In this document: piece after piece, positions 1-64,000 of the stretch
How positions within the stretch are numbered: position 1 is the first letter of the stretch
How the letters are laid out: each line of letters begins with the position of its first letter
The notes under the pieces: generated by a model
What the model saw: the letters and a program-made list of their open reading frames with translations, nothing else
Told to the model about the DNA's origin: nothing
Database searches by the model: none
Translations under genes and position numbers: made by a program
IMG/VR virus record: IMGVR_UViG_3300037882_001492
Span: 1 to 64,000 of that record
Direction: 5' to 3' (one strand)
DNA length: 64,000 nucleotides
DNA from: a virus

Positions 1-1324
1 CTTTCTTAACTTTCTTACCTTTTTTATCTAACTTGTCATCATCAGGGTAATAATTTTCTAAAATAGAAACTAAATCAAACTTCTCAAATAAAGCTGTTGG
101 TGTTTCTACTTCTCCTAATTCTTTAATAAGTTCATCAAAAAGCTCGTTAATATGAGCTGCAACGGTTAAAGCTTCAATACCAGCCGATTTATCTAACTTA
201 GCACTAAAGGCTTTTATATTGCTTTTTACGCTTTCTAGTTTAATCATTTCAGTAAACTGAGTTAGAATATCTTGTGATACTTTAGTAAGATTCGCCAAAT
301 TAGGCTTGATCTTAAGGGCATTAATGTTAATGCCGTATTTTGTGTTAAGTTCGTGGAGAACTGCTTCTTTGATTAATTTCTTTGCTTCAAAGATTTCAGA
401 AGCAAATTGAGTTTTATCTTTTTCCTTAACTGGAATTTTGTTTAATTCACAGACTAATTCATAAACATCACTCAAATCTGACTTAGTTGCTAACGCAAAG
501 TAAGGAACCGAATTAGCGGCTTCGAAAACATAATCGCTGAAATCTTCTTCTTCGCCTTCATTCCAAGCAAGAACAAGATTCTGTAGTTCTTTATTAGAAG
601 CCCATAGTTTGCTGAAATCTTGTTTGCTTTCTAATAGTTCTTTAGTAAGAAGTTCTTTATGGCAAAGAATCTCATAGATTGTCTTATCACCAATATCAGT
701 CGAAGTAAAACCTTCCGAAATAAGTTTATCGTAAGTAAGTTTTTCTTTAGGGAAGATACTTAAAAACTGTTTATTTAATCTTAAGAACGCTGTAAAATCA
801 TTATTCTTTAAAAGAGCAGCTTTGTTTTCAGTAACAAGTTTTTTAATCGAATCAGAGATTTCTTTGAAAGAAACGAACTCTTTCGATTCTTCAATGCCAA
901 TTTTCTTTGACATTCCATCAACTTTTGCTTTAACGCCTTTTCTGATCTTCTCAATGTTTTGTCTTTGTTCAAGAATCGAAACAACATTCATCCAAGAACA
1001 ATTTGCTGAATCAATAGAATCTTCTGAGATTTTTTCAATGAATCCATCAATTTGAAGTTTTAAGTATTCGTCAATCGCGCTATCAGACAACGAATCTTCC
1101 ACAGCAACTACAGTTCCGTTCTTTAAAACAATTTTGTTATCTTCTTTAGAATAACCAACTTTAAGAAATTTGTTAGATTCAGTTAAGAAAATAGCATTTT
1201 TAGAAGTTGGATCGAAACTAAACAAAACAACATTCTCACGAAGGCCATAGGTTAAACGATCAGCAACTTTGTTAAGTTCAATGGTTTCGCTATCTTTTAG
1301 ATTGAAGAAATGAGAAATTATCAT
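1..1324 (-). CDS. Partial protein downstream of portal, probable head-morphogenesis protein
   Basis: An open frame runs leftward from ATG at 1322-1324 off the window edge, giving about 441 visible codons without a stop. The visible part is acidic to neutral and rich in Glu/Lys/Leu helices, and ends in a Lys/Asp-rich stretch near position 1. I do not recognise a family. It follows terminase and portal on the same strand, where T4-like phages place prohead core, protease and capsid genes, so a structural or scaffold role is inferred from context only. The start is preceded by an AT-rich TATATAAAATAAGAG stretch and has no clear Shine-Dalgarno sequence. Confidence 0.6.
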   Translation of the reverse strand, partial: MIISHFFNLKDSETIELNKVADRLTYGLRENVVLFSFDPTSKNAIFLTESNKFLKVGYSKEDNKIVLKNGTVVAVEDSLSDSAIDEYLKLQIDGFIEKISEDSIDSANCSWMNVVSILEQRQNIEKIRKGVKAKVDGMSKKIGIEESKEFVSFKEISDSIKKLVTENKAALLKNNDFTAFLRLNKQFLSIFPKEKLTYDKLISEGFTSTDIGDKTIYEILCHKELLTKELLESKQDFSKLWASNKELQNLVLAWNEGEEEDFSDYVFEAANSVPYFALATKSDLSDVYELVCELNKIPVKEKDKTQFASEIFEAKKLIKEAVLHELNTKYGININALKIKPNLANLTKVSQDILTQFTEMIKLESVKSNIKAFSAKLDKSAGIEALTVAAHINELFDELIKELGEVETPTALFEKFDLVSILENYYPDDDKLDKKGKKVKK

Positions 1325-1374
1325 AATACTCTTATTTTATATATGTTTCCTGAAAAGGCCAATAAAATATTCCC

Positions 1375-3015
1375 TTATTGTGGCGGACCTGCTTCTGCCC
1401 CTGCATTGGCTCCAATTTCTGCCGAAGCATTTGGTGGGGCATTAGGGTCCATTCCTGGTGGCGGCATTCCTGGGCCACCGGGAGGCATTCCCGGCATTGG
1501 CATTCCAGGGTTTTGCGCTCCTTCTTCTTTCATTTGTTTTTTCATTTGGGCCATTAATTCCATGATTTCTTGATCGGACAGGCCAAAATAAGTTTTGTAA
1601 ATGTATTCTTTAGGGAACAATGCAAGACCTTGAATTGCTTGAACAACTCTTGTTTTCTGTTCATCAATTTCCAAGCGTCTCTTTTCATGCATGTCCGAAG
1701 GAGGGCAGAGTTCAATTTCTGCATCATCGTACAGATAAAGAGGATATCCTTTTAATGCTAGATGAGTTCTGAAAACTTCTCCTAATGTGATCTTCAAATC
1801 TTTCTGAACTCTAGAAACGGCTTTGGAAAACTTAACATCTAACTGACTTAAATTAGCTTTTCTCTCAGGAGATTTATCTTTTTCAACAATAAAGTCTTTT
1901 GGAACTTTCATTGCTGCTAATACTTTATCTCTCCAATATCTTACATCGTCAATATCACCAAGGTTTTGAGCGCCCGGTAAGGGAACAATATCAGCACCTT
2001 TTCCGTTCTTAACAGGAACGAAGAAGTCTTCGTTCAAAGTTTCAGGGTTATAACGAGCATTTAAAGTACCAGTTGAAGAGTCATAGAATTTCTCTTTCTT
2101 ATACTTCTCTTTAACTTTTTCCATGTATGCTTCGACCTTAGTTGCAGGAAGATTTCCTACTTCAATCTTAAATACTCGTCTTTCTGGCGCTCTTGCCAAA
2201 CGGTAAATAATCATAGCATCTTCCATTAATCTTAAAGATCGGAAGGTTGCAATAGCAGGAGCCGCGATTCCTTTACCGTAAGGGTAGAAATCAGCATCAG
2301 AAGTTCTTCTTCTAAAGTGAGCAATTTGTTCCTTGGTAAGTTTAACTAACTTCTCTGGATCTGGTGCCGATGGCATTGATGCTTCGAAATCCGAGGTTGG
2401 AACTTGTTGAATATACTCAACTAAGTTACCGTAACTATCCTCTACTCTATACAAGAAATTAGGATTAAGAATTTTAATTCTCTGAATTCCCATTTCAGGT
2501 TCCTCTAAATCCAAAACTAACTCTACGAAACAATCACCATATTTGACTACATTTCTTGCAATATCCCAAATATGGAAATCTAATTTAGTGTTTTTAACAA
2601 AGTCTTTAAACTCATCTTTAATTATTTGTTCACTTGTATTAATTTTGAAAACCTTGCCATCAATATCTTCTTGTGTTGCATCATCTGAATAAATATCAAA
2701 TGCAGAGCTGATTTCAGGAAAAGCTTCCATAGATTCGAAAGTTCTATAGCGATCTCTACGCTTTCTTTCGACGGGAGGCATTTCTAAAACTCCCTGAGTG
2801 ATCCAGGAACTAGCAGAAGATTTCTTCGCTTGTCGGTCTAAATTATCAACTGTCTTAATTGAATCACCAGACTTTGCAGGTGGTTTTGACGAAAGCGGTT
2901 TATTGTCAGGGGTTTTAAAGAATCTCTTCCAGAAAGCATACCAAGGCCCACTAATAGGACCAGCGTTTGCCCTTTCAGGGAATTCAGTAAAGTTTTCGTT
3001 TAACTTAGGAGCCAT
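1375..3015 (-). CDS. Portal vertex protein (T4 gp20-like)
   Basis: 546 residues, in the usual size range for T4-type portals. The dodecameric portal forms the DNA entry channel at one capsid vertex and docks the terminase. The gp20-like core is visible: an N-terminal RDRYRTFESM segment, the ISSAFDIYSDDATQED region, NVVKYGDCFVEL, and the C-terminal RDKVLAAMKVPKDFI followed by LSQLDVKFSKAVSRVQKDL. The last 45 residues are low-complexity, rich in Pro, Gly, Met and Ala (PGMPMPGMPPGG), unlike the rest. The start overlaps the terminase stop by 16 nt, so the two are probably translated together. The assignment rests on family pattern and the terminase neighbour. Confidence 0.85.
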   Translation of the reverse strand: MAPKLNENFTEFPERANAGPISGPWYAFWKRFFKTPDNKPLSSKPPAKSGDSIKTVDNLDRQAKKSSASSWITQGVLEMPPVERKRRDRYRTFESMEAFPEISSAFDIYSDDATQEDIDGKVFKINTSEQIIKDEFKDFVKNTKLDFHIWDIARNVVKYGDCFVELVLDLEEPEMGIQRIKILNPNFLYRVEDSYGNLVEYIQQVPTSDFEASMPSAPDPEKLVKLTKEQIAHFRRRTSDADFYPYGKGIAAPAIATFRSLRLMEDAMIIYRLARAPERRVFKIEVGNLPATKVEAYMEKVKEKYKKEKFYDSSTGTLNARYNPETLNEDFFVPVKNGKGADIVPLPGAQNLGDIDDVRYWRDKVLAAMKVPKDFIVEKDKSPERKANLSQLDVKFSKAVSRVQKDLKITLGEVFRTHLALKGYPLYLYDDAEIELCPPSDMHEKRRLEIDEQKTRVVQAIQGLALFPKEYIYKTYFGLSDQEIMELMAQMKKQMKEEGAQNPGMPMPGMPPGGPGMPPPGMDPNAPPNASAEIGANAGAEAGPPQ

Positions 3016-4493
3016 TTAATGTATTCTTTATGTAGGTCTTTCTCACTTCGTTTAGACGACATGAAAGCTGATTCTGGTGAATATTCAGTACCGTCTGATT
3101 TTACATACTGAGAATCTATCGCACCAGAGTTAATAAGTTCTGTTCTTACAAGACCTGCAATTCCCAAAGCCATAACTAAATCGTCTGTACAACCTTCATC
3201 TGCTTCGATCTTTCCGGTATCTGTAATAATGAAAGTAGAAATTTCATCTCTCGTTCTTTCACAAAATAGTTTAATTTTCTTATTATACAAAGAATCTTGT
3301 AAAGCTTCTAAAACCGCATCTCGTTGATTCTTACCGCCGACTTTTACTCCAAGTTCTCCATCTTCTGCAAAATACATGTTCTCATACTCGTATTTTTCAA
3401 ACAATCTATCTAATACGATCTGGCCTAAAGTATTGCGTTCACCGACAATTAAAGCGTCATTATATTCTCTTGAGGCTGTGTAGATTAAATCTCCAAATCT
3501 TTCTGGCTTAACATTGTTAGAGCAATAAGATGCGACTTGTTTACCGGAATATAGATCAATTATATGGAATGCACTATTATCTCTCTTAACTCCGAATGCC
3601 GGATCGAAGGATAACATGTAAGAATATCCGTCTTTAGGCAACTCCCATTTCCAATATTTATCCCCAACTTCTCGATAAAGCGGCGGCATAACTCCTGATG
3701 AGATATTAATTAATGTTTCATCATCAATGAATGTATCGCCAGTACCGAGGAATTCACCCTCAATCTCCTGTCTCCAACCGCGAGAACCAAGAGTCTCTCG
3801 CATGGTTTTTTCCCAACCAGGATTGTTATATTCAGGATGCTCTTTCCAATGAATGTTAATTACTTTTAGTGGATTCTTCTCTTGTGCAGCATCTTTATAG
3901 AGTTGATAATAGTAATTCGCAGTTCCATTAACGGTTGAAAGTAATACTGCTCTACCACCAGTTGAGATTGTTGGAAATACTGCTTTCCAAAACTCTTCGA
4001 AACCTTCAATGAATGCAGCCTCGTCTACTACAAGCAATGAAACCGACTCTGATCTACCAGCACCAGCAGGTTGCGATCTAATTTTTGATTTAGTTGAAAG
4101 AGTTAAATTGTGCTTGTTTTTTTCTAAGATTTGAGGTCTTAACCAAGAAGGAAGACTCTCATACATGTTAATAACTCTCGTTAAGAAAGTAGTGGATTCT
4201 CTATCACCAATAGAAACTACCATCACATTTTTAAATTTGTGGAAAATAATGAACCACAAACAATAAGCACACATGATAGTTGTGGCACCGGCTTGACGGA
4301 ACTTTCGAATAATCCCAAATCTATTTTCCGTGATTTCTCTAATAATTCTCTGCTGAAACTTATATAATTCAAAAGGAACTACGCCGTGAATCGGGTGGAC
4401 AACATGAATATATTTCGAAATAAAATACACCGGATCTTCGGCACATTTTCTTAGTTCCTCTCTAATTTGCTCTTGCGAAATGATAGTTTGCAT
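3000..4493 (-). CDS. Terminase large subunit (T4 gp17-like)
   Basis: 497 residues; the DNA-packaging motor ATPase and headful nuclease. The N-terminal ATPase has a deviant P-loop FRQAGATT (65-72) where the usual Lys is Ala, Walker B LLVVDEAAF (153-161) and coupling motif LLSTVNG (184-190). The C-terminal RNase H-like nuclease shows the expected acidic residues in SFDPAFG (D297), VGERN (E352) and CTDDLVMA (D437/D438). It lies directly upstream of portal. Its 5' end overlaps the divergent gene that starts at 4480 by 14 nt. No small terminase subunit is visible in the window. Confidence 0.9.
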   Translation of the reverse strand: MQTIISQEQIREELRKCAEDPVYFISKYIHVVHPIHGVVPFELYKFQQRIIREITENRFGIIRKFRQAGATTIMCAYCLWFIIFHKFKNVMVVSIGDRESTTFLTRVINMYESLPSWLRPQILEKNKHNLTLSTKSKIRSQPAGAGRSESVSLLVVDEAAFIEGFEEFWKAVFPTISTGGRAVLLSTVNGTANYYYQLYKDAAQEKNPLKVINIHWKEHPEYNNPGWEKTMRETLGSRGWRQEIEGEFLGTGDTFIDDETLINISSGVMPPLYREVGDKYWKWELPKDGYSYMLSFDPAFGVKRDNSAFHIIDLYSGKQVASYCSNNVKPERFGDLIYTASREYNDALIVGERNTLGQIVLDRLFEKYEYENMYFAEDGELGVKVGGKNQRDAVLEALQDSLYNKKIKLFCERTRDEISTFIITDTGKIEADEGCTDDLVMALGIAGLVRTELINSGAIDSQYVKSDGTEYSPESAFMSSKRSEKDLHKEYIKWLLS

Positions 4494-5199
4494 AATTCCA
4501 ACCCAAAAACCCGATCATGTTTTAAATGAAACAATCGGAAAATCGCTACAAGAATCGTTTTCTGTTGCTAAGATTATATACACTCAAGAAAAGAACATTT
4601 TTGAATGTTTTAATGTTTCTAGTCCAGAATGGCAAAAAAAGTACAAATATTTGCCAAATGACAACGATACTTTAATATTTTGCCATGACGATATACAGAT
4701 TTTAAGTAATAAAACTCAAAATCACAAAAGTTTAGAAGTTTTAAACGATCCTGCGATTGGATTTATTGGAGTGGCCGGAACTACAATTTTAGACGGGGAA
4801 GCGGTTTGGTGGCAAAAGAAAATGGGTCAAGCCTTACATGGAGTTGTTTATCATATTCACGAAGATTATGGACTATTTTTAACTTCATACGGCGATAATT
4901 GCTTCAAACCCGTTGTAGCAATGGATGGAATCTTCTTAGCCGCGAAATATTGGACAATAAAAAAACTAGGTTTAACAAAACCTAGTTTTTTCGAAGGAGA
5001 TTGGGATTTCTATGACATTTATTACACTTCCCAAGCAATTCAAGCCGGATTGTGCAATTTAGTCGTTCCGATTATTGTTTTTCACGATTCATTAGGTAAA
5101 CCGAGGGAAGGATGGTTCAAAAACAGAGAAGGTTTTATTAAAAATACCCCTCTTCCATTAACGAGACGGTCTTACAACTACAGTACGGTTAGTTGGTAA
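4480..5199 (+). CDS. Putative glycosyltransferase, StrF/GT2-like domain
   Basis: 239 residues. The pattern resembles the StrF-type nucleotide-sugar glycosyltransferase domain: an early IIPT strand, FCHDDI (a DxD-like site near residue 69), GFIGVAGT, VVAMDGIFLAAK, then DWDFYDIYYTSQAIQAG and a late VFHDSLG. It would transfer a sugar to an unknown acceptor. It is the only rightward gene here and starts inside the 5' end of the terminase gene on the other strand. Its 3' end overlaps the convergent gene at 5158 by 42 nt. A 14-bp terminator-like hairpin is embedded in its coding sequence (4960-4991). Family assignment is moderate. Confidence 0.65.
   Translation: MIVCIIPTQKPDHVLNETIGKSLQESFSVAKIIYTQEKNIFECFNVSSPEWQKKYKYLPNDNDTLIFCHDDIQILSNKTQNHKSLEVLNDPAIGFIGVAGTTILDGEAVWWQKKMGQALHGVVYHIHEDYGLFLTSYGDNCFKPVVAMDGIFLAAKYWTIKKLGLTKPSFFEGDWDFYDIYYTSQAIQAGLCNLVVPIIVFHDSLGKPREGWFKNREGFIKNTPLPLTRRSYNYSTVSW
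4960..4991. terminator. Perfect bidirectional terminator hairpin inside a coding sequence
   Basis: Arms AAAAAACTAGGTTT (4960-4973) and AAACCTAGTTTTTT (4978-4991) pair over 14 bp around a 4-nt loop. On both strands the stem ends in a T run (T6 rightward, T7 leftward). It lies inside the glycosyltransferase frame. It could stop leftward read-through from the 5667 gene before the terminase antisense region. Confidence 0.55.
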
Positions 5200-5667
5200 T
5201 TTACTCTTTATAGAGTTTAAATAGGCTTTTGAGCCATTATCAATGAGTAAAAAGTGAGTACATTTGGTTTTAAACACATCTAAAGTGTTTCCAATTGAAG
5301 AATTCCATTCTTTTAACTTTAAATCATTGTATTTCTCTTTAAAACCATCACCTTCAAATACAAATATCTTTACTGACTGACCGTCGTTTTTCTCTGCTTC
5401 ATTCATCTTCTTCCATTCTTTCTCATCGGATTTAGGAACTGCTGTTAACATTCCTGTTGGAACAAATAAATTACAGTCAAGCTTCAAATCCAATAAAATA
5501 TTAACAATTTGGATTCCAGATCCAAGCGGGTTAAATACGCTTACAGAATAAAATTCCTCTTTTGGGTTTAATACTAACATATTAAACAATAGAAATTTCA
5601 ATTGTGATAATTGTTCTTTATTAGAAATCTTACGAAGACTTCCTATAATGCCTAACGAACGGTCCAT
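5158..5667 (-). CDS. Hypothetical protein
   Basis: 169 residues. Hydrophobic strands (LLFNMLVL, FYSVSVFNPLGSGIQIVNIL, HFLLIDNG) alternate with charged helices, which suggests an alpha/beta nucleotide-binding-like fold, but no catalytic motif is evident. The gene is convergent with the glycosyltransferase to its left (42-nt overlap of 3' ends). It starts 22 nt from the divergent 5690 gene across a short AT-rich spacer containing TATAAT five nt before the ATG. Function unknown. Confidence 0.6.
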   Translation of the reverse strand: MDRSLGIIGSLRKISNKEQLSQLKFLLFNMLVLNPKEEFYSVSVFNPLGSGIQIVNILLDLKLDCNLFVPTGMLTAVPKSDEKEWKKMNEAEKNDGQSVKIFVFEGDGFKEKYNDLKLKEWNSSIGNTLDVFKTKCTHFLLIDNGSKAYLNSIKSKLPTNRTVVVRPSR

Positions 5668-5689
5668 GCAATATTATACATACTAGAGC

Positions 5690-5941
5690 ATGAAATATAA
5701 ACGCGGTGAAATTAATGAGTTTGTTGGCGCAGTATTGGGTACAGTAGCACAAAAAGCAATCGAGTGGCCCTTAAGAACAATCGGAGGCGCGGTTAAGGGT
5801 ACAGTAGTTGGTGGTCGGCATGTTGTGAAGGGTGCTAAGGATGGAATGACTAGTGAACTCGATCCGCCGAAAAAAAGCCGTGCAGAGAAGAAATTTAAGA
5901 AAGGATCTCTTCCTAAAGCGTCAAAAACTGAGGAAACTTAA
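5690..5941 (+). CDS. Small basic protein with glycine-rich hydrophobic segment
   Basis: 83 residues. A Gly/Val/Ala-rich stretch (VGAVLGTVAQ...TIGGAVKGTVVGG, about residues 12-44) is followed by a Lys/Arg-rich, Ser/Glu-containing tail. It starts behind ACATACTAGAGC without a clear Shine-Dalgarno sequence. It sits between leftward structural genes, and its stop overlaps the stop of the neck-protein gene by 4 nt. It may be a minor virion or DNA-binding protein; function not recognised. Confidence 0.5.
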   Translation: MKYKRGEINEFVGAVLGTVAQKAIEWPLRTIGGAVKGTVVGGRHVVKGAKDGMTSELDPPKKSRAEKKFKKGSLPKASKTEET

Positions 5942-6474
5942 ACTTCTACTCTAAGTTCTCTAATAACAGAACCGACATCTTTCAACAGTTTAGCATGTAA
6001 TGAAAGGTGATAGACACCCCAAATATTAAATGCTTCTTCATCTACTTGATGAATCTGGAAATAAATGTTCTGGAATCTAGGTTGGATAATATCGCCTGCA
6101 ATTGGAAGTCTGCCTAGTTTTTTCTTCAAGTAATCTTTATTGAATACAAATCTCTGGTCATTCGATAAAGTAATACCAAACTGTGTAATCTCTTGTCCTA
6201 TAGGTGCTGGTGTATAATGACCTCTAATTATTAGTTTATTAGCATATACTTTATCTCTATCTTCTTCATAAAGTTCATCAAAGTTCTCAGATCGCATGAA
6301 TTTAATGTAATACATGTCTGATCCACCTAATTCAATTACTTCTTGGTCAACCGAATTAAAGTATTCAATGTCTTGGTTATTCTCCCCGAAAAGACTTAAA
6401 CGAACATCTTCCGGTACATCTTCGGACGATTCCGGGTTTACAATAGTCTTCTCAAAGGGATAGATTTTAGACAT
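5938..6474 (-). CDS. Neck protein (T4 gp14-like)
   Basis: 178 residues, shorter than T4 gp14. The gp14-type order is visible: N-terminal KTIVNPESSEDVPEDVR, then GGSDMYYIKFMRSENFDELYEED, FVFNKDYLKKKLGRLPIAGDIIQPRF, and FQIHQVDEEAFNIWGVYHLSLHAKLL. gp14-like proteins help close the packaged head and connect it to the tail. It lies between small putative virion genes and near portal/terminase, as expected. The assignment rests on a weak but ordered pattern. Confidence 0.6.
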   Translation of the reverse strand: MSKIYPFEKTIVNPESSEDVPEDVRLSLFGENNQDIEYFNSVDQEVIELGGSDMYYIKFMRSENFDELYEEDRDKVYANKLIIRGHYTPAPIGQEITQFGITLSNDQRFVFNKDYLKKKLGRLPIAGDIIQPRFQNIYFQIHQVDEEAFNIWGVYHLSLHAKLLKDVGSVIRELRVEV

Positions 6475-6944
6475 TATTTAAGTTTTCTTCTAAGAAACAT
6501 GTGGTTTCTTTTCTTTTGATCGGCGCGTCTACTTTCAGGGTGGCCGCTTTTACTAGAGTATGCTTCGGGACTTACTCCCGTTCCTTTTCTTTTAACGCCT
6601 CTCATATTATCGTGTGATTGACGAGCGTTCCAAGTTAGACTTTTCTCTCTTGACCTTGTATTACTCTCTTTCTCTTTATGAGATTTTCTAACTCCCGTAA
6701 CACCTTTCTTTAATAGTTTTTTAATCCCCCCACTTCCCTCATTAATCTTACCAGACTTCTTAAGAGTTTTTTGAAGGTTTTTAATATCACCTTTAACCCA
6801 AAGCATATCACGCTTTAACTGTAAAAAGCTTCTCATATCACAAAGTTTATAATATTGCTTTCTCAAATTATCAGTCTTTTTCTGTAATTTGCTTTTTTTG
6901 TCCTTTCCTATTTCGGGATAACATGACGGGGAATCATAATACAT
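6474..6944 (-). CDS. Lys/Arg-rich protein with NEGS motif
   Basis: 156 residues, strongly basic throughout. It has KINEGSGGIKKLLKKG near residues 67-82, related to motifs in the three neighbouring basic proteins. The ATG (6942-6944) is preceded by CTATATAA five nt upstream (6950-6957), matching the late-gene start element seen elsewhere in the window. The preceding stop/start arrangement with the neck gene is a 1-nt overlap. A DNA-binding internal head protein is a reasonable guess. No family recognised. Confidence 0.6.
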   Translation of the reverse strand: MYYDSPSCYPEIGKDKKSKLQKKTDNLRKQYYKLCDMRSFLQLKRDMLWVKGDIKNLQKTLKKSGKINEGSGGIKKLLKKGVTGVRKSHKEKESNTRSREKSLTWNARQSHDNMRGVKRKGTGVSPEAYSSKSGHPESRRADQKKRNHMFLRRKLK

Positions 6945-7017
6945 TTATCTTATATAGGGGCAGAATCGTCGGCCAATCCGGGGGAATATTCTATGATAGA
7001 AGGTCTAGATATAGCAG

Positions 7018-7533
7018 ATGCCGTACAATCCAGTCAAGAATAAAAAGTCGAGAAAATGGTACAACAGACAATACAAAGAATGGAATACTAGCGAACTGGA
7101 TTACCAAAAACAACGGGTCTATGCTATGGAATATTGTTTCTTTGAAAAGGAGAGACTAACAAAACATTTCAAAAATAAACAAGACATTATTAAATATATT
7201 ACAAAAATAACAGGTAATGTAAAATTCAAAAAGCTTTTTGGAGTCTATAAATTAGATGAAGAGTCTATTAATTTACATAAAAGTAAATATTCAACGACAA
7301 GCTATGCTGTTATCCATGATTCCAATTATGTTGAAATTCATTTCAGCAGAGTTTATTTACCTAGGTATATTGTTATGCATGAACTTGCCCATTGCATCTG
7401 CCCATATGGAATTGGACATGGCCCATTATTTTGTAGAGTTTATGCTGATTTAATTGGCCTTGAATACGGAGACGAAGAACGAACTAAATTCTTTAAATTA
7501 ATGGATGATTATGTTATTGATTATAAGATTTAA
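7018..7533 (+). CDS. Putative zinc metallopeptidase (HExxH)
   Basis: 171 residues. The zinc motif HELAH is at 121-125 with a further His at 134 (GIGHGP), the spacing of SprT-like and related phage metallopeptidases. An N-terminal basic region and a segment about residues 60-110 precede it. It runs opposite to its neighbours and overlaps the next gene's 3' end by 4 nt. The start has TAGATATAGCAG just before the ATG. Substrate unknown; head-protein processing or host-protein cleavage are possibilities, not shown. Confidence 0.65.
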   Translation: MPYNPVKNKKSRKWYNRQYKEWNTSELDYQKQRVYAMEYCFFEKERLTKHFKNKQDIIKYITKITGNVKFKKLFGVYKLDEESINLHKSKYSTTSYAVIHDSNYVEIHFSRVYLPRYIVMHELAHCICPYGIGHGPLFCRVYADLIGLEYGDEERTKFFKLMDDYVIDYKI

Positions 7534-8060
7534 ATCTTTTTAAATTTAATTTCTTTACGGTTTGGGTGTTTAGCATCTAAAGGATTTTCTTTATTGAATT
7601 TTACAGCACCGGGAGACTTTTCGTTTTTGTAATCTTTAAATTCCTTATTCCATCTAGACTTTCTCGTTGCTAGTCTTTTTTTCATTACTTTCTTAAAAGA
7701 TCCCATATCGCCTTTCTTTGCGAAAGATGCCATTTTTCTGATTGATCTTTTTTGTCCTAATGAACCTTCTGTAATTCCTGCTCTTTTTTTCATATAGCGA
7801 AGGTGCAAGTTATTCATATGTTTCTGTTCTGCTTTATATTTTTTATGTCCCTGTCCTTTAGCTTGATCCGCCGCATGGTGTTTCCCTCTATTAAACGATT
7901 TATCTAAAGCTGAAAAGGAATCCATTGTAAGTTTTTTCACAGAAGTTCTTTTCCAAGCTTTAGAACTATGTTTAGCTTGAAGTTCAGGACTAGCTTTTTT
8001 AGAAACCATTCTTCTTAAAGACCTGTTGAAACCTTCCTTCATTAAATTAATTTTAATCAT
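7530..8060 (-). CDS. Lys/Arg-rich protein with TEGS/KEGF motifs
   Basis: 176 residues from ATG 8058-8060. A longer in-frame start at 8165 would overlap the previous gene by about 100 nt, so 8060 is preferred: it lies 4 nt after that gene's stop and has CTAAATAA four nt before the ATG. The protein begins MIKINLMKEGFNRSLRRM and contains GITEGSLGQKRSIRKM near residues 90-105. Composition is dominated by Lys, Arg and Ser. It is a paralogue-like member of the basic set at 6474-9727. Function unknown; internal capsid protein suspected. Confidence 0.55.
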   Translation of the reverse strand: MIKINLMKEGFNRSLRRMVSKKASPELQAKHSSKAWKRTSVKKLTMDSFSALDKSFNRGKHHAADQAKGQGHKKYKAEQKHMNNLHLRYMKKRAGITEGSLGQKRSIRKMASFAKKGDMGSFKKVMKKRLATRKSRWNKEFKDYKNEKSPGAVKFNKENPLDAKHPNRKEIKFKKI

Positions 8061-8064
8061 TGTA

Positions 8065-8925
8065 TTATTTAGCTTTTCTTCTCTCACTCTCGCCAGCAAA
8101 TAACTTTCTAGCAAGCTTAGTCTTTCTTCCACGCTTAAATCTTTGTTGATCGGCAATTTCAACACTTTTTGAAAGAGAATTACTTCTCATCAACCGCTTT
8201 TTAGAGTCAGCTCTTTTAAAATCCAATTGAGCTTTAACTTTAGGTTTCCCAACCAAGTTTGTATCAAGTCTATATCTTCCTTTTCCGGCTCTACCATGTC
8301 TGTGTTTATCTTTAAATTGATTAACTTTAGATGCTATGAATGCCTTTCCGCGACCTTTTTTTGGATCGGACAATAGAATTCCACTTTTCCAAATTTGTGC
8401 CTTTTCTTCTTTAATTCCAGTTAATCTTTTCATACTATCTACTTTTTTATATTTTTGTTTTGCTTTAATACTTTTGTATTTGGACAATTCTTTATTAGAA
8501 TCTTTGCCAACTTTATCACCAATCTTATTCGCTGCAAATTTTGCCTTGCGTTTAAGTCTTAAAACTGACATTGAACCTTCATTAACTTTCTTTAGTTTTG
8601 ATTTTAACATTTCTTGTCTTGTAAATTTGTCTTTAGGGGTTTCCTTATGACGAATTTCAGATTTACCTGAATCTGTATGAGATTTTCTACCAAATAAACG
8701 ATTTAATCTAGTGTCTTTACTGATAACTGTTGGAGACTTTTGATGAAACAGTCTTTTTCGATCCATTTTAGTATCTCTTGCTTTAATGGATCGTTTAACA
8801 GAATCAACAACTTCCTTACTGCCAGAAGCACGGATAAAATCAGGATCTTTCGCAGATGCCTTTCTAAATGCTTTTCTAGAGTTTCGTAATAGCCTACGCT
8901 GCGATAAAGAACCTTCGTTTACCAT
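8065..8925 (-). CDS. Lys/Arg-rich protein with two VNEGS modules
   Basis: 286 residues, about 31 percent Lys+Arg by hand count. It starts MVNEGSLSQRRLLRN and repeats the module as KVNEGSMSVLRLKRKAKFA near residue 113, each copy leading into an Arg/Lys-rich helix. CTATATAA (8930-8937) lies 4 nt before the ATG. The [VI]-x-E-G pattern resembles prohead-protease sites of T4-like phages ([LI]-x-E before Gly/Ala), so processing during head maturation is possible. No database family recognised. Confidence 0.6.
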   Translation of the reverse strand: MVNEGSLSQRRLLRNSRKAFRKASAKDPDFIRASGSKEVVDSVKRSIKARDTKMDRKRLFHQKSPTVISKDTRLNRLFGRKSHTDSGKSEIRHKETPKDKFTRQEMLKSKLKKVNEGSMSVLRLKRKAKFAANKIGDKVGKDSNKELSKYKSIKAKQKYKKVDSMKRLTGIKEEKAQIWKSGILLSDPKKGRGKAFIASKVNQFKDKHRHGRAGKGRYRLDTNLVGKPKVKAQLDFKRADSKKRLMRSNSLSKSVEIADQQRFKRGRKTKLARKLFAGESERRKAK

Positions 8926-8968
8926 ATTATTATATAGGAGTTGTTTTAAGACCTAAATACTTATAGTT

Positions 8969-9727
8969 ATGAGAAACAGAGAAACCCACCTATTAAAAAG
9001 AGGATTAAAGAAAAAATTTGCTAAACGAATTGCTGGACAGGCAGAAACAAGAACTGGTCGTACCCAAGACGATAAAATTGAACAAAATGCCGTAAAAAGA
9101 ACTTTAAAGATTAAAGGTCTAGCAACAAAAGGAAATTGGAAGAATATGAAAGACTACAAACACTTTAGTTATAGAGAAAATGTAAATGAAGGTTCAATGG
9201 GTTTGAGAAGATTAAAAAGAGTTGCTGATAAAACTGATCCTTTAAGCAAAAAATGGCTTAACACTTCTCGCAAGGAATACTACAAAACTCAAGATTCAAG
9301 CATTAGAAAAGGAGCCAAGGCCAAGAAAGTAAAAGCTAGAATAGAAAAGAACAGAGGATTTCAGTTTTACCTTAAAACAGGAAAAGATGTAAATGAAAGT
9401 AACGGGAGTAGAGATTACCAAGATATTCAAGCTACTAATGCAGAATTAAGAAAAGCAAATGCAGATGACAAAAGTCGTTCAAGTGATTCTCAAGATAGGA
9501 AATATACAATTAATAAACCAGATTTAAGTGTTTTAAATGACCCCAAAGTTCTTCGTAAATGGAAATCTGCAAGTAAAAGATTAAGTCAAAAAAATGCCAA
9601 GGGTTTAAAGAAACATATAGGCCAACCAGAAAGAAGAACAAAAAGCGATTTAAATTTTAACTCCAAAGCTAAAGGCGGGTCAACTTTGTCTCTTCTCAAA
9701 AAAAGTTTAAAATCTAAAAAATCCTAA
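8969..9727 (+). CDS. Lys/Arg-rich protein with VNEGS motif
   Basis: 252 residues, rich in Lys, Arg, Ser and Asn. ENVNEGSMGLRRLKRVADKTD sits near residues 70-90 and a degenerate VNESNGS near 141. It is divergent from the 8925 gene, with a 43-nt spacer that has CTATATAA on one side and CTAAATACTTATAG on the other. The relation to the leftward basic proteins is clear from the shared module. It may be a DNA-compacting or internal head protein. Confidence 0.55.
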   Translation: MRNRETHLLKRGLKKKFAKRIAGQAETRTGRTQDDKIEQNAVKRTLKIKGLATKGNWKNMKDYKHFSYRENVNEGSMGLRRLKRVADKTDPLSKKWLNTSRKEYYKTQDSSIRKGAKAKKVKARIEKNRGFQFYLKTGKDVNESNGSRDYQDIQATNAELRKANADDKSRSSDSQDRKYTINKPDLSVLNDPKVLRKWKSASKRLSQKNAKGLKKHIGQPERRTKSDLNFNSKAKGGSTLSLLKKSLKSKKS

Positions 9728-9728
9728 A

Positions 9729-9884
9729 AGAGTCCCAACCTTTTAAAATTAGAGTCCCAAAAGTATAATATTGCAAGTATGTGGTGGAGCCTTTTTTGTG
9801 TTGTGCTTAGTTTTCTTATAGGTGTGATTGTAGCACTATTTTTAGATAAAATTTTTCATTTTGAGAAATAACAAATAGAGTCCC
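9729..9884. repeat. Three copies of AGAGTCCC
   Basis: AGAGTCCC occurs at 9729-9736, 9751-9758 and 9877-9884, flanking a possible 30-codon gene between the basic protein and the early block. The copies are short. They may be regulatory or chance. Confidence 0.3.
9779..9871 (+). CDS. Possible 30-residue single-span membrane peptide
   Basis: ATG at 9779 opens 30 codons. The peptide starts MWWSLF, has one hydrophobic span (about residues 4-22) and a charged end FHFEK. TATAAT lies upstream at about 9764. There is no Shine-Dalgarno sequence. It is the only convincing reading in the 9728-10040 gap, whose remainder is AT-rich and shows no other gene. Confidence 0.3.
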   Translation: MWWSLFCVVLSFLIGVIVALFLDKIFHFEK

Positions 9885-10043
9885 TTAATTTTATTTATTT
9901 GATAGAATTTTATAAGTTTAATAGAATGATATAGAGTGCTATTAATAAAGATACTATCTTTGATATATTAGGCTGGCAAGTTGATAATGAGTCTCAACAA
10001 CGCGAGATTTTCCGGTGAAGATTGTGTGAAGAGAAGAAAAGGC

Positions 10044-10072
10044 TTGCATTTCATCCAATCTTAGGGTACAAT
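10044..10072 (+). promoter_or_regulatory. Sigma70-type early promoter, predicted leaderless
   Basis: TTGCAT (10044-10049), 17-nt spacer, TACAAT (10067-10072), then 6 nt to ATG at 10079. Just upstream is TGAAGATTGTGTGAAGA, which recurs before other early promoters. Initiation about 6-7 nt after the -10 would fall on the ATG. Confidence 0.7.
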
Positions 10073-10078
10073 CGTGGC

Positions 10079-10315
10079 ATGGAAACGGAACGCATTGAAG
10101 TAGATTCCACCATGCTTAAGAGCCTGGAATACGACCATACGACCGGGACGCTAACGGCGCATTTCAAGGGATTACCTTATGCGTATTACAATGTTCCGGT
10201 AATGGTTTTCAATGCGTTGAAGCACGCCGCAGAGAATGGCGAGTCTGTTGGAAAATTGTTCCACGCTACGATCCTTAAGGCCGGATACGAATATTGCCGC
10301 ATGGAGGAAAACTAA
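10079..10315 (+). CDS. KTSC-domain protein
   Basis: 78 residues. It shows the KTSC pattern: a short N-terminus with VDSTMLKSLEYDHTTGTL, then HFKGLPYAYYNVPVMVFNALKHAAENGESVGKLFH. The family is small, widespread in phages and bacteria, and of unclear biochemical role. The start at 10079 is chosen over an upstream in-frame codon because a sigma70-like promoter ends 6 nt before it. The stop TAATG overlaps the next start. G+C-richer codons than the late genes. Confidence 0.75.
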   Translation: METERIEVDSTMLKSLEYDHTTGTLTAHFKGLPYAYYNVPVMVFNALKHAAENGESVGKLFHATILKAGYEYCRMEEN

Positions 10316-10473
10316 TGAAACCTTTTCGATTCCTTTCTATCTTATTGGCATCTATTGTATTTCTAACCACTAGGTTTGCGTTTGAGGGTAGTGCTGCCGA
10401 GTCTTATATTGCTTTCTTGATTGCTTTATTTGGGGTCGAAAACATGACGAAAGAGAAATATGAAGATGAATAG
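10315..10473 (+). CDS. Small membrane protein
   Basis: 52 residues beginning MKPFRFLSILLASIVF. There are two hydrophobic segments (about 5-18 and 30-40) and an acidic tail ending KYEDE. Its ATG overlaps the KTSC stop (TAATG), which supports coupled translation. Its last bases, TATGAAGATGAATAGTGC, recur exactly at the end of the next gene (10910-10927). No homologue recognised. Confidence 0.55.
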   Translation: MKPFRFLSILLASIVFLTTRFAFEGSAAESYIAFLIALFGVENMTKEKYEDE

Positions 10474-10498
10474 TGCTTGCAATACGGCTCCCGATGCT

Positions 10499-10924
10499 AT
10501 GGAAGTAATCCTAGACAATCGTAAGGATGGTCGTTCTATTGCATTGAAAGGAGATAAAGGAGCCGTAGAATTTTATTGGTATAAACCGATGGAAGGATGG
10601 GAACATCATTTCAGCGGCGGAATAGAATGCCATAGCAAGAATCCCCGTAGTCAGAACGATAGATCCTTACAAGAATGGAATAAGGAACATTGTGAAAAGA
10701 AAGGTATTCCATATGATCGTTCTAAGGATGATTGTATTCTAACTGGTGGAGAATGTTATTGTGACGGTACTAGCTTAGGTGCTATTAACTTTGCAGAAAG
10801 TTATGGCATTAAACCTAGCGATACGATTGATAGTCTTGAAAAGCGTGATATGATTATCCATATTGTGCGTATGCTTAAAGGCTATTATCATTCTTGGTTT
10901 AACGAAGATTATGAAGATGAATAG
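10499..10924 (+). CDS. Hypothetical phage protein with conserved GG(E/P)CYCDGTSL segment
   Basis: 141 residues from ATG 10499. The pattern FSGGIECHSK ... CILTGGECYCDGTSLGAINFAESYG resembles a family I associate with actinobacterial phages (HxS-GG-x-C-W-H-D-G-S-S-L). An upstream start at 10460 is possible, but bases 10474-10498 look like a copy of the promoter segment found before 11026 (CTTGCAAT...CTCCCGAT), so the later ATG is preferred. The gene ends with the same 18-nt sequence as its left neighbour. Function unknown. Confidence 0.6.
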   Translation: MEVILDNRKDGRSIALKGDKGAVEFYWYKPMEGWEHHFSGGIECHSKNPRSQNDRSLQEWNKEHCEKKGIPYDRSKDDCILTGGECYCDGTSLGAINFAESYGIKPSDTIDSLEKRDMIIHIVRMLKGYYHSWFNEDYEDE

Positions 10925-10975
10925 TGCGATTTCGCACACTCTCAGCCGATTGTGAAGATTGTGTGAAGAAAAGAA
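10924..10975. promoter_or_regulatory. Palindromic early-region module, copy 1
   Basis: GTGCGATTTCGCAC (10924-10937) is followed by ACTCTCAGC and TGTGAAGATTGTGTGAAGA. It lies directly after a stop codon and before the promoter at 10991. Related copies occur at 11782, 12395 and 14443. It could be an operator or an RNA hairpin (5-bp stem, AUUU loop). Confidence 0.55.
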
Positions 10976-10990
10976 GAAGAGAAATAGAGC

Positions 10991-11019
10991 TTGCAATCGC
11001 TCCCCGATAGCAGTATAAT
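10991..11019 (+). promoter_or_regulatory. Sigma70-type early promoter
   Basis: TTGCAA (10991-10996), 17-nt spacer, TATAAT (11014-11019), 6 nt, then ATG at 11026. It has the same geometry as the promoters before 10079, 11942, 12489 and 12724. Confidence 0.75.
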
Positions 11020-11025
11020 GGTGGC

Positions 11026-11046
11026 ATGAGCGAGCAGCACCGCTAA
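11026..11046 (+). CDS. Possible six-residue leader peptide
   Basis: ATG AGC GAG CAG CAC CGC TAA lies exactly 6 nt after the TATAAT box, so the predicted transcript would begin on this ATG. It precedes the 66-residue gene at 11075 by 28 nt. It may be a leader peptide or only the former start of the gene. Confidence 0.25.
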   Translation: MSEQHR

Positions 11047-11074
11047 CGCTCAAACCCAAAACAAACCTAAGAGC

Positions 11075-11275
11075 ATGAAACTCTCGCCCACTACTAATCA
11101 GAATAAGCGCCGTTGCCGTTCTGTTCGTATCTTTCGCGTTACGGACGGATTTCAAGTCGAAGTAACCGAAAAGAAAAATGGTATCGTGATTCCGTTCAAC
11201 TTCCATACTCGCGCTCAGGCTCATGCTTTCGTAAACCGTAACCTGCACCTGATCGGAGCCTATCGCGCTCGCTAG
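11075..11275 (+). CDS. Small basic hypothetical protein
   Basis: 66 residues, basic. It has an N-terminal TTNQNKRRCRSVRIF, a central VTEKKNGIVIPFNFHTRAQAHAF and an HLIGAYRAR tail. It looks like a compact beta-rich domain. AAGAGC lies just before the ATG, a poor ribosome site. G+C-rich codons. Early-gene position suggests a host-takeover role, but nothing specific is visible. Confidence 0.6.
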   Translation: MKLSPTTNQNKRRCRSVRIFRVTDGFQVEVTEKKNGIVIPFNFHTRAQAHAFVNRNLHLIGAYRAR

Positions 11276-11292
11276 TTTTCATGCTTAGGAAA

Positions 11293-11323
11293 GGGGATTA
11301 GAATGGTCTAGTCCCCTATTTCT
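11293..11323 (+). terminator. Rho-independent terminator
   Basis: GGGGATTAGA (11293-11302) pairs with TCTAGTCCCC (11307-11316), with one G-U pair and an ATGG loop, followed by TATTTCTT. Nearly the same hairpin recurs at 12352. Confidence 0.7.
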
Positions 11324-11342
11324 TAAGAATGGAGTAAAACAA

Positions 11343-11660
11343 ATGAAAATGGCCCTTACTAAAAAGACGCTGCATACTCTCACGCTTCAATCGGAGAATG
11401 AAGATATCTTGAAGAAGATCGCGGATTATGCTGCTAATGTGGAAACGCTGCCGGTTACCCTGCACGAATCACAAGTTTGTAGTTTGCTTCTGGCCGTTTC
11501 TTCTGCATTGTATACTTATAACCGTAGTGGCGAGACGATGAAGATTCCGCTTATTAGGGAGATTTTCGGAATCTTTGCTAGGTATCATATCCATATCAGT
11601 CTGTTGGATGCTAAAAATGTCGTCGAATACCTCACTAGTAAGTATATCCATAATGATTAA
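11343..11660 (+). CDS. Hypothetical early protein
   Basis: 105 residues, helical, with a hydrophobic centre (SQVCSLLLAVSSALYTYN). Unlike its neighbours it has a Shine-Dalgarno-like GGAG ten nt before the ATG. It follows a terminator directly, so its transcript must read through or start nearby. No family recognised. Confidence 0.6.
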   Translation: MKMALTKKTLHTLTLQSENEDILKKIADYAANVETLPVTLHESQVCSLLLAVSSALYTYNRSGETMKIPLIREIFGIFARYHIHISLLDAKNVVEYLTSKYIHND

Positions 11661-11738
11661 GTGAGCGTAACCGTTCCCGGTTAGTCTTGAAACTAATAAC
11701 TGGCAATCGTTACATGGCTGCCGCTGCCTAATGCGGAT

Positions 11739-11770
11739 AGGGGGATAGCAATATTCCCCTAATTTCTTTT
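11739..11770 (+). terminator. Rho-independent terminator with GCAA loop
   Basis: AGGGGGATA (11739-11747) pairs with TATTCCCCT (11752-11760) around the tetraloop GCAA, followed by AATTTCTTTT. The 11661-11738 interval before it holds a TAACCG/CGGTTA hairpin and no gene. Confidence 0.7.
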
Positions 11771-11781
11771 GGGAGCTGATA

Positions 11782-11840
11782 GTGTGCGAAATCGCTCATT
11801 TAAAGAAATGCTTGCATTCTAGGCTAGTTTCGTGTATCAT
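11782..11840 (+). promoter_or_regulatory. Palindrome copy plus promoter without obvious gene
   Basis: GTGTGCGAAATCGCTC (11782-11797) is a variant of the early palindrome. It precedes TTGCAT (11812-11817), a 17-nt spacer and TATCAT (11835-11840). The predicted transcript starts near 11847 and runs into the next promoter with only a two-codon ATG-CCC-TAG frame. It may yield a short RNA or serve the gene at 11942. Confidence 0.5.
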
Positions 11841-11906
11841 AGGGGGATCGCCACAAGTCTCATGCCCTAGCCTGAAAAAAAAATGGAGAAAACTAGGTCT
11901 AAAGGC

Positions 11907-11935
11907 TTGACAAGGTGCCAACAATCTGATACAAT
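11907..11935 (+). promoter_or_regulatory. Consensus sigma70 promoter, predicted leaderless
   Basis: TTGACA (11907-11912), 17-nt spacer, TACAAT (11930-11935), 6 nt (AGGAAC), ATG at 11942. The spacing places transcription start at the ATG. Confidence 0.75.
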
Positions 11936-11941
11936 AGGAAC

Positions 11942-12334
11942 ATGACGCAAGAAACTCAATCTAATCCCTCCGGCCCCGCTAAGCGGTTCCGGTCCCCTAA
12001 TCGCCCTAAGTCCGAGCGGCTGGCAGAAGCTCAAGCTAAAGCTGCTCGCTTGGCTGCTAGTGTCGCTGCTCAAGAATGCTCGGAACATCCCGAAGTTCAA
12101 GCGATTGACGCTCAGATCAAGGAAGCGAATAAGACCGTTATCAATCTCACCCGTCACGCTAAAGAAGGCGTTGAGAATGCGGAAAACTTTGATAAGCGAG
12201 CGGCAGAATGGCGCGAGCGGGCCGCTACTGCTAATCAGGCTCTTCCCGCTGCTAAGGATACTTTGTCGGCCCTTAAGGAACAGCGCCGGGCCGTTATCGC
12301 TAGCCTTGCACAAGGGGGCGCTATCGAATCCTAA
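11942..12334 (+). CDS. Alanine-rich coiled-coil early protein
   Basis: 130 residues, rich in Ala, Glu, Lys and Arg, with a heptad-like helical stretch from about 25 to 120 (SERLAEAQAKAARLAASVA, NFDKRAAEWRERAATAN). The N-terminus is Pro/Ser-rich and likely disordered. Codons are strikingly G+C-rich (GCT, CGG) relative to the late genes, consistent with adaptation to a GC-richer host or recent acquisition. Function unknown. Confidence 0.65.
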   Translation: MTQETQSNPSGPAKRFRSPNRPKSERLAEAQAKAARLAASVAAQECSEHPEVQAIDAQIKEANKTVINLTRHAKEGVENAENFDKRAAEWRERAATANQALPAAKDTLSALKEQRRAVIASLAQGGAIES

Positions 12335-12351
12335 CTAGGATATTTCATAGA

Positions 12352-12386
12352 AAGGGGATTAGGACGGCCTAGTCCCTTATTTCTAT
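12352..12386 (+). terminator. Rho-independent terminator
   Basis: AAGGGGATTAGG and CCTAGTCCCTT form an imperfect stem followed by ATTTCTATTG. It is a sister of the hairpin at 11293. Confidence 0.65.
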
Positions 12387-12394
12387 TGTTTCGG

Positions 12395-12481
12395 GTGAGC
12401 GATTTCGCACACTCTCAGCTCCGTGTGAAGATTGTGTGAAGATAATAAGTAGTTGCATTCGGATGGCGAGTATGGTATAAT
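12395..12481 (+). promoter_or_regulatory. Palindromic module copy 3 and promoter
   Basis: GTGAGCGATTTCGCAC (12395-12410), ACTCTCAGCT and TGTGAAGATTGTGTGAAGA repeat copy 1. They are followed by TTGCAT (12453-12458), a 17-nt spacer and TATAAT (12476-12481). ATG follows 7 nt later at 12489. Confidence 0.7.
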
Positions 12482-12488
12482 CAACGGT

Positions 12489-12662
12489 ATGAGTAAAAAA
12501 GACTACATCGCACTCGCTGAGATTCTAAAGAAACGAGAACCATTCATTAGCGATTATCAATTTAGTCATTTGTTGAATGATCTTATGGCGTATATGATTA
12601 AAGATAACCCTAACTTTGATAAAGATAAGTTTATGGATGCTATCTATAACTTGCCGGTTTGA
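12489..12662 (+). CDS. Small hypothetical phage protein (MSKKDYIALAEIL family)
   Basis: 57 residues. The N-terminal MSKKDYIALAEILKK and C-terminal DNPNFDKDKFMDAIYNL match a very common small phage family of unknown function. The start is set by the promoter, whose TATAAT ends 7 nt before this ATG; an upstream in-frame ATG would lie inside the promoter. Confidence 0.7.
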   Translation: MSKKDYIALAEILKKREPFISDYQFSHLLNDLMAYMIKDNPNFDKDKFMDAIYNLPV

Positions 12663-12688
12663 CTTCTGCTATTTTTAGAAGTTTACGC

Positions 12689-12717
12689 TTGACTTCGACG
12701 CTTGACTTTGGTACAAT
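12689..12717 (+). promoter_or_regulatory. Sigma70 promoter, predicted leaderless
   Basis: TTGACT (12689-12694), 17-nt spacer, TACAAT (12712-12717), 6 nt, ATG at 12724. The spacer contains a second TTGACT copy. Confidence 0.7.
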
Positions 12718-12723
12718 GATAGC

Positions 12724-13428
12724 ATGACGATTAAACTCTCTAGTCCTGGTAAAATGCCATGCTACACTTGGAGCATTCCGGCATTTGATACTTGTCCTGG
12801 TGCAGTTATTGACTTTTCATCTTACGATGGTCAATTGAAGAATTGGTCTAAGTTTAAGCGTAAGATGAAGAAAACTAATCAAGTAGATGCTTGTAAAGGA
12901 TGCTATGCTCAATATGGTCATTATACCTTTCCTGGGTCTGCCAATCTTCGTAAGCATAATCTAAAGGATTGGAAACGCAAGAATTGGGTTAAGGATATGG
13001 TAAAGGCTATTAAGCATATGCCATATTTCCGATTCTTTGATAGTGGGGATATCTATTGTGTTGAATTGGCTATTAAGATTGAACAAATCGTAAAAGCCTG
13101 TCCCGATACTAAGTTTTGGATTCCCACCCGTTCCCATAAGATCAAACTAATAAAAAATGTTATTGACCGCCTCAACCATCTTACTAATTGCGTTGTTCGC
13201 ATTTCCTCTGATTCTGTTATTGGTGGGATTGTGGACTATGCGACTAACTCAACGATTGTGCCGAGCAATTCGGTAAAATCAAAACCTAATTTCCTCGTTT
13301 GTCAATCATTTAATCGTGAGGGCAAATGCGGAGATTGTCGAGCCTGTTGGAACAAAACCATTAAAACCATTGCATATCCCGCTCACGGGATTGTAATGAA
13401 ATCTGTTCTCAAGAAATTGGAAGTGTAA
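12724..13428 (+). CDS. gp88-family protein
   Basis: 234 residues. It shows the phage gene-product-88 family pattern: N-terminal MPCYTWSIPAFDTCPG, ACKGCYA with Cys 57 and 60, YFRFFDSGDIY, PTRSHK and C-terminal CGDCRACW. The cysteine pairs suggest a metal or cluster site, but the biochemical role of the family is not established as far as I know. It has its own promoter immediately upstream. Confidence 0.7.
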   Translation: MTIKLSSPGKMPCYTWSIPAFDTCPGAVIDFSSYDGQLKNWSKFKRKMKKTNQVDACKGCYAQYGHYTFPGSANLRKHNLKDWKRKNWVKDMVKAIKHMPYFRFFDSGDIYCVELAIKIEQIVKACPDTKFWIPTRSHKIKLIKNVIDRLNHLTNCVVRISSDSVIGGIVDYATNSTIVPSNSVKSKPNFLVCQSFNREGKCGDCRACWNKTIKTIAYPAHGIVMKSVLKKLEV

Positions 13429-13544
13429 AAATACGTTTTAAGCCCGAAGAATTTCGCACTAATAAACAAATTAGTGAAATCAGTAAAGATATTGATTGGG
13501 CAGAAATGATTGAAATCCCTGTCAATTCTACTAAACTCATTTAA
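13416..13544 (+). pseudogene. Open frame without canonical start, possible gene remnant
   Basis: A coding-like frame reads IRFKPEEFRTNKQ...WAEMIEIPVNSTKLI and stops at 13544. It has no ATG, GTG or TTG start after the upstream in-frame region and partly overlaps the gp88 gene end. It may use a rare ATT start at 13416 or be a decayed small gene. Confidence 0.3.
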
Positions 13545-13572
13545 GAAGCAAAACAACACATCATTAACCAAA

Positions 13573-13827
13573 ATGAAAAACACTAAACAAGTAATCCGTC
13601 CTTTGTATGCTATTGCATATGAGATTAAAAAAGATTGGAAGCTTCCTAACTATGCTGCAAAACCGTATCTAGAAGCTATGGGAAGTCTTAATCGAATTGA
13701 GGATATGTATTTTCTTGATTCGGCAAACATGATTGTGCGATACTTCCTTTCTAATGCAGCGTCATGGAAAGGTGAGAAAGCCCGTCAGATTAAGTCCGAA
13801 TTGAAATCTATGCTTGCGAGTAATTAA
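13573..13827 (+). CDS. Small protein with FLSNxxxWKGxxARxIKxEL motif
   Basis: 84 residues from ATG 13573, chosen over an upstream in-frame ATG because the family-like N-terminus begins here. The C-terminal IVRYFLSNAASWKGEKARQIKSEL matches the end of the leftward gene at 18034 (IVKKFLSNSGNWKGQHARRIKQEL), so the two are paralogues. Function unknown. The next gene starts 1 nt after the stop. Confidence 0.6.
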   Translation: MKNTKQVIRPLYAIAYEIKKDWKLPNYAAKPYLEAMGSLNRIEDMYFLDSANMIVRYFLSNAASWKGEKARQIKSELKSMLASN

Positions 13828-13828
13828 A

Positions 13829-14062
13829 ATGCCTACTTTCCACATTGCTAGGGATTCTGAAACTAAGCAATGGCAAGTAATTAAACAAGTTTCTATATCT
13901 TACGATAAAGTAAGCCCTAGAAGTAAGAAATACAACATAAGAGAAAACACTTGGGAGAATTCTCCCGTTTACTCAAATCCATTCTTTGATAGAGTGGATA
14001 CAATCAAAACCGAAACAATTGAAGAGGCAAAATTAGAATGTCAGAAGCGAAACTCTCTGTAG
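13829..14062 (+). CDS. Hypothetical protein
   Basis: 77 residues from ATG 13829 (an upstream in-frame ATG at 13814 would overlap the previous gene). It begins MPTFHIARDSETKQWQVIK, compact and charged, probably beta-rich. The last 25 nt overlap the next gene, suggesting coupling. No family recognised. Confidence 0.5.
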   Translation: MPTFHIARDSETKQWQVIKQVSISYDKVSPRSKKYNIRENTWENSPVYSNPFFDRVDTIKTETIEEAKLECQKRNSL

Positions 14063-14418
14063 AAATTACAGAAGGCCAGATTGCTAATGCTATTGCTGTA
14101 GCCATTAGTGAGGCTTTCAGTCCTGAAAAGAAAGAACGATTGATTCGTGATATTGTTCGCGCTCATTTGTCTACTAAGAAAGATTCTTATAGCCGTCAAA
14201 GTTTGCTAGAAGAACAAATCGGAATTCAAATTCGTATTATGGCTTCCGATCAAATGAAAGCCATTACTGAATCTTGGCGACCTGAAATTAATGCAATTGT
14301 CAGCAAGATTCTGAATCCTGCTGCTAAAGATCAAATCTTTGCACAATTGCAAACTGCTTTGCAGAAAGTGGTTCTTGTTAATTTTACTGTTAACGCTTGT
14401 TATGATGTAGAAGATTAA
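14038..14418 (+). CDS. Hypothetical helical protein
   Basis: 126 residues, almost entirely helical, with no Trp/Cys-rich motif. The N-terminal LSVEITEGQIANAIAVAISEAF leads into EEQIGIQIRIMASDQMK. Its start overlaps the preceding gene. It is the last conventional early gene before the palindrome at 14443. Function unknown. Confidence 0.6.
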   Translation: MSEAKLSVEITEGQIANAIAVAISEAFSPEKKERLIRDIVRAHLSTKKDSYSRQSLLEEQIGIQIRIMASDQMKAITESWRPEINAIVSKILNPAAKDQIFAQLQTALQKVVLVNFTVNACYDVED

Positions 14419-14442
14419 ACTATGAAATCGCATACTGTAATG

Positions 14443-14470
14443 GTGTGCGATTTCGCACACTCTCAGCTCT
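14443..14470. promoter_or_regulatory. Palindromic module, best copy
   Basis: GTGTGCGATTTCGCACAC (14443-14460) has perfect 8-bp arms around TT, followed by TCTCAGCTCT. Here the TGTGAAGATTG half of the module is missing. Confidence 0.55.
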
Positions 14471-14520
14471 CAATTAATCGCATCTCATAAAACCATAGAA
14501 ATCTAATCTCATATCTCCAA

Positions 14521-14536
14521 TGTTTCCCGTGAAACA
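14521..14536. promoter_or_regulatory. parS-like dyad
   Basis: TGTTTCCCGTGAAACA differs at one position from the bacterial parS consensus TGTTTCACGTGAAACA. It lies 20 nt upstream of a promoter in the non-coding end of the early block. No ParB-like gene is in the window. Confidence 0.35.
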
Positions 14537-14556
14537 TTTAAAACTCAATAAAATGT

Positions 14557-14585
14557 TTGTAAAATCAGGCGATCTATGGTATCAT
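14557..14585 (+). promoter_or_regulatory. Sigma70-like promoter
   Basis: TTGTAA (14557-14562), 17-nt spacer, TATCAT (14580-14585). Unlike the others it is followed by a leader of about 45 nt before ATG 14638. Confidence 0.55.
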
Positions 14586-14637
14586 GGTAGCCGGTCTAAT
14601 AACAAACCATTAAATCGCATTAATCAAATAAACTTCC

Positions 14638-14778
14638 ATGATACATGGAACTTGGTATTGTAATGTTTGTGACGCTGAAAATAGCGAAATAGATGGCGAA
14701 TGCCAGTTTTGCGAATGTCAGGGAGCAGATTGCAATAAAGATAATTGTTCAGATCCAGAACACCTAAAAACCCGATAA
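14638..14778 (+). CDS. 46-residue cysteine-rich mini-protein
   Basis: Seven cysteines in 46 residues: YCNVC near the start, CQFCEC in the middle, then DCNKDNC. The spacing (CxxC ... CxxCxC ... CxxxxC) suggests a zinc-binding knuckle. It lies downstream of the promoter at 14557, and the following frame has GTGAGG as ribosome site. No family recognised. Composition and clean frame support a real gene. Confidence 0.55.
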   Translation: MIHGTWYCNVCDAENSEIDGECQFCECQGADCNKDNCSDPEHLKTR

Positions 14779-14797
14779 AACAATGTGAGGAAATCAA

Positions 14798-14968
14798 ATG
14801 AAAGTTTATCTTGTTTGGATGCAGTAAAGGGAATGTTACAAGACTTTACTGCATATCTTCTCAACAAAGTATTTGGCAGTTGATTTCTGTAATCGCCACA
14901 ATCAGAGTTTAAGAGAGCGAGGCGCTAAAAACTATTTATATTATTTTACCGAAATGGAAGTAAAATAA
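14798..14968 (+). pseudogene. Small MKVYLVW-type gene interrupted by in-frame TAA
   Basis: GTGAGG precedes ATG 14798. The frame reads MKVYLVWMQ, TAA (14825-14827), then continues for 46 codons: RECYKTLLHIFSTKYLAVDF...YFTEMEVK, stop at 14966. The N-terminus and the IFSTKxLA segment resemble the DUF7336-like phage family, so both parts look like one gene. Either a nonsense mutation or read-through explains it. Other genes end in TAA normally, so reassignment is unlikely. Confidence 0.5.
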
Positions 14969-14993
14969 TATAATATCCTGTTTGACTTCTAAT

Positions 14994-15025
14994 ACCCCGG
15001 TTTTAAGTAACCGGGGTTATTTATT
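14994..15025 (+). terminator. Rho-independent terminator ending the early block
   Basis: ACCCCGGTT (14994-15002) pairs with AACCGGGGT (15009-15017) over 9 bp with a 6-nt loop, followed by TATTTATTTG. Confidence 0.75.
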
Positions 15026-15473
15026 TGTCTAAATCGGATCTAATCATACCGTATATTGTGGTATGACTTTTAAGAAAATTTATTGTATGTCTATTAGGGA
15101 AAAATCATTCATCTCAAATATAACGATAGTACAAGTTATAAAATGAGATTGATGATATATAAGCAACATCCTACACCTATACTATATGTTGTAATTTAGA
15201 TAAAATAACATAGAATTCGATATAAAAACATCAACCCCACATAACTTTAATCGGTTATGTGGGGTTTGACTTTTACTGTTTTATTGAAATTAGTTAGATA
15301 AATTCAATAGATGTTATTGGTTTTATTGGTTTGACTTTTAGTGTTTGATGAAATGTGATTAAATAAGGTGGTTAAAAAATCCATTATACACAACAAACCT
15401 ATCAAAATCCATTGAATTTAATAACATTCTATTAAACTTTATTCAAACTAGCATTAAAAATACCAAAATGATA
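15026..15473. other. Non-coding AT-rich spacer between opposing gene blocks
   Basis: About 450 nt between the rightward early block and the leftward membrane-peptide genes. It holds a strong hairpin (15233-15266) and two copies of TTGACTTTTA(C/G)TGTTT (about 15265 and 15332). An 18-codon frame near 15143 is not convincing. I see no gene. An origin is possible but unsupported. Confidence 0.5.
15233..15266. terminator. Bidirectional terminator hairpin
   Basis: AACCCCACATAAC (15233-15245) and GTTATGTGGGGTT (15254-15266) form a perfect 13-bp stem with an 8-nt loop. T-rich tails occur on both strands (TGACTTTTAC rightward, GATGTTTTTAT leftward). Confidence 0.75.
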
Positions 15474-15563
15474 TCATTCTGATATTTCTTCATCCTCCAA
15501 TCGCAGCAAGCGAATAAGAGCTAAAATACCGAGAATTAAGAAAAAAAGTGCGAAGATCCACAT
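15474..15563 (-). CDS. 29-residue membrane peptide
   Basis: MWIFALFFLILGILALIRLL followed by an acidic tail. Its ATG lies 3 nt after the stop of the 15567 gene (TGATATATG), so it is likely translated with it. It is the last gene of a run of small membrane proteins. Confidence 0.5.
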   Translation of the reverse strand: MWIFALFFLILGILALIRLLRLEDEEISE

Positions 15564-15566
15564 ATA

Positions 15567-15839
15567 TCAAAGCGATATCACTTCCTCTACTTTGGTTTGT
15601 TCTTTTTGTAGTTCATAGTTCGCTTTAGTTAATTCAATAAAGACAGCGGCCCAAGTAATGATTGCCAGAATCACACTTAAAACTAAGATTCCACTTGATC
15701 CCATTACTGCTCTAACTGAACACGAATCATAACTACCGTCTTTTAGTTGCTTTAAGTTTCTTAAATCATTTAAAGTTACAATTACCTCAAACATCGTAAT
15801 CGCAAGACTGATAACACCAATAATGACGATTAGTTCCAT
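15567..15839 (-). CDS. Small two-span membrane protein
   Basis: 90 residues with hydrophobic spans at about 3-22 and 48-70, separated by a charged loop (LRNLKQLKDGSYDS), then a Glu/Lys tail. The stop abuts the next small membrane gene. Together with 15840, 16425 and 16626 it forms a cluster of tiny membrane proteins of unknown role. Confidence 0.55.
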   Translation of the reverse strand: MELIVIIGVISLAITMFEVIVTLNDLRNLKQLKDGSYDSCSVRAVMGSSGILVLSVILAIITWAAVFIELTKANYELQKEQTKVEEVISL

Positions 15840-16049
15840 TTAGAATACAATATTGGTTTTATAGACAATCCACCAGAGAATTGACCATAGAAGTAATCTA
15901 TCCCCAACTAGATTGAATTTAAGAGCTTGTTCTTCTATCTTGGTTATTTCTCTATCTGTCTTACTTCTCCTTGCTCTAAAAATAATCACTAAAGCTGTAA
16001 TATCCACTATAAAAAGTGCTATGATTATGAGTGCAAATAAGGTTTCCAT
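15840..16049 (-). CDS. Small two-span membrane protein
   Basis: 69 residues. One N-terminal span (about 3-23), a basic cytoplasmic-looking segment FRARRSKTDREITK, and a second Trp-rich span (LLLWSILWWIVY). It directly abuts the neighbouring gene on the left. No family recognised. Confidence 0.5.
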   Translation of the reverse strand: METLFALIIIALFIVDITALVIIFRARRSKTDREITKIEEQALKFNLVGDRLLLWSILWWIVYKTNIVF

Positions 16050-16053
16050 GTTG

Positions 16054-16416
16054 TTATTTCTTATTAGGTTTAGTATATTTCAGGTTAAACTCTTTTGCAA
16101 CCTTTTTAAATCTTACTTCCAAGTTATAAAAATCTTGGTCGTGAATTACTTGAAGGACACTTAGAAGTTCAATTGTATTTGTATTAATCCATTTGTTTGT
16201 ATAACCGTAGCCGTCAATCAAATCCCTAACAGGATTATCTTCGAATAGTTTTTGATAATCTTTCTTTGGAATTAAACATCCAACAGCACATTTTAGGACT
16301 TTACCTTTTTGTTCAGTTCGATAAAGACAACCTAGCGGACCTATTGATGGCTGTCCTTGCTTTCTTAGATGCGTTAAGACTTTATCAAACACTTGTTGTA
16401 GAAGTTTGTTATTCAT
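16054..16416 (-). CDS. Hypothetical protein related to the DUF6197-like group
   Basis: 120 residues. CLYRTEQKGKVLKCAVGCLIPKKDYQ (30-55) resembles the CxxG-x-C segment of two neighbours at 16957 and 17366. The rest is helical (IELLSVLQVIHDQDFYNLE). Such proteins are common in phage accessory regions. Function unknown. Confidence 0.55.
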   Translation of the reverse strand: MNNKLLQQVFDKVLTHLRKQGQPSIGPLGCLYRTEQKGKVLKCAVGCLIPKKDYQKLFEDNPVRDLIDGYGYTNKWINTNTIELLSVLQVIHDQDFYNLEVRFKKVAKEFNLKYTKPNKK

Positions 16417-16424
16417 TGGTTTTA

Positions 16425-16619
16425 TTAAATGTTATTGAGTGCGATTACAAATCCTAGAATCCCTAGGACATATTGAATCAGTTGGACCTTTACAATCTGC
16501 ATTCCTATATCTCTGTCTTGGTGTTTCTCTGTTTGATACTTTGGAGCAAAGACAATATAAAAGAAGTATGCGATTGTAGTGATATATCCAATAAGTAAAA
16601 TTGTTGTGATGAGTGTCAT
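16425..16619 (-). CDS. Small two-span membrane protein
   Basis: 64 residues, with spans at about 3-24 and 45-61 and a polar loop YQTEKHQDRDIGMQ between. It is packed between 16054 and 16626. Role unknown. Confidence 0.5.
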   Translation of the reverse strand: MTLITTILLIGYITTIAYFFYIVFAPKYQTEKHQDRDIGMQIVKVQLIQYVLGILGFVIALNNI

Positions 16620-16625
16620 TGTATT

Positions 16626-16832
16626 TTAATAAAAGAGTTCGTAATTACCAGTAATGGCGTAGTTAATTCCCCAAAAGAAAGTTGCAAGTGCTAAAAGTGT
16701 AGCGCAGAATCGCAGAACTTTAAAGAAATTAAACTCTCGACCAAATTCTGCTTCAAGGGCAGCAAACATACTACCAAAGACGAAAGAGACGATTGCTAGA
16801 ATAAAGAAAAGAATTGATAGCGGATGAAACAT
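16626..16832 (-). CDS. Small two-span membrane protein
   Basis: 68 residues with spans at about 5-25 and 40-60. The start is separated from the next gene by a 124-nt spacer in which I see nothing. It heads the leftward run of membrane peptides. Confidence 0.5.
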   Translation of the reverse strand: MFHPLSILFFILAIVSFVFGSMFAALEAEFGREFNFFKVLRFCATLLALATFFWGINYAITGNYELFY

Positions 16833-16956
16833 TGTTGTTCGATTAGACCAGTTTATTGTTTAGATTTAGATTCGTATGTAAGTTTTATTTGATTCTATGG
16901 GATCTTGGTAGTCTTTTGGTATTGCGGTCTGTAAAATCAAAAACCACCAACTTATC

Positions 16957-17376
16957 CTACTTCAATTTGCTTAGAATTTTGGACTCATTTTTACCAAAAA
17001 GATCCTTGTATTGGGTGTAAATTTCCTTCAATCTATCAATTTTTAACTTTGGATTTTGGTCATATTTTATATCATCATTCACTTTCTGTAATGAATGCAA
17101 CATGTAAATTACATCTTGTTCAAGACTTTTCATCTTTAATTCAAAAGTATACGGAAAGATGTGTTTAGCAAACGAATTGTTCGATACCTTAATTTCAGGA
17201 ATATCACAATCAATCACTTGACCAATTACACACTTTTGTCCAGTAAGAGGATTTACATAACACATTTTAGACCTATTCGGATTGTATAAAAGATGCCATG
17301 CAATCCTATCGAATAGACGCAGAATGTCTCGTCTATCTCTTAGAATAACTTTACCTTTTTGTTGTTTAAATTTCAT
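16957..17376 (-). CDS. Hypothetical protein related to the DUF6197-like group
   Basis: 139 residues. CYVNPLTGQKCVIGQVID (41-58) aligns with the CxxG segment of 16054 and 17366. The second half is helical and charged. Its start overlaps the next gene's stop by 11 nt. One of three related small proteins within 1.7 kb. Confidence 0.5.
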   Translation of the reverse strand: MKFKQQKGKVILRDRRDILRLFDRIAWHLLYNPNRSKMCYVNPLTGQKCVIGQVIDCDIPEIKVSNNSFAKHIFPYTFELKMKSLEQDVIYMLHSLQKVNDDIKYDQNPKLKIDRLKEIYTQYKDLFGKNESKILSKLK

Positions 17377-17695
17377 CTGCTTTCTCTACTGCTTTCTTTA
17401 GAGCATTAATCACATCTTTCTTAGTTGTGTTTGGAGCATCATTAAGTGGAGTAAGTACAATCAGACCATTAACATCCTTAACGATTTTTATGGCTTGAAA
17501 CTTGTCCTTTTCACCATATTTAAGGTCTCTTGTTGCTCGTTCAATAGCGCCTACTAGACAAAATGATTCGGCACTTTCGTCTGATGGTAAAACAGCGTTA
17601 CCGTTTTTATCTTTTGCTAATGCTTTTTTAGTCCATCCAAACTTCTGTAGAATTGTGATGGCTTTCTTGATAATAGATTTAGGTTTATTTCGCAT
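17366..17695 (-). CDS. DUF6197-like protein
   Basis: 109 residues. The DUF6197 pattern is fairly clear: an N-terminal helix with FGWTKKALAKDKNGNAV, SAESFCLVGAIERA (Cys and Gly conserved), and a late LNDAPNTTKKDVINALKKA. The family is of unknown function and common in phages and actinobacteria. Confidence 0.65.
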   Translation of the reverse strand: MRNKPKSIIKKAITILQKFGWTKKALAKDKNGNAVLPSDESAESFCLVGAIERATRDLKYGEKDKFQAIKIVKDVNGLIVLTPLNDAPNTTKKDVINALKKAVEKADEI

Positions 17696-17774
17696 TTTTG
17701 ATCCTCTTTTTGAGTTTATCTTTTACAAGTTTGTTTGATAAGTTCTTCAACTTTCTTAAGTGTTTATTTGTCAT
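17685..17774 (-). CDS. 29-residue basic peptide
   Basis: MTNKHLRKLKNLSNKLVKD followed by KLKKRIKNAK. Its ATGA overlaps the stop of the 17771 gene, and its stop overlaps the start of 17366, so it sits in a translationally coupled chain. It is short, so moderate confidence only. Confidence 0.45.
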   Translation of the reverse strand: MTNKHLRKLKNLSNKLVKDKLKKRIKNAK

Positions 17775-18034
17775 TCATCAATATCTCCATACTCTAAAGA
17801 TCGTACACAATCATCAAGAAGTGCGATCTTACTATAATAAGTAAGTTCAGGTGTTTCAGTTAGTCGTTTAGAAAGTCTCTCAATAACCATTGAATTAGCG
17901 ATCTTTTTAACTATTTCTGGTGCATGTAGAATCGCACAAGCACCAGAAATAGCATCCATAAGATCAGATGTAACTTTAGCAGACAAAATATCCCCTGCTG
18001 TAAATAAGACCTTTTTAAGCATAAATGTATCCAT
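17771..18034 (-). CDS. Hypothetical protein
   Basis: 87 residues, mostly helical, starting MDTFMLKKVLFTAGDILSAK and ending with an acidic SLEYGDIDE. It overlaps both neighbours by 1-4 nt. No family recognised. Confidence 0.5.
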   Translation of the reverse strand: MDTFMLKKVLFTAGDILSAKVTSDLMDAISGACAILHAPEIVKKIANSMVIERLSKRLTETPELTYYSKIALLDDCVRSLEYGDIDE

Positions 18035-18264
18035 TATGAAATCATTTTATATAATTCTTGTTTGATTCGTCGAGCGTGTTGCCCTTTCCAGTTGCCGCTG
18101 TTAGATAGAAATTTCTTTACGATTGAAACTCCTGATTCTCCATTATGGAATTCCTCAGTTGAGTCAATGCAATGCAATCCTAGCAATGCATTAAGTCCAT
18201 CTTCGTTTAAATCAACATAAAGAAATGTCTCGATTTCGTTAGCGATCTGTGATAGAGTTTTCAT
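18034..18264 (-). CDS. Paralogue of the 13573 protein (FLSN...WKG motif)
   Basis: 76 residues. The C-terminal IVKKFLSNSGNWKGQHARRIKQEL matches the rightward early gene at 13573. The N-terminal half differs. Its first 26 nt overlap the end of the broken gene at 18239. Function unknown. Confidence 0.6.
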   Translation of the reverse strand: MKTLSQIANEIETFLYVDLNEDGLNALLGLHCIDSTEEFHNGESGVSIVKKFLSNSGNWKGQHARRIKQELYKMIS

Positions 18265-18857
18265 GTTTCTTTACTGCTTCACGATAGATTTTAAAAATCT
18301 CTTTTACTGGCACTTTGTTCTCAAGGTATGATATATAATTTAAATTAAGTTCTCTAAAAGCATCGTCAAGATAATAGAATGCACTCAAATAATCATTTCC
18401 AATAGAGCCGAAACTAATACCGTCGTTTTCAACTTCACAAAGTTCTCTCGTCTTAATTCGCTTTCCTTGTTTCTTCGCACGGAAGTTTGCAAGAGCGGCA
18501 GCAGGTCAGTATTTGACCTTCTTTTGTTTCGGATATCGGATAGCCCAACCGTTCGAACTTGAAAGCGTGGAATGAGTCTCGATATACGAGATTTCTTCTT
18601 CTGCTAGTTTGTATTTAAACATTTTCTGTAATGAATTCAATTTTGCAATAGTTTCGTTCTTGACGAAAAAATAACCAATCTTTACCTCTGAGTGGAGACG
18701 GTAAACCATCACCGTGTTCACACTCCCTTTCCCATTGATAAAGGGCTGCACAATCAGCACATAAGGGACTTACATTATCGAGAATAGCAACAGCCTTTCG
18801 GTTTGCATATTCTTCCATCCCGGAATCAACACACCAAAAACAAAGAATATTATTCAT
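18239..18857 (-). pseudogene. Broken gene: one frameshift and one in-frame TGA
   Basis: Three adjoining reading segments look like one protein of about 205 residues. Frame 1 from ATG 18857 gives a CxxC...CxxC zinc-ribbon-like start (ILCFWCVDSG, CADC). A +1 shift near 18700 joins RLHSEVKIGYFFVKNE...AIRYPKQKKVKY. An in-frame TGA (18506-18508) then separates PAAALANFRAKKQGKR...ENSITDR, ending at TAA 18239. The total length (619 nt) fits exactly one extra base. TGG to TGA is a one-base change. Separate overlapping genes are the alternative reading. Confidence 0.5.
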
Positions 18858-18858
18858 T

Positions 18859-19176
18859 TTACATCACACTCATAGTAGAGTGTTTAACAACCGTGTTATC
18901 ATTATCAATCCAATAGATTGCTTTTTTATCAAAATCCAAAGTAATCACCCCATCAATTGCATGTTCCAAGAACAAGCATTCTGTAATAAATCTGCTATAG
19001 TAAAATCCTGTCACAAGATCGAAACTGAATTTCAATCCAGATTCATACATTTCATCCGCAATGTTTACCAAATCTTCTTTAGTAAGAAGATGAGTTTCCG
19101 TATCCATATATGGTGCTTCGCAATTCATTAGAATTTTTCGTGCTTTCCAACACATCGGTACTTCTCTAAGTTTCAT
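18859..19176 (-). CDS. Hypothetical protein
   Basis: 105 residues starting MKLREVPMCWKARKIL. A helical N-terminal half (TKEDLVNIADEMYESGL) is followed by a beta-rich end (GVITLDFDKKAIYWIDNDN). It starts within the last codons of the sigma-like gene (11-nt overlap) and ends 1 nt before the broken gene. Unknown function. Confidence 0.5.
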   Translation of the reverse strand: MKLREVPMCWKARKILMNCEAPYMDTETHLLTKEDLVNIADEMYESGLKFSFDLVTGFYYSRFITECLFLEHAIDGVITLDFDKKAIYWIDNDNTVVKHSTMSVM

Positions 19177-19786
19177 AATAAATGTCCTGTAATTTGTTTT
19201 TGATTGAAGTTATTAGTTTGTTTACTTCGTATGAAGTGGTATTTAATTCTTTAGCGATTTTAGTAACATGAACCTTATTGTTAGGTTTGAAAAAGCCTAG
19301 ATCACCTAACACTAATTCGATTAATTGCTGTTCCTTTGGATCAAATTCAATTCCATTAAGGAATGAATCCTTTGGAATGAATTGTAATTTATCGTTAATC
19401 CACTCAGGATAATCAACTGTAAAAATTTCCTCAGTTTCTTTATTTTTACTTTTAATAGAAAGTCTAGAATCTCGCGGCACCAAAACTCCACCGACTGTTT
19501 CAGAACTTTTTCTGATTCTCATGCCGATGGTATTCTTAGAATTCCAAATGATAGTTTTGGCATACCGATGAAATCCAGGTTCTTCCCAAACAATATCGAA
19601 AGTAGTGTTTTCAATTTCACAAAATCTAACGATACCTTTCAAAAGCATTGCTTTCAATTCTTGGATAGAATCCTCTAATCCATAGCAATACTTATCAAAG
19701 TAAATCCTAGAAGCGGCGAAAGTGATTAGTTTTCCATACTTTTCTTGAACCTTATTCCATTGTTCGTCTGTAAGACTCTTACTCAT
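19166..19786 (-). CDS. Putative phage sigma-like transcription factor
   Basis: 206 residues from ATG 19786. The first half has a region-2-like pattern (YGLEDSIQELKAMLLKGIVRF, then GFHRYAKTIIWNSKNTIGMRIRK). The C-terminus has a helix-turn-helix-like EFDPKEQQLIELVL...VTKIAKELNTTSYEVNKLITSIKNKL, as in region 4. In T4-like phages a gp55-type sigma reads TATAAATA late promoters, and such boxes occur in this window, so a late-sigma role is inferred. The start is chosen because TTGACA-17-TAGAAT ends 10 nt upstream; an upstream in-frame start lies inside that promoter. Confidence 0.5.
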   Translation of the reverse strand: MSKSLTDEQWNKVQEKYGKLITFAASRIYFDKYCYGLEDSIQELKAMLLKGIVRFCEIENTTFDIVWEEPGFHRYAKTIIWNSKNTIGMRIRKSSETVGGVLVPRDSRLSIKSKNKETEEIFTVDYPEWINDKLQFIPKDSFLNGIEFDPKEQQLIELVLGDLGFFKPNNKVHVTKIAKELNTTSYEVNKLITSIKNKLQDIYYET

Positions 19787-19796
19787 ACAGGCATCT

Positions 19797-19825
19797 ATTC
19801 TACCATAAACGGGCCGGAATGTCAA
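19797..19825 (-). promoter_or_regulatory. Sigma70 promoter of the sigma-like gene
   Basis: On the minus strand TTGACA (19825-19820), 17-nt spacer, TAGAAT (19802-19797), then 10 nt to ATG 19786. The predicted leader is only a few nucleotides. Confidence 0.65.
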
Positions 19826-19842
19826 TCATTTTTAAAAACTTG

Positions 19843-20547
19843 TTAGAAGTTTTCAATTAAAGCTTTCATTGAAACCGGGAATGCGTATTCAGCCAGCGCC
19901 GCAATCTTTTTGGCAAACAATTGAATTTCATATTGTGCTGTTTTATCAGTTCGAAGTTTTATGAAGTGAGCAACGGCTTGTAGTGATGCTGTCCAAATAA
20001 CTTGTGTTCTGAAATTTAGCGGTAGAACTATTCTAGCCTGTTCCTTAGCAACTCCTTCTGCAATCAAATCATTGTATAACGATAGGGCTTCTTTGCATTG
20101 CTTTTGAACCTCTAACATGATATCACAATGATCCAATTCTTGAGATTCTTCGCTGACCTGTTTGTTTTCCTTGCTTTGTTTTCTATAATGCGAAGGAATG
20201 TAAAAGCTATCAATGCTTACATGCTTGCTAGTGTATCGTCCAGAGATTTCATTCCATCCGATATTAGACTCGTCCCCAAGCCCCCAATTACTGCCAATAA
20301 TATGTTTCCACCATTGAAATTTGATAAACATCGGCATATCAATTCGGAACTGCATAAAGCAATGACGGAAAGGTGAATAGTGTTTGTTCTTTGCCAAGAA
20401 GCTAATCAAGGTAGTACCTTTATCGTCCAACTCATCAGCATCATTACCGTATGAAACTTTCGCAGCACGAACAACATCTAAATCACTACCATAAACTTTC
20501 AATAGATCAATTGAACCTAAAGAACCCATATATACGCCTTCAATCAT
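19843..20547 (-). CDS. thyX: Flavin-dependent thymidylate synthase ThyX
   Basis: 234 residues, typical ThyX length. It methylates dUMP using methylene-tetrahydrofolate and FAD/NADPH. Visible blocks: KHYSPFRH (55-62), FQWWKHIIGSN (77-87), WNEISGRYTS (98-107), EQARIVLPLN (169-178) and TASLQAVAHFIKLRT (186-200). The usual RHRxxS signature is altered to KHI with about a dozen extra residues before NEISGRY. The tight ATGA overlap with a 26-codon peptide upstream indicates coupling. Confidence 0.85.
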   Translation of the reverse strand: MIEGVYMGSLGSIDLLKVYGSDLDVVRAAKVSYGNDADELDDKGTTLISFLAKNKHYSPFRHCFMQFRIDMPMFIKFQWWKHIIGSNWGLGDESNIGWNEISGRYTSKHVSIDSFYIPSHYRKQSKENKQVSEESQELDHCDIMLEVQKQCKEALSLYNDLIAEGVAKEQARIVLPLNFRTQVIWTASLQAVAHFIKLRTDKTAQYEIQLFAKKIAALAEYAFPVSMKALIENF

Positions 20548-20624
20548 TTTATATCATCCAGGCTTTCGGCCATTACTTGTATAAGAAGTAAAATAAAAAT
20601 AAAACACCAAAGAATTTTTAACAT
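20544..20624 (-). CDS. 26-residue membrane peptide
   Basis: MLKILWCFIFILLLIQVMAESL plus a short acidic end. It starts directly after the exonuclease stop (TAAATG), and its TGA overlaps the ThyX ATG. It is probably a membrane or leader peptide. Confidence 0.4.
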   Translation of the reverse strand: MLKILWCFIFILLLIQVMAESLDDIK

Positions 20625-21251
20625 TTATTTAACGAAATCCTTTAGAGCGTTTAACTTAGTGTGTAACTCTCTAAGATCGTGAAATACCGCACCAAAAATG
20701 TTCTTCTGTGATTCGGCATCATAGAATGCCATATGACGAATAGTGGGCTTGTAAAACTTCTTCATCGTGCTATAGAGTTTTCTATTGAAATCAATAGATC
20801 CAGTAGAAACCAATTCAAATGCAGCAAAAAAAGAATACAAATCAATCCATTCTCGTTTAGGAAATGGATTAATGTCTCCAAACCACTTAATCAAATAAGC
20901 ATTCTCATAAGCAGTAGGTTGAGCAACAAAAATCAAATGAAATTTTTGACGAAGATCATTAAGATAAGATGAAATTTGTTCTGCCATCTTTTCTTTTGAA
21001 ACTCCTAACTCGTTAACAAGTTTCATGTTTTCTTCATATGCTTTGGTGTTTTGTTGCCACCATTTTAAAGTATCGTCACTCCACCAAGCACCTAAAAGGT
21101 CACAGAAAAACTCCTTATCATATGCAGTTCCACCATCAACAGTAAGAACAGAGCATCCAATCGAAATAATTGAATGCTTTAGATCAGGATTAGGTCCAGT
21201 TGCTTCAATATCAACTGAAACAAATGCAATAGGTTTAGGAGTCGGTTTCAT
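20625..21251 (-). CDS. DEDDh-family 3'-5' exonuclease
   Basis: 208 residues. The DnaQ-like Exo I motif VSVDIEATGPNP places D14 and E16. Exo II-like FVAQPTAYENAYLIKWF and a late HMAFYDAESQ (His and Asp spaced as Exo III) complete the active site. It would degrade single-stranded DNA or RNA 3' to 5'. Its position among nucleotide genes and upstream of ThyX suggests nucleic-acid recycling or repair. Confidence 0.7.
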   Translation of the reverse strand: MKPTPKPIAFVSVDIEATGPNPDLKHSIISIGCSVLTVDGGTAYDKEFFCDLLGAWWSDDTLKWWQQNTKAYEENMKLVNELGVSKEKMAEQISSYLNDLRQKFHLIFVAQPTAYENAYLIKWFGDINPFPKREWIDLYSFFAAFELVSTGSIDFNRKLYSTMKKFYKPTIRHMAFYDAESQKNIFGAVFHDLRELHTKLNALKDFVK

Positions 21252-21404
21252 TATAGTCCATCAATCTTAGACAGTCGAATCAATGCATTCAATGAGAAAT
21301 AAGTAGAAATAAATCCGAGAGATACAATCCAAATAATTGTATCAACAAGGCCACACAATCCTACGATTGTGTTAACGAAATATAATTTGATATGTGTTTT
21401 TCAT
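21251..21404 (-). pseudogene. Possible frameshifted small membrane protein
   Basis: ATG 21404 starts MKNTYQIIFR then stops. A +1 frame continues NTIVGLCGLVDTIIWIVS...RLSKIDGL with hydrophobic spans and ends TAATG, overlapping the exonuclease start. One base removed would give a roughly 50-residue two-span protein. The second frame alone has no usual start codon. Confidence 0.35.
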
Positions 21405-21411
21405 TTGTTTT

Positions 21412-21981
21412 CTAATCACAGTTTTGCCAAGTCATTATTCCTTGGAATTTTTTATCATCAAAAGTTCCTTTCAATGGAACAAACGATTCATAGGCTTTTG
21501 CTTTAAAATCTCTAACGATATTATACCTTTTATTTGGAAGTTTGTTACCGGCTTTATCCCAATTGTTCTTATGATTAAACCATTCAGTTAACATTTCAAG
21601 ATAGTCGTTTATCTCCCCTGCAATAAATTCATATTCGCTAATTGCGCGGGAGGAATCATAAAACTCACTCTGTCTTGCTCTCGGATGGTAAACATCATAC
21701 CAAAACTTAGGATTAAACAAGATAGATTTGAACCGATAATTAAAAGACGGGATTGGGACATAGAATCCTTTAATTTTAAATTGAGAACAACTAACACCAT
21801 TCCCTTGAATTTTATATGTCAGTCCATTCTTATTTGCAATTACAATTCCAGGTATCGCACCGTCCAACCTAAACGGTTCATAGGCTTCAATAGGAGGACA
21901 ATCCCCCTCATCCAATACAAAATTTGTATTGTTAATTAAAGGAATTGCTTCTGCCTTATCTGAGTCTTTCTTTCTAATCAT
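21412..21981 (-). CDS. Hypothetical protein
   Basis: 189 residues with an aromatic-rich middle (YRFKSILFNPKFWYDVYHPRARQSEFYD) and helical C-terminal half. It abuts the next gene without a gap. I do not recognise a family. Confidence 0.55.
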   Translation of the reverse strand: MIRKKDSDKAEAIPLINNTNFVLDEGDCPPIEAYEPFRLDGAIPGIVIANKNGLTYKIQGNGVSCSQFKIKGFYVPIPSFNYRFKSILFNPKFWYDVYHPRARQSEFYDSSRAISEYEFIAGEINDYLEMLTEWFNHKNNWDKAGNKLPNKRYNIVRDFKAKAYESFVPLKGTFDDKKFQGIMTWQNCD

Positions 21982-22287
21982 TTATTTCCCTTTAAAGCAG
22001 CAACCACAACATCCATGAACTCCCATCCAATCTTTTCCAATGCGAACAAAATAAGCAAGGGAATCAGGATCAGGGTGACCGACTCCATGTTCGGGACAAA
22101 TCCTTTCTACAAGGTAATACTTATCATCCCGAACATGAAGTTTCCAATCTATCATATGATGATTGGAAGGATTATGAAAGGGGCAATATTGTCCCTCGCA
22201 AGCTTTTTCACTATGGATCTTTAAGCCTTTAGGAATTTTAACCTTTTTAGATTGTGATTTCGGCTTTGCTTTGTTTGTTTTTGCCAT
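21982..22287 (-). CDS. Conserved Cys/His-rich phage protein (GHPDPDSLAY...GCCGCC)
   Basis: 101 residues from ATG 22287 (a GTG at 22311 is the alternative). A Lys-rich start leads to CPFHNPSNHHMIDW, RICPEHGVGHPDPDSLAY and HGCCGCC. This ordered set of Cys/His blocks recurs in many unrelated phages and probably binds zinc. No function is known to me. Confidence 0.6.
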   Translation of the reverse strand: MAKTNKAKPKSQSKKVKIPKGLKIHSEKACEGQYCPFHNPSNHHMIDWKLHVRDDKYYLVERICPEHGVGHPDPDSLAYFVRIGKDWMGVHGCCGCCFKGK

Positions 22288-22633
22288 TATTTCGTTGTGC
22301 AAAACGCACACATTGTTTAAGATAATAAAGATTCAATGAAATAGTTTTTCGAAGTTCTTTATTTTCTTTCTTTTGACGAGCGTATTCAGCATAAAGCATT
22401 GTTCTGCCGTAATGGGCAGGATTATCATAATCAGCACGATAGGTATTAGTCAAGAATCGTGAAAAAGTTTTCATAGAAACAAGATTTCGCCAAGCTTCTT
22501 GCAACTCTCTTTTCTGCTCAACAATTTTTTTGGTCAGCAATAGAATAGGAACGGCCTGAGCCGTAACTTCTGCATCCTTAAGCAATCTATGGCGAAGAAT
22601 TCGCCGCTCTTTTAAAATATTATCAATGTTCAT
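22247..22633 (-). CDS. Hypothetical helical protein
   Basis: 128 residues, rich in Arg/Lys/Glu helices (LKERRILRHRLLKDAEVTAQ). The last 41 nt overlap the next gene's start. AAGAGAAC before the ATG is a fair ribosome site. No family recognised. Confidence 0.55.
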   Translation of the reverse strand: MNIDNILKERRILRHRLLKDAEVTAQAVPILLLTKKIVEQKRELQEAWRNLVSMKTFSRFLTNTYRADYDNPAHYGRTMLYAEYARQKKENKELRKTISLNLYYLKQCVRFAQRNNGKNKQSKAEITI

Positions 22634-22660
22634 TGTATTGTTCTCTTTTTTATTATAGAA

Positions 22661-23116
22661 TTATTCTTCGATTTGTGTAAGGCATTTCAACGCCTTGATG
22701 TATTTTTTGTATAATCTTTGTTGCACAGATTCATCCGGCAACGCAGGGATTGTTGAAAGATTATGAGCAATATCAGCAATCTTAACTGCTAACGCTCGTT
22801 TTGATTTCTTAAGCCTCTCATAATAGATTTCTCTAGGTTCGTCTCTATTATGGGTTAGCAAGATCACATCAGATACGATATCCGCAGGAATTCCATTCTT
22901 TAACAGGTCAGATGCCGTGCAATCCGTATCCTCTAAAATATCATGCAGTATGGCTACGGTAGCTGTTTCGTACCCATAAGCACGACACGAATTAGCCACT
23001 TCGCATAAATGCGATTCGAAATAATCCTCTCCTGTCATTCGGGTTTGGCCTTTATGATACTTTGCTGCAATCATAATTGCCTTATCATAAAGTGCATAAT
23101 AGTCGGTGTATTTCAT
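22661..23116 (-). CDS. HD-domain hydrolase (SpoT/MESH1-like)
   Basis: 151 residues. The HD-hydrolase pattern of the (p)ppGpp hydrolase family is present: AAKYHKGQTRMTGEDYFESHL, AILHDILEDT (H58, D59) and AVKIADIAHNLST (D115). It may hydrolyse alarmone-like nucleotides or NADPH, as small SpoT/MESH1 proteins do. There is no synthetase domain. In a phage this could blunt a stringent response, which is inference. Confidence 0.7.
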   Translation of the reverse strand: MKYTDYYALYDKAIMIAAKYHKGQTRMTGEDYFESHLCEVANSCRAYGYETATVAILHDILEDTDCTASDLLKNGIPADIVSDVILLTHNRDEPREIYYERLKKSKRALAVKIADIAHNLSTIPALPDESVQQRLYKKYIKALKCLTQIEE

Positions 23117-23117
23117 G

Positions 23118-23546
23118 TTATTTAAAATTCAATTTCATAATAGTTTCAAGTTTCTTTTCTTCTGTCAATCCGTGTTCAAAAGAAGTATGAACAAAATTAC
23201 CTTCTGGAATTACATCAACAATATCAAAAGCATCATCATCAATTACAACATAATGCTCTACGAAATCATTTTCTTTAAGCCAAAGTTTAATTTGTTCTCC
23301 CCTTCCTTGACCGTCAATAGGGGTTTTATCAATTACCTTTTGCCCACAAAATCTTTGTAATTCAGGTATAGTATGAGATTGTCTCCAAGCACTAGAAACT
23401 ACGATTTGTGCGCCTGTTGCTTGAACAATCTCATTCAATCGAAATCTAAAGATGGGATTAATTACATCCCGAACTTTACCTAAAGTTCCAAGAAAATCAT
23501 CCTTGCAATTAAGCACCCCATCAAAATCTAGAAATAAGATTTTCAT
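23118..23546 (-). CDS. HAD phosphatase, RNA-repair-type
   Basis: 142 residues. Motif I LDFDGVL (D7, D9), motif II VVSSAWRQ (49-56) and motif IV YVVIDDDAFD (D103-D105). The layout resembles the HAD domain of the 'Swiss army knife' RNA-repair group and polynucleotide-kinase phosphatases. A GGAA ribosome site precedes the start. Nearby tRNAs, RNA ligase and nucleotidyltransferase fit RNA end-healing, but the substrate is inferred. Confidence 0.7.
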   Translation of the reverse strand: MKILFLDFDGVLNCKDDFLGTLGKVRDVINPIFRFRLNEIVQATGAQIVVSSAWRQSHTIPELQRFCGQKVIDKTPIDGQGRGEQIKLWLKENDFVEHYVVIDDDAFDIVDVIPEGNFVHTSFEHGLTEEKKLETIMKLNFK

Positions 23547-23776
23547 TTAATTCCTTTTTCGTTATATTCAACTAAAGTGTAATCCCCACTTACAATAATC
23601 TTCTTATCCACATACTTAGCGGAAATAAAATTAGGCTCACAGAATGGCAGAGTTACAATAAAATCGTCAGTAGGAGTGATTAACAACCATTTTTTGTCAA
23701 GAACCGGATGCGGAGTTGGATTAGTTTCAGGCGAACAACCTAAAATCAAAATGCAAAATAGTAGAATAGTTTTCAT
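23543..23776 (-). CDS. Putative lipoprotein
   Basis: 77 residues from ATG 23776. The signal peptide MKTILLFCILILGC ends in a lipobox-like LGC at residue 14, then SPETNPTPHP. The mature part is short and beta-rich. It overlaps the HAD gene start by 4 nt. Probably membrane-anchored; role unknown. Confidence 0.55.
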   Translation of the reverse strand: MKTILLFCILILGCSPETNPTPHPVLDKKWLLITPTDDFIVTLPFCEPNFISAKYVDKKIIVSGDYTLVEYNEKGIK

Positions 23777-23804
23777 TTGTTTTTTCCCCAATTATGTTAT
23801 TTGG

Positions 23805-23878
23805 CATCGTCGGAAGGACTTGAACCTTCAAATCTTCTGCTTAGAAGGCAGATGCATTATCCATTTTGCTACGACGAT
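23805..23878 (-). tRNA. tRNA-Arg (anticodon TCT)
   Basis: Acceptor ATCGTCG/CGACGAT, T arm GAAGG-TTCAAGT-CCTTC, and anticodon loop CTTCTAA on a TCTGC/GCAGA stem. CCA is not encoded. First gene of the leftward tRNA array. Confidence 0.85.
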
Positions 23879-23889
23879 ATTTGTTTTGG

Positions 23890-23963
23890 TACTCCGTGCC
23901 GAAATCGAATCGAGCATCACCGGATTGAAAGTCCAGTATTCTAACCATTTAAACTAACGGAGC
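23890..23963 (-). tRNA. tRNA-Glu (anticodon TTC)
   Basis: Acceptor GCTCCGT/ACGGAGT with one G-U, anticodon loop CTTTCAA on a CTGGA/TCCGG stem. Discriminator A. Confidence 0.85.
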
Positions 23964-23971
23964 GATTAGTT

Positions 23972-24047
23972 TGGCGGATTTTCTTGGAATCGAACCAAGT
24001 CATTTACGGTTTAACAAACCGTCGCATTCCCACTTTGCTAAAAACCC
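23972..24047 (-). tRNA. tRNA-Asn (anticodon GTT)
   Basis: Acceptor GGGTTTT/AAAATCC, anticodon loop TTGTTAA on ACGGT/ACCGT. Discriminator G and encoded CCA. Confidence 0.85.
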
Positions 24048-24057
24048 TGTAAACTAA

Positions 24058-24477
24058 TTAACCAAGAGGACGGTAAATTGGAATAATACTTTCTGCTGAA
24101 AAAAAAGTCATTGTTTTCTTTCCTTTAATGTGTTGGTTGTAATAACGACCAATACTATCTGCATTTGCAAAATCTCGCATTTCTTTTTCAGTCAAAGACA
24201 TTGCATAGCTTTTGTCACCAAGTTTAATTACTGTGTAACCATAAATAGAAACTAACAGTTCTTGAATTACAGAGGAGTTAACATTAATTTTCATGTACGC
24301 ACCACAATGATCATAAGATTTTTTTTGCGAAATACTCAATGCATCATAATGTTGATCGTAACGAGTTAAAGCCTGTTTAACTGGTTTAATTTTTACAATC
24401 TGATTTACAGATAGTTTAGCGAATTCCTCTCTAATAATAGAGCGGAGATAAGTTTCAAATTCTTGAATGTTTTTCAT
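24058..24477 (-). CDS. Hypothetical protein within tRNA array
   Basis: 139 residues. Helical N-terminus (FETYLRSIIREEFAKLSVNQ), then YMKINVNSSVIQELLVSIYGYTVIK and a C-terminal TFFSAESIIPIYRPLG. It lies between tRNA-Asn and tRNA-Ile, in an AT-rich leader with repeated TTATTTA. No family recognised. Confidence 0.55.
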   Translation of the reverse strand: MKNIQEFETYLRSIIREEFAKLSVNQIVKIKPVKQALTRYDQHYDALSISQKKSYDHCGAYMKINVNSSVIQELLVSIYGYTVIKLGDKSYAMSLTEKEMRDFANADSIGRYYNQHIKGKKTMTFFSAESIIPIYRPLG

Positions 24478-24508
24478 TTTGTTATTTATTTTGTTATTTA
24501 TTTTTATT

Positions 24509-24584
24509 TGGTAGTGCCGAAAGGAATTGAACCTTTGTCAGCGACTTATAAGATCGCGGCCTTAAACCATTAGACGACGGCACA
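24509..24584 (-). tRNA. tRNA-Ile (anticodon TAT)
   Basis: T arm AAAGG-TTCAATT-CCTTT, anticodon loop CTTATAA on GCGAT/GTCGC, encoded CCA. The outermost acceptor pair is mismatched. It reads AUA, a codon favoured by AT-rich phages. Confidence 0.75.
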
Positions 24585-24611
24585 GAACACTAGGTTTATT
24601 GTCTCCTATGT

Positions 24612-24640
24612 ATTATACTGCATTATTGAGCATTGTACAA
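24612..24640 (-). promoter_or_regulatory. Sigma70-like promoter for tRNA-Ile segment
   Basis: On the minus strand TTGTAC (24640-24635), 17-nt spacer, TATAAT (24617-24612). It is about 28 nt upstream of the tRNA-Ile 5' end. Confidence 0.55.
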
Positions 24641-24701
24641 CATTAACAATAACTTAGCAAAAGATGGTTAACCTTTTGTACCTAGTATTTTTGCACATGG
24701 G

Positions 24702-24986
24702 TCAGACACTAACCCATTTCTTAACCATAACTTCCTTCAATTCTACTTCATCAAGATCAATTGTTTCCTTCTTATATCCCATGATGGAATTAATAGTATC
24801 GTTGGTACTCATATCTTGATGTTCTGTACTTCTTTTAGTCAAACCAATCATGTAATGTTTTCCTTCAAACAAAAACACACAATCAAAAATAGTAGTCCAT
24901 CTATCTTGACCTATAATTTCTTTATGTACGAAATTATAATCGTCATAAATTTGTTCAATTTCTTCTCTAGTGAATGTTCTTTTCAT
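24702..24986 (-). CDS. Hypothetical protein
   Basis: 94 residues. MKRTFTREEIEQIYDDYNF, then a beta-like FDCVFLFEGKHYMIGLTKR and an acidic DLDEVELKEV end. TAAAAT lies exactly 6 nt before the ATG, consistent with a leaderless start. Unknown function. Confidence 0.5.
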   Translation of the reverse strand: MKRTFTREEIEQIYDDYNFVHKEIIGQDRWTTIFDCVFLFEGKHYMIGLTKRSTEHQDMSTNDTINSIMGYKKETIDLDEVELKEVMVKKWVSV

Positions 24987-25041
24987 TGTATTATTTTACC
25001 ATCCTGAATGCTCACTTACAACATATAGCCTTTAATTGATT

Positions 25042-25116
25042 TGGAGCCTCTTTAGGGACTTGCGCCCTACTGTCAAGTTTACAAAACTTGTCCTTCGCTG
25101 TCTAAGGTTAAGAGGC
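25042..25116 (-). tRNA. tRNA-Thr (anticodon TGT)
   Basis: Acceptor GCCTCTT/AAGAGGC, anticodon loop TTTGTAA on CAAGT/ACTTG, T arm TAGGG-CGCAAGT-CCCTA, encoded CCA. Confidence 0.8.
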
Positions 25117-25128
25117 ATTAATTTTTTA

Positions 25129-25202
25129 TGGCAAGCAGAAAAGGATTCGAACCTTTACAGATAATTTTGGAGATTATCATGCTACCGTTACATCATCTAC
25201 TT
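25129..25202 (-). tRNA. tRNA-Trp (anticodon CCA)
   Basis: Acceptor AAGTAGA/TCTGCTT, anticodon loop CTCCAAA on ATAAT/ATTAT, T arm AAAGG-TTCGAAT-CCTTT, encoded CCA. Its 5' end overlaps the neighbouring CDS by 6 nt. Confidence 0.85.
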
Positions 25203-25391
25203 ACTATTGATTTGATCTTGATTTTCCTCAAGATAAGGATGAATCTCTAAAGGTCCATCGTCGCACCAACCACAAACACACTCACCATCATGCCCTTTAT
25301 CTAAGTAGCAATTATGTTCAAGTGTGCAATCTTCCGCGTAAACAGTATTCCATGTTTTACAACAGAATTCTTTGGTTGATTTCAGTTTCAT
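25197..25391 (-). CDS. Cysteine-rich small protein
   Basis: 64 residues with eight cysteines (FCCKTW, EDCTLEHNC, GECVCGWC). HNCYLDKGHDGECVCGWCDD resembles zinc-binding knuckles common in small phage proteins. The end overlaps tRNA-Trp by 6 nt. Unknown role. Confidence 0.5.
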   Translation of the reverse strand: MKLKSTKEFCCKTWNTVYAEDCTLEHNCYLDKGHDGECVCGWCDDGPLEIHPYLEENQDQINSK

Positions 25392-25408
25392 GTTTTTTAT
25401 TTGAAAAA

Positions 25409-25535
25409 ATAGTTGTTTAAAGTGATTAGCAAAATCTATAATTTAAAACTACATAGTTTGATTGTGAGAAAGCGGAGCGACCGTATCAACAACAGGGACT
25501 TGTAGGTGAATTATATTTTAACTTTAAACAACTAT
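25409..25535 (-). ncRNA. Candidate structured RNA bounded by 15-bp inverted repeat
   Basis: ATAGTTGTTTAAAGT (25409-25423) and its exact complement (25521-25535) enclose 97 nt. On the minus strand the stem is followed by TTTTTTC. An inner AAACTA-TG-TAGTTT dyad is present, and there is no coding frame. It lies between tRNA-Trp and tRNA-Lys and may be a small RNA. Confidence 0.4.
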
Positions 25536-25546
25536 CTCTAGATTTG

Positions 25547-25619
25547 TGGGACCAGAAGGACTTGAACCTACAACTTAAGGATTAAAAATCCTCCACTCTA
25601 CCAATTGAGTTATGATCCC
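25547..25619 (-). tRNA. tRNA-Lys (anticodon TTT)
   Basis: Acceptor GGGATCA/TGGTCCC, anticodon loop TTTTTAA on GAGGA/TCCTT, T arm GTAGG-TTCAAGT-CCTTC-like. CCA not encoded. Confidence 0.85.
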
Positions 25620-25626
25620 GTTGATT

Positions 25627-25701
25627 TGGAGTTTGTGGTGGGACTTGAACCCACAAAGTTAACTTGGAAGGATAACATGTTACCAATTACATCACACAAA
25701 C
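25627..25701 (-). tRNA. tRNA-Gly (anticodon TCC)
   Basis: Acceptor GTTTGTG/CACAAAC, T arm GTGGG-TTCAAGT-CCCAC, anticodon loop CTTCCAA, discriminator T, encoded CCA. Confidence 0.8.
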
Positions 25702-25711
25702 TTTATTGTTT

Positions 25712-25785
25712 TGGTAGAGAGATTAGAATTCGAATCTAAAATAAAAGCATATGAAACTTCTGTGTTGCCGTTACACTATCTCTCT
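25712..25785 (-). tRNA. tRNA-Met/CAT
   Basis: Acceptor AGAGAGA/TCTCTCT, anticodon loop TTCATAT on GAAGT/GCTTT, encoded CCA. It could be elongator Met or a lysidine-type Ile; the sequence alone does not decide. Confidence 0.75.
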
Positions 25786-25795
25786 GTTTGATTTA

Positions 25796-25881
25796 TGATG
25801 GAAACAGGACTTGCACCTGTACGCCTTTTTATAGACAGTAGGGTCTAAACCTACTACGGCTGCTAATTTCGTCATTCCATC
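25796..25881 (-). tRNA. tRNA-Leu (anticodon TAG)
   Basis: Acceptor GATGGAA/TTCCATC, anticodon loop TTTAGAC on GTAGG/CCTAC, long variable arm (class II). CCA not encoded. Confidence 0.8.
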
Positions 25882-25886
25882 GTTAA

Positions 25887-25968
25887 TACTAGTGGCGAGA
25901 CTCGCACTCGCAATCCCTTACGGGCATATCGTTTTAAGCGATACATGTATGCATTCCATCACACTAGC
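25887..25968 (-). tRNA. tRNA-Leu (anticodon TAA)
   Basis: Acceptor GCTAGTG/CACTAGT, anticodon loop CTTAAAA on TATCG/CGATA, long variable arm with GCCC/GGG-type stem. CCA not encoded. Confidence 0.8.
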
Positions 25969-25969
25969 G

Positions 25970-26404
25970 TTAATTTTCTTTTTTAACCCGTGATCTAAAA
26001 TGATTCCCTTCTCTAGAAGTTTTTCTTCGGTGGCAATTAGCGCAACGAATTTCACACTTAGAAATTTCCTCTAGTATGATTTCTATTGGGCGACAATCTC
26101 GAACCCCTTGGCTTACACAAAATTCTTTTTTCTTAGGGTTTATGTGGTCGAAGTCTAACACTATAGGATCAGACTCCCCGCAATCTACACATGATTTTTT
26201 CAAAAGCAACTCTAAAACTAAATTTTGACGAATCTTGTGTCGCTCATCTTTGGCGGCTTTATATTTGCTTTTACGATGTTTGTAATGCTTTCTAGTTAAT
26301 TTATTTTGGCATTCTTTACATCGCGGTTGTCTTTTTACATCTTTGATAGCCCACGAAAATAAACTTTCTTCTTTCTCGATCTTACAATAATTACATTTCT
26401 TCAT
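25970..26404 (-). CDS. HNH endonuclease
   Basis: 144 residues from ATG 26404; longer frames would run into tRNA-Ile. CNYCKIEKEES and CKECQ form an N-terminal zinc ribbon. CVDCGESDPIVLDFDHINP and CEIRCANCHRRKT form the HNH core with two CxxC pairs. It is a free-standing, homing-type endonuclease lodged in the tRNA array. CTATATAA lies 4 nt before the start. A shorter relative lies at 38128, beside another tRNA. Confidence 0.75.
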   Translation of the reverse strand: MKKCNYCKIEKEESLFSWAIKDVKRQPRCKECQNKLTRKHYKHRKSKYKAAKDERHKIRQNLVLELLLKKSCVDCGESDPIVLDFDHINPKKKEFCVSQGVRDCRPIEIILEEISKCEIRCANCHRRKTSREGNHFRSRVKKEN

Positions 26405-26443
26405 GCAATTATATAGGTTCGAACCAAGAAAAAAGTCGAACAG

Positions 26444-26517
26444 TAGCAGGAGAAGGAATTGAACCTTCAACATTTCGCGTATCAGACGAAAACTCTAAGC
26501 CATTGAGTTACCCTGCT
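26444..26517 (-). tRNA. tRNA-Ile (anticodon GAT)
   Basis: Acceptor AGCAGGG/TCCTGCT, anticodon loop CTGATAC on TTCGT/GCGAA, T arm GAAGG-TTCAATT-CCTTC. CCA not encoded. Confidence 0.85.
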
Positions 26518-26525
26518 ATTGATTT

Positions 26526-26611
26526 CGGAAAGTTGAAGATTCGAACTCCCGGCTGTTACACCGTCAAACTTGTTTTCAAGACAAGATGCCGACCAATCAG
26601 CGAAACTTTCC
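26526..26611 (-). tRNA. tRNA-Ser (anticodon TGA)
   Basis: Acceptor GGAAAGT/ACTTTCC, anticodon loop CTTGAAA on CTTGT/ACAAG, long variable arm. Discriminator G. Confidence 0.8.
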
Positions 26612-26624
26612 AAAATGAATTAAA

Positions 26625-26713
26625 GAATTGTTGTTAGGGTTCTCATTTTGATGATGGATTTACACTTATTCTCGCAAGAACAAAATACCGATCTTGAGAA
26701 ATAACAACAATTC
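26625..26713. ncRNA. Candidate structured RNA with nested inverted repeats
   Basis: GAATTGTTGTTA (26625-26636) pairs with TAACAACAATTC (26702-26713). Inside, TTCTCA/TGAGAA extends the stem and a small hairpin caps it. No coding frame. The strand is not decided. Confidence 0.35.
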
Positions 26714-26718
26714 GATCT

Positions 26719-26790
26719 TGGAGACGCAGAGAATCGAACTCTGAATTTCACTTTGCAAAAGTGATGTGTTGCCATTAGCACTACACCCCC
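26719..26790 (-). tRNA. tRNA-Ala (anticodon TGC)
   Basis: Acceptor GGGGGTG/CGTCTCC with G-U pairs including G3-U70, anticodon loop TTTGCAA on TCACT/AGTGA, T arm CAGAG-TTCGATT-CTCTG. Confidence 0.85.
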
Positions 26791-26796
26791 AAAAAG

Positions 26797-26870
26797 TCTA
26801 GGTTTTGATTCGATCAATGATTACTATTCTCGACCAATCAATACTATGGAATTGTTAGACAAAACCTAGA
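26797..26870. repeat. 11-bp inverted repeat element
   Basis: TCTAGGTTTTG (26797-26807) and CAAAACCTAGA (26860-26870) enclose 52 nt with a TTGATCGAATCAA-like dyad. The 26871-27060 interval after it shows further weak stems and no gene. Confidence 0.35.
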
Positions 26871-27017
26871 AAAACACTAACGGAGAGAAAACCCTTCCAT
26901 CGGATCGAAGTAATCTTATTCAGACGGTTGCTTTTACTTACTTAGAGCCTTTGATCTAAAGCCGTGGAAGCGGAAACAATAAAGTTTTTTATTTTCTCCC
27001 AAATAAAGAACTAGGAA

Positions 27018-27096
27018 CGGATACTTTCAGTTTGGTATCTCTCTAATGTTCCTTCATCGTGCCGACTATTATACCCTACCTGACCATGAGGGTCAA
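27018..27096 (-). promoter_or_regulatory. Strong sigma70 promoter followed by RNA hairpin
   Basis: On the minus strand TTGACC (27096-27091), 17-nt spacer, TATAAT (27073-27068). The predicted transcript soon forms AGGAAC.../GTTCCT with an inner GATAC/GTATC stem. It would drive the left part of the tRNA array or a small RNA. Confidence 0.6.
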
Positions 27097-27134
27097 GCAT
27101 TTTCAAAAGATTTATTACGACCTAATTTCTGATT

Positions 27135-27222
27135 TGCTAGGAGTTCGATTCGAACGAACAATGTTAAGCAGCGAGGCGGAAGTTTTACAGACTTCTGGTT
27201 TCAACCATTCACCCATCCTAGC
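27135..27222 (-). tRNA. tRNA-Tyr (anticodon GTA)
   Basis: Acceptor GCTAGGA/TCCTAGC, anticodon loop CTGTAAA on GAAGT/ACTTC, long variable arm as in bacterial Tyr tRNA. Confidence 0.85.
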
Positions 27223-27231
27223 GTTATCTTG

Positions 27232-27322
27232 CGGAAAGAAAAAGATTCGAACTTTTGGAACCTATTTCCATAGATTCAACGATTTAGCAAACCGTCGCAT
27301 TAAACCGCTCTGCCATCTTTCC
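27232..27322 (-). tRNA. tRNA-Ser (anticodon GCT)
   Basis: Acceptor GGAAAGA/TCTTTCC, anticodon loop TTGCTAA on ACGGT/ATCGT, long variable arm, discriminator G. Confidence 0.85.
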
Positions 27323-27324
27323 AT

Positions 27325-27400
27325 TGGTGCTTAGAAATGGACTTGAACCATTATCGCAAAGTGCTTCAAACTTTCGTTCTACCGTTGGAACTATCTAAGC
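27325..27400 (-). tRNA. tRNA-Phe (anticodon GAA)
   Basis: Acceptor GCTTAGA/TCTAAGC, anticodon loop TTGAAGC on AAAGT/ACTTT, T arm AATGG-TTCAAGT-CCATT, encoded CCA. Confidence 0.85.
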
Positions 27401-27413
27401 AAAGATAAAAAAC

Positions 27414-27543
27414 ACTTAAGACAAAATAGACAAGATGTTTTTCTGTTTTACCGTTAAACTAACCCCGCTTTGTTGCAGGGTATGGGAATCGAACCCATAT
27501 CAGATCATTAAAAGTGATGTAATCCTATCAAACATTCTTAAGT
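27414..27543 (-). ncRNA. YrlA-like Y RNA with permuted tRNA-like domain
   Basis: About 130 nt read leftward. The ends pair (TCTTAAGT/ACTTAAGA, 8 bp) and are followed by GTTTTTTATC. Near the 5' end is the block at 27517-27535 shared with two other RNAs. Inside lies a tRNA-like module in permuted order: T arm (27482-27498), acceptor 3' strand ACCCTGC, 6-nt loop AACAAA, acceptor 5' strand GCGGGGT, TA, then D arm (27445-27459). The acceptor strands pair 7/7 with a G-U at the third pair. This is the architecture described for bacterial YrlA RNAs that tether Ro60 to effectors. The Ro60 gene lies 290 nt upstream. A permuted tmRNA was considered and rejected (no tag frame, too small). Confidence 0.75.
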
Positions 27544-27622
27544 TACTTGAATCAAAAATTAAACAAAAGCGATTAGATATAATACTTCTCCAATCTACAT
27601 TTTAATTCTTGAAGATTTAAAT

Positions 27623-27682
27623 GAGAGACAAAATTACTAAGATATATGATCTACAATGATGTAATCCTAGTAGCATTCTCTC
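27623..27682 (-). ncRNA. Short Y-RNA-like element
   Basis: Ends GAGAGA/TCTCTC pair. The block at 27659-27676 (minus ATGCTACTAGGATTACAT) matches the 27414 and 27699 RNAs, and ATTTTG precedes the 3' arm as in both. No tRNA-like domain. About 60 nt. Confidence 0.5.
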
Positions 27683-27698
27683 GATTTGTTTAGAAAAC

Positions 27699-27755
27699 GG
27701 AAGAACAAAAATTGATAAGTTATCAAAGCCATGTAAACCTATCGGCATTTCTTCC
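27699..27755 (-). ncRNA. Short Y-RNA-like element
   Basis: Ends GGAAGAA/TTCTTCC pair over 7 bp. The block ATGCCGATAGGTTTACAT (minus, 27748-27731) is shared with its neighbours and, in CCGA-AGGT, recalls the Ro-binding strand of metazoan Y RNAs. ATTTTTG precedes the 3' arm. TTGACA lies 24 nt upstream (27784-27779) as a possible -35. Confidence 0.5.
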
Positions 27756-27789
27756 TTATTTCTAAATTGATTTCTGATTGTCAAGGATC

Positions 27790-27830
27790 GGGTAGGAATA
27801 TATAGTATCCCTACCCTTATTCTAGTCTTT
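27790..27830. terminator. Hairpin between Ro60 gene and Y RNAs
   Basis: GGGTAGG (27790-27796) pairs with CCTACCC (27810-27816), extended by ATA/TAT after one mismatch. A T-rich stretch follows rightward. It may separate mRNA from the Y RNAs or be a processing site. Confidence 0.45.
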
Positions 27831-27833
27831 CTA

Positions 27834-29369
27834 TTATAGAACGACCGCTTCGATTTCCGAAATCATTTTCTCGGCTGAATTCTCACCCTGAATAAACTTT
27901 GTGATTTGTTCTGTAACTGACGGTGTGAAACCTGCAATATTCAGAACATTTCTATTATTGGTGGGCGCAACGGTATGATTTCCCATAACAATGTTATGAA
28001 GAACAATCTTAATATTAGGATTCTGTTTAATCAATTGCTTGATTAGAGTGTTTGAATTATCGTCATAGCGTTCATCAACCCACGCTTCATTGTCTGAAAT
28101 CACATAAACAAAATCAGGATTATGTTTTAGTGCATGTTCAAAACAAAGTTTTGTATAAGTCGCTCCACCGTTATGAAGTTTGTCTGCGAAGGTAAGCGGA
28201 TTACTGTAAGTCTGATACTTAACTTCGTTCAAACTACTGTTAAAAGTACCAACATACGGATTTTCAACACTTCTAGCCATCATTGCACCAAACAACGCTG
28301 CTGCTTGAGTACACATAACAGTAGAGTCTTTCTTGCCAGTATATCCAGTAACAGGCTGATTCATCGAACCGGAACGGTCAATATAAATTGATCCCTTTGA
28401 CGGCATTTCACCAACAGAATAAGTTTCCATGCTAATTTCAAAAGCAGTTTGAAGTGCTTTCATAATTGAAACCGGAATTCCATCAGCGGCTTTGAATGCT
28501 GAGAAATATTGGAACGGGAATTGATTTGCTTTAATAATCTCTTCTCGGTCAACCAAACGATTTGCAACAATCTTAACAATCGAAGAATCGTTAAATGCAC
28601 CTTTACGATTCAACATGTTCAAATTCATACGCAAGGCATGATAAGAACAGTTTTGCAACCATTCATTCCAAAACTCAACAGGTAAAGTTTCAATGTTGTC
28701 CATATGGCGGAAATCTAATTTCGCCAACAGACTCCAATCAGCATTTTTGCCGTTTCGTGCTCTACGAAGTTCACTTAGAATTTTAATACGACTCTTAGCA
28801 GTATCAAATCCAAGAATATACTTTGCTACAGCATTTTTACTTCCTTCAAACTTCGGGTGGGAAAGAAGAATCAAGTCTTTCAACGAAGGATCGTTTCCAA
28901 TCGAATCATTCAACAGTTGAATGTCGCTACGATTTTCAATCCAGCGTTTAACAAGTTTCTTCGGAGACGATCCAAGTGAAACTCGACCAACTTTACCGGA
29001 ACGAATTACTTGAACATAGTTACGAAGCATCTTTCCGTTAGTGATAACTCGCGGAAATGCTTTCTTAACGGCTTCCATCGCACTACCTTTAGATAAGGCG
29101 GCTAAAATGTATGCCGGAGCATCCTTAATAGCACCATTTTGCTTTGCATAAACAGCAGTTTTAGCAGCGAAAATCGGATCAACACCTTGAATTGCTTCTT
29201 GGAGTTTTTCAACCAACGCATCACCGCTATTGTAATAGGTTCCATTCAAGAAACCATTCATTGCAAGCATGACAAGGTTTTCTTTACCTTTAAGTTTAAA
29301 TGCCGGAGCGCCAGCCTCATTTACAGAATTAGGCTTGGAACGGGCAGAAGCAAAAGTCTTTGTGTTCAT
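27834..29369 (-). CDS. rsr: Ro60/Rsr orthologue (TROVE + vWA domains)
   Basis: 511 residues from ATG 29369 (an upstream in-frame start overlaps the promoter region). The N-terminal TROVE ring of HEAT-like helices spans about 25-315 (KGKENLVMLAMNGFLNGTY, AAKTAVYAKQNGAIKDAPAY). The C-terminal von Willebrand A domain has a MIDAS motif YIDRSGSM (D331, S333, S335), the later GGATYT and the VISDNEAW strand. Ro60 binds misfolded RNA ends in its ring and Y RNAs on its rim, and in bacteria works with exonucleases in RNA decay. TATAAT lies 9 nt before the ATG. Y-RNA-like genes follow immediately. Confidence 0.9.
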   Translation of the reverse strand: MNTKTFASARSKPNSVNEAGAPAFKLKGKENLVMLAMNGFLNGTYYNSGDALVEKLQEAIQGVDPIFAAKTAVYAKQNGAIKDAPAYILAALSKGSAMEAVKKAFPRVITNGKMLRNYVQVIRSGKVGRVSLGSSPKKLVKRWIENRSDIQLLNDSIGNDPSLKDLILLSHPKFEGSKNAVAKYILGFDTAKSRIKILSELRRARNGKNADWSLLAKLDFRHMDNIETLPVEFWNEWLQNCSYHALRMNLNMLNRKGAFNDSSIVKIVANRLVDREEIIKANQFPFQYFSAFKAADGIPVSIMKALQTAFEISMETYSVGEMPSKGSIYIDRSGSMNQPVTGYTGKKDSTVMCTQAAALFGAMMARSVENPYVGTFNSSLNEVKYQTYSNPLTFADKLHNGGATYTKLCFEHALKHNPDFVYVISDNEAWVDERYDDNSNTLIKQLIKQNPNIKIVLHNIVMGNHTVAPTNNRNVLNIAGFTPSVTEQITKFIQGENSAEKMISEIEAVVL

Positions 29370-29413
29370 ATTCTTTCTATTATAGTGTTTAAATTTTGAT
29401 TTTGAAAGGGAAA

Positions 29414-29489
29414 TGGTCAAGGGTGTTGGATTTGAACCAACTTCCGCAGAGTCACAGTCTGCTATTTTAGCCGCATAAACTACCCCTTG
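29414..29489 (-). tRNA. tRNA-His (anticodon GTG)
   Basis: Anticodon loop CTGTGAC on GCAGA/TCTGC, T arm GTTGG-TTCAAAT-CCAAC, encoded CCA. The acceptor has one mismatch or an extra T:A pair at the -1 position. Confidence 0.8.
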
Positions 29490-29498
29490 AGTGTTTAT

Positions 29499-29873
29499 TT
29501 AGTTATCATCCTCATCTTCGTCTAGATCGTCAAAACAGATTTTCATTTCAGAGATTAACCCATCACTACCCCTCTTTACAAAAACAGGAAAAACTCCATC
29601 GCCGTGTGGAGTTCCAATAACCACGCCAAGACCAGGATGAGTTTTCTTTTCATCGAAGAACATTTGTTCCGGTTGCTGTGCAAAGTCATATTTATCCAAG
29701 AATTCATACCAAGTTTTTCCACGACCACCATACGGTTCTTCATTCTTGTCTTTAATAAAATAGCACGGATCACAAATCATAATCATGCCAGCATCAACAG
29801 CCGCATGTCCAATTAATTCCCAATTATTGTTATTATTTTTCATTTCAGTTTTTAAATCTCTAATTCTATACAT
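29499..29873 (-). CDS. Conserved phage protein (VDAGxxMICDPCY type)
   Basis: 124 residues. GHAAVDAGMIMICDPCYFI (22-40) and GVVIGTPHGDGVFPVFVKRG define a family seen in many phages and bacteria, possibly related to DUF4241; function unknown. The tail is strongly acidic (DDLDEDEDD). An internal ATG at residue 11 is an alternative start. The start overlaps the next gene by 8 nt. Confidence 0.6.
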   Translation of the reverse strand: MYRIRDLKTEMKNNNNNWELIGHAAVDAGMIMICDPCYFIKDKNEEPYGGRGKTWYEFLDKYDFAQQPEQMFFDEKKTHPGLGVVIGTPHGDGVFPVFVKRGSDGLISEMKICFDDLDEDEDDN

Positions 29874-30246
29874 AGCAAAGAATCCAAATATAAGTTAAAT
29901 AGTGCAACAACTGATCTGTCATAAGAGCAAAGAAATACCAATCGTTCTTAATACGCAAGGTACCTTTCTTAACTTCACACAAATCAAATTTCTTGCATAG
30001 ATTGACCTTAGACCAATCAATTAGATAATGACAGACAAAATCCAGCAATGCTAATTGAGTGGCAAGGATCGGAGAAACCACGAATGCCAGAATTATACCA
30101 GTCAAAACTGCATGATCTAATGAATGCCAAATGCCTCCGATATGACCAAACTTTCCTTTGTTTTGATGTTTAAACGGAACTCCATGTTGTAGAATTCCAT
30201 CTGCAAAATAATGTTTTACAACAAATGCTGTGAAAAGTGCTAACAT
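29866..30246 (-). CDS. DUF3307-like membrane protein
   Basis: 126 residues with several hydrophobic spans. The N-terminal TAFVVKHYFADGILQ and LDFVCHYLIDWSKV fit the DUF3307 pattern of phage and bacterial membrane proteins. It abuts the nucleotidyltransferase gene. Role unknown. Confidence 0.6.
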   Translation of the reverse strand: MLALFTAFVVKHYFADGILQHGVPFKHQNKGKFGHIGGIWHSLDHAVLTGIILAFVVSPILATQLALLDFVCHYLIDWSKVNLCKKFDLCEVKKGTLRIKNDWYFFALMTDQLLHYLTYIWILCYV

Positions 30247-30813
30247 TTAATCCACCGGATATGTTTCAATCGGTTGAGCAGACAAAGGATTTTCTTGGTT
30301 TTTAATAGCCTCTGCAAGCCTTAACATAGAACCATGACAGACAAAATAACCTTTTGCTGCATACTTAAACGCTCTACGCAAAGACGACATAGGGTAGGTA
30401 ATCTTATTAATTGCTAATCGTTTCTGTTTATTAACCAAATACCAGTCTTTATGACTAACGAAGTTTCTAAACGCGGCCTCAATTCCGGCCATGCAATTAA
30501 TAAAATCAAATGATTCTATTACTTGTTCGATAGATTCATAAAATTTACTTTTCACAAGATCGAATTTTCTTTCTTGCCAAATGTAACTAATAGAATTATC
30601 TGTTTCACGAATTTTAATTCCTTTTGAATTAAAAAACTTAACCATTTGATTGAACTGATCTTCTGTGGTAAAAAACACATCAATATCAGACAGTTCTCGA
30701 CTCCAATCAAAACAACCTCCTGCAATAAAGAAATCAATTTTATATTCTGTTTCGGTTCTTAAAGAGAAACCAATATCAGAGATTTCTTTAACTCTAGTTT
30801 CAGGTGTACTCAT
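30247..30813 (-). CDS. Nucleotidyltransferase-fold protein
   Basis: 188 residues. FIAGGCFDWSRELSDIDVFF carries the GG(x)nSDID motif of polymerase-beta-type nucleotidyltransferases (D43, D45), with a third acidic residue in KFDLVKS (D85). The C-terminal helical part (SSLRRAFKYAAKGYFV) resembles the tRNA-nucleotidyltransferase/poly(A)-polymerase head family in small phage versions. It may add nucleotides to RNA 3' ends. Its place between Ro60/tRNAs and RNA ligase fits RNA repair, which is inference. Confidence 0.65.
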   Translation of the reverse strand: MSTPETRVKEISDIGFSLRTETEYKIDFFIAGGCFDWSRELSDIDVFFTTEDQFNQMVKFFNSKGIKIRETDNSISYIWQERKFDLVKSKFYESIEQVIESFDFINCMAGIEAAFRNFVSHKDWYLVNKQKRLAINKITYPMSSLRRAFKYAAKGYFVCHGSMLRLAEAIKNQENPLSAQPIETYPVD

Positions 30814-31133
30814 TATTGTCTAGTAATCCAAGGAGGATAAGTGGGATTATGTTTCAATCGTTTGAAGTGTTTAATGTATCGGAATTCCACAACATTGTTA
30901 CAATATCGTGAAGTTCCAGTAATTTTAGATTTCAGTTCTTCTTCTGATTCTCCTAGATTGACTCGTTTGCACAAATCATGCCAAACTTCATCTTCCTCAA
31001 ATTTACGCCATTGGTTAGGATTCTTTCGATAGAGGCCGGTTTCTTTCCAGCCTCCACCAATTGCTAACCGATACATCCATTGTGGTCCGATTAAGGTTTG
31101 CAAATCATGTAAAGTGTAATCAGGTTTATTCAT
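30813..31133 (-). CDS. Hypothetical protein
   Basis: 106 residues, rich in Trp and basic residues (WMYRLAIGGGWKETGLYRKN, FRYIKHFKRL). It is coupled by overlaps on both sides: stop/ATG with the nucleotidyltransferase and ATGA with the upstream peptide. No family recognised. Confidence 0.55.
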   Translation of the reverse strand: MNKPDYTLHDLQTLIGPQWMYRLAIGGGWKETGLYRKNPNQWRKFEEDEVWHDLCKRVNLGESEEELKSKITGTSRYCNNVVEFRYIKHFKRLKHNPTYPPWITRQ

Positions 31134-31285
31134 TTCTGTTTAAGTTTCTTTCGATTCTTTTTAAATCTTGCTATAATACATTGCAACTCTTGTCTATCAA
31201 ATTTCGATAGTTGAGTTGCAAACACAGCAACAGAACACAAAAACTCATTTATCGCTTCATTTTCTGTTTTTGGTTTATTAGCCAT
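31130..31285 (-). CDS. 51-residue basic protein
   Basis: MANKPKTENEAINEFLCSV, then a helical SKFDRQELQCIIARFKKN and a Lys-rich tail. ATGA overlap with the next gene and 8-nt overlap with the previous one support translation. Unknown function. Confidence 0.55.
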   Translation of the reverse strand: MANKPKTENEAINEFLCSVAVFATQLSKFDRQELQCIIARFKKNRKKLKQK

Positions 31286-31730
31286 GTGCTAAAGCATGTT
31301 CGACTTGTTTAAAGAATGCAATCGCATCTTCTTCAGTTTTAAAATGAAAAATCAAACCTTGGCTCTGTCCATGATTAGCGATAAACTCAATATTTTTATT
31401 GGTTCGAATGAAATGAGTTACAGTTTTCAAATCAATCATAGCAACCTCGTTAGCAATCGCATAACGATTTGCCAGAATGTAATGAGTTGGTTTTGGTTGT
31501 TCGATTTCAATCTGGTTTTTGTCCTTCATAGTTAGCCCCTTATTGCATTCAACTAAAACCTTCTGACAAAGTTCTCGCCATTCTTCCGGTGTTATACAGA
31601 TAGCAACATCATCTTCGTGACCTTTTCGGGTCAAAGTGAAAAAACAGCCCATATCTTCGAAAAATCGAAGATCCATAAATTCGAATCGAAGGGGGTCTTT
31701 TTGCTTTTCTTTATGTGTTAGTTGTTTCAT
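31278..31730 (-). CDS. Hypothetical protein
   Basis: 150 residues from ATG 31730, 1 nt after the previous stop; longer in-frame starts lie inside that gene. It begins MKQLTHKEKQKDPLRFEFM. Mixed alpha/beta with DDVAICITPEEWRELCQKV and a late TEEDAIAFFKQVEHALA. No family recognised. Confidence 0.55.
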   Translation of the reverse strand: MKQLTHKEKQKDPLRFEFMDLRFFEDMGCFFTLTRKGHEDDVAICITPEEWRELCQKVLVECNKGLTMKDKNQIEIEQPKPTHYILANRYAIANEVAMIDLKTVTHFIRTNKNIEFIANHGQSQGLIFHFKTEEDAIAFFKQVEHALAHG

Positions 31731-31731
31731 T

Positions 31732-32637
31732 TTAGACAGGAATAAAATATCCAGAAGTTTTAAGAAGATCAATTGCAAAGTTCCAAGCACGGTTCTTCAT
31801 AGCACCGCGAGAACCAAACATGATATTGTAATCTTTATTAGTTCCTTTACGAATAGGAGCCAAATGGTCAGTATAGTAGGAAACACCGTTAAACCAACCC
31901 CACAAAGTACCAGAAATCGGATCGTTAGTGCGATGGCGATAGCCTTGCATTAGATTATCCTTGACAACATGGTAGCCTTTGTCTGACGGGTCCAAATCCA
32001 AAGGTCCACGCAAGAAAGCATCAAAAGTAACATCAGGATGATTAATCGTGCATTCATACATGCTTCCAATCAAAGTGTTAATCTTACCTTGGTTACCTTG
32101 AATAGCAGTAATACCTTTAACGGCATGTTCTACCATTTTATGCATATTTGGAGTATGGGGAATTCGGAAATTGATTCCACCGATTCGCTTTCCAATGTGT
32201 GCCAATTGATTCATACAAGCCATACGCTTATCAAGAGTAATAATACGAATTGCATGAGATTGATCGAATGAGTTAATCACCATCAAACTACGACTAATCT
32301 TATCTGATTGACCAAACTTAGCCAACGGATCATTCTCACCAAGTTGAATATTCAGACCTACAATAGATCCATAACGATAATTGTATCCTTTCATATCCAT
32401 TTGGAGTCCAGTATTTTCACAAATCCTGGCACCAAGATCGTACAGATCACTATTAGAAAACACACGATAAGTTTTACCAACTACCGTGAAGATTTTATTA
32501 GTATCAGGACGAGTTAGGGCAAAGTAATCCTTAATGGGAACATAGTCGTCCACAATAGGGTTAATTACTGCCATCGGATTTTTGACTACATCGAAGTCCA
32601 ATCCGTTATCTCGCAAAAAGGTTTCTTTATTTAGCAT
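31732..32637 (-). CDS. DUF932-family protein
   Basis: 301 residues. The DUF932 pattern of plasmid and phage proteins is visible: PMAVINPIVDDYVPIKDYFALTR, FTVVGKTYRVFSNSDLYDLGARI, SLMVINSFDQSHAIRI, and a C-terminal NDPISGTLWGWFNGVSYYTDH. The family has no agreed biochemical function. It starts 6 nt before the end of the next gene. Confidence 0.7.
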   Translation of the reverse strand: MLNKETFLRDNGLDFDVVKNPMAVINPIVDDYVPIKDYFALTRPDTNKIFTVVGKTYRVFSNSDLYDLGARICENTGLQMDMKGYNYRYGSIVGLNIQLGENDPLAKFGQSDKISRSLMVINSFDQSHAIRIITLDKRMACMNQLAHIGKRIGGINFRIPHTPNMHKMVEHAVKGITAIQGNQGKINTLIGSMYECTINHPDVTFDAFLRGPLDLDPSDKGYHVVKDNLMQGYRHRTNDPISGTLWGWFNGVSYYTDHLAPIRKGTNKDYNIMFGSRGAMKNRAWNFAIDLLKTSGYFIPV

Positions 32638-32903
32638 TTTTTGTTAGTCCAAAATTCACGAATCCAAACATAAAAATCACACGCAACACTAAGAGTATGG
32701 AAACCGACTTTGGTGACTATATTAGTGTTTTTATGTCCAAACAAAACCGTATTGTCCGGCCCCATTTCAATTACTGCAATATTTTGCAAATCAATAATAA
32801 ATAAATAAGCACCACGACATTCAAGATATCTTTTTTGATAAAGATAGATTTCCGGTTTATAGTTATAACTATAAAAACTATCAAATTTAATCGGTTTTCG
32901 CAT
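32631..32903 (-). CDS. Hypothetical protein behind structured leader
   Basis: 90 residues from ATG 32903. A longer frame up to 32984 lies within strong hairpins and is unlikely to be coding. Beta-rich: SFYSYNYKPEIYLYQKRYLE, GAYLFIIDLQNIAVIEMG, FHTLSVACDFYVWI. Transcription probably starts at the consensus promoter 33028-33056. Unknown function. Confidence 0.5.
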   Translation of the reverse strand: MRKPIKFDSFYSYNYKPEIYLYQKRYLECRGAYLFIIDLQNIAVIEMGPDNTVLFGHKNTNIVTKVGFHTLSVACDFYVWIREFWTNKKC

Positions 32904-32921
32904 GATTTTCTTTGGTTGTAG

Positions 32922-33013
32922 TTGCAAGACAATCTTGCACTTGCAAGGCAGCCTGTCCATTTTATAAGCGTGTCCATGCAACATGGACAGAGCGAAATTT
33001 GGGACAGGCTGCC
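32922..33013 (-). ncRNA. Highly structured leader or small RNA
   Basis: Three nested or adjacent stems: GGCAGCCTGTCC (32947-32958) with GGACAGGCTGCC (33002-33013), 12 bp; within it TGTCCATG/CATGGACA (32971-32989), 8 bp; and TTGCAAG/CTTGCAA (32922-32946), 7 bp. It starts about 8-10 nt after the consensus minus-strand promoter. It could be a riboregulator of the 32903 gene or an independent RNA. Confidence 0.5.
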
Positions 33014-33020
33014 GTGCTTA

Positions 33021-34064
33021 CTATCTAATTATACCCTGCGAGGCTGCGCCTGTCAAGGATAAAATTTTCTGTCTCACGAAGGTTTCAATTTCGCGCCACA
33101 AGAGTTTACGAGCCTCCGCGTATTCATTTTCTTCCAAAACAAACTCTGTGGTATTGCTTTCGTAATCTTTAACAATATCTGCAATAAACAAACCACAAAG
33201 CTTCTTAAAGTATTTGAAATCTAATTCCATCCCTTCATGTGATAGAACATTGTTTAATCTGTTTTCAGTCATGTAAGACATAAGATTAGTTAAGTGTTTC
33301 TTAGTAATCTCATTATCAACGATGATTGGCTCTCTAGGAGTACGAGAAACTTCTTTCCACTTCTCACCTTTGATCTTCAACATAACTCTATCGCCATTAG
33401 GAGTTAGAATATATTTTTGTAACATAGGTTTGATTACTCCACCTTCTGCAATGTTTTCCCCAACATCTGTATCTGCTAAATCAGGACGAAGGGTTTTATA
33501 GAGTTCGGATTTGAATTCTGGATTGAAGTTTAAACAATCTTTGAATTTACCTTGAAATAAGATTTTAGGAGTTGGTAAGTTTATAAATTTAGCAACAATT
33601 CTTACCCATTCTGGATCGTAGAAAGAGCAAATATCGTTCTCAATACTAAGAATATCAAAAACTACGAATTCAATATCGGGAGTGTAGTACACACCTTTCT
33701 GAATTGCTTTATAAGGAGAAACCTTTTCAGGGAAACTTCCCCCAATTAATTCCCCATAGATGATTATGTTTACACCACTATTTGATTCAAATATAGGAGC
33801 AAAATAAGATTTAATCTTCTCAGAAACCTTTTGAACTAATGCAGCCGAATTATAAAAGTTTTCACCTTCATTTAAGAAACCACTACGCTTCGCTGCTTTG
33901 ACTTCTTGTGTTTCTGAATCATAGTGAAACGAGAAGTTAGCACCGTGGAGTTTTTCTTCCACAATGCATTCAATCTCATCTAACCCAGGAATCTGTTCTC
34001 TGAAATAGTTAACAGTTTTTGAGTTATATGAGTTTTCAATCGAAGGGTATTTATAGAATTTCAT
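33021..34064 (-). CDS. Rnl2-type RNA ligase
   Basis: 347 residues, close to T4 Rnl2 (334). It seals 3'-OH/5'-phosphate RNA nicks via a covalent lysyl-AMP. Motif I EEKLHGANF (lysine K38), motif III YGELIGG (103-109), IIIa EFVVFDI (132-138), IV EGGVIKP (207-213) and V MLKIKG (228-233) are all present in order. The C-terminal helical domain (about 250-347) matches Rnl2. It lies within 7 kb of Ro60, tRNAs, a HAD phosphatase and a nucleotidyltransferase. Confidence 0.85.
   Translation of the reverse strand: MKFYKYPSIENSYNSKTVNYFREQIPGLDEIECIVEEKLHGANFSFHYDSETQEVKAAKRSGFLNEGENFYNSAALVQKVSEKIKSYFAPIFESNSGVNIIIYGELIGGSFPEKVSPYKAIQKGVYYTPDIEFVVFDILSIENDICSFYDPEWVRIVAKFINLPTPKILFQGKFKDCLNFNPEFKSELYKTLRPDLADTDVGENIAEGGVIKPMLQKYILTPNGDRVMLKIKGEKWKEVSRTPREPIIVDNEITKKHLTNLMSYMTENRLNNVLSHEGMELDFKYFKKLCGLFIADIVKDYESNTTEFVLEENEYAEARKLLWREIETFVRQKILSLTGAASQGIIR
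33028..33056 (-). promoter_or_regulatory. Consensus sigma70 promoter
   Basis: On the minus strand TTGACA (33056-33051), 17-nt spacer, TATAAT (33033-33028). It is embedded in the 3' end of the RNA ligase gene and directs the structured RNA. Confidence 0.75.
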
Positions 34065-34272
34065 TTTTCAAAATCTTAAGTGAGTGGTCAATAGAGTCTA
34101 ACTCATACATTTCTATAGTTTCTAATTCGTCTGCTTCATCATAATGACCAATTTTTTCTAATTTCTTTACAAGTGATCTAATCATTTGTCTGGCATTTTT
34201 TATATTTTGAATAGTTAATTTGATTTCATTCAAATTAGGATTTTCTAATTTGTTTTTAGTAGATTTTGCCAT
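34051..34272 (-). CDS. Small helical protein
   Basis: 73 residues, basic N-terminus then helices (NIKNARQMIRSLVKKLEKIGHYDEADELE). Its last 14 nt overlap the ligase start. Unknown function. Confidence 0.5.
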   Translation of the reverse strand: MAKSTKNKLENPNLNEIKLTIQNIKNARQMIRSLVKKLEKIGHYDEADELETIEMYELDSIDHSLKILKNEIL

Positions 34273-34274
34273 AA

Positions 34275-34472
34275 TTATTGAATCTCCACATATTCGCTAA
34301 GCACAATTAATGCCTGTTCATAACTTCCGCAATGCATTACTTTCTCACTCATTTCTTTAGCCTTTTCATGCATTCCATGTTTCTTCAAAGTTTGACCGAC
34401 TTTTCCCATAAGGAAAAAGATATTACCGTCAGTTCCAATTAACTGACATTTAGGTTTATTTTCTTTTTTCAT
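34275..34472 (-). CDS. Small conserved phage protein (CQLIGTDGNIFFLMGKV type)
   Basis: 65 residues. CQLIGTDGNIFFLMGKVGQTLKKHG and SYEQALIVLSEYVEI match a widespread small phage/bacterial family of unknown function. It overlaps the next gene's end by 4 nt. Confidence 0.6.
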   Translation of the reverse strand: MKKENKPKCQLIGTDGNIFFLMGKVGQTLKKHGMHEKAKEMSEKVMHCGSYEQALIVLSEYVEIQ

Positions 34473-34693
34473 TTTAGATTTCCTCTAATCTCTTTAAAGG
34501 TAAACTCTTTTAGAAGTTCTCCATTCTCAAAAACAGGAATCAACAAATCTTCACGATTCGGCATTCCTTCTCTTAAGGTTATAAATCCATTCTCGCCATT
34601 ATACAAACCTAAACGACCTTTTTTAGACGCTTTGGACATATCGCTTGCAGGTCGTTTAAATACATCAAACCTTCTTCTAAATAAGCACCGCAT
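34469..34693 (-). pseudogene. C-terminal remnant of nicotinamide phosphoribosyltransferase
   Basis: 74 codons. From residue 10 the sequence DVFKRPASDMSKASKKGRLGL ... FITLREG ... DLLIPVFENGELLKEFTFKEIR matches the last 60 residues of NAMPT (human: FKDPVADPNKRSKKGRLSL ... TLEEG ... LLHTVFKNGK ... FDEIRKN). The catalytic TIM-barrel portion is missing. The upstream part overlaps the 34609 gene in another frame. It may be a decayed NadV gene or a domain put to new use. Confidence 0.6.
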
Positions 34694-34854
34694 GATCGTC
34701 CATCATGTTCCCAATCCCAAACTGTACCCGATCCTCTAGCAATTCTATCTCGTCTTTTACGATTCCAAACCAAACCAGTAAAATCAGTTACTAGAATTCG
34801 GCACTCATCATCAATTTTCTCAAGTACCTTAAAATAAATTCTATAAGTGTTCAT
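34609..34854 (-). CDS. Hypothetical protein
   Basis: 81 residues, MNTYRIYFKVLEKIDDECRI start, beta-rich then Arg-rich (NRKRRDRIARGSG). It overlaps the NAMPT remnant by 85 nt in another frame, possibly because that gene fragment was inserted over its end. Its start overlaps the previous gene by 14 nt. Confidence 0.45.
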   Translation of the reverse strand: MNTYRIYFKVLEKIDDECRILVTDFTGLVWNRKRRDRIARGSGTVWDWEHDGRSCGAYLEEGLMYLNDLQAICPKRLKKVV

Positions 34855-35047
34855 TTCGTTTCCTGTATTCTGCGGCTCTTATAAAACAGAGTTCAATTGC
34901 TTCTTGTTCTTTGTTATTTAAAGAGTTTTGATGTTCAAACTCTTCTTCAAGAGCATCAATTTGCCCTTCATTTTCTTTCATAGCATCTTCGTATCCATCA
35001 TCATAACCTTCGTCATAATGACAACAATCTGAAAATCCTCTACTCAT
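34841..35047 (-). CDS. Small acidic protein
   Basis: 68 residues, very rich in Asp/Glu/Tyr (DEGYDDGYEDAMKENEGQ), then a helical tail. It overlaps both neighbours by 4-14 nt. Such acidic small proteins are common in phages; function unknown. Confidence 0.5.
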   Translation of the reverse strand: MSRGFSDCCHYDEGYDDGYEDAMKENEGQIDALEEEFEHQNSLNNKEQEAIELCFIRAAEYRKRNEHL

Positions 35048-35406
35048 TCTTTATGAACAGTCCTTCTGTATCCTTTATGTCTCCGTGACCCAAGAATCCA
35101 CGGCGCTTTCTTTAAATCAATATGTTGCAAATAAGCAGAAATAGGAGGAATAGTTCCTAAATCTTCAATTACATGTAATTCTCCAATATCTCTTACATGA
35201 ACTTCTCTTTTGTCAGAATTAACCAAAATCCTTCCAAACATTTGTTCACAAAGAAATATACCGAAAGAATTATGAAGAATAGCACGATGGCGGTTATCGC
35301 CAAAATGACTTTTAGTTTGGTCAAACCATTCATGGATAGGGAGATAATCTGATTCATTACCTCCCCACTTTTTTACACAATTTCTTGCATGAACAATAGG
35401 TTTCAT
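35044..35406 (-). CDS. DUF6915-like protein
   Basis: 120 residues. PIVHARNCVKKWGGNESDYLPIHEWFDQTKSHFGDNRHRAILHNSFG and RDIGELHVIEDLGTIP fit the DUF6915 pattern, with many His residues suggesting metal binding. Widely spread in phages; function unknown. Abuts the next gene. Confidence 0.7.
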   Translation of the reverse strand: MKPIVHARNCVKKWGGNESDYLPIHEWFDQTKSHFGDNRHRAILHNSFGIFLCEQMFGRILVNSDKREVHVRDIGELHVIEDLGTIPPISAYLQHIDLKKAPWILGSRRHKGYRRTVHKE

Positions 35407-35937
35407 TTATTCGTGGTGACAATCGTTTCGTTCAAAACTATTAGTCGCAAAACTATATTCAATTTCAGAGTGATCGTCCCAAAGGATTTCAAAGGAATCT
35501 TTATCAAGTTGATAAATAGTTCTTTCGATTAACTCATAAACCATTTTAAGCGGTTCAGTATATTTTTCAAAAGATTCATGCACTCCAAATTTTGATTGTT
35601 TTAAACCAACATCATAGAGACAACTAAAAACATATCCTTCGTAATAAGAATCTTCATCTTCAAGATCGGTAAACTCACTCCCAATATAGTGTAAACAATA
35701 ATTCAAATCAAAATGACAATTAAAAACACACTCATCACCATCATTAAAATAAGGTGTGTATTGAGTCCAACGAACTACAAAATCTTGAATAGGAAAATCA
35801 GGGTATTTTGCTCTGATTTCATCAATGCCTTTTTGCAATTCATTTTTTAAGATTCCTTCGCCTTCTGATCGAATCTTAAGTTTGAATTCGGTCATGGCTT
35901 GTTTGAAATTGTTTTGAAGTGTAAGAATTTGTTCCAT
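35407..35937 (-). CDS. Hypothetical acidic protein
   Basis: 176 residues. A helical start (LQNNFKQAMTEFKLKIRSEGE), then an aromatic/acidic middle (DECVFNCHFDLNYCLHYIGSEFTDLEDED). It is the leftmost gene before tRNA-Val. No family recognised. Confidence 0.55.
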   Translation of the reverse strand: MEQILTLQNNFKQAMTEFKLKIRSEGEGILKNELQKGIDEIRAKYPDFPIQDFVVRWTQYTPYFNDGDECVFNCHFDLNYCLHYIGSEFTDLEDEDSYYEGYVFSCLYDVGLKQSKFGVHESFEKYTEPLKMVYELIERTIYQLDKDSFEILWDDHSEIEYSFATNSFERNDCHHE

Positions 35938-35953
35938 TATATTGTTGATTTAG

Positions 35954-36030
35954 TGGTAGGCACGACAGGGTACGATCCTGTAACTTTCTCCGTGTAAAGA
36001 AGATACTCTAGCCAATTGAGTTACGCGCCC
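35954..36030 (-). tRNA. tRNA-Val (anticodon TAC)
   Basis: Acceptor GGGCGCG/CGTGCCT with G-U pairs, anticodon loop TTTACAC on TCTTC/GGAGA, T arm ACAGG-ATCGTAC-CCTGT, encoded CCA. Confidence 0.8.
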
Positions 36031-36048
36031 GTTATCTTAGACTACCTA

Positions 36049-36309
36049 TTATAGATAATATCTCGGATTTTTATAAACGATATTGTTCATATAACAATTG
36101 TCCCATTCAGCCCGTAAACGAGCCAATTCTTTTCTTTTTCTCTCTCTGTTTTCCATTGCTTCCCGATAAACCTTACTACTCCATTCCTTATTGTGAGCAG
36201 GATTCTCTGTCTCTTGAGACATGTAATAAAATCCCATAGCAGGAACAGTTACAGCACAAGACTGTAAACTAACAAGTAACAGGGATATCAGTAAAATTAT
36301 TGTTTTCAT
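36049..36309 (-). CDS. Putative lipoprotein
   Basis: 86 residues. MKTIILLISLLLVSLQSC ends in a lipobox (LQSC at 15-18). The mature part is helical and charged (YREAMENRERKRKELARLRAEWD). It could be an outer-membrane or spanin-like lipoprotein; context does not decide. The start overlaps the previous gene by 41 nt. Confidence 0.5.
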   Translation of the reverse strand: MKTIILLISLLLVSLQSCAVTVPAMGFYYMSQETENPAHNKEWSSKVYREAMENRERKRKELARLRAEWDNCYMNNIVYKNPRYYL

Positions 36310-36676
36310 TTTGTTTATTTGTTGTGTTTGGTTCTGTTTGTGTAAGTCCCACTAAAACTATATGATCGTTTACTTTTACTACAAGTTCTTTGTTATTAGC
36401 ACTTTTCAACCCATTTAAAGGCTCAACAGATACTTTGTAATTTTCAATATCTTCCCGGCATCGCAAGTAAAAAGTATCGCCGGTTCTACGATATAATTCG
36501 TCAAGGACATACCACGCTGCTTTTCGTAGGTCTTGAATGGCATTTCCTTTATTATCGGCTCTCCATAGGTATTTTACAGCATTTCCTACGCTAAATCCCA
36601 TATGGCGAGTGATATCAATGCATTCAATCCCTGATGGGTGTTTGCGATAGTGTTCTGTGGGGACTTTATTCATCAT
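36269..36676 (-). CDS. DUF3310-family protein
   Basis: 135 residues. The conserved VPTEHYRKHPSGIECIDI, MGFSVGNAVKYLWRADNKGN and DLRKAAWYVLDEL blocks are the DUF3310 core. It is common in phages and sometimes described as nucleotide kinase-like, but unproven. The C-terminal 50 residues are polar and likely disordered. Confidence 0.75.
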   Translation of the reverse strand: MMNKVPTEHYRKHPSGIECIDITRHMGFSVGNAVKYLWRADNKGNAIQDLRKAAWYVLDELYRRTGDTFYLRCREDIENYKVSVEPLNGLKSANNKELVVKVNDHIVLVGLTQTEPNTTNKQNENNNFTDIPVTC

Positions 36677-36884
36677 AAACTAAATTATTTACAAATATAA
36701 CTTTCATATCTTTATCCACAACAACTGCGGCCTCGGAACCAGAATATCCGTTTATATCACGATATTCTTTTGCACAATCTCTAGCAAATTTAATTGCCTC
36801 TTTTTTTCTATTGAAAGATTGAGAATAAGGTAATCCATGTAAAAAAGAAACAGAATTTTTTCCATAAAATACTGTGTATTTCAT
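36666..36884 (-). CDS. Small hypothetical protein
   Basis: 72 residues, MKYTVFYGKNSVSFLHGLP start, then an alpha/beta segment FNRKKEAIKFARDCAKEYRDING. Overlaps both neighbours by 4-11 nt. No family recognised. Confidence 0.5.
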   Translation of the reverse strand: MKYTVFYGKNSVSFLHGLPYSQSFNRKKEAIKFARDCAKEYRDINGYSGSEAAVVVDKDMKVIFVNNLVYDE

Positions 36885-37213
36885 AGCAAGTTTAGCCTTT
36901 TAAATAAGGATTGAATTTCATAATAAATTTCTTCATTTTCAATATGACTTGCAGTAAAAATAACCTCTAATATTTTTAACATTCTATACGATTCAGAAAA
37001 CAACATAGCATATTCTTCTCTTGTTGGGCCACCTTTAAAAATTTGATCTTTAGTTGAGTTTGATGGAGTTCCGTATGCAGGATGAATTGTTGCAATTGTT
37101 AAAGTATCGTCCCAAATCTCAATAGTCCCAGGATTTCCAGAAGGGTTATTAACATCATCATCTTTAACAATGTTGAGGGATAACGAACATTCATAATCGG
37201 ATAGTTGTGTCAT
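36881..37213 (-). CDS. Hypothetical protein
   Basis: 110 residues from ATG 37213 (a longer frame lies in the previous gene). It begins MTQLSDYECSLSLNIVKDDD; Asp/Asn-rich first half, helical end (EYAMLFSESYRMLKILEVIF). Unknown. Confidence 0.5.
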   Translation of the reverse strand: MTQLSDYECSLSLNIVKDDDVNNPSGNPGTIEIWDDTLTIATIHPAYGTPSNSTKDQIFKGGPTREEYAMLFSESYRMLKILEVIFTASHIENEEIYYEIQSLFKRLNLL

Positions 37214-37221
37214 TTTGACTT

Positions 37222-37509
37222 TTAAGGGAGGGGAGGAAGAACACCGGGATATTTTATAAAAGCAACCACCCATTGAAGCATATCAACTATCCAAAAGATA
37301 ATTCGATAAACGAAATTCAATCCCCAAGGTGCATAAAGGTCACCCGATTCTTCTGTTGACGGTACATCAAATTGCCCAATCGAAGCATAACCTTTAGGTG
37401 TTGTATCTTCATAAACATTATTAGTTTGTTTATATGAAACTCTTTTCACAAATGGAAGGTATTGTGAAATTATATTAATTAACCGCGTATTGAAAGGAAT
37501 ATTATACAT
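37222..37509 (-). CDS. Small protein with hydrophobic C-terminal span
   Basis: 95 residues. The N-terminal half is polar; residues 63-85 (FVYRIIFWIVDMLQWVVAF) are a membrane span, followed by PGVLPPLP. It starts 2 nt after the previous gene's stop. Unknown role. Confidence 0.5.
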   Translation of the reverse strand: MYNIPFNTRLINIISQYLPFVKRVSYKQTNNVYEDTTPKGYASIGQFDVPSTEESGDLYAPWGLNFVYRIIFWIVDMLQWVVAFIKYPGVLPPLP

Positions 37510-37510
37510 T

Positions 37511-38041
37511 TTATTGTTTTTTCATCCACAATTTAAATCCCATTCTCCAATTAAAACCATATTTATAAGATGGTGGGAAATTGGATGCATATAGTTCATG
37601 TTTATAATACGGTGGCAAGTAATAATTAGGTTGAAAATTTCCTCTTACCATTTGAATATTACCGTTTGTCCCCTCAATTTCAATTAAAAAAGGATCGTTC
37701 TCACTTGCAACAATATTTGAAGGAAGCAAATTGAAGTCTCTTGGAACCCAGGTGTTATTGCCTATTAACAAGACTTTCTCTTGAAAAACAATTGGTCGGT
37801 TCCCGCTAGGGCCAAGACCTTTTCTTATTCTAACTATCACACTTCCAGGAACATAAACATAAAAAGACAACTCTAATTTTGCTAGAACACCATCTGATTC
37901 AACAATTACTTGTTGTTGAACATCGTGGTAAACACACATGATTCCAGCATTTTTTTTAGGAGAATGTTGGTCCATGTAAAAAGAATCTTGTTCCGGGGCA
38001 GTAAACAAGAACATCGAAAGTAAGAGAAAGATTTTTAACAT
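37511..38041 (-). CDS. Secreted/exported protein with signal peptide
   Basis: 176 residues from ATG 38041; the longer frame would cover tRNA-Pro. Signal peptide MLKIFLLLSMFLFTAP, then a beta-rich mature domain (VQQQVIVESDGVLAKLELSFYVYVP) and a Tyr/Pro-rich end. It would be exported or surface-exposed. Function unknown. Confidence 0.55.
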   Translation of the reverse strand: MLKIFLLLSMFLFTAPEQDSFYMDQHSPKKNAGIMCVYHDVQQQVIVESDGVLAKLELSFYVYVPGSVIVRIRKGLGPSGNRPIVFQEKVLLIGNNTWVPRDFNLLPSNIVASENDPFLIEIEGTNGNIQMVRGNFQPNYYLPPYYKHELYASNFPPSYKYGFNWRMGFKLWMKKQ

Positions 38042-38049
38042 TTTTTTTA

Positions 38050-38123
38050 TGGTCAGAGTAGAAGGAATCGAACCTTCGCTACAAGTTCCCAAAACTGGTG
38101 TGCTACCATTATACCATACCCTG
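38050..38123 (-). tRNA. tRNA-Pro (anticodon TGG)
   Basis: Acceptor CAGGGTA/TACTCTG, anticodon loop TTTGGGA on CCAGT/ACTTG with one mismatch, T arm GAAGG-TTCGATT-CCTTC, encoded CCA. Confidence 0.75.
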
Positions 38124-38127
38124 TTAT

Positions 38128-38367
38128 TTATTTATTCTCGTAATGATGAATTCTGTGGCAATTAGAACACAAAACTTCACACTTTTCAATTTCTTTTAAT
38201 ATTTTACTTTCCGCCCATCCAGCGCGTTGTATCTCTGAAATACCTATTGACTTTTCTCTAATGTGGTGAAAATCTAAGACCCTAAAATCATCATTTCCAC
38301 AGCGGACACAACTTTTTGTTTTTTTTATATTTGTAATGAACTCCCTAATTTTCTTCCGCCTAGTCAT
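38128..38367 (-). CDS. Short HNH endonuclease
   Basis: 79 residues. CVRCGNDDFRVLDFHHIREK and CEVLCSNCHRIHHYENK contain both CxxC pairs and the HH/N-H core, so the HNH domain is complete but lacks an extra DNA-binding domain. It sits beside tRNA-Pro, as its relative at 25970 sits in the tRNA array. TATAAT lies 7 nt before the ATG. Confidence 0.7.
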   Translation of the reverse strand: MTRRKKIREFITNIKKTKSCVRCGNDDFRVLDFHHIREKSIGISEIQRAGWAESKILKEIEKCEVLCSNCHRIHHYENK

Positions 38368-38447
38368 TCACTTTATTATACTTAAAAGACAACGATTTTG
38401 TAATAGTGCGACAGAGAATATTAAATATTCATTAAACTTTCGTTTCA

Positions 38448-40256
38448 CTATGCTTTTAAAACTCTATACCACACCACTATATGACCAAAAGCATTAGTGG
38501 TAGATTCAGTTGCAGAATATTTCAATGCGGTATTGTCTGATAGGGAAACCCCATGAAAATTAGAAGATACAATATGTTGAATTGCCGTCGCATACGATAT
38601 AGCAATTACAAGTCTATTTGCTATAGTGTCGTTACCGTCGGTTAAAAATAAAGCTCCGGTAACAGTTCCGGTACCGTAAATCACCAATTCTGCATTGTAT
38701 ACTACAATTTTATATCCAGCGCCAGGGGCATCAACTAAAGTTGCATTAGAAACAGGAAAGCTTCCGGCAGCACTTAAAGCAACATAAGCATAATTTAAAC
38801 CAGAACTTGATCTAACTGATACTTGCCCCCCTGGTAAACTTGAACTGCTAATACCAGTTAAATTAACTTCTACTGATGCGGCACTATCCCAACTAACAGG
38901 AACAGTTTCCCCGTCTAGAGTTACTTTAACATCAGCAGAGTTATAACCAGACACCCCAACAGTACCGTCAACAGTTAATGATCCTTCATTATCAATAACC
39001 GGTACTGATCCTGTAATTGAAACTCCTTCACCATCTAAAGTAACTTTAACATCCGCAGTATTATAACCGGATACCCCAACAACTTCACTATCCAGAGTTA
39101 CTTTAACATCAGCAGAGTTATAACCAGATACCCCAACAGTACCGTCAACAGTTAAAGAACCACCATTATCAGTAACAGGAATAGTTTCACCGTCTAAAGT
39201 AACTTTAACATCAGCAGAATTGTATCCCGAAACTCCGATATTAACTCCTGGATCAATAGAAGAAACTCCAACTTTATTAATGTTTACGACTGTGCTTCCA
39301 CCGCTTTGTTCATTAGCGTTATACACAATTAATCCAACAACCCCACCAATAGAACTAACATTAACAGAACTGGCATTTATTCCACCAGGAGCAGTTCCAG
39401 ATACCGCGCCGGATAAAGAAACATTGTTTACGGTTACTGACTCCCCATCTAAAGTAACTTTAACATCAGCGGAATCATATCCAGAAACCCCAAAAGTTCC
39501 ACCGTTCAAAGACACTCCTATAGTTTCACCGTCTAGAGTTACTTTAACATCAGCAGAGTTATAACCAGACACTCCTACAATTCCATCAACAGTTAAAGAG
39601 CCGCCGTTATCGGTAACAGGAACAGTTTCACCGTCTAAAGTTATTTTAACATCAGCAGAATTATACCCTGAAACTGCAACAATTTCACTATCAAGAGTAA
39701 CCTTAACATCCGCAGAATTATAACCCGACACTCCAATCGTCCCATCAACAGTTAAAGAACCACCATTATCCGTAACTGCAACAGTTTCACCGTCTAAAGT
39801 TATTTTAACATCGGCAGAATCATAACCAGAAACACCAACTTTATTAGAAACAGTAACCGCTCCACCAGTTCCGGTACTTCCCGATTCGTTAGCATTGAAT
39901 ACAATTAACCCAGCAACACCGTTTACTGAACTTAAATTAGCTTGGTATAGTGTTGACCCACCACTACCATGCAGCCCGGAAACAGACACAGAAGAATATG
40001 AAGTTCCATTTCCTCCTGTAATTTCACCAGGATTGCTTATATGAACCACTAATGATCCGCCAGTAGAGGATAAATCTCCACCAGACCCTCTTACAATTAC
40101 ACGGCCATCCCAAGGATTATTAGATCCAGACGGATCAACAATTACAATCGCACTTACAGTACCACTAACTCCCGTCGAACCACCACCGCCACCACCGCCA
40201 CTTGTGGAAACCCCGTCGCATATCCCCTCACCTGTTGGAGTTTGAAATAAACCCAT
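38448..40256 (-). CDS. Repeat-rich virion surface/fibre protein
   Basis: 602 residues, Gly/Ser/Thr/Val-rich. A poly-Gly segment lies near residue 22. About nine copies of GVSGYNSADVKVTLDGE occur, several extended by TVPVTDNGGSLTVDGTV, giving a beta-repeat shaft. The C-terminal 120 residues are non-repetitive (VSNATLVDAPGAGYKIVVYNAELVIY). The next gene upstream encodes a small virion-like protein. CTAAATAC lies 5 nt before the ATG. Probably a tail fibre or capsid decoration fibre. Confidence 0.6.
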   Translation of the reverse strand: MGLFQTPTGEGICDGVSTSGGGGGGGSTGVSGTVSAIVIVDPSGSNNPWDGRVIVRGSGGDLSSTGGSLVVHISNPGEITGGNGTSYSSVSVSGLHGSGGSTLYQANLSSVNGVAGLIVFNANESGSTGTGGAVTVSNKVGVSGYDSADVKITLDGETVAVTDNGGSLTVDGTIGVSGYNSADVKVTLDSEIVAVSGYNSADVKITLDGETVPVTDNGGSLTVDGIVGVSGYNSADVKVTLDGETIGVSLNGGTFGVSGYDSADVKVTLDGESVTVNNVSLSGAVSGTAPGGINASSVNVSSIGGVVGLIVYNANEQSGGSTVVNINKVGVSSIDPGVNIGVSGYNSADVKVTLDGETIPVTDNGGSLTVDGTVGVSGYNSADVKVTLDSEVVGVSGYNTADVKVTLDGEGVSITGSVPVIDNEGSLTVDGTVGVSGYNSADVKVTLDGETVPVSWDSAASVEVNLTGISSSSLPGGQVSVRSSSGLNYAYVALSAAGSFPVSNATLVDAPGAGYKIVVYNAELVIYGTGTVTGALFLTDGNDTIANRLVIAISYATAIQHIVSSNFHGVSLSDNTALKYSATESTTNAFGHIVVWYRVLKA

Positions 40257-40265
40257 TCAAAGTAT

Positions 40266-40685
40266 TTAGTCTATTTCTGTAATAGTATAAATAACTCCCA
40301 CTTTTCCACCTACAGCACCAGCACCAGTAATGGAGGCATTAATCGCTTTATTAGTGCCACCATTAAAAGGAATTTCAAGAACAATGTTTTTATTATCAAT
40401 AAAACCATTTCCTGAATTAAAAGTAGTACCTGTGTACATTACGACAGAATCAGCATTTTGAACTGCAATATCCATAGATCCAGCCGATGAAACTGATATA
40501 GAAAAACCCCAAATATTGTAACGCAAATTTGCGCCAGGAACGGGTAAAATGGCTGTAACCCCTGACGCGATAACGCTAACCGCTGAATAAGACAAAAATT
40601 GTCTATTTTTTTGATTTCCAGGTGCGTTTCCTAGTGAGCTACCAAAAGAACTTGCAGCAAGATTATAGGGACTTACAGATACCAT
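40266..40685 (-). CDS. Small virion-like (decoration) protein
   Basis: 139 residues, Ala/Ser/Gly/Val-rich, beta-type (VSVIASGVTAILPVPGANL, GAVGGKVGVIYTITEID). Its style matches the C-terminus of the fibre protein. CTATATAA lies 5 nt before the ATG (late-gene element). No family recognised. Confidence 0.5.
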   Translation of the reverse strand: MVSVSPYNLAASSFGSSLGNAPGNQKNRQFLSYSAVSVIASGVTAILPVPGANLRYNIWGFSISVSSAGSMDIAVQNADSVVMYTGTTFNSGNGFIDNKNIVLEIPFNGGTNKAINASITGAGAVGGKVGVIYTITEID

Positions 40686-40734
40686 TTATATTATATAGCA
40701 TTAATTCCTGCCATTAAAAATAAAGATACTAAAG

Positions 40735-40744
40735 TATATAAATA
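40735..40744 (+). promoter_or_regulatory. T4-type late promoter box
   Basis: TATATAAATA includes the exact T4 late consensus TATAAATA (40737-40744). The PAS-domain gene starts at 40756. Confidence 0.6.
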
Positions 40745-40755
40745 GGAACTTTAAT

Positions 40756-41340
40756 ATGTTGCGAAACACAGTTGATGAAAACTTAAAAATCCTTGATATT
40801 TTATGGGATTCAGCCGAAATTGGTTTAGCATTAGTAAATCAAGACGGTAAATTTCTTAGAGTTAATCCAAAGTTTTGTACAATGTTGGAATACACGGAAG
40901 GAGAGTTATTAGATAAAACCTTCCATTCTGTCACGCATCCAGATGATTTAACAGCCGACATAAACGCAGCAAAAGAGGTTTCAGACGGTAAAAGAGACAG
41001 TTATATAATGTTTAAAAGATATATCCCAAAAACAGGAGATTGTATAATTTGGGCTAAACTACATGTCGAACCTATTAAACAACAAGATGGAAACTTCTTA
41101 TATTTCTTAAGTCAAACAAGTGAATTTGCAGTTCAAGAACGAATAATTTCTACAAAAGTTGTTAAACCAGAAGAGATTGGAATAATGGATATCGTTAAAT
41201 TCCTCCTAAAACGATGGAAGATCGTCATTGCGGTTATTTCAATGACGATCTCTTTAGTTTATGGCGCTAGTGTATTCTATAACAAACTAAACACCGTTAT
41301 TGACGATCACTCAAGACCCACTCACATTGAATCCAAGTAA
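40756..41340 (+). CDS. PAS-domain membrane protein
   Basis: 194 residues. A PAS fold spans about 12-130: ILWDSAEIGLALVNQDGKFLRVN, FCTMLEYTEGELLDKTFHSVTHPDDL, GDCIIWAKLHVEPIKQQDGN. It is followed by a single membrane span (about 160-180, IVIAVISMTISLVYGASVF) and a short tail. A sensory PAS without kinase or cyclase output is unusual in a phage. It runs rightward behind a TATAAATA box, and its 3' end overlaps the Clp-like gene by 30 nt. Confidence 0.7.
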   Translation: MLRNTVDENLKILDILWDSAEIGLALVNQDGKFLRVNPKFCTMLEYTEGELLDKTFHSVTHPDDLTADINAAKEVSDGKRDSYIMFKRYIPKTGDCIIWAKLHVEPIKQQDGNFLYFLSQTSEFAVQERIISTKVVKPEEIGIMDIVKFLLKRWKIVIAVISMTISLVYGASVFYNKLNTVIDDHSRPTHIESK

Positions 41341-42609
41341 TTTCTTGTTTTCATAAAGCGGAATCATACTCTTGGTTTTAGCAGGAAGTTTCTTTTCAAG
41401 AGAGTATTCAGCCAATTTCAAACAAACATTGTTTTTAATAAATCTTCGAATATTTCTTGCTCCATATTCTTCCGAATAAGAGTTTTCAACAACATAATCT
41501 ATTAAATCAGAATCAATGTTTACAGAAGTAGGAAGTTCTTTCTCTAAGTGAAGTTTGGCAATTGCAAAAGCATCTTCTTTTGAAAGTTGTCTAAAGTGAA
41601 TAATCTTATCAAATCTGTTGATTAACTCAGGAGCAAAGTCTTTCTTAATTGCTTCATCAATAACTTCTCTACCGTTCACTTCATTGGCATTCTTGACGAA
41701 TCCAATCTCTTTCTTATTCTTCTTATCCAACATATCTTTTACACCAATATTAGATGTAAAGATAAAGATTGATTTGGTAAAATCATGTGTTGCACTCTTG
41801 TTGTCAGTAATCTTACCTGAATCTAAGATTCCAAGAAGTAATTGTTGTAATCTTTCTGATGCTTTTTCAAACTCATCAAATACGATTACCCATTCATTTG
41901 ACTTCTCTGATAAAGTCGAAATAAACGACTTCTCATCATGTCCAATATATCCAGGAGGGCTTCCTAAGAGTTTATTCTGTTCATGTGCTGTAGCATATTC
42001 ACCACAGTTTACAATATAAATTCGTTCTGGGTCATCCAGGAAATACTTGGCAACCATTTTAGCGGTTTCAGTTTTTCCTATTCCAGTAGACCCTACAAAC
42101 AATGCTGAAATCATTGGCGAAAAGTCTGTTGCCTTTAATTTCAGTAAATCAGTAATCTCTGTCAAGGCTTCCGCTTGACCAATAACATTCTGATTAAGGA
42201 CAGTAACCAAAGACTCAAAGAACTTACTATTCTTCTTCTTAGTCTTGGTTTCCTTTTGAGCAGATTTGGCTTCTGCAAACAGACTTGTTCTCTCTCTATG
42301 ATTATAGGTCATAGCGAAAGTTTCAACCGCTAATGCAGGATAAATCTCACAAATCTCATGGTAAATAGCCTCATCAATCTTTTCTTTACCAGTCCTAATT
42401 ACAAGATCGTCGCAAATTCTAGTGACATAATCCACATAGGTCTTAAGCGTATCTTCTTTGACTAGCATTAATAACATTTCGTAATAAGCAGTAAACTCAG
42501 CAAGAGTTAAAGCTTTGATTTTTACAAATTTGTTAGCAGTTTCGTCAGGAATGATGTAGTTTACGGCGTTAGTTGGTGTTTTGGAGGTCTTCGAAGGTGA
42601 ATTTTTCAT
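41311..42609 (-). CDS. Clp/HSP100-like AAA+ ATPase
   Basis: 432 residues. One AAA+ module of ClpA/B D2 type: Walker A GSTGIGKTETAK (173-184), pore loop GYIG (220-223), Walker B VIVFDEFEKA (241-250), sensor IFTSN, INRFD and C-terminal SEEYGARNIRRFI. The N-terminal 25-105 (IKALTLAEFTAYYEMLLML...) resembles the T4-like baseplate hub assembly domain. It may remodel virion or host proteins. The start overlaps the next gene by 41 nt. Confidence 0.7.
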   Translation of the reverse strand: MKNSPSKTSKTPTNAVNYIIPDETANKFVKIKALTLAEFTAYYEMLLMLVKEDTLKTYVDYVTRICDDLVIRTGKEKIDEAIYHEICEIYPALAVETFAMTYNHRERTSLFAEAKSAQKETKTKKKNSKFFESLVTVLNQNVIGQAEALTEITDLLKLKATDFSPMISALFVGSTGIGKTETAKMVAKYFLDDPERIYIVNCGEYATAHEQNKLLGSPPGYIGHDEKSFISTLSEKSNEWVIVFDEFEKASERLQQLLLGILDSGKITDNKSATHDFTKSIFIFTSNIGVKDMLDKKNKKEIGFVKNANEVNGREVIDEAIKKDFAPELINRFDKIIHFRQLSKEDAFAIAKLHLEKELPTSVNIDSDLIDYVVENSYSEEYGARNIRRFIKNNVCLKLAEYSLEKKLPAKTKSMIPLYENKKLLGFNVSGS

Positions 42610-42901
42610 TTGCGTTTACAGGTTTTCCTTTCGATTGCACTTCAATTTCTTTAATAGCAATCTTAGCAGAAATTTCAATAAGTTTTAAAATCTTGTCATT
42701 TACATTGTGAACTGATTCCAAGCATTTAACAATACATTGGGCATAATCTACAATAGAAGTTTCTTTTAGCTTCTCTTCAAATCTTTTAATAGTTTCATAG
42801 ATTTGCTTGCGATCTTCTTTGCAATCATCAATCAATTCAGTAATAATCTTTTCAATTCGATTCTGGTTCAGACGGCTTTTCTTAGGTTGATAGTTTCCCA
42901 T
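42569..42901 (-). CDS. Hypothetical helical protein
   Basis: 110 residues, highly helical and charged (RIEKIITELIDDCKEDRKQIYETIKRFEEKL), likely coiled coil. Its last 41 nt overlap the ATPase start. Unknown function. Confidence 0.5.
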   Translation of the reverse strand: MGNYQPKKSRLNQNRIEKIITELIDDCKEDRKQIYETIKRFEEKLKETSIVDYAQCIVKCLESVHNVNDKILKLIEISAKIAIKEIEVQSKGKPVNANEKFTFEDLQNTN

Positions 42902-43299
42902 TAGAACATTGGTTTAAAGTTTTTAACTTTATCTTTGTGCGATTTGGTTGCATAACCACGCTGTTCTTTACCTTTCTCTTCATAACCTTTTGTCTTTTGC
43001 AAATGGGCGCTACCGTGTTTAGTTTGAGTTCTCTTTGAATAAGATTCAATCTCTGATAATGGAGTTGTTGCAGGAAATCCTTTTACAACTTTATCTGTTG
43101 ATTTCTCCCCCCAAGTTCCTTTTGTGATAACATAGATTCTATCCGATTCAGGAGTGGAAAATACAGTTCCGTAAGGTCTTTGTGCCATCGCATCTTTAAT
43201 TGATGGAAACGAAAGAATTTTAGACTTTTTAGGATCTAAAATTGCTTTTCTAGGACTAAAGCCAGTCTTTTTTGATTCGAATAATACGCCTCTTCTCAC
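42901..43299 (-). CDS. Basic hypothetical protein, GTG start
   Basis: 132 residues, basic and Ser/Thr/Lys-rich, starting MRRGVLFESKKTGFSPRKAIL, with RPYGTVFSTPESDRIYVITKGTWG and a Lys/Gly-rich tail. GTG start at 43299, 3 nt after CTAAATAA. Possibly a virion protein. Not recognised. Confidence 0.5.
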   Translation of the reverse strand: MRRGVLFESKKTGFSPRKAILDPKKSKILSFPSIKDAMAQRPYGTVFSTPESDRIYVITKGTWGEKSTDKVVKGFPATTPLSEIESYSKRTQTKHGSAHLQKTKGYEEKGKEQRGYATKSHKDKVKNFKPMF

Positions 43300-43329
43300 A
43301 CTTTATTTAGCACTACCAAGGAATCTATG

Positions 43330-43632
43330 TTATAGTTTCTTAACCATCGAACTAAAGTCTTCTAAATCTTTTTTCTTTTTAGTTTTCACAGAAAATTTAT
43401 CAGAAAAAGAGCCGTATAAGGAAGGAAGGTCGTCTTTCCTAACCGGAGCAGGCTTCCGCCTACATAGCCGCCCTAGCCACGAAAATACCCTAGAAACCGC
43501 AGCCCAAACCAACCATAAAAACGATCCAACAACTAACATAAACATGATCCCGGCAAAAAACGGGTTCACTTCGGCCACCGAAGCAATATAGCCTATGAAC
43601 AGAGTTAGAGCTACAAGGAAAAAAGTTTTCAT
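43330..43632 (-). CDS. Small membrane protein
   Basis: 100 residues. MKTFFLVALTLFIGYIASV and GIMFMLVVGSFLWLVWAAVSRVF are spans; the C-terminal half is Lys/Arg-rich. TATAAT lies 13 nt before the ATG. Unknown role. Confidence 0.5.
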   Translation of the reverse strand: MKTFFLVALTLFIGYIASVAEVNPFFAGIMFMLVVGSFLWLVWAAVSRVFSWLGRLCRRKPAPVRKDDLPSLYGSFSDKFSVKTKKKKDLEDFSSMVKKL

Positions 43633-43666
43633 GGATTCTTACTATATTATAGTCTAGGAGCGCCCA

Positions 43667-44647
43667 TTACAGAAGTGCTAATTCGCCTTTTGAAATCTTC
43701 TCAACAAGAATTGTTTCTAAGGCTTCTTTTCTATGCTTTGCCGAATCACCTTTAATAGAATACCATCCCTTTGTCGGCGAGACTACTGCACCGTCTTTCA
43801 TAAGAAGATCACATAAACCTACATTTCGATCAAGACCTTTATTGAAAATTAATCTGAAATCACATTCTTGATAAGGTGTGGAAACTTTATTCTTTTTGTT
43901 CTTAACTACACCTTCAATACCCATAGGTTTACCGTTCTCGTCTACTAAAGTTCCATTAGTTTTGCTTGATGCTGTCTCTAACGAAACTGCACAATAGTAT
44001 TCTAATGACTTTCCACCACCTGCTTTAGTTCTTGGATCGCCAAACATTACTCCAATCTTTGATCTAAATTGATTGATAATCAAGAGAGCAACATTGTATT
44101 TCTTAATAAAGGTATTAACTCTTCTTAAACATTGTCCTGTAATTTTGGCTCTTTGCGCTCCAATAATTATTCCATCGCTATCTTTAAGTTCGTCGGAAAG
44201 TTCTTTATTACATGGAGTAGTTCCGATAGAATCAAATCCAATTACAATAGGAGTCTCTGTATCATGCGAGCGAATCGCTAGAATGACTTTTTCAATAAAT
44301 GCAAAACAAGTCTCAATAGTCTCTGGTTCGCTATAAATTAGTTTAAAAGGATCAACTCCTAATTGACTAGCAAACTCTTTGTTATAAGCATGTTCATTAT
44401 CCACCATTACAGTATGATAACCCTTTGCTTGTGCACCTACAAACGCATGAGTTAAAAAAACTGTTTTAGCAGTTGAAGATTCCCCAAAGATTTCTGTGAT
44501 CCCTCCTATTGGATAACCGCCATCAAACCTTCCTGAAATAATCTTGTTTAATGCTAATGAACCAGAATCCACAAACTCTGAAACTGACTCATCTTCGCTT
44601 AAAACACACGCACCTTCTAAATCCTTAATAATATCCTGAATGCTCAT
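43667..44647 (-). CDS. uvsX: RecA/UvsX-type recombinase
   Basis: 326 residues. P-loop GESSTAKT (55-62, Ala in place of the usual Gly before Lys), Walker B IVIGFDSIGTTP, and the KxxGQCLRR/LLIINQFRSKIG region of RecA. It forms presynaptic filaments for recombination-dependent replication and repair in T4-like phages. TATAAT lies 7 nt before the ATG, so its mRNA may be leaderless. The small gene at 44656 ends in that promoter. Confidence 0.85.
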   Translation of the reverse strand: MSIQDIIKDLEGACVLSEDESVSEFVDSGSLALNKIISGRFDGGYPIGGITEIFGESSTAKTVFLTHAFVGAQAKGYHTVMVDNEHAYNKEFASQLGVDPFKLIYSEPETIETCFAFIEKVILAIRSHDTETPIVIGFDSIGTTPCNKELSDELKDSDGIIIGAQRAKITGQCLRRVNTFIKKYNVALLIINQFRSKIGVMFGDPRTKAGGGKSLEYYCAVSLETASSKTNGTLVDENGKPMGIEGVVKNKKNKVSTPYQECDFRLIFNKGLDRNVGLCDLLMKDGAVVSPTKGWYSIKGDSAKHRKEALETILVEKISKGELALL

Positions 44648-44655
44648 TCAGTATA

Positions 44656-44820
44656 TTATAGCGTATCTTTGTCGGTTTTAGAAGCCTTTTTCGTTGACTT
44701 TTTGTTGGATACATCGCGTACTTTATTTCCGCCGTCTTCCGGTTTGACTTCTACCTTAGACTCTTCTAGTTTTGCTTGTGCAGCAAGAATTCTTGCGGTT
44801 CTTCTATCTCGTAATCTCAT
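44656..44820 (-). CDS. 54-residue basic protein
   Basis: MRLRDRRTARILAAQAKLEE, then a Lys/Ser-rich tail ending in TDKDTL. CTAAATAA lies 3 nt before the ATG, and the stop lies within the UvsX promoter. Probably expressed just ahead of recombinase. Unknown function. Confidence 0.5.
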   Translation of the reverse strand: MRLRDRRTARILAAQAKLEESKVEVKPEDGGNKVRDVSNKKSTKKASKTDKDTL

Positions 44821-44823
44821 GTC

Positions 44824-45861
44824 TTATTTAGTCTTTTCGTGTTGTTCTTTAATCCAATTATAAGTTTTATATAAACCACTAAACAAATTAATTTTAGGCT
44901 CCCAACCTATTTCTGTTCGAACTATAGTATTGTCAGAGTTTCTTCCTCTAACTCCTATTGGACCATCTATATGTTTTATATTAATATCAAAATCCGAAAT
45001 TACAGAAAGGTCATCAACTAAATCATTTATTGAAACCATTTCTTCTGAACCGATATTATAAGGACCAACTTTATCAGATGCCATTAACGCTTGAATTCCC
45101 TCTAAACAATCTTCAATATACAAGAAAGATCTTGTCTGCTCACCGTCTCCCCAAACTTCGATTTCACAATAATCTCTGTATCCTCTGCTTCCTTCATGTT
45201 TGACAGCTTCAACAACTTTGCGGCATAAGGCAGCAGGAGCTTTTTCTTTTCCGCCTTTCCATGCTCCTTCCGGGCCATAAACATTATGAAGTCTTGCAAT
45301 TTTAATATTTAAACCAATATTTCTTTTTGCAGCCAAATAAAGTCTTTCAGAAAACAATTTCTCCCATCCATATTCTGAATCAGGGTTTGCGGGATAAGCA
45401 GAGTCTTCTTTACAGTTTGGGTTATTCGGGTCTTCTTGATTTTCTTTTGGGTAAATACAGGCCGAAGAGGAATAAAACACTTTAGTATGTTTTTGTAATC
45501 CATGCTTTTCAATTAATCGTAATAAATTCAAATTAATTGCCGCCGAATTACACATAATGTTAAAATCGTTATCCCCTGTAAAGATGTACCCGGCTCCCCC
45601 CATATCAGCCGCTAACTGATAAATTTCTAATGGACGATATCTCTCTAAAAACTCTGAGAGATAAGATGGATTTTCGGCAAGGTTTTCTATAACATATTCA
45701 TTGCAATAATTCGATGCAGCGGCATATTCACACTTATTTTTTATATCAAATACAATAACATATTTTCCTTGTTGTTTTAATCTACGAGCAAGATGGTGTC
45801 CAATAAACCCGGCCCCACCTAATACAAATACCACATTATCCAATTTGCTTGATGAAATCAT
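44824..45861 (-). CDS. GDP-mannose 3,5-epimerase-like sugar epimerase
   Basis: 345 residues, extended SDR fold. NAD-binding GGAGFIG (15-21), LAADMGGAGYI (83-93) as in GDP-mannose epimerases, active-site YGWEK (Y164, K168), and a C-terminal RGRNSDNTIVR. It likely interconverts GDP-sugars for a glycan. It heads the glycan locus on its right, and its start overlaps the glycosyltransferase at 45836. Confidence 0.7.
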   Translation of the reverse strand: MISSSKLDNVVFVLGGAGFIGHHLARRLKQQGKYVIVFDIKNKCEYAAASNYCNEYVIENLAENPSYLSEFLERYRPLEIYQLAADMGGAGYIFTGDNDFNIMCNSAAINLNLLRLIEKHGLQKHTKVFYSSSACIYPKENQEDPNNPNCKEDSAYPANPDSEYGWEKLFSERLYLAAKRNIGLNIKIARLHNVYGPEGAWKGGKEKAPAALCRKVVEAVKHEGSRGYRDYCEIEVWGDGEQTRSFLYIEDCLEGIQALMASDKVGPYNIGSEEMVSINDLVDDLSVISDFDINIKHIDGPIGVRGRNSDNTIVRTEIGWEPKINLFSGLYKTYNWIKEQHEKTK

Positions 45862-46849
45862 TATATAATTTCTCCGGGGTTTTATTTAGAAATACTTCTA
45901 TGTTTTTAATACTAGATTTTTGGAGTTCTAGAAAATCACTTGAATTATAGTTTAATAATTTTTCTGTCAAAGATTCATGGTCTAAAATAGTGATTCCGAC
46001 TTCTGGCATTAAATATGCTTTCTCTTCTTGAAAATCTGTGTTAAGCATTAAACACCCGGCTGCCATTAAATCAAAGGTTCTGTAGCTTATTCTTGCATGA
46101 CCAGTTGGGTTCATACCAATCTTGTGTATAAACAAAAGATGCATATATGAATGCATAGAAATTCTTTCTTGGCTTAAATTTACAACTCCTTTACCAAAAT
46201 ATTTGGTCTGCCATTCTTCGGACATGTTTGTATCTTTAGCGCCAAAAACTAAGCCGCCTCTGAAATTTGCATTTTTCTGTCTTAAATCTAACAACCAATC
46301 AATCCGCTGGTTATACATTGGTATTCCATCATCCCACACCCCAATACTTTTTGCTTCCAAAAATTCTCTATTCACAGCAGAACCTTTGTAAGACCCAATA
46401 AAAGTTGGCGAAAAATACCCCACGGGGCAATCTAAAAATGTCCCTACGGAACTTTTAGTTTCTTTTGCAATTTCAGCAATATATTTCAGTTGCCAAAAAT
46501 TAGCAGGAGGAAACCCAATATTTTTTAACTTGTCCGGGCGATCGTGATTATCAACCCAAGTGTATTTAACATACGCTGTTGCTTTGTCTTTAAAATAAAG
46601 GTACGCGGGACCAGGATTGAAATGTCTTGGATCGTCTTCACAATCAAACAAGAATAAATGTTTATACTTACCCTTTATTGACAAAACACTACAACTAGAA
46701 TCAATGAAAATTAAATCATATGAACCAGGAATCGTATATTCAATTGAAGTTTGTGAAACACAATCAACAGTTAAACCTAAAGCACCAACAAGACTTTGAA
46801 GAAGTCTGTAATAGTGTTTATCGTGACCACGAACAAGAAGGACTTTCAT
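45836..46849 (-). CDS. Glycosyltransferase (GT1/GT4-like)
   Basis: 337 residues from ATG 46849. N-terminal MKVLLVRGHDKHYY Rossmann start; C-terminal HARISYRTFDLMAAGCLMLNTDFQEEKAYL...ITILDHESLTEKLLNY is the donor-binding pattern of GT-B enzymes. No intein, unlike the one at 53604. It overlaps both neighbours at its ends, so the locus is one operon. Confidence 0.65.
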   Translation of the reverse strand: MKVLLVRGHDKHYYRLLQSLVGALGLTVDCVSQTSIEYTIPGSYDLIFIDSSCSVLSIKGKYKHLFLFDCEDDPRHFNPGPAYLYFKDKATAYVKYTWVDNHDRPDKLKNIGFPPANFWQLKYIAEIAKETKSSVGTFLDCPVGYFSPTFIGSYKGSAVNREFLEAKSIGVWDDGIPMYNQRIDWLLDLRQKNANFRGGLVFGAKDTNMSEEWQTKYFGKGVVNLSQERISMHSYMHLLFIHKIGMNPTGHARISYRTFDLMAAGCLMLNTDFQEEKAYLMPEVGITILDHESLTEKLLNYNSSDFLELQKSSIKNIEVFLNKTPEKLYNDFIKQIG

Positions 46850-47454
46850 TAATTTTTCTCGAATACAGCACACAAAACTCCATGAACTTTTCCAGACGGA
46901 TCATGCCAATCAGGAAACTCTTTCACTTTTTCTAAACTCCATTCATTGTTTTGTAAATAATAAGTAAAATAGTTTCGCATCTTCATTCCACGAAACATTT
47001 CATCTATTATTTGATAATTATAGGTATGGTGGTAATTTTGCCATTTAAATGTTTTTCCGTAAGGAACTGTTAATACAAGTCGGCCTCCAAAATTTAGCAT
47101 TCCTATTGCTTTCTCGATAGCTTTTTTATCATATCCTTCTCTAAACACTAAATCACTTTCAGTACATTGAGGAAAATGTTCAAGCGAGGAAATGAACATT
47201 ATAATATCAAATTTTCTATATTCAAAATTATAAGTTACAAAATCACCTTGATAAGCACCACCTCTGAAATCACAAACTTGATACAGATTATTTATAGTTA
47301 ATTTAGAAACGATTGGCGACCACTCTTTAACAAGAGTAGGAATTCCCCCTACATCTAAAATCTGTTTATTTTTCCAAGTTTCAGCCAACTCACCAACAAA
47401 ACGAAGTTCAACACTTCGTTCAGAATTCAAATCATTAGGAATTACGGTTTTCAT
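46849..47454 (-). CDS. SAM-dependent methyltransferase-like protein
   Basis: 201 residues, class I fold: ILDVGGIPTLVKEW (motif I near 32), FDIIMFISSLEHFP (motif II region), LNFGGRLVLTVPYG (post-motif). It may methylate a glycan or nucleotide-sugar. It shares start and stop with its neighbours (1-4 nt overlaps). Confidence 0.6.
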   Translation of the reverse strand: MKTVIPNDLNSERSVELRFVGELAETWKNKQILDVGGIPTLVKEWSPIVSKLTINNLYQVCDFRGGAYQGDFVTYNFEYRKFDIIMFISSLEHFPQCTESDLVFREGYDKKAIEKAIGMLNFGGRLVLTVPYGKTFKWQNYHHTYNYQIIDEMFRGMKMRNYFTYYLQNNEWSLEKVKEFPDWHDPSGKVHGVLCAVFEKN

Positions 47455-48035
47455 TTTTTAGGTGTTAAAATAAGAAATCCTTGATGGCGCAAACTAATTT
47501 CATAGTTGTATTCAGGCCACGGATTTTCTAAAATATCAAGTTTTTTATTGCCATATTTAGCGGTAAAGTCATTGTTTTTTAATTCAACAGGAATATCCAT
47601 ATAGAGTTGCATATCGTCTATAATAAAGCAATCCTTGTTATTTGGGCGATACTTTCTAATCAATGCCAACTCATCGTTTAATGGCATATGAAGTGGCGAT
47701 TCTTTTAAATACTCATAATCATTATAATGAAAATCTGCACCTGGGAAATGAGCGTCTAACCAAAATAAAATTGGGGGGCTTTTTATATTACCTTGCAATA
47801 ATAACTCCAAACCATCTAAAGAAGGTTGATTTAAAATATGGACTCGCTCATTTCCAAAGAATCTTTCTCCACTTATTTCGGCCAATTCTTTTATTACTTC
47901 GATTGACCATAAAGTGTTGAACGGGTATTTAAGTGCATGAGCCAATCCGTCTCCTTTCCCTGTCCCGGTTTCAACGAAAGTTTTACAACCTAAATCTATA
48001 AACCGTTGAAGATTAAATAAGTTGAGTTCACCCAT
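47451..48035 (-). CDS. Methyltransferase-like protein (FkbM-type fold)
   Basis: 194 residues from ATG 48035; GAGGAA lies 7 nt upstream, so the upstream TTG is less likely. TFVETGTGKGDGLAHA is the SAM-like motif I. WSIEVIKELAEISGE and PPILFWLDAHFPGA follow. Role in glycan modification inferred from the locus. Confidence 0.55.
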   Translation of the reverse strand: MGELNLFNLQRFIDLGCKTFVETGTGKGDGLAHALKYPFNTLWSIEVIKELAEISGERFFGNERVHILNQPSLDGLELLLQGNIKSPPILFWLDAHFPGADFHYNDYEYLKESPLHMPLNDELALIRKYRPNNKDCFIIDDMQLYMDIPVELKNNDFTAKYGNKKLDILENPWPEYNYEISLRHQGFLILTPKK

Positions 48036-49018
48036 TATACTTTCCTCAACCAATAAGTAAACAAGTCATTTAAAGTTTCTTCAATTGTATAGGTTTGCAC
48101 CCATCCAGTTAATTCGTGTAATTTTGTCGAATCACCGTGTTGATAATGAATATCGTGAGGACGATAATATTTTGGGTCAACTTCCTTTTTAACTTCAAAA
48201 CCAGCGATCTTTATTAACTCGTCGGTATAAAAACCCATTTTTCTAGGTGTGTCTCCGCAAACATTAAATACTTGTCCACTAGATTCGTCTCTTCTCATTA
48301 AAAGATAGTAAGCTAGAACTGTATCACGAACATCCATAACTACCCTTGTAGTTTCTAAATTACCTACTTTTAAAATTGGTGGAGTGTCTGTACGCTGAAA
48401 TCGTCCTAATCTAACAAGGTTATAAGCATCACAAGAAATAGAAAAATTTCTTCCTCGCCTTGGTCCAGTATGGCTAAATGCGCGAGTAATAAATGCATTG
48501 ATTTTACCGTTTGTCATTCGCTCTTGCAAATACAAATCAATAGCAGCCTTTGAATTACCGTAAGGATTTGAAGGCAAAACAGGATCAGATTCTTTTAATA
48601 ATCTACCATCGCTTCCCGTATTTCCATACACTTCCGAAGTAGAGCAAAACATAAGTTTGCAATGGGGTTGGTAGTAAATTATAGATTCAATCAAATTAAT
48701 TGAACCAATAACATTATCTTGATAAGTTCCAATTGGATCTAGAAAACTAGTTGGGGGATGAGATTGTGCTGCTAGATGAAATACTCCATCGAACATAACC
48801 TCTTTTAACAATTTATCAATCGTATGTTTATCTCTTAGATTGCCATAATGGAATATCAATTTAGAGAAATCTTCCACACTCATCACATCCAAAATATCGG
48901 TTTCCATTCCATTTGATCCTCTAACAAGACCATGAACTTCATTCCCATTTTTAATGAGAAGATTTGCTAAATGAGGTCCAGCAAAACCCGTAATTCCTGT
49001 AATTAAATATCGTGCCAT
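48035..49018 (-). CDS. GDP-mannose 4,6-dehydratase-like SDR
   Basis: 327 residues. NAD-binding GITGFAG (8-14), STSEVYG (126-132), catalytic NPYGNSKAA (Y153, K157), FSHTGPRRG and a C-terminal HYQHGDSTKLHELTGW. It would convert GDP-mannose to the 4-keto-6-deoxy form, feeding the same glycan as the epimerase at 44824. Its start is 3 nt before the next gene's stop. Confidence 0.75.
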   Translation of the reverse strand: MARYLITGITGFAGPHLANLLIKNGNEVHGLVRGSNGMETDILDVMSVEDFSKLIFHYGNLRDKHTIDKLLKEVMFDGVFHLAAQSHPPTSFLDPIGTYQDNVIGSINLIESIIYYQPHCKLMFCSTSEVYGNTGSDGRLLKESDPVLPSNPYGNSKAAIDLYLQERMTNGKINAFITRAFSHTGPRRGRNFSISCDAYNLVRLGRFQRTDTPPILKVGNLETTRVVMDVRDTVLAYYLLMRRDESSGQVFNVCGDTPRKMGFYTDELIKIAGFEVKKEVDPKYYRPHDIHYQHGDSTKLHELTGWVQTYTIEETLNDLFTYWLRKV

Positions 49019-49021
49019 ATT

Positions 49022-49756
49022 TTATCCTTTTATTATAGAATCTTTTCCAATATAATCTAACTTCCAGTCAGAAGAAACTGTAAATCGGGTACCCTCCGGG
49101 GAAGCTTTTCTGCGTAATAAATAACAATCCTTTGTAATTATATTCTTAATACCGTCCAAAAATTGATGAACTGCGCTCTCAACTACATAAATTTCTTTTG
49201 CTAAGGTCATAATTAAATACCAATCTTTTATAGAAAACCCTGTAATGGGTTCGATTTCAATAATTGGTAATTCTGTTTTAGGCATTTCAGCAATATCTCC
49301 CAATGAATCTTTTCTATGCACAAGGGCATAAGGTTTATCCGCTATAATTTTTTTCATTAATTGATATTCTTTTTCCCCATTTCGTACAAAAGTTAAAGAG
49401 TGTTTAAATCTAAATGGAACTTCGGCAATGCGATATTTGTATAGTTCAAAATTTTCATCTGTTCTTTGCTGATAACGAATCGGAAAACGATCCGATAGAT
49501 TTAAAATTTTATCATAGGAATTAGTGTTTTGAAACTCATATGCTTTTATGGAGCATTCCATTAACCAATCATCGAATTTTCCTTCGTATTTAATTGGAAT
49601 AACATTTGCGTACCAAAACCCATCTAGTTCTTTTACTAAATCTTCTCTGACAGGCCAATCTACTTGATATTCCTGGTCATAATAAAATTTAGCGATTGGG
49701 GCGCATAGAAATAAATCTCCTAAACCTCCTGGTTGAATTAACAATAATTTTTTCAT
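49022..49756 (-). CDS. GT9-like glycosyltransferase (heptosyltransferase type)
   Basis: 244 residues. LLLIQPGGLGDLFLCAPIAKFYYD is the GT9 N-terminal signature. The C-terminal half has IEPITGFSIKDWYLIMTLAKEIYVVESAVHQF, the usual acceptor/donor region. Substrate unknown. It overlaps the GT2 gene by 4 nt. Confidence 0.65.
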   Translation of the reverse strand: MKKLLLIQPGGLGDLFLCAPIAKFYYDQEYQVDWPVREDLVKELDGFWYANVIPIKYEGKFDDWLMECSIKAYEFQNTNSYDKILNLSDRFPIRYQQRTDENFELYKYRIAEVPFRFKHSLTFVRNGEKEYQLMKKIIADKPYALVHRKDSLGDIAEMPKTELPIIEIEPITGFSIKDWYLIMTLAKEIYVVESAVHQFLDGIKNIITKDCYLLRRKASPEGTRFTVSSDWKLDYIGKDSIIKG

Positions 49757-50346
49757 TTATTTCGTCTAAATAAATAGAAGTAAATTGGCTGATCTATCCA
49801 TTCTTCTGTTTTAAGAAGCGGGAGCAAGCGGTAAGAATAGTCTTTATCCTCTCCCATTGAAATATCAGGAAATTTGACTTGCAAAGCCAATTCCCGCTTA
49901 ACAGGATTTAAATGGTTTGGGCATCTGAAATAGATTTTCTTACCTTGAAAAATGTATGATTTTTCGAACCATTCTTTACATTGAATTGTATGAAATGATC
50001 TTTCCGCATTCTGACCGTCAGTTGTCATAATAAGATTCATACCAACAACATCTGGTTTAGATTCGATAGCCTTCAATACCAGTTCAATGTAGTTTGGTGC
50101 CACTAAATCATCATCGTCTATAAAAGCAACATAATCTCCTTTCGACCAAGCTAAAAGATTATTTCTTTTTTCGCCAATTGAAATATCGTCTCTAGTATCG
50201 TATAAAATTTCAACTTGTCCAGAGTCTTCTAATAAATTTTTTTGTATATCTAAATTAGCATACAATCTAACAAAAAACTGTCGTCTATTTTTTAATGTAG
50301 GAATTAAAATACTTAATTTAGGTTTTTGAATTTCAGGCATAAACAT
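49753..50346 (-). CDS. GT2 glycosyltransferase
   Basis: 197 residues. KLSILIPTLKNRRQFFVRL start, SIGEKRNNLLAWSKGDYVAFIDDDDL (metal-binding DDDD at 76-79), and a late SMGEDKDYSYRLLP. A typical single-domain GT-A enzyme. It abuts the GT25-like gene. Confidence 0.75.
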   Translation of the reverse strand: MFMPEIQKPKLSILIPTLKNRRQFFVRLYANLDIQKNLLEDSGQVEILYDTRDDISIGEKRNNLLAWSKGDYVAFIDDDDLVAPNYIELVLKAIESKPDVVGMNLIMTTDGQNAERSFHTIQCKEWFEKSYIFQGKKIYFRCPNHLNPVKRELALQVKFPDISMGEDKDYSYRLLPLLKTEEWIDQPIYFYLFRRNK

Positions 50347-50948
50347 TAAAAATGAGGCTCCAAAGGCCTTGAAGTTTCTTCGTTTGAATGACCATCGTTC
50401 TGATAGAAAATTGATTTCTCAAGACAGTAAACTTCTCTATCTTTCATTCGCATTGCAACTAGTTCGTCGCAGCCGCCAACAGGATTTCTAATAAATTCTA
50501 TTAAATCATTAGAAACTTCTTCACCATAAGTTGAAGTAAAAGGATAAAAAATTGAATGCATACCCAGCATATTATATGGCCGGATATGAGAAAATTTATG
50601 GAAAGATGAAATACAACCTCGGTATTGCGATTTTCCACGAATCATCCCATAATGAGAATGCCCTAAATACACAGCATCCATATAAGATTCAATTTCAAAT
50701 TCGGTTTTAAAATTTAAAATATTACAATCGTCTTCAATAATTAAAACCGATCGATGCTTATTTTTTGCCAAAACTTTTAAATGCTGCTTAGCTATACCAA
50801 CTGTATAAGGGTGCGTAATTTCACCGAAATCAAATTCTAGATTAGTAATTCCTAATTTATCACATATACCTGCAATACGCCCCTGTCTGTCTTTATTTTT
50901 TTCAATAGTAAGGCAAACGACAGGAATTTCACTTAATTTAATTAGCAT
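50346..50948 (-). CDS. GT25-like glycosyltransferase
   Basis: 200 residues. VVCLTIEKNKDRQGRIAGICDKLGI and HRSVLIIEDDCNILN fit the LPS-type GT25 family (IIEDD site). The later GGCDELVAMRM and acidic end are less typical. It overlaps the next gene by 11 nt. Confidence 0.6.
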   Translation of the reverse strand: MLIKLSEIPVVCLTIEKNKDRQGRIAGICDKLGITNLEFDFGEITHPYTVGIAKQHLKVLAKNKHRSVLIIEDDCNILNFKTEFEIESYMDAVYLGHSHYGMIRGKSQYRGCISSFHKFSHIRPYNMLGMHSIFYPFTSTYGEEVSNDLIEFIRNPVGGCDELVAMRMKDREVYCLEKSIFYQNDGHSNEETSRPLEPHF

Positions 50949-51828
50949 CTAAAAACTCCTTAAAATAATTAAGCCATTGATATCTGCTTCTTTCAATATC
51001 ATCCAATAGCATTTGTTTTGTCGCTAGTTTTCCATCTTTTGATAGTTCAAAGAACCAATGGAAAAATCCAGTATTATCCGATGTTAATAATTCACACCCT
51101 GCCAAACAAGCTTCTAATAATACTCTACTAAAGGACTCCGGGTATTGTGGTAAAAATGCAAAATATTGATGCTTAACCAACTCATCTTTCCACTCGTTGA
51201 ATTCATATTGAATGTTAGAATCAACAGGAAATTTAACTAACTTTGCATTTGGTTCGTTTAAAACCATCTGTTCAGCTTCTTTAGTTCCTTTAATCCAATT
51301 CTTACTATTAAGAATTAATGTTGTATTTTGTCTGCTTTCAAACGGTTGACTTAATCCTTTTTCATAAAGGTCTTTATAGAGTTTAATGTCGTGTCTAGAG
51401 AAAAAGGGAGTTCCAAACAATCTAGAGGGGTAAACTCCACTCTCTGCCAATCTATTGAATAGTCTTACTTGTGCGCTAGATTGAAAAACAACCTCTTTTG
51501 CATTATTATAAAACTCAACAGGATTAGTTTTCGAACCCCAATGAACCGTCATGTACGGGTTTCGATGAACAAGAATTTGATAATCGTGTTCAATTACAAT
51601 ATAAGGTTTTCCTTTCAATCGTTGAATAAGCTCATCGTAATCAAACAATGAACGATTGGATACGATAGAAGGCAACTCATCATTGAAATTCATCCAATTA
51701 GGAGAAACCCAATTAGAGTTATACCCAATATCTTCTAACTCTTTTAATAAAGAGTTATCGCATTTTTCTGCACCGCCCGGACTTTGCTCTAATGTAAAGT
51801 CAGTTATGAAATTAAAATATCGTGCCAT
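50938..51828 (-). CDS. Glycosyltransferase (GT4-like)
   Basis: 296 residues. FTLEQSPGGAEKCDNSLLKELEDIG start and FLPQYPESFSRVLLEACLAGCELLTSDNTGF (donor-binding ESF...E pattern near 225-240). It shares its first/last base with the neighbour (overlap 1 nt). Substrate unknown. Confidence 0.65.
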   Translation of the reverse strand: MARYFNFITDFTLEQSPGGAEKCDNSLLKELEDIGYNSNWVSPNWMNFNDELPSIVSNRSLFDYDELIQRLKGKPYIVIEHDYQILVHRNPYMTVHWGSKTNPVEFYNNAKEVVFQSSAQVRLFNRLAESGVYPSRLFGTPFFSRHDIKLYKDLYEKGLSQPFESRQNTTLILNSKNWIKGTKEAEQMVLNEPNAKLVKFPVDSNIQYEFNEWKDELVKHQYFAFLPQYPESFSRVLLEACLAGCELLTSDNTGFFHWFFELSKDGKLATKQMLLDDIERSRYQWLNYFKEFLDAN

Positions 51829-52616
51829 TAAATATATTGATGTTTTCCTTCTTCGGTTTTGTGTCTGAATACGATAGCAGGATAAGTTTTATTAACTTCC
51901 AAAACTAACTGTTTATCAAGTCCCATTGCAATTGCCCCAGGTAATCCTTCGTTTGATACAAAATGATCGCACTTATCAATAAGTCTAGCCATCTGTAATG
52001 CGTCCGTAATAAGAATTCTAGGGATCTTACTTTCAGTAACTTCCTGAATAACTTGATACTCTAAATCAGTTCCTATGAATCCAATTTTAGATCCGTCTTT
52101 AATTCGATCAGGTACAAATTTCTCCCAAAAGGCATGGTTGCCTTGTGATCTTAAAGTTCTGTTTAGAATAATATCAAACTTCTCTTCATTATTTTCTCCT
52201 ACTTCTAACCATCTTTCAGTTAGTTTTGGAAAAGATTCCATACCTTCCTTATCTTTAATAACATTAGTAGCAGCCAAATGAGATAGAACTAAGTTATTGA
52301 CTCCAATTGCATTTCTAAACAAATTCAAATCAATGTATTCAACTCCTGGTTGAATAATCTCTGTTACTTGATTACGGATCAATCCAATATAAGATTGCTT
52401 CTCAAGTAACGGTAGTAAGAATTTATATGCTGTCTCATTGAACTTGGTAAATCCTCTTGCTGGAACTGCACGATATGGAGCCATTTTACCTTTTCCACCG
52501 TTGCAATCCAATTCAAGATCAACAAAATTTCCTTGATTTTTAAAATAGCGTAAAACTGGCAGAGAGAATATAATATCCCCCATATCCCCGTAATGTTTGA
52601 ATATGATTTTATTCAT
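51828..52616 (-). CDS. GT9-like glycosyltransferase
   Basis: 262 residues. IIFKHYGDMGDIIFSLPVLRYFKNQG is the GT9 start. The second domain has GSKIGFIGTDLEYQVIQEV and DKCDHFVSNEGLPGAIAMGL (the donor-site region). The ATG overlaps the 52-codon gene upstream by 8 nt. Confidence 0.65.
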   Translation of the reverse strand: MNKIIFKHYGDMGDIIFSLPVLRYFKNQGNFVDLELDCNGGKGKMAPYRAVPARGFTKFNETAYKFLLPLLEKQSYIGLIRNQVTEIIQPGVEYIDLNLFRNAIGVNNLVLSHLAATNVIKDKEGMESFPKLTERWLEVGENNEEKFDIILNRTLRSQGNHAFWEKFVPDRIKDGSKIGFIGTDLEYQVIQEVTESKIPRILITDALQMARLIDKCDHFVSNEGLPGAIAMGLDKQLVLEVNKTYPAIVFRHKTEEGKHQYI

Positions 52617-52767
52617 CTAATCCTAATCTCTGCCTCCAACCCTCTGTTCCAAAGAAATCTTCCAAATCTCCCTCATCAAGTAATTTTTCTAGGTCATTAA
52701 TATAATCAACAACTTGCTGTGCCTCATCATCAGAAAGCTTGTTGACGACTAATTTTCCTATTAACAT
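52609..52767 (-). CDS. 52-residue conserved phage protein (LSDDEAQ...FFGTEGWR)
   Basis: MLIGKLVVNKLSDDEAQQVV, then DYINDLEKLLDEGDLEDFFGTEGWRQRLGL. The same end is familiar from small phage proteins of unknown function. It starts 14 nt downstream of the 52781 gene end and overlaps the next start by 8 nt. Confidence 0.6.
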   Translation of the reverse strand: MLIGKLVVNKLSDDEAQQVVDYINDLEKLLDEGDLEDFFGTEGWRQRLGLDE

Positions 52768-52780
52768 GCATATGTATTTA

Positions 52781-53119
52781 TTATTCATAAATTATCTTTA
52801 ATGCGTTACAGATATTTTCTGCCCCTTGTTTTTGACATTTAGTTTTAAGAATTAAATGAACCCAAATTGTAGAAATATCTCCTTTAAGGCTCAGTTTCCC
52901 TGTAGTATATTGAAACATATAATAGTTACTATCCTCGGTAATATTCCATCTTGGACCTAAAATTACTTTCATCCGTGTAATTTCATCTTCTTCGATTTTA
53001 GCGTGGTAGATCCGTTCAATTAAATTTTCTACATCCACTCTGACGCGCTGACCGTGTGAATACATTTCAGCGTAATCTTTTAATTTTCCAATAATTATGT
53101 CTTTTAGTGTTCGTTCCAT
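52781..53119 (-). CDS. Hypothetical protein
   Basis: 112 residues, helical N-terminal half (LKDIIIGKLKDYAEMYSHGQRV) and beta-rich second half with NYYMFQYTTGKLSLKGDIS. Unknown. 1-nt gap to the next gene. Confidence 0.5.
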   Translation of the reverse strand: MERTLKDIIIGKLKDYAEMYSHGQRVRVDVENLIERIYHAKIEEDEITRMKVILGPRWNITEDSNYYMFQYTTGKLSLKGDISTIWVHLILKTKCQKQGAENICNALKIIYE

Positions 53120-53120
53120 T

Positions 53121-53348
53121 TTATTTAAGGTATAGGTTTGCAGCCCGTTTGAGTTTTATGAGTTCTATTTTTTGATTAATGAGATTGATTGTCGAAAAAG
53201 TTCGTGGTTCCCAGCCATAAAAAGTTCGTACAGTATTTAATAATTCATTTAAATCGTTCAAGTCTTCTCCCTCTAAAATCTTTCTAACTTCAATAGAATT
53301 AAGAAAGTATTCTACTTTATAATTCTGTGAGTAAGAAGGTATTGCCAT
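53121..53348 (-). CDS. Hypothetical small protein
   Basis: 75 residues starting MAIPSYSQNYKVEYFLNSI, then helical with FYGWEPRTFSTINLINQKIELIKLKR. 1-nt gaps on both sides. No family recognised. Confidence 0.5.
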   Translation of the reverse strand: MAIPSYSQNYKVEYFLNSIEVRKILEGEDLNDLNELLNTVRTFYGWEPRTFSTINLINQKIELIKLKRAANLYLK

Positions 53349-53349
53349 T

Positions 53350-53607
53350 TTATTTTATAATGCGACGATCCACGATTACTTCCCAAGGTCCATATTTTTT
53401 AACCTTTTTATGACCGCAAAATTCTACACTTTCGCCTGTAGTACGACTAGTGTATAAATCATGTTCGGCGTTAGTCATTTGCTGACCACCAGCACCGCCA
53501 TGACATAAAGAACCGGAAGCATGACCAATAGTAAATCTTTGATGAATTAATTCCATCGGATAACATTTTAACGCTTCACACGCTAATTGAATTTGATATA
53601 AACTCAT
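53350..53607 (-). CDS. Hypothetical small protein
   Basis: 85 residues starting MSLYQIQLACEALKCYPMEL, then GHASGSLCHGGAGGQQMTNAEH (Gly/His-rich) and a CGHKKVKKYGPWEVIVDRRI end. Cys/His content suggests metal binding. Overlaps the intein-containing gene by 4 nt. Confidence 0.5.
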   Translation of the reverse strand: MSLYQIQLACEALKCYPMELIHQRFTIGHASGSLCHGGAGGQQMTNAEHDLYTSRTTGESVEFCGHKKVKKYGPWEVIVDRRIIK

Positions 53608-55835
53608 TTTATTTCGTATTTAAACAATCGTAAGATTTCCAAATAAAGCAGGTAACGATTCACAACTACTTTATTAAGATCGAATGCATCATCTGTAATC
53701 TTCTTCAAATTACTTCCCATTCGTGTAATCTCTTTAGGATTACGAATCAAATAGGACAGACGATTCTTCCATTCCATTATACTGTTTTCTCTAGAAATAA
53801 GGAAACCAGTTTCACCGTTTTTAATGGTTTCGTCATAGCAACCCATATTAGTGCAAACTAATGGGATTGCATATCTACCACAATTATGCATGACAGTAAA
53901 ATCGTCCAACAAATGTAAATTATCCCCATCTAATTGAAATCCAAAAAACTCTCTATCGCCTGATAGTTTTTCAATTTTAAATCCTGTGGTGAGGGGGTTT
54001 CTAATTTTTTTCTTTATTGTTTGTTTATGTTGTTTTCTGGCTATTTTGCAAGGAATTAAATGAATGGGGCCGGAAATTTGAAGTCTCTCCCATAAAAACA
54101 ATTCTCCCTTTTCATTATACTTTTTACATATTTCCGGGCCGGACACTCTAAACCCTAAACTTCTAGCTAAAAACGCAACATCATTAATTAACTGTTTTGA
54201 CGAATTAGAAAATTGATATGATGATTTTATCAAACACCCATCCGTGTCAATTAGACCGGCCAACAATTCTAATCTATTTTTTCTAGAGTTTATTAAATAT
54301 TGTTTTGGAATAAATTTATTTTTACAAGAAACTTTATAAAGTTTATAAAATTTAAGTTTTTCAATAATCGGGTTTTTAGATGGGCCGGAATTAGGTTCAA
54401 GCCCTGCACTATATGTGCTGGCTTTACTTCCTTGTTTTCCGTATGCATTAATGTGCAGTTTTTCCTCCCCAACACTAAGACAATAATTAGAAAAATATTC
54501 CCTAATTTCTTCGTCCATAGTTATAATCCTTGGAGTTTTTAAAAGGGAACCGTCCCCTAACATCGCTCCAATAAAGTAAGGCTCTAATAAAACTTCCGCA
54601 TGTGGAAACTCTACCTCACTTCTATACAAATTATAATCATATTTCTCTAAATCATATAATGAATCATAATCTTTAACTTTAATTGTTAAAAATTCTTCTC
54701 GCTTCTTAAGACGATTAGTTTTTAAGTGCAGCAAATGGTCTGTGGTTACTGTTATTTCTTTCCCATTCTTAGGAATTATTTTAACCATTTCACTTTTACC
54801 GCGAAATAACTTTATAACATTTCTTTCTTTAGAGTCCGGTCCCATTAATTTATCCCCAAGTTCTACATCCTCAACATTTTTTATAGAACCGTCAAACATC
54901 AAAACTTTAGTACCAGATGCGTAACATTCTGCAACTTTGATATCGGATTTTGAATCGTTAAAGAAATTATATTGTAATGGGGCAATAGCAATATCAATAT
55001 TACTATAGAAGATGCCATACTTATCAATCGGTTGCGCCCAAAAGATTTCTACATTTGATCGTTTAGATCCAGCAGTTAGAATCTTTTGGTAATTGTCCCA
55101 AACATCACTTTGCCAATCTTTTTTAGCACCAGGAGGAAAAAAAGGTCTTCCAAAGAAATTCCATTTAACTTTTTCAGGTCCAACTAACTGATTTACAGCC
55201 AGCATTGTACCTTTAAATTCTTTTACATCTTCCTCATGGTGGATTCCGCCTACCCAACCAATTCTAACGGGTTTAGACTGATTCTTTGGTGCATTCCAAT
55301 TCGGAAGGTTGTAATCAATAGCATTTTTAAGGATCGCTAAGGCACCAGATTTAATATAAGGTTTTACTCGCTCAGCAAACTTTCTTTGAGTTACAGTAAC
55401 AAGATTTGAATGCTCATAAAGTAATTTAGTTAATTCGTCTAATTTCTTTTCTTTATAGGCAGCATAATGTCTATGCCCTTCGTATAAATCAGTAAGTAAA
55501 TCATCTGTATCAAAATGATGGATTTTGCCTCTCTTTCTAGTTTCGTCTAATAATTGAACATTATATTGTGGTCCGAAATCGTGAATATTGCAAGTAAACA
55601 CAATATCAGCCCATTCAATATCGGGAACTTTACTATCTGGATTTACAAAGATTTGAGTTCCTTCACCTTGCCGCCACTCTAAAGGATTTTTATTGAAGCG
55701 AACTTCGATATAATCAGATAGAGCTTCCTGTATTTTTTTACATGGAATAATAACCCGATATTGAGCGCACCCCCCTTCATTCGGAGGAACAGCTAATAGG
55801 CGTAATTTTCTTGGAAGTTTAGGTAAATCTTGCAT
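53604..55835 (-). CDS. Glycosyltransferase interrupted by LAGLIDADG intein
   Basis: 743-residue precursor. The exteins (1-303 and 652-743) form a GT4-like glycosyltransferase: LRLLAVPPNEGGCAQYR, VRIGWVGGIHHEEDV, FWAQPIDKYG, then ECGRYAIPLVCTNMGC...NGETGFL. The intein spans C304-N651 (348 residues, separate entry) and would leave VAE-CGRY joined, inside the donor-binding region where these enzymes are well conserved. The spliced host protein is about 395 residues. It is the rightmost gene of the glycan locus. Confidence 0.75.
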   Translation of the reverse strand: MQDLPKLPRKLRLLAVPPNEGGCAQYRVIIPCKKIQEALSDYIEVRFNKNPLEWRQGEGTQIFVNPDSKVPDIEWADIVFTCNIHDFGPQYNVQLLDETRKRGKIHHFDTDDLLTDLYEGHRHYAAYKEKKLDELTKLLYEHSNLVTVTQRKFAERVKPYIKSGALAILKNAIDYNLPNWNAPKNQSKPVRIGWVGGIHHEEDVKEFKGTMLAVNQLVGPEKVKWNFFGRPFFPPGAKKDWQSDVWDNYQKILTAGSKRSNVEIFWAQPIDKYGIFYSNIDIAIAPLQYNFFNDSKSDIKVAECYASGTKVLMFDGSIKNVEDVELGDKLMGPDSKERNVIKLFRGKSEMVKIIPKNGKEITVTTDHLLHLKTNRLKKREEFLTIKVKDYDSLYDLEKYDYNLYRSEVEFPHAEVLLEPYFIGAMLGDGSLLKTPRIITMDEEIREYFSNYCLSVGEEKLHINAYGKQGSKASTYSAGLEPNSGPSKNPIIEKLKFYKLYKVSCKNKFIPKQYLINSRKNRLELLAGLIDTDGCLIKSSYQFSNSSKQLINDVAFLARSLGFRVSGPEICKKYNEKGELFLWERLQISGPIHLIPCKIARKQHKQTIKKKIRNPLTTGFKIEKLSGDREFFGFQLDGDNLHLLDDFTVMHNCGRYAIPLVCTNMGCYDETIKNGETGFLISRENSIMEWKNRLSYLIRNPKEITRMGSNLKKITDDAFDLNKVVVNRYLLYLEILRLFKYEIK
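53883..54926 (-). mobile_element. Intein in glycosyltransferase
   Basis: Codons C304 to N651. Block A CYASGTKVLMFDG, block B EITVTTDHLLHL (TxxH), two LAGLIDADG motifs FIGAMLGDGSL (421-431) and LLAGLIDTDGCL, and C-terminal FQLDGDNLHLLDDFTVMHN before +1 Cys. All splicing residues (Cys1, block B His, penultimate His, Asn, Cys+1) are visible, so it is probably active. LAGLIDADG motifs suggest homing activity. Confidence 0.75.
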
Positions 55836-55873
55836 AAAAAAAATAGGGGAGACTCTTTGTTAAAATCTCCCCT
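55836..55873 (-). terminator. Rho-independent terminator after ssDNA-binding gene
   Basis: On the minus strand AGGGGAGA (55873-55866) pairs with TCTCCCCT (55852-55845), 13-nt loop, followed by ATTTTTTTT. It separates the gp32-like gene from the glycan locus. Confidence 0.75.
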
Positions 55874-55889
55874 CAAAACCATCAAAATC

Positions 55890-56699
55890 TTAGGCTTCCA
55901 TGTCGTCCAAGGACTCAGAAAATTCTTGGTCATCAGACCCGACAGCAGCCGCAGCAGCGGATACAGGAGCCGCAATTCCCAACATTTCAGCCCTATATTG
56001 GTCCCTCTTGGCATCAGCCACCGCTCTAACCTCTTCAAAGGCAGGAAGTTTAATCAAAACACTTAAATCGTGTCTTTGAGCAAGGATATTAGCAATCTCT
56101 TCTTCGCTTTCCGCTAACGGAGTAGATTTAATTCTAAACGAAGATTTATCGTAATTATTGTAACCAGCGACCTTTTCCATTTTCAGGTTAAAGTCCCATC
56201 CCTTTTCAGTATCGAAAATATAAGTCTCTCCGTTACCAAAATCTTCGTCAAACATTCCATCAAGAATCTTTTGGAAGATTTTAACTCCTTGGCTAAGGAT
56301 TTTGACTTTTGAATCTCTACGATCATAGACATTGAAATAGTAGCGATCAGATGCGCCTAAGCCATTCTTGAATAAGAAATCTCGTTTTGCTTCTCCAGCA
56401 GGAGTTTCTTTTCCATCGTTATTGATATCTTTCCAGATTTCAAAATATAGTTCGCACAGAGGGCATTTTTCATCATGCTTTCTCAAGCAATGAAAGTTAT
56501 TCTCTCCGACTTTGTGAATTGCAGTTTCAGCGTAAAATTGTTCGGGATTTGGATTTCCAGGAAGAATTCTCAAGGAAGCAGATTCTTTCTCCCCGATTTG
56601 AACGAAATTCTCAAGGAAGTTTCCGCCCGAACCTTTGTTTGCAAGTTTCTCTTTCTTCTTTCGAAGTTCTTCCATAAAGTTAGGTGTTAGTTTAGCCAT
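55890..56699 (-). CDS. Single-stranded DNA-binding protein (gp32-like)
   Basis: 269 residues. Basic N-terminus for cooperativity (MAKLTPNFMEELRKKKEKL), zinc site with H70, C71/H75, C79 and C82 in FHCLRKHDEKCPLC, DNA-binding OB region to about 220, and an acidic tail (SDDQEFSESLDDMEA) as in T4 gp32. It binds ssDNA at the fork and recombination intermediates. Confidence 0.85.
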   Translation of the reverse strand: MAKLTPNFMEELRKKKEKLANKGSGGNFLENFVQIGEKESASLRILPGNPNPEQFYAETAIHKVGENNFHCLRKHDEKCPLCELYFEIWKDINNDGKETPAGEAKRDFLFKNGLGASDRYYFNVYDRRDSKVKILSQGVKIFQKILDGMFDEDFGNGETYIFDTEKGWDFNLKMEKVAGYNNYDKSSFRIKSTPLAESEEEIANILAQRHDLSVLIKLPAFEEVRAVADAKRDQYRAEMLGIAAPVSAAAAAVGSDDQEFSESLDDMEA

Positions 56700-56700
56700 G

Positions 56701-57138
56701 TTAAGTTGTTAATTTGATTTCAGCCCTTCTGTTACTGCTGGCCTGAACAAGCATATCTTTTAATGTCTCGACTGAGGCATATAAATTTTTACATAGGAAA
56801 AAACGATATTCCTCTGTAAGTAACCCTCTGTAAGATTCTTTTACTTTAGGGTCAAGGATAGACAACGATTCTAATTTAGCATCACTAAGTTTAGAAGAAG
56901 AAGATTTAATGGCATCAGCCTTAATCTGCGACACAATCTCATCATGATCTATTCGTCTTGAGTCATAACGATTCTTAGCATATGCAAGAACCGCACCAAG
57001 AAATGCATGATAAGCAGCGACTTCTGTAATTCGTTTATCTAAGGTTTCTTCATTGAAAGATAACAAGTTAGTGATTAAAGTCTCATAACGATCTTCAATG
57101 TTGGTATAGAAGTTTTTGTAGGTTTCGATAGGTAGCAT
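56701..57138 (-). CDS. Hypothetical protein, possible UvsY-like mediator
   Basis: 145 residues, helical, with YHAFLGAVLAYAKNRYDSRR and KLSDAKLESLSILDPKVKES. It stands between the gp32-like gene and the helicase block, where T4-like phages may keep recombination mediators, and is similar in size to UvsY (137). Sequence similarity is not convincing. CTATAATA precedes the start. Confidence 0.4.
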   Translation of the reverse strand: MLPIETYKNFYTNIEDRYETLITNLLSFNEETLDKRITEVAAYHAFLGAVLAYAKNRYDSRRIDHDEIVSQIKADAIKSSSSKLSDAKLESLSILDPKVKESYRGLLTEEYRFFLCKNLYASVETLKDMLVQASSNRRAEIKLTT

Positions 57139-57140
57139 AG

Positions 57141-57506
57141 TTATTGGGTTATAATATTATAGTGTTTATTTCGGGATTTACAAAATTCATAGTAGGAATT
57201 GAAATTTTCGCGGTAAACAAAGAAGTAAGTTTCGTCAGTTGAGTTGATTAAATGTTCTACAAGTCGCGGGTAAGTATAAGTATCTATGTCTGATCTTGTG
57301 AAAAGAAAACAAGCAATACCCCGTTGTTTACAAATTTTTTCTATCTGTTTAAAATATGGTCCTTTCGCAATCAATACGATTTTGTAATGTGATGGAATCT
57401 GATTAACCAGATACGATACATTCTCTTTCGTCGGATATGAGTCAGACAGGATAATACTCACCAACTTAGAAGTATAAGAATCGAAATGAAGTTTGTCTCT
57501 ATGCAT
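57141..57506 (-). CDS. Hypothetical protein
   Basis: 121 residues, alpha/beta (KLVSIILSDSYPTKENVSYLV, YKIVLIAKGPYFKQIEKICKQRGIACFLF). It resembles a small Rossmann-like domain but has no catalytic motif. Overlaps the helicase gene end by 8 nt. Confidence 0.5.
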   Translation of the reverse strand: MHRDKLHFDSYTSKLVSIILSDSYPTKENVSYLVNQIPSHYKIVLIAKGPYFKQIEKICKQRGIACFLFTRSDIDTYTYPRLVEHLINSTDETYFFVYRENFNSYYEFCKSRNKHYNIITQ

Positions 57507-58797
57507 CTTGCATCACCATTTTACTTGCTTCAATTTTAATGTTATGGACAAACTTAGAAACCCCATTTCTGTTTTTGATAATAAACAATCTAGCTTTTCC
57601 TTCTTCTTTCTCTGCTGTAGTTTGATTGATCGAGAAGATAAACTCACATGGACGAAGCTTGCCATACGAATCTCCGACTTCTCTTTCAGTAATAATAGTA
57701 ACCTTGTGGGCTTCTCTATTAGTTTGTGTTGCGGTCCAAACTAACATTCTAGATTGAATCGCTAATCCTCTTAGATGTTCAACGGTATCTTGTTGAGCCT
57801 CATAAGTGGCTTTTTCACCTTCGGACATTAAATCAAGGTAATCAATAATCAATACATCAGGAACAAAATTCTCATAGTTTTTCAACTGTTGCAGGTATGC
57901 CCTAAGTTGAGACATTGATAAACATTTGGTCGGAAACTGTTTAACTTTAATCTTACCTAATGGGAATCCTTTCGTTTCAATAAGTTTGTTGTTAATTAAT
58001 GACAGACGATATTTAATGTCCGATACGCGATTCTTTAACTCTGTTATGGGAATTCGTGTGAAACAAGAGTCTATGCGTTGTTCGATTCTATCTTCACTCA
58101 TTTCCAAAGAAATATAAGCAACATTCAAACCTTCTTTTGCCGACTCTACTGCTTGATTAACAAGATAGATTGATTTACCTACTCCTGTTGGTGCAATTAC
58201 CATTGCAATCTCACCACGACCAAATCCACCTTCATCTAACTGTTCATTAAGTTTCTCAAATGGTGTGCGTCCAATACAATTTTTAGTGCTTGTAAGACGC
58301 TGGTATCGTGATTCAAAATCCTCCCCATAATATGAACCTAATTCAAGGGAACGGCCAACTTGTAAAGCGGCGGAAACCCTTTCTCTAACTTTCTCGTAAT
58401 GACCAGAATTTACTAGTTCAACAGATCCGATTAGGGCTTCTACCATCGCTTGCTTTTGAGCAAACTTCTCTACTTTATCTAAGAGATATTCTTTAGTAGA
58501 GTTAGCAGAAACATCAGTTGAATTAATGCTAGTAAGTTCTTGACGATAATCACCTAAAAACTCTTTTTCAGTCAATAAAGGTTTTAGGTCTTCAATGATT
58601 TGTGAATCGTCAGGTAAAGCACGATACTTATAGTAATAATCTCTAATTACTCTAAAGATTTTAGCATGAACATCTGATTCAAAATATTCTGGCTTTAACA
58701 TTGCCAAAATTTGAGTCAAATAATCAATATCCGCCTTGCATAGGAACAGAATTGATCTTTGAATCCCTTCTTCGAAATCTAATGTGTCTTTAGTCAT
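57499..58797 (-). CDS. Replicative DNA helicase (DnaB/gp41-like)
   Basis: 432 residues. The N-terminal primase-interaction-type domain spans to about 150. The RecA-like motor has Walker A APTGVGKS (202-209), the VAYISLEMSE region, Walker B VLIIDYLDLM (near 318) and a late EVGDSYGKLRPCEFIFSINQT. It unwinds duplex at the fork as a hexamer. It overlaps the dUTPase stop by 1 nt. Confidence 0.85.
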   Translation of the reverse strand: MTKDTLDFEEGIQRSILFLCKADIDYLTQILAMLKPEYFESDVHAKIFRVIRDYYYKYRALPDDSQIIEDLKPLLTEKEFLGDYRQELTSINSTDVSANSTKEYLLDKVEKFAQKQAMVEALIGSVELVNSGHYEKVRERVSAALQVGRSLELGSYYGEDFESRYQRLTSTKNCIGRTPFEKLNEQLDEGGFGRGEIAMVIAPTGVGKSIYLVNQAVESAKEGLNVAYISLEMSEDRIEQRIDSCFTRIPITELKNRVSDIKYRLSLINNKLIETKGFPLGKIKVKQFPTKCLSMSQLRAYLQQLKNYENFVPDVLIIDYLDLMSEGEKATYEAQQDTVEHLRGLAIQSRMLVWTATQTNREAHKVTIITEREVGDSYGKLRPCEFIFSINQTTAEKEEGKARLFIIKNRNGVSKFVHNIKIEASKMVMQDA

Positions 58798-59336
58798 TAA
58801 TTACCTGTTGAACCAAATCCCCCGGTTCCTCTCATATTATACCCTGCTTCCTTCGCTACCATAAGATCAAAATCCTCTTTACAAAAATAAACGCCAGCTA
58901 AAGGTTCAAGCGTTTTTGGAATCATTTGTGCAATTCTTTCTCTTGCTTGAATTGTAATAACTTCGTTTGTGCAATTTCTGATTGCAAGTATTACTTCACC
59001 TCTATAATCAGAGTCAATAATTCCAACTCCATTTGCGAGGGATAAACCTTTTTTACCCCAAGACGATCTAATGAATACTTCAAAGTAATATCCTTGCGGT
59101 GGTTTGATAAAAGTTCCTGTTGAAACTATAGCAATTCTTCCAGGCTCAACTTGAATTGTATTCATCGAAATTAAATCAAATCCCGCAGATCCAGGAGTTG
59201 CTTTTTTTAAAACTGGCCCTGTGTATTGGAAACATTTAATCGTTAATTCCTTAATTTCAACCTTATCAATATCAGGATATTTTTCTTCAATTTCTGCAAT
59301 ATACTGCATTTTCTGTAAAGGGGTTAAATTATCCAT
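58797..59336 (-). CDS. dut: Deoxyuridine triphosphatase (dUTPase)
   Basis: 179 residues with a roughly 30-residue N-terminal extension. All five trimeric dUTPase motifs are seen: TPGSAGFDL (47-55), RSSWGKKG (90-97), NGVGIIDSDYRGE (102-114), RERIAQMI (132-139), GTGGFGSTG (170-178). It hydrolyses dUTP to dUMP, supplying ThyX and keeping uracil out of DNA. Confidence 0.9.
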   Translation of the reverse strand: MDNLTPLQKMQYIAEIEEKYPDIDKVEIKELTIKCFQYTGPVLKKATPGSAGFDLISMNTIQVEPGRIAIVSTGTFIKPPQGYYFEVFIRSSWGKKGLSLANGVGIIDSDYRGEVILAIRNCTNEVITIQARERIAQMIPKTLEPLAGVYFCKEDFDLMVAKEAGYNMRGTGGFGSTGN

Positions 59337-59820
59337 TTGGTCTTTTTCCTAAAGTTGTTATTGTTTTATCAATGTTCTCTTCAACTGCTTTCGCAACATT
59401 TTGGGAGCGTTTAATTCTTTCGTGTACTTCTTTTCCTTTTACTCGTTTCAAAGTACCTTCCTGCTCAAAATATTCATAATCCATTTCATATTTGGAATAA
59501 GGTGAAATTCCTTTCTTACCTTCTAATATTTCTTGTGAGTTTTTAATCTCTGCTTGCTGAATTTCCTTTGTATAGGATTTTCTACTTTCAACAGATCGAA
59601 ACACTCGTTCTCTGAAATCTGATGACCTTGCTTGGCATAGAAACTTACCGAAACTAAGTTCCGCCAATTTACCACATTCAGGACATTCAGCATTAGCCGG
59701 AACTGTTAAAGGTGGTTCATCAAAATCCACTATGAATTTGTGTGGAATCATCGAACATTCATCGTTCTCACACCAAAAGTAGAATTTAGTTTGAATGAAA
59801 TTTTCTTCTCCTGCTTTCAT
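59329..59820 (-). CDS. Zinc-ribbon hypothetical protein
   Basis: 163 residues from ATG 59820 (TAATG overlap with the upstream stop; an upstream TTG is the alternative). WCENDECSMIPHKF and ECPECGKLAEL form a four-Cys zinc ribbon. The second half is charged and helical (SRKSYTKEIQQAEIKNSQEILEGKK). A dUTPase neighbour and zinc ribbon fit a nucleic-acid-binding role, unproven. Confidence 0.55.
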   Translation of the reverse strand: MKAGEENFIQTKFYFWCENDECSMIPHKFIVDFDEPPLTVPANAECPECGKLAELSFGKFLCQARSSDFRERVFRSVESRKSYTKEIQQAEIKNSQEILEGKKGISPYSKYEMDYEYFEQEGTLKRVKGKEVHERIKRSQNVAKAVEENIDKTITTLGKRPNG

Positions 59821-60119
59821 TAACAATCCTCTTCTTCGTTTCGTATCTTATCAGGAATTCCAACACATGATTCATTTACATAACTAAACTCATATTCTAG
59901 GTTAGAGCTACTATCTTGATTGTGTTTTCTATAACACAAAACCATGGGCATGTATTCTAAAAGAATTGCACCTTCAAGTCGTCTAAGAATTTCATTAATT
60001 GCGGCAGTTCCGTATTCAGATGGGATATACCCGTCTTTATGTCTTTGTAATGTCCCGATAATTTCTAACAAAAGATTATCTTGTGTTAGTGGCCGTAAAT
60101 AATTTACATTATTTTTCAT
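59820..60119 (-). CDS. Hypothetical protein
   Basis: 99 residues. LRPLTQDNLLLEIIGTLQRHKDGYIPSEYG, AINEILRRLEGA and an acidic end. Starts 6 nt from the reductase stop. Unknown function. Confidence 0.5.
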   Translation of the reverse strand: MKNNVNYLRPLTQDNLLLEIIGTLQRHKDGYIPSEYGTAAINEILRRLEGAILLEYMPMVLCYRKHNQDSSSNLEYEFSYVNESCVGIPDKIRNEEEDC

Positions 60120-60125
60120 ATTTTA

Positions 60126-63100
60126 TTATAATTCACAAACCCCATTTTTGCAAGTGTCCACAGAATCTACTACATCGACCAACTCACCTTCGATAATTAA
60201 CTTGTCCAAGTCAACGGTTGCTGGATCAATTCTAGTAAGTGGTTCGTTTCCTCTGCTTCCTGCTTTATAGAAAGTGAAGCCTTTAATATCAGCAGCATAA
60301 GTAGTTAAAGTCTCTTGAATTTCGGGAGTCATTGTAAATGTCTCTGGTAGATTACAAGTTTTTGATACGGCTGAATCAATGAATTGTTGAATAGTGGCTT
60401 GCATTTTAATGTGTTCTTCGGGAGTAACATCGTATGCACCGACTACATGTTCAACATTCTTTCCTTTCAAGTAAAGGTATTTAAACAACGGATCAACTAC
60501 GATCTTTTCATTCCACACACTTCCAACCGTAGTGCGCCATCTACGCTTATAAATCGGAGAAAATATAGGCTCAATTCCTGTTGAAACCCCAAGCACCATT
60601 GCCGTACTTCCAGTAGGAGGAACAGTTAGTAATACCGCGTTTCTTAATCCGTTTAGTCTAATTTCTGTTCTAAGTCTAGCCGGTAAGGTTTTAAAATACT
60701 TCTCTTTTCTGAGTTTAGACCAATCATAAGCCTCAAACGAACCTTTATGTCTAGCCAAATTCATAGATGCTTTATAGGCCTCATATCGAATAGTTTGAAA
60801 CAGCCTTTCAGTAAACTCCAAACATGCCTCGCTACCATAACGATAACCGGCTTTAATTAGCATATAATGAAATCCCATTACCCCTAATCCAATTCTACGA
60901 CTTCGAATACCGGCTTCTTTACATTCTGGAATTGGAAAATGGTTTGCCGTTAAAACATCATCTAAAAATCTAACACCGATTCTAACAGTTCGTGCAAGCT
61001 TTTTCCAATCTATTTCTCCATCATCAGATACCATATTAGATAAATTAATATTTCCTAAACAACAGTTCGAATATGCAGGTAATGGAATTTCGCCACAATT
61101 TGATGTAAAACCATATTCTGTTAAAAATGTATGGGTATTGTCGTCAACGGTTATATCATAAACATCTTCATAAATCTCTGTAGCTTCAACATTAACAATT
61201 CTAAGATAATCTTTCTCTGTTTTTAGTTGTTGATTCACGATGGTTTGCAAAGCTTCGTGTTTTCTCAAATGCGTAAGTGATAATTTTGTGCCTAATTTTT
61301 TCGATTGAGCTTCACAAATATTCACATCGTAGCGAACAAAACTCTTTCCATTTAATAATGAAATAGACTTTCTAACTTGACAAGACACTCCGATACATCG
61401 AAGCAGTTTTTTAACATCAAACGCCAACTTTTCATGGCAAGTAGTTAAATTTACATAATTGCCACTATTTTTAGAGTCAGTTTTTCGAATACAAACATGA
61501 CCGTCAGAAGAAAACAACCCATCCAAATAACCTAAAATAAAATCCTCTGATGCTGTCCAGATACATTCTGGAAGTCCATTCTTTTTACCTCTATGGCCGA
61601 GACTATAAAAATAATCACAAAATTCTTTTGAATTCACATACAATTCATAGCAGCCTTTATTTAATCTTAAACGAGAGATATTTTTTTTCCTGGAATTAAC
61701 AAAATCAGCCACAATATTCGCAATACCGTTTTCTGAATCTTCCTGAGAAAAAATAAACCCATAATAAGGACCGTTCCGTTTGTGGATTCCAGACCACCCA
61801 TCGCCGTAATTCCACCCCAAAACAAAACCTTCTTCGTATGTTAGTGTAGATTTTTTATTTCCAAAATGTGGAGATACGGGATGATAAATCAAATCTCCTA
61901 TCTGGAGGTCAGAAGTTTCCTTTTTTCTTAAATCTCCACAGTCAATTGAAATTTTATTATCTCGCTTACAATTAATATTTCTTGTAATTATAGGCCATTT
62001 ATGGTCAGGAGTGCAAAAGACTTCTGATTTATCATTAAATGTAATTTTATATAATTGTTTATTAATTCCTGATTTAAAAACTTTACACGAAACTAATTCC
62101 CCTTTGTAGTTAACCACTTTCGTATAAGGGGTAGTTTCGGCAAGGTCTTTTATTTTAAACCATCCATTTTCAGAATACACTAGCGTATCCCAACGAAGAG
62201 ACGGGTTTGTTTGTTGCATAGTCTCGAAATAAGATACATTAGTATGAGAATTAGCGAAATCTAAATTATAGATTCCAGGTTCCCCACACTCAGTAGCGTT
62301 TTTCAAAATACTATGCCACAAATCTTTAGCTTTTAATACGGTTTGAACTGGATCTTCGAAAGTATCTTTGAAATGTTTTACATAGTGAAACTTAGCAACT
62401 CCCAAAGCATCTTCGGCGGTTTTAGCAACTACTTTAATACGATCATTGCCTAGTTCAGAAATTCTATTAATTTCAAAAACATAATATCGGACATGCCTTC
62501 CACCAAAGGTAAAATACCACTCCTCATCTTTATGAACCGCTTCCATAAATCTATCTGTAATTGCAACAGAAATATTGAAATTAGTCAGTTCTTTGCGGTC
62601 TAATTTTACATTCAGAAACTCTAATAGATCAGGATGAGTGATATTTAAAATACTCATAAGGGCGACCCTGCGGCTCCGTCCGGCCATTACATGGTTACCG
62701 ATTTCATTAATCATTTTCATAACAGAAATAGAACCCGGAGCAGAGTATTTAATATTTTGAATATCTTCCCCTTTTGGTCTAATTTCACTAAAGTTTAGAC
62801 CCACACCGCCTCCACCACATGAAATCTTATACATGTCGGAAATTGTTTTTCCAATACTGTCAATATTGTCGTTTGGAGTTAACGCATAACAATTCAACAT
62901 ATTGTTATTCAATCTCCCGGCACCAAATAGAATTCTACCTCCTGGACAGAAATCACCTGAATTTATAGCATCGTAGAACTTCCTTTCGTGAACTTCTCGT
63001 TCTTCTAAAGGTTCCGCCATCGCAACCGTTTTTGCAACTCGCTTGGCACAATCTTTCCATTCTTCTTCACCAGGAAAAGCATATTTGTCTTTGAATATTG

Positions 63101-63140
63101 TTTCTGCCAGACTTCCTGGTTGTATAACATAATTACTCAT
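60126..63140 (-). CDS. Ribonucleotide reductase with intein (class II-like)
   Basis: 1004-residue precursor; exteins 1-313 and 682-1004 give a 636-residue reductase. N-terminal GGRILFGAGRLNNNMLNCYAL (Cys84), SCGGGGVGLNFSEIRPKG, NLDFANSHTNVSY, then after splicing TNPCGEIPLPAYSNCCLG (substrate-site Cys682), VPPTGSTAMVLGVSTGIEPIF and a C-terminal CKNGVC redox pair. No small subunit gene is seen, and the layout favours the B12-dependent class II, which is moderate inference. The intein lies at the conserved NP/CGEIP junction. Confidence 0.8.
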   Translation of the reverse strand: MSNYVIQPGSLAETIFKDKYAFPGEEEWKDCAKRVAKTVAMAEPLEEREVHERKFYDAINSGDFCPGGRILFGAGRLNNNMLNCYALTPNDNIDSIGKTISDMYKISCGGGGVGLNFSEIRPKGEDIQNIKYSAPGSISVMKMINEIGNHVMAGRSRRVALMSILNITHPDLLEFLNVKLDRKELTNFNISVAITDRFMEAVHKDEEWYFTFGGRHVRYYVFEINRISELGNDRIKVVAKTAEDALGVAKFHYVKHFKDTFEDPVQTVLKAKDLWHSILKNATECGEPGIYNLDFANSHTNVSYFETMQQTNPSLRWDTLVYSENGWFKIKDLAETTPYTKVVNYKGELVSCKVFKSGINKQLYKITFNDKSEVFCTPDHKWPIITRNINCKRDNKISIDCGDLRKKETSDLQIGDLIYHPVSPHFGNKKSTLTYEEGFVLGWNYGDGWSGIHKRNGPYYGFIFSQEDSENGIANIVADFVNSRKKNISRLRLNKGCYELYVNSKEFCDYFYSLGHRGKKNGLPECIWTASEDFILGYLDGLFSSDGHVCIRKTDSKNSGNYVNLTTCHEKLAFDVKKLLRCIGVSCQVRKSISLLNGKSFVRYDVNICEAQSKKLGTKLSLTHLRKHEALQTIVNQQLKTEKDYLRIVNVEATEIYEDVYDITVDDNTHTFLTEYGFTSNCGEIPLPAYSNCCLGNINLSNMVSDDGEIDWKKLARTVRIGVRFLDDVLTANHFPIPECKEAGIRSRRIGLGVMGFHYMLIKAGYRYGSEACLEFTERLFQTIRYEAYKASMNLARHKGSFEAYDWSKLRKEKYFKTLPARLRTEIRLNGLRNAVLLTVPPTGSTAMVLGVSTGIEPIFSPIYKRRWRTTVGSVWNEKIVVDPLFKYLYLKGKNVEHVVGAYDVTPEEHIKMQATIQQFIDSAVSKTCNLPETFTMTPEIQETLTTYAADIKGFTFYKAGSRGNEPLTRIDPATVDLDKLIIEGELVDVVDSVDTCKNGVCEL
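61098..62201 (-). mobile_element. Intein in ribonucleotide reductase
   Basis: Codons S314 to N681 (368 residues). It starts SLRWDTLVYSENGWFKIKDL (Ser1), has block B EVFCTPDHKW (373-382), homing-endonuclease-like LGWNYGDGW and ILGYLDGLFSSDGHVCI, and ends THTFLTEYGFTSN before Cys+1. The endonuclease motifs are degenerate, so homing may be lost while splicing residues remain. Confidence 0.75.
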
Positions 63141-63462
63141 TTACTTCTGCAAGCTCCGGTATATTTGGTAACTCTACATCAGTAATAACCGCATAAACAT
63201 CATCATCGAAAAGAACAACCCAATTTGGATCTAATCTTCGTGTTTGGAATCGTCTGATAGCATTTCCTTCAAAGGTAATTAAACTTCCAACTTTAATTGC
63301 TGGATTACATTTCTCACCTACAGATAATACAACCGCTTCTCCAATATGTTTATCTAATTCAGAATCAGGAAGTGCGATCCCTACTGACGATTTAAAATTG
63401 CTTGCATGTCTGTTTTGTAAAACTCTGACAACAAGCCTGTTTCCAATTGCTTGAATTTCCAT
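63133..63462 (-). CDS. GroES/gp31-like co-chaperonin
   Basis: 109 residues, the length of Cpn10/gp31. IGNRLVVRVLQNRHASN start, mobile-loop-like SSVGIALPDSELDKHIG, GEAVVLSVGEKCNPAIKVGSLITFEG and DDDVYAVITDVELP end match the GroES fold. T4 gp31 replaces host GroES to fold the major capsid protein. It overlaps the reductase start by 8 nt. Confidence 0.7.
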   Translation of the reverse strand: MEIQAIGNRLVVRVLQNRHASNFKSSVGIALPDSELDKHIGEAVVLSVGEKCNPAIKVGSLITFEGNAIRRFQTRRLDPNWVVLFDDDVYAVITDVELPNIPELAEVNE

Positions 63463-63550
63463 GTGTTTATATCTAGTCTAATTATTATACATCCGACAGA
63501 GAATTTCTGTAACGGTTTCTGAAAAATTGCAGTATTTAGGGTGCAATATC

Positions 63551-64000
63551 CTATGAAGCGTGTAATTTTGTTACACCTTCGCGTTTCTCTACTAAAATAA
63601 TATTGCTCTCATCTTCTAACAAAGAATTGAGTTCGTCATTGTGAGTAATGACAATAATCTTCTTATCCTTAGCAAGCGTATCAAAGATTTCAACTAAACC
63701 TTGGACACCAATACTGTCTAATGAATCTGCGACTTCATCAAAGAAGATCACATTAGATTTGTTCTTTCCAGTAAAGAGAAGTAAGTCATTTAATGCTAAC
63801 ATTACTGCTAAGTTTACTCTCTTCTTCTCACCGCCAGACAAGTTTTTGAATTCAGTTTCGGCTTCTCCGATATAGATTAACTCTTCAAGCTTTTCGTTAA
63901 AGAACAAAGCCAAAGAGTTATTACTAAGTTGTTTTAAATACTTGTTAACAGAGTCGTTGAAGAAGTCTAAGATATTGACAATAACAAACTGAATAATACC
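63551..64000 (-). CDS. SbcC/gp46-type ATPase subunit, partial
   Basis: The reading frame continues without a stop to the right edge, so the gene is truncated there. The C-terminal ABC-ATPase lobe is visible: signature FKNLSGGEKKR, Walker B NVIFFDEVADSLD, and H-loop VITHND. The recombination nuclease gp46-47 complex prepares DNA ends in T4-like phages. A promoter-like TATAAT lies between its stop and the chaperonin gene. Confidence 0.8.
   Translation of the reverse strand, partial: GIIQFVIVNILDFFNDSVNKYLKQLSNNSLALFFNEKLEELIYIGEAETEFKNLSGGEKKRVNLAVMLALNDLLLFTGKNKSNVIFFDEVADSLDSIGVQGLVEIFDTLAKDKKIIVITHNDELNSLLEDESNIILVEKREGVTKLHAS

Follow-up and report, generated by a model that had tools for sequence, protein, structure and literature searches.

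The 64,000-nucleotide viral window analysed here contains, in its early region, five host-type promoters that very probably place the start of the mRNA at the AUG itself, so that the messages would be leaderless within a two-class promoter strategy spanning the whole lineage. The label "early" follows from the sigma70-type sequence of these promoters.

Five promoters lie a fixed distance from an ATG

All five promoters of the form TTGNNN-17-TA[T/C]AAT have an ATG 6-7 nt beyond the -10 hexamer. This arrangement, proposed in an earlier note on this DNA, is borne out by the exact coordinates and by shuffled sequence.

10044..10072, + strand: P1, TTGCAT-17-TACAAT-6-ATG 10079
10991..11019, + strand: P2, TTGCAA-17-TATAAT-6-ATG 11026
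11907..11935, + strand: P3, TTGACA-17-TACAAT-6-ATG 11942
12453..12481, + strand: P4, TTGCAT-17-TATAAT-7-ATG 12489
12689..12717, + strand: P5, TTGACT-17-TACAAT-6-ATG 12724
10015..10038, + strand: 24-nt repeat upstream of P1, with copies at 10952-10975 before P2 and 12425-12448 before P4
11292..11317, + strand: terminator-like hairpin, with a near-copy at 12353-12378

When the 5-kb region was shuffled 2,000 times, promoter-at-ATG sites numbered 0.0065 on average and at most 1, against the 5 observed; shuffles of the whole window gave a mean of 0.05. What rises above chance is only the geometry relative to the ATG, not promoter matches as such: generic matches in the first 20 kb are at chance level (70 found, 67.8 expected). 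A conventional promoter scan taken alone is uninformative. Of 27 promoter matches found across three phages' early modules, 12 are followed by an ATG at 6-7 nt. Because P1, P2 and P4 have the 24-nt upstream repeat in common, the five promoters are partly duplicates of one another and not fully independent.

Start codons, base signature and conserved spacing support leaderless messages

The frames behind the promoters are as follows, with positions in the related phages G001, G002 and G006 given where needed (the studied phage is G000).

10079..10315, + strand: predicted leaderless gene, 78-aa KTSC-domain protein (PF13619; Pfam E 8.8e-10)
11026..11046, + strand: 6-codon ORF (MSEQHR and stop), with which the P2 RNA is predicted to begin
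11075..11275, + strand: 66-aa early protein; homologue at G006 985, predicted leaderless
11942..12334, + strand: predicted leaderless gene, 130-aa protein of unknown function, with homologues in G006 and G002
12489..12662, + strand: predicted leaderless gene, 57 aa; likely homologue at G006 313, also predicted leaderless
12724..13428, + strand: predicted leaderless gene, 234-aa GP88-family protein (PF17338), from family and homologue comparison

Inspection of these frames revealed that four of the five ATGs (10079, 11942, 12489 and 12724) open real genes; the exception, 11026, opens six codons that are not in the reading frame of the real gene (11075-11275), and represents either a leader peptide or a chance ATG. 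The earlier note's claim that these genes have no Shine-Dalgarno (SD) site was right and extends to the genome scale: no SD signal was found genome-wide in this phage or its two nearest lineages, and in G000, G001 and G006 pairing upstream of the starts is energetically weaker than background. An AGGAA that directly abuts ATG 11942 is too close to it for SD function. Base -1 is C in 10 of 14 sites and a pyrimidine in 12 of the 14, an initiator-like pattern; ordinary starts in G000 have A at this position in 64% of cases.

The 6-7 nt spacing is kept in relatives at 24-46% protein identity. It is seen between GP88 at 12724 and its counterpart at G002 16246- (45% identity; the homologue in G001/G002 has a -10 TAGAAT likewise 6 nt before the ATG), between 11942 and the predicted leaderless G006 1774 (24% identity), between 12489 and G006 313 (a weak match, E 0.002), and in the 11075 family at G006 985. 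G006 itself has four promoters of this geometry, three of them with perfect hexamers. Judged from sequence, leaderless transcription at the five promoters, as the earlier note had proposed, is strongly supported by the conserved spacing, the pyrimidine(-1)/A(+1) signature, the SD-less genome and the second promoter class described below. Start selection by sigma70 is flexible, and leaders of 1-3 nt would therefore also be compatible with this geometry. The architecture is not obligatory either, since the G002 homologues of two families (11942, at 10920-; possibly 11075, at 11241, a distant homologue with AAGGAG) have leaders of about 50 nt with an SD-like AGGAG.

These leadered homologues would also suit a reading in which the promoters are real and the adjacent ATGs incidental, true starts lying downstream on leadered mRNAs; 11026 fits this reading well, with its six-codon ORF and the real gene 11075 following after 49 nt. 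For the set as a whole it is improbable: in the 10079 product the KTSC domain sets in at residue 10, so that translation must start at or near 10079, the GP88 N-terminus aligns with its relatives from ATG 12724 on, and the position of the ATG is conserved across 24-46% identity. A chance arrangement in AT-rich DNA, for which the chance-level number of generic promoter matches might speak, has almost no probability left, being refuted by the shuffles and also by the relatives and an independent set of contigs.

A second class of boxes lacks a -35 element

In 34 of 844 genes of the phage family, where 0.27 would be expected, the ATG is preceded at 4-6 nt by a -35-less CTATWATA box. CTATAATA is the top positional 8-mer overall, and its permutations, other than shifted copies of the box, gave no positional peak. 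The box is kept in orthologues of UvsX (4 of 5), the gp55-like protein (6 of 7) and UvsW (4 of 5), and the diverged G006 has CCTTTTATA at an equal offset. In G000 the class is thinner than in its relatives, with two genes at 4-6 nt and others at 2, 8, 12 and 16-17 nt.

44654..44661, - strand: -35-less CTATAATA box, 6 nt before ATG 44647 of the RecA/UvsX-like gene 43667-44647
5672..5678, - strand: TATAATA box, 4 nt before ATG 5667
29378..29385, - strand: CTATAATA box, 8 nt before ATG 29369, the likely true start of the Ro60-like gene 27834-29369
60124..60130, - strand: TATAATA box with TTGCAA-17, 4 nt before ATG 60119
genome 69129-69515: gp55-like small protein with sigma domain 2 only (Sigma70_r2 and predicted fold)
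19166..19786, - strand: sigma-like ORF (phrog_351, E 4e-6) behind TTGACA-17-TAGAAT, about 10 nt from ATG 19786; candidate second phage sigma factor

The gp55-like protein, of sigma-region-2 type and conserved in the family, co-occurs with the CTATWATA boxes. All nine of its members match Sigma70_r2; alignment against PDB sequences gave weak E-values and no significant match, so that fold comparison was needed. Its predicted fold is that of sigma region 2: the Foldseek matches are nearly all to this region, with E-values all above 0.1, and T4 gp55 (7d7c) has the highest query TM among the matches listed, 0.65. Many phage genes, among them those for MCP, sheath, tube, DnaB and gp32, lack a promoter next to them and presumably lie inside operons.

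A proposed route of expression and its known counterparts

We propose that each of the five sites is a promoter of host type (sigma70/sigmaA) with its -10 one initiation distance (6-7 nt) ahead of the ATG, and that RNA polymerase would start the mRNA on the A of the AUG or within 1-2 nt of it. Ribosomes, probably 70S particles on the 5'-terminal AUG, would then translate the small proteins with neither leader nor SD. One promoter per gene and several hairpin terminators would give short, mostly monocistronic leaderless messages, while CTATWATA boxes, at an equivalent offset and probably read by the gp55-like phage sigma, would precede the first genes of other transcription units.

The T4 late promoter consensus is TATAAATA. 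The boxes here depart from it, reading CTATAATA or CTATTATA, and CCTTTTATA in G006. Leaderless phage genes such as lambda cI from pRM are single cases, whereas the present phage is predicted to follow a genome-wide and lineage-wide design; leaderless initiation in lambda has been noted (PMC3160421). Late promoters of T4 and gp55 (PMC2988020) likewise combine an 8-bp TATA box without a -35, placed roughly a helical turn ahead of the start site, and a small sigma-domain-2 protein. The T4 late box, however, precedes a leader, whereas CTATWATA abuts the ATG; T4 also uses the co-activator gp33 and the clamp gp45, counterparts of which were not identified here.

A -10 box 6-7 bp before the ATG is also found in Deinococcus-Thermus (PMC12340547) and Actinobacteria (PMC3160421), where the mRNA is predicted, and in Deinococcus shown (PMC12340547), to start at or near the ATG. 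Those bacteria do not need a -35 and also have SD-led genes (in D. radiodurans a GGAG ribosome-binding motif exists beside the -10 motif; PMC12340547), whereas the phage has a strong -35 and no SD signal. Leaderless phage transcripts are themselves known: in Thermus phage phiYS40, as summarised in PMC3594737, the middle and late transcripts are leaderless, so that much of the mRNA of that phage is leaderless, as is predicted here from sequence. In phiYS40 this concerns the middle and late classes, in a leaderless-rich host, whereas early-type sigma70 promoters and a T4-late-like TATA box are used here by a T4-related phage. A search of the open-access literature found no description of a T4-like lineage that fuses both promoter classes to start codons.

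The phage is T4-related and its genes lend no support to a Deinococcus or mycobacterial host

Homologues of T4-type portal, TerL, MCP and sheath identify a T4-related myovirus, with head and tail genes of T4 type. The Deinococcus or mycobacterial host suggested earlier found no support, as the comparisons linked the phage neither to phages of those hosts nor to their genomes. Phages of Streptomyces, Rhodococcus, Gordonia, Vibrio, Myxococcus, Thermus and a haloarchaeon carry Ro60-type genes, which are thus not host-diagnostic. For the early GP88 protein, the closest matches with an assigned host are in Acinetobacter phages (40%); for the terminase they are in Flavobacterium phages (34%), beside an unassigned huge phage (33%). 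Protein similarity to cultured phages is too remote to identify the host, and the matches suggest differing ones. Two pattern-based scans (tail tube, MCP), run over 84,980 genomes of bacteria and archaea, found no relatives, megablast against phages gave no match, and an Rfam search of the window returned tRNAs only.

That the phage merely mirrors a host rich in leaderless genes, for instance Deinococcus or a mycobacterium, is an idea encouraged by the -10 motif found 6-7 bp before nearly one third of D. radiodurans ORFs (PMC12340547) and by the abundance of leaderless genes in Actinobacteria and Deinococcus-Thermus (PMC3160421). It has little probability given that the phage lacks any SD signal, whereas D. 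radiodurans also uses GGAG sites; the same analysis did show an SD signal in Thermus phage phiLo. The nearest cultured protein matches and the scatter of Ro60 genes over many hosts argue in the same direction, as do the leaderless-type promoters found in many unrelated contigs. A genome without SD signal, with A-rich starts and a CTATWATA class that has no -35, could instead suggest that the AT-rich boxes are translation elements (A/U-rich standby or S1-binding sites in an SD-less host) and not -10 elements. This is very improbable: promoters of the early class include a -35 hexamer at exactly 17 nt, the 8-mer CTATAATA is fixed and permutations unrelated to it show no peak, the gp55-like sigma is conserved in the family, and the D. 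radiodurans motif at the equal position is a promoter that a ribosome-binding site cannot replace (PMC12340547).

Promoter-on-ATG geometry in other phages and its implications

Returning to promoters that place the mRNA start on the AUG, it is about an even call that a deep T4-related lineage runs its expression largely on leaderless messages, with both promoter classes fused to start codons and no SD, in an uncultivated host whose own translation is probably SD-free or leaderless-tolerant, and that this geometry is widespread and little recognised among environmental phages. The promoter-on-ATG arrangement in relatives and many environmental phages suggests translation that bypasses the usual ribosome-binding leader. 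Should transcription start on the AUG, 30S-SD initiation would be bypassed, which could protect translation when leadered initiation is limited, and promoter strength alone would set protein output. The system offers a testable case for the persistence of leaderless initiation in bacteria, and a rule for annotation, by which the true start is the ATG that follows a promoter box at 4-7 nt.

Outside the lineage, the GP88 homologues L011-L017 combine a promoter with a short leader containing GGAG, so that GP88 alone does not carry the architecture. A search for further early modules through the 11942 family returned only G002 again, and TTGACA-type leaderless promoters were not seen in most MCP-family contigs, which may lack the early regions. 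For a contig with five leaderless-type promoters, distant blastn matched tRNA genes only.

Among unrelated viral contigs gathered on other grounds, for promoters at 16-17 nt, the other strong sigma70 promoters peak sharply at exactly 6 nt from the ATG (29, against about 2 at neighbouring distances), which suggests that leaderless phage mRNAs are common beyond the few hosts studied. The distances in these contigs are two-peaked, at 6 nt and then at about 19-35 nt, and resemble the leaders of Lactococcus cremoris, which measure either less than 5 nt or about 40 nt with a gap between (PMC10986495); those are lengths of measured RNA, whereas the contig values are promoter-to-ATG distances only.

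Early promoters are placed directly before start codons

All five promoters that the earlier note had described (P1-P5, ahead of the ATGs at 10079, 11026, 11942, 12489 and 12724, respectively) were confirmed in the window sequence, each with its -10 box one initiation distance (6-7 nt) before the ATG. Exact matches to TTGN20TA[TC]AAT-N6/7-ATG number five in this 5-kb region, compared with 0.0065 on average, and at most 1, across 2,000 shuffles, whereas promoter-like matches as such show no excess over chance; the signal thus lies in position relative to the ATG. A 24-nt upstream repeat common to P1, P2 and P4, together with a terminator-like hairpin common to two early units, indicates that these units partly arose by duplication.

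The reading of these ATGs as gene starts holds for four: 10079 opens a KTSC-domain protein (the domain begins at residue 10), and related phages have homologues of the proteins that begin at 11942, 12489 and 12724. It fails for 11026, which yields only MSEQHR*; this ATG may be there by chance or may start a leaderless leader peptide. The real gene of that unit, 11075-11275, lies 49 nt downstream and out of frame. Its homologue in the related contig G006 is predicted to be directly leaderless, and a possible homologue in another, G002, has a Shine-Dalgarno (SD) leader. Further features of the early region are:

10000-13400, early module, G+C up to 55% (11942-12334) versus 35% for the rest of the genome
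10926-10948 (+), GTGCGA/TCGCAC palindrome element (GCGATTTCGCACACTCTCAGC)
12399-12421 (+), same element
14442-14469 (+), same element
11772-11798 (-), same element
11812-11840 (+), strong promoter TTGCAT-17-TATCAT, no ORF directly downstream

The palindrome element recurs between early units, is possibly a regulator site, and has its core (GTGCGATTTCGCAC) also within an ORF near 7901 of G002. The orphan promoter and a similar one at G006 1236 may belong to small RNA genes.

Spacing and start-site signature in related phages

G001, 101.8 kb long, is for the most part collinear with the phage studied here (G000), and their proteins are about 23-70% identical; close lineages are represented by the fragments G002 and G006. 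Within 1.5 kb, G006 carries three perfect TTGACA-17-TATAAT promoters and one TTGCAT-16-TATAAT, each 6-7 nt from an ATG; five sites like them occur in G002 (7859, 8428, 8947, 9992 and 16246, the last two on the minus strand). Spacing is preserved between homologues starting at 12724/16246 (45% identity), 11942/1774 and 12489/313 (a weakly related pair). In two families, G002 homologues instead have ~50-nt leaders carrying AGGAG, indicating that leaders can be gained or lost. Across the early modules of the three phages, 12 of 27 promoter matches have an ATG at 6-7 nt.

Bacterial transcription favors a pyrimidine at -1 and a purine at +1. At 14 leaderless-type sites the ATG is preceded by C ten times and by T twice, compared with A before 64% of ordinary G000 starts, a match that would place +1 on the A of the ATG. 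Start sites, translation pathway and timing are predictions. The lack of SD sites noted for the early genes extends genome-wide in G000: in G000, G001 and G006 the regions ahead of starts have a weaker mean pairing energy with a generic 16S tail than the coding background. An SD signal is present in more distant family members (G013, G015, G017, G022 and G023) and in Thermus phage phiLo.

A second promoter class and a sigma-like protein

The 118,190-base record, of which the window is the first 64 kb, represents a T4-related myovirus, judged by its terminase, portal, sheath, MCP, gp32-like, UvsW- and RecA/UvsX-like proteins. No other 8-mer upstream of family genes is as position-biased as CTATAATA. 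Counting it and CTATTATA together, 34 of 844 genes have a box whose end lies 4-6 nt ahead of the ATG (0.27 expected), with no -35 element. The box is kept in orthologues of UvsX (4/5), the gp55-like protein (6/7) and UvsW (4/5), and is absent from structural genes inside operons. G006 has CCTTTTATA at the equivalent offset in four genes. This class has fewer members in G000 than in its relatives, and some of the G000 boxes stand 2, 8, 12 or 16-17 nt away from the ATG.

The family encodes a gp55-like protein (124-128 aa; genome 69129-69515), and each of the nine members tested has a match to Sigma70_r2. The AlphaFold model of this sigma-2-like protein (pLDDT 85) matches almost exclusively sigma region 2 structures; among the matches listed, T4 gp55 (7d7c) has the highest query TM-score (0.65), with modest Foldseek E-values. 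T4 late promoters, read by gp55, comprise an 8-bp TATA box one turn before the start and no -35 (PMC2988020); applied here, that geometry would place the start on the AUG. Pairing of particular sigma factors with either promoter class is presumptive. Other encoded features include:

19166-19786, second sigma-like ORF
27834-29369 (-), Ro60-like gene, probably starting at ATG 29369 rather than TTG 29420; nearest relative Myxococcus phage Mx1 (33%)
40756-41340, PAS-domain protein
41311-42609, Clp-type AAA protein
63133-63462, GroES-like co-chaperonin, the last three all in one phage
record 66529-68106 and 68110-69102 (L006, past the window), DNA polymerase I-type gene as two adjoining ORFs, likewise in G001

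There are also 19 tRNAs.

Host and precedent

The Deinococcus or mycobacterial host proposed earlier was not sustained, as leaderless abundance and a Ro60-like protein, on which it was based, are not diagnostic. Bacteroidota promoters diverge from the TTGACA/TATAAT type, and because the G000 early promoters clearly conform to it, a Bacteroidota host is unlikely. Both the leaderless and the SD mode are missing from many Cyanobacteria and Bacteroidetes genomes (PMC3160421). That mRNAs can be leaderless, with the -10 adjoining the ORF, is established for Deinococcus-Thermus (PMC12340547) and Actinobacteria (PMC3160421); the lack of SD signal in G000 argues against hosts that mix leaderless and GGAG-led genes (PMC12340547). 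Leaderless phage mRNA is already known: most middle and late mRNAs of phage phiYS40 are reported to be of this kind (PMC3594737). The open-access literature searched yielded no description of a T4-related lineage with early sigma70 and late-type TATA promoters both fused to start codons, nor of a 6-nt promoter peak in uncultivated phages.

Occurrence across environmental phages

We scanned IMG/VR for perfect promoters with an ATG 6-7 nt away, and with one 16-17 nt away as control. Two-site stretches made up 7 of the 80 matches listed, versus 0 of 80 listed for the control (Fisher P = 0.014). In control contigs, with the selecting promoters removed and remaining promoters scored at ≥10/12 matches, distances peak at 6 nt (29, versus ~2 at neighboring distances), with a second, broad hump ~19-35 nt from the ATG. 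The peak and two-site excess indicate that leaderless-type placement is common in environmental phages rather than private to this window. L. cremoris leaders are either <5 nt or ~40 nt (PMC10986495), a gap of the same kind as that in these promoter-to-ATG distances. Three unrelated viral contigs, L329 (four sites), L410 (five) and L457 (four), likewise hold multiple promoters with an ATG at 6-7 nt, in each case within <14 kb.
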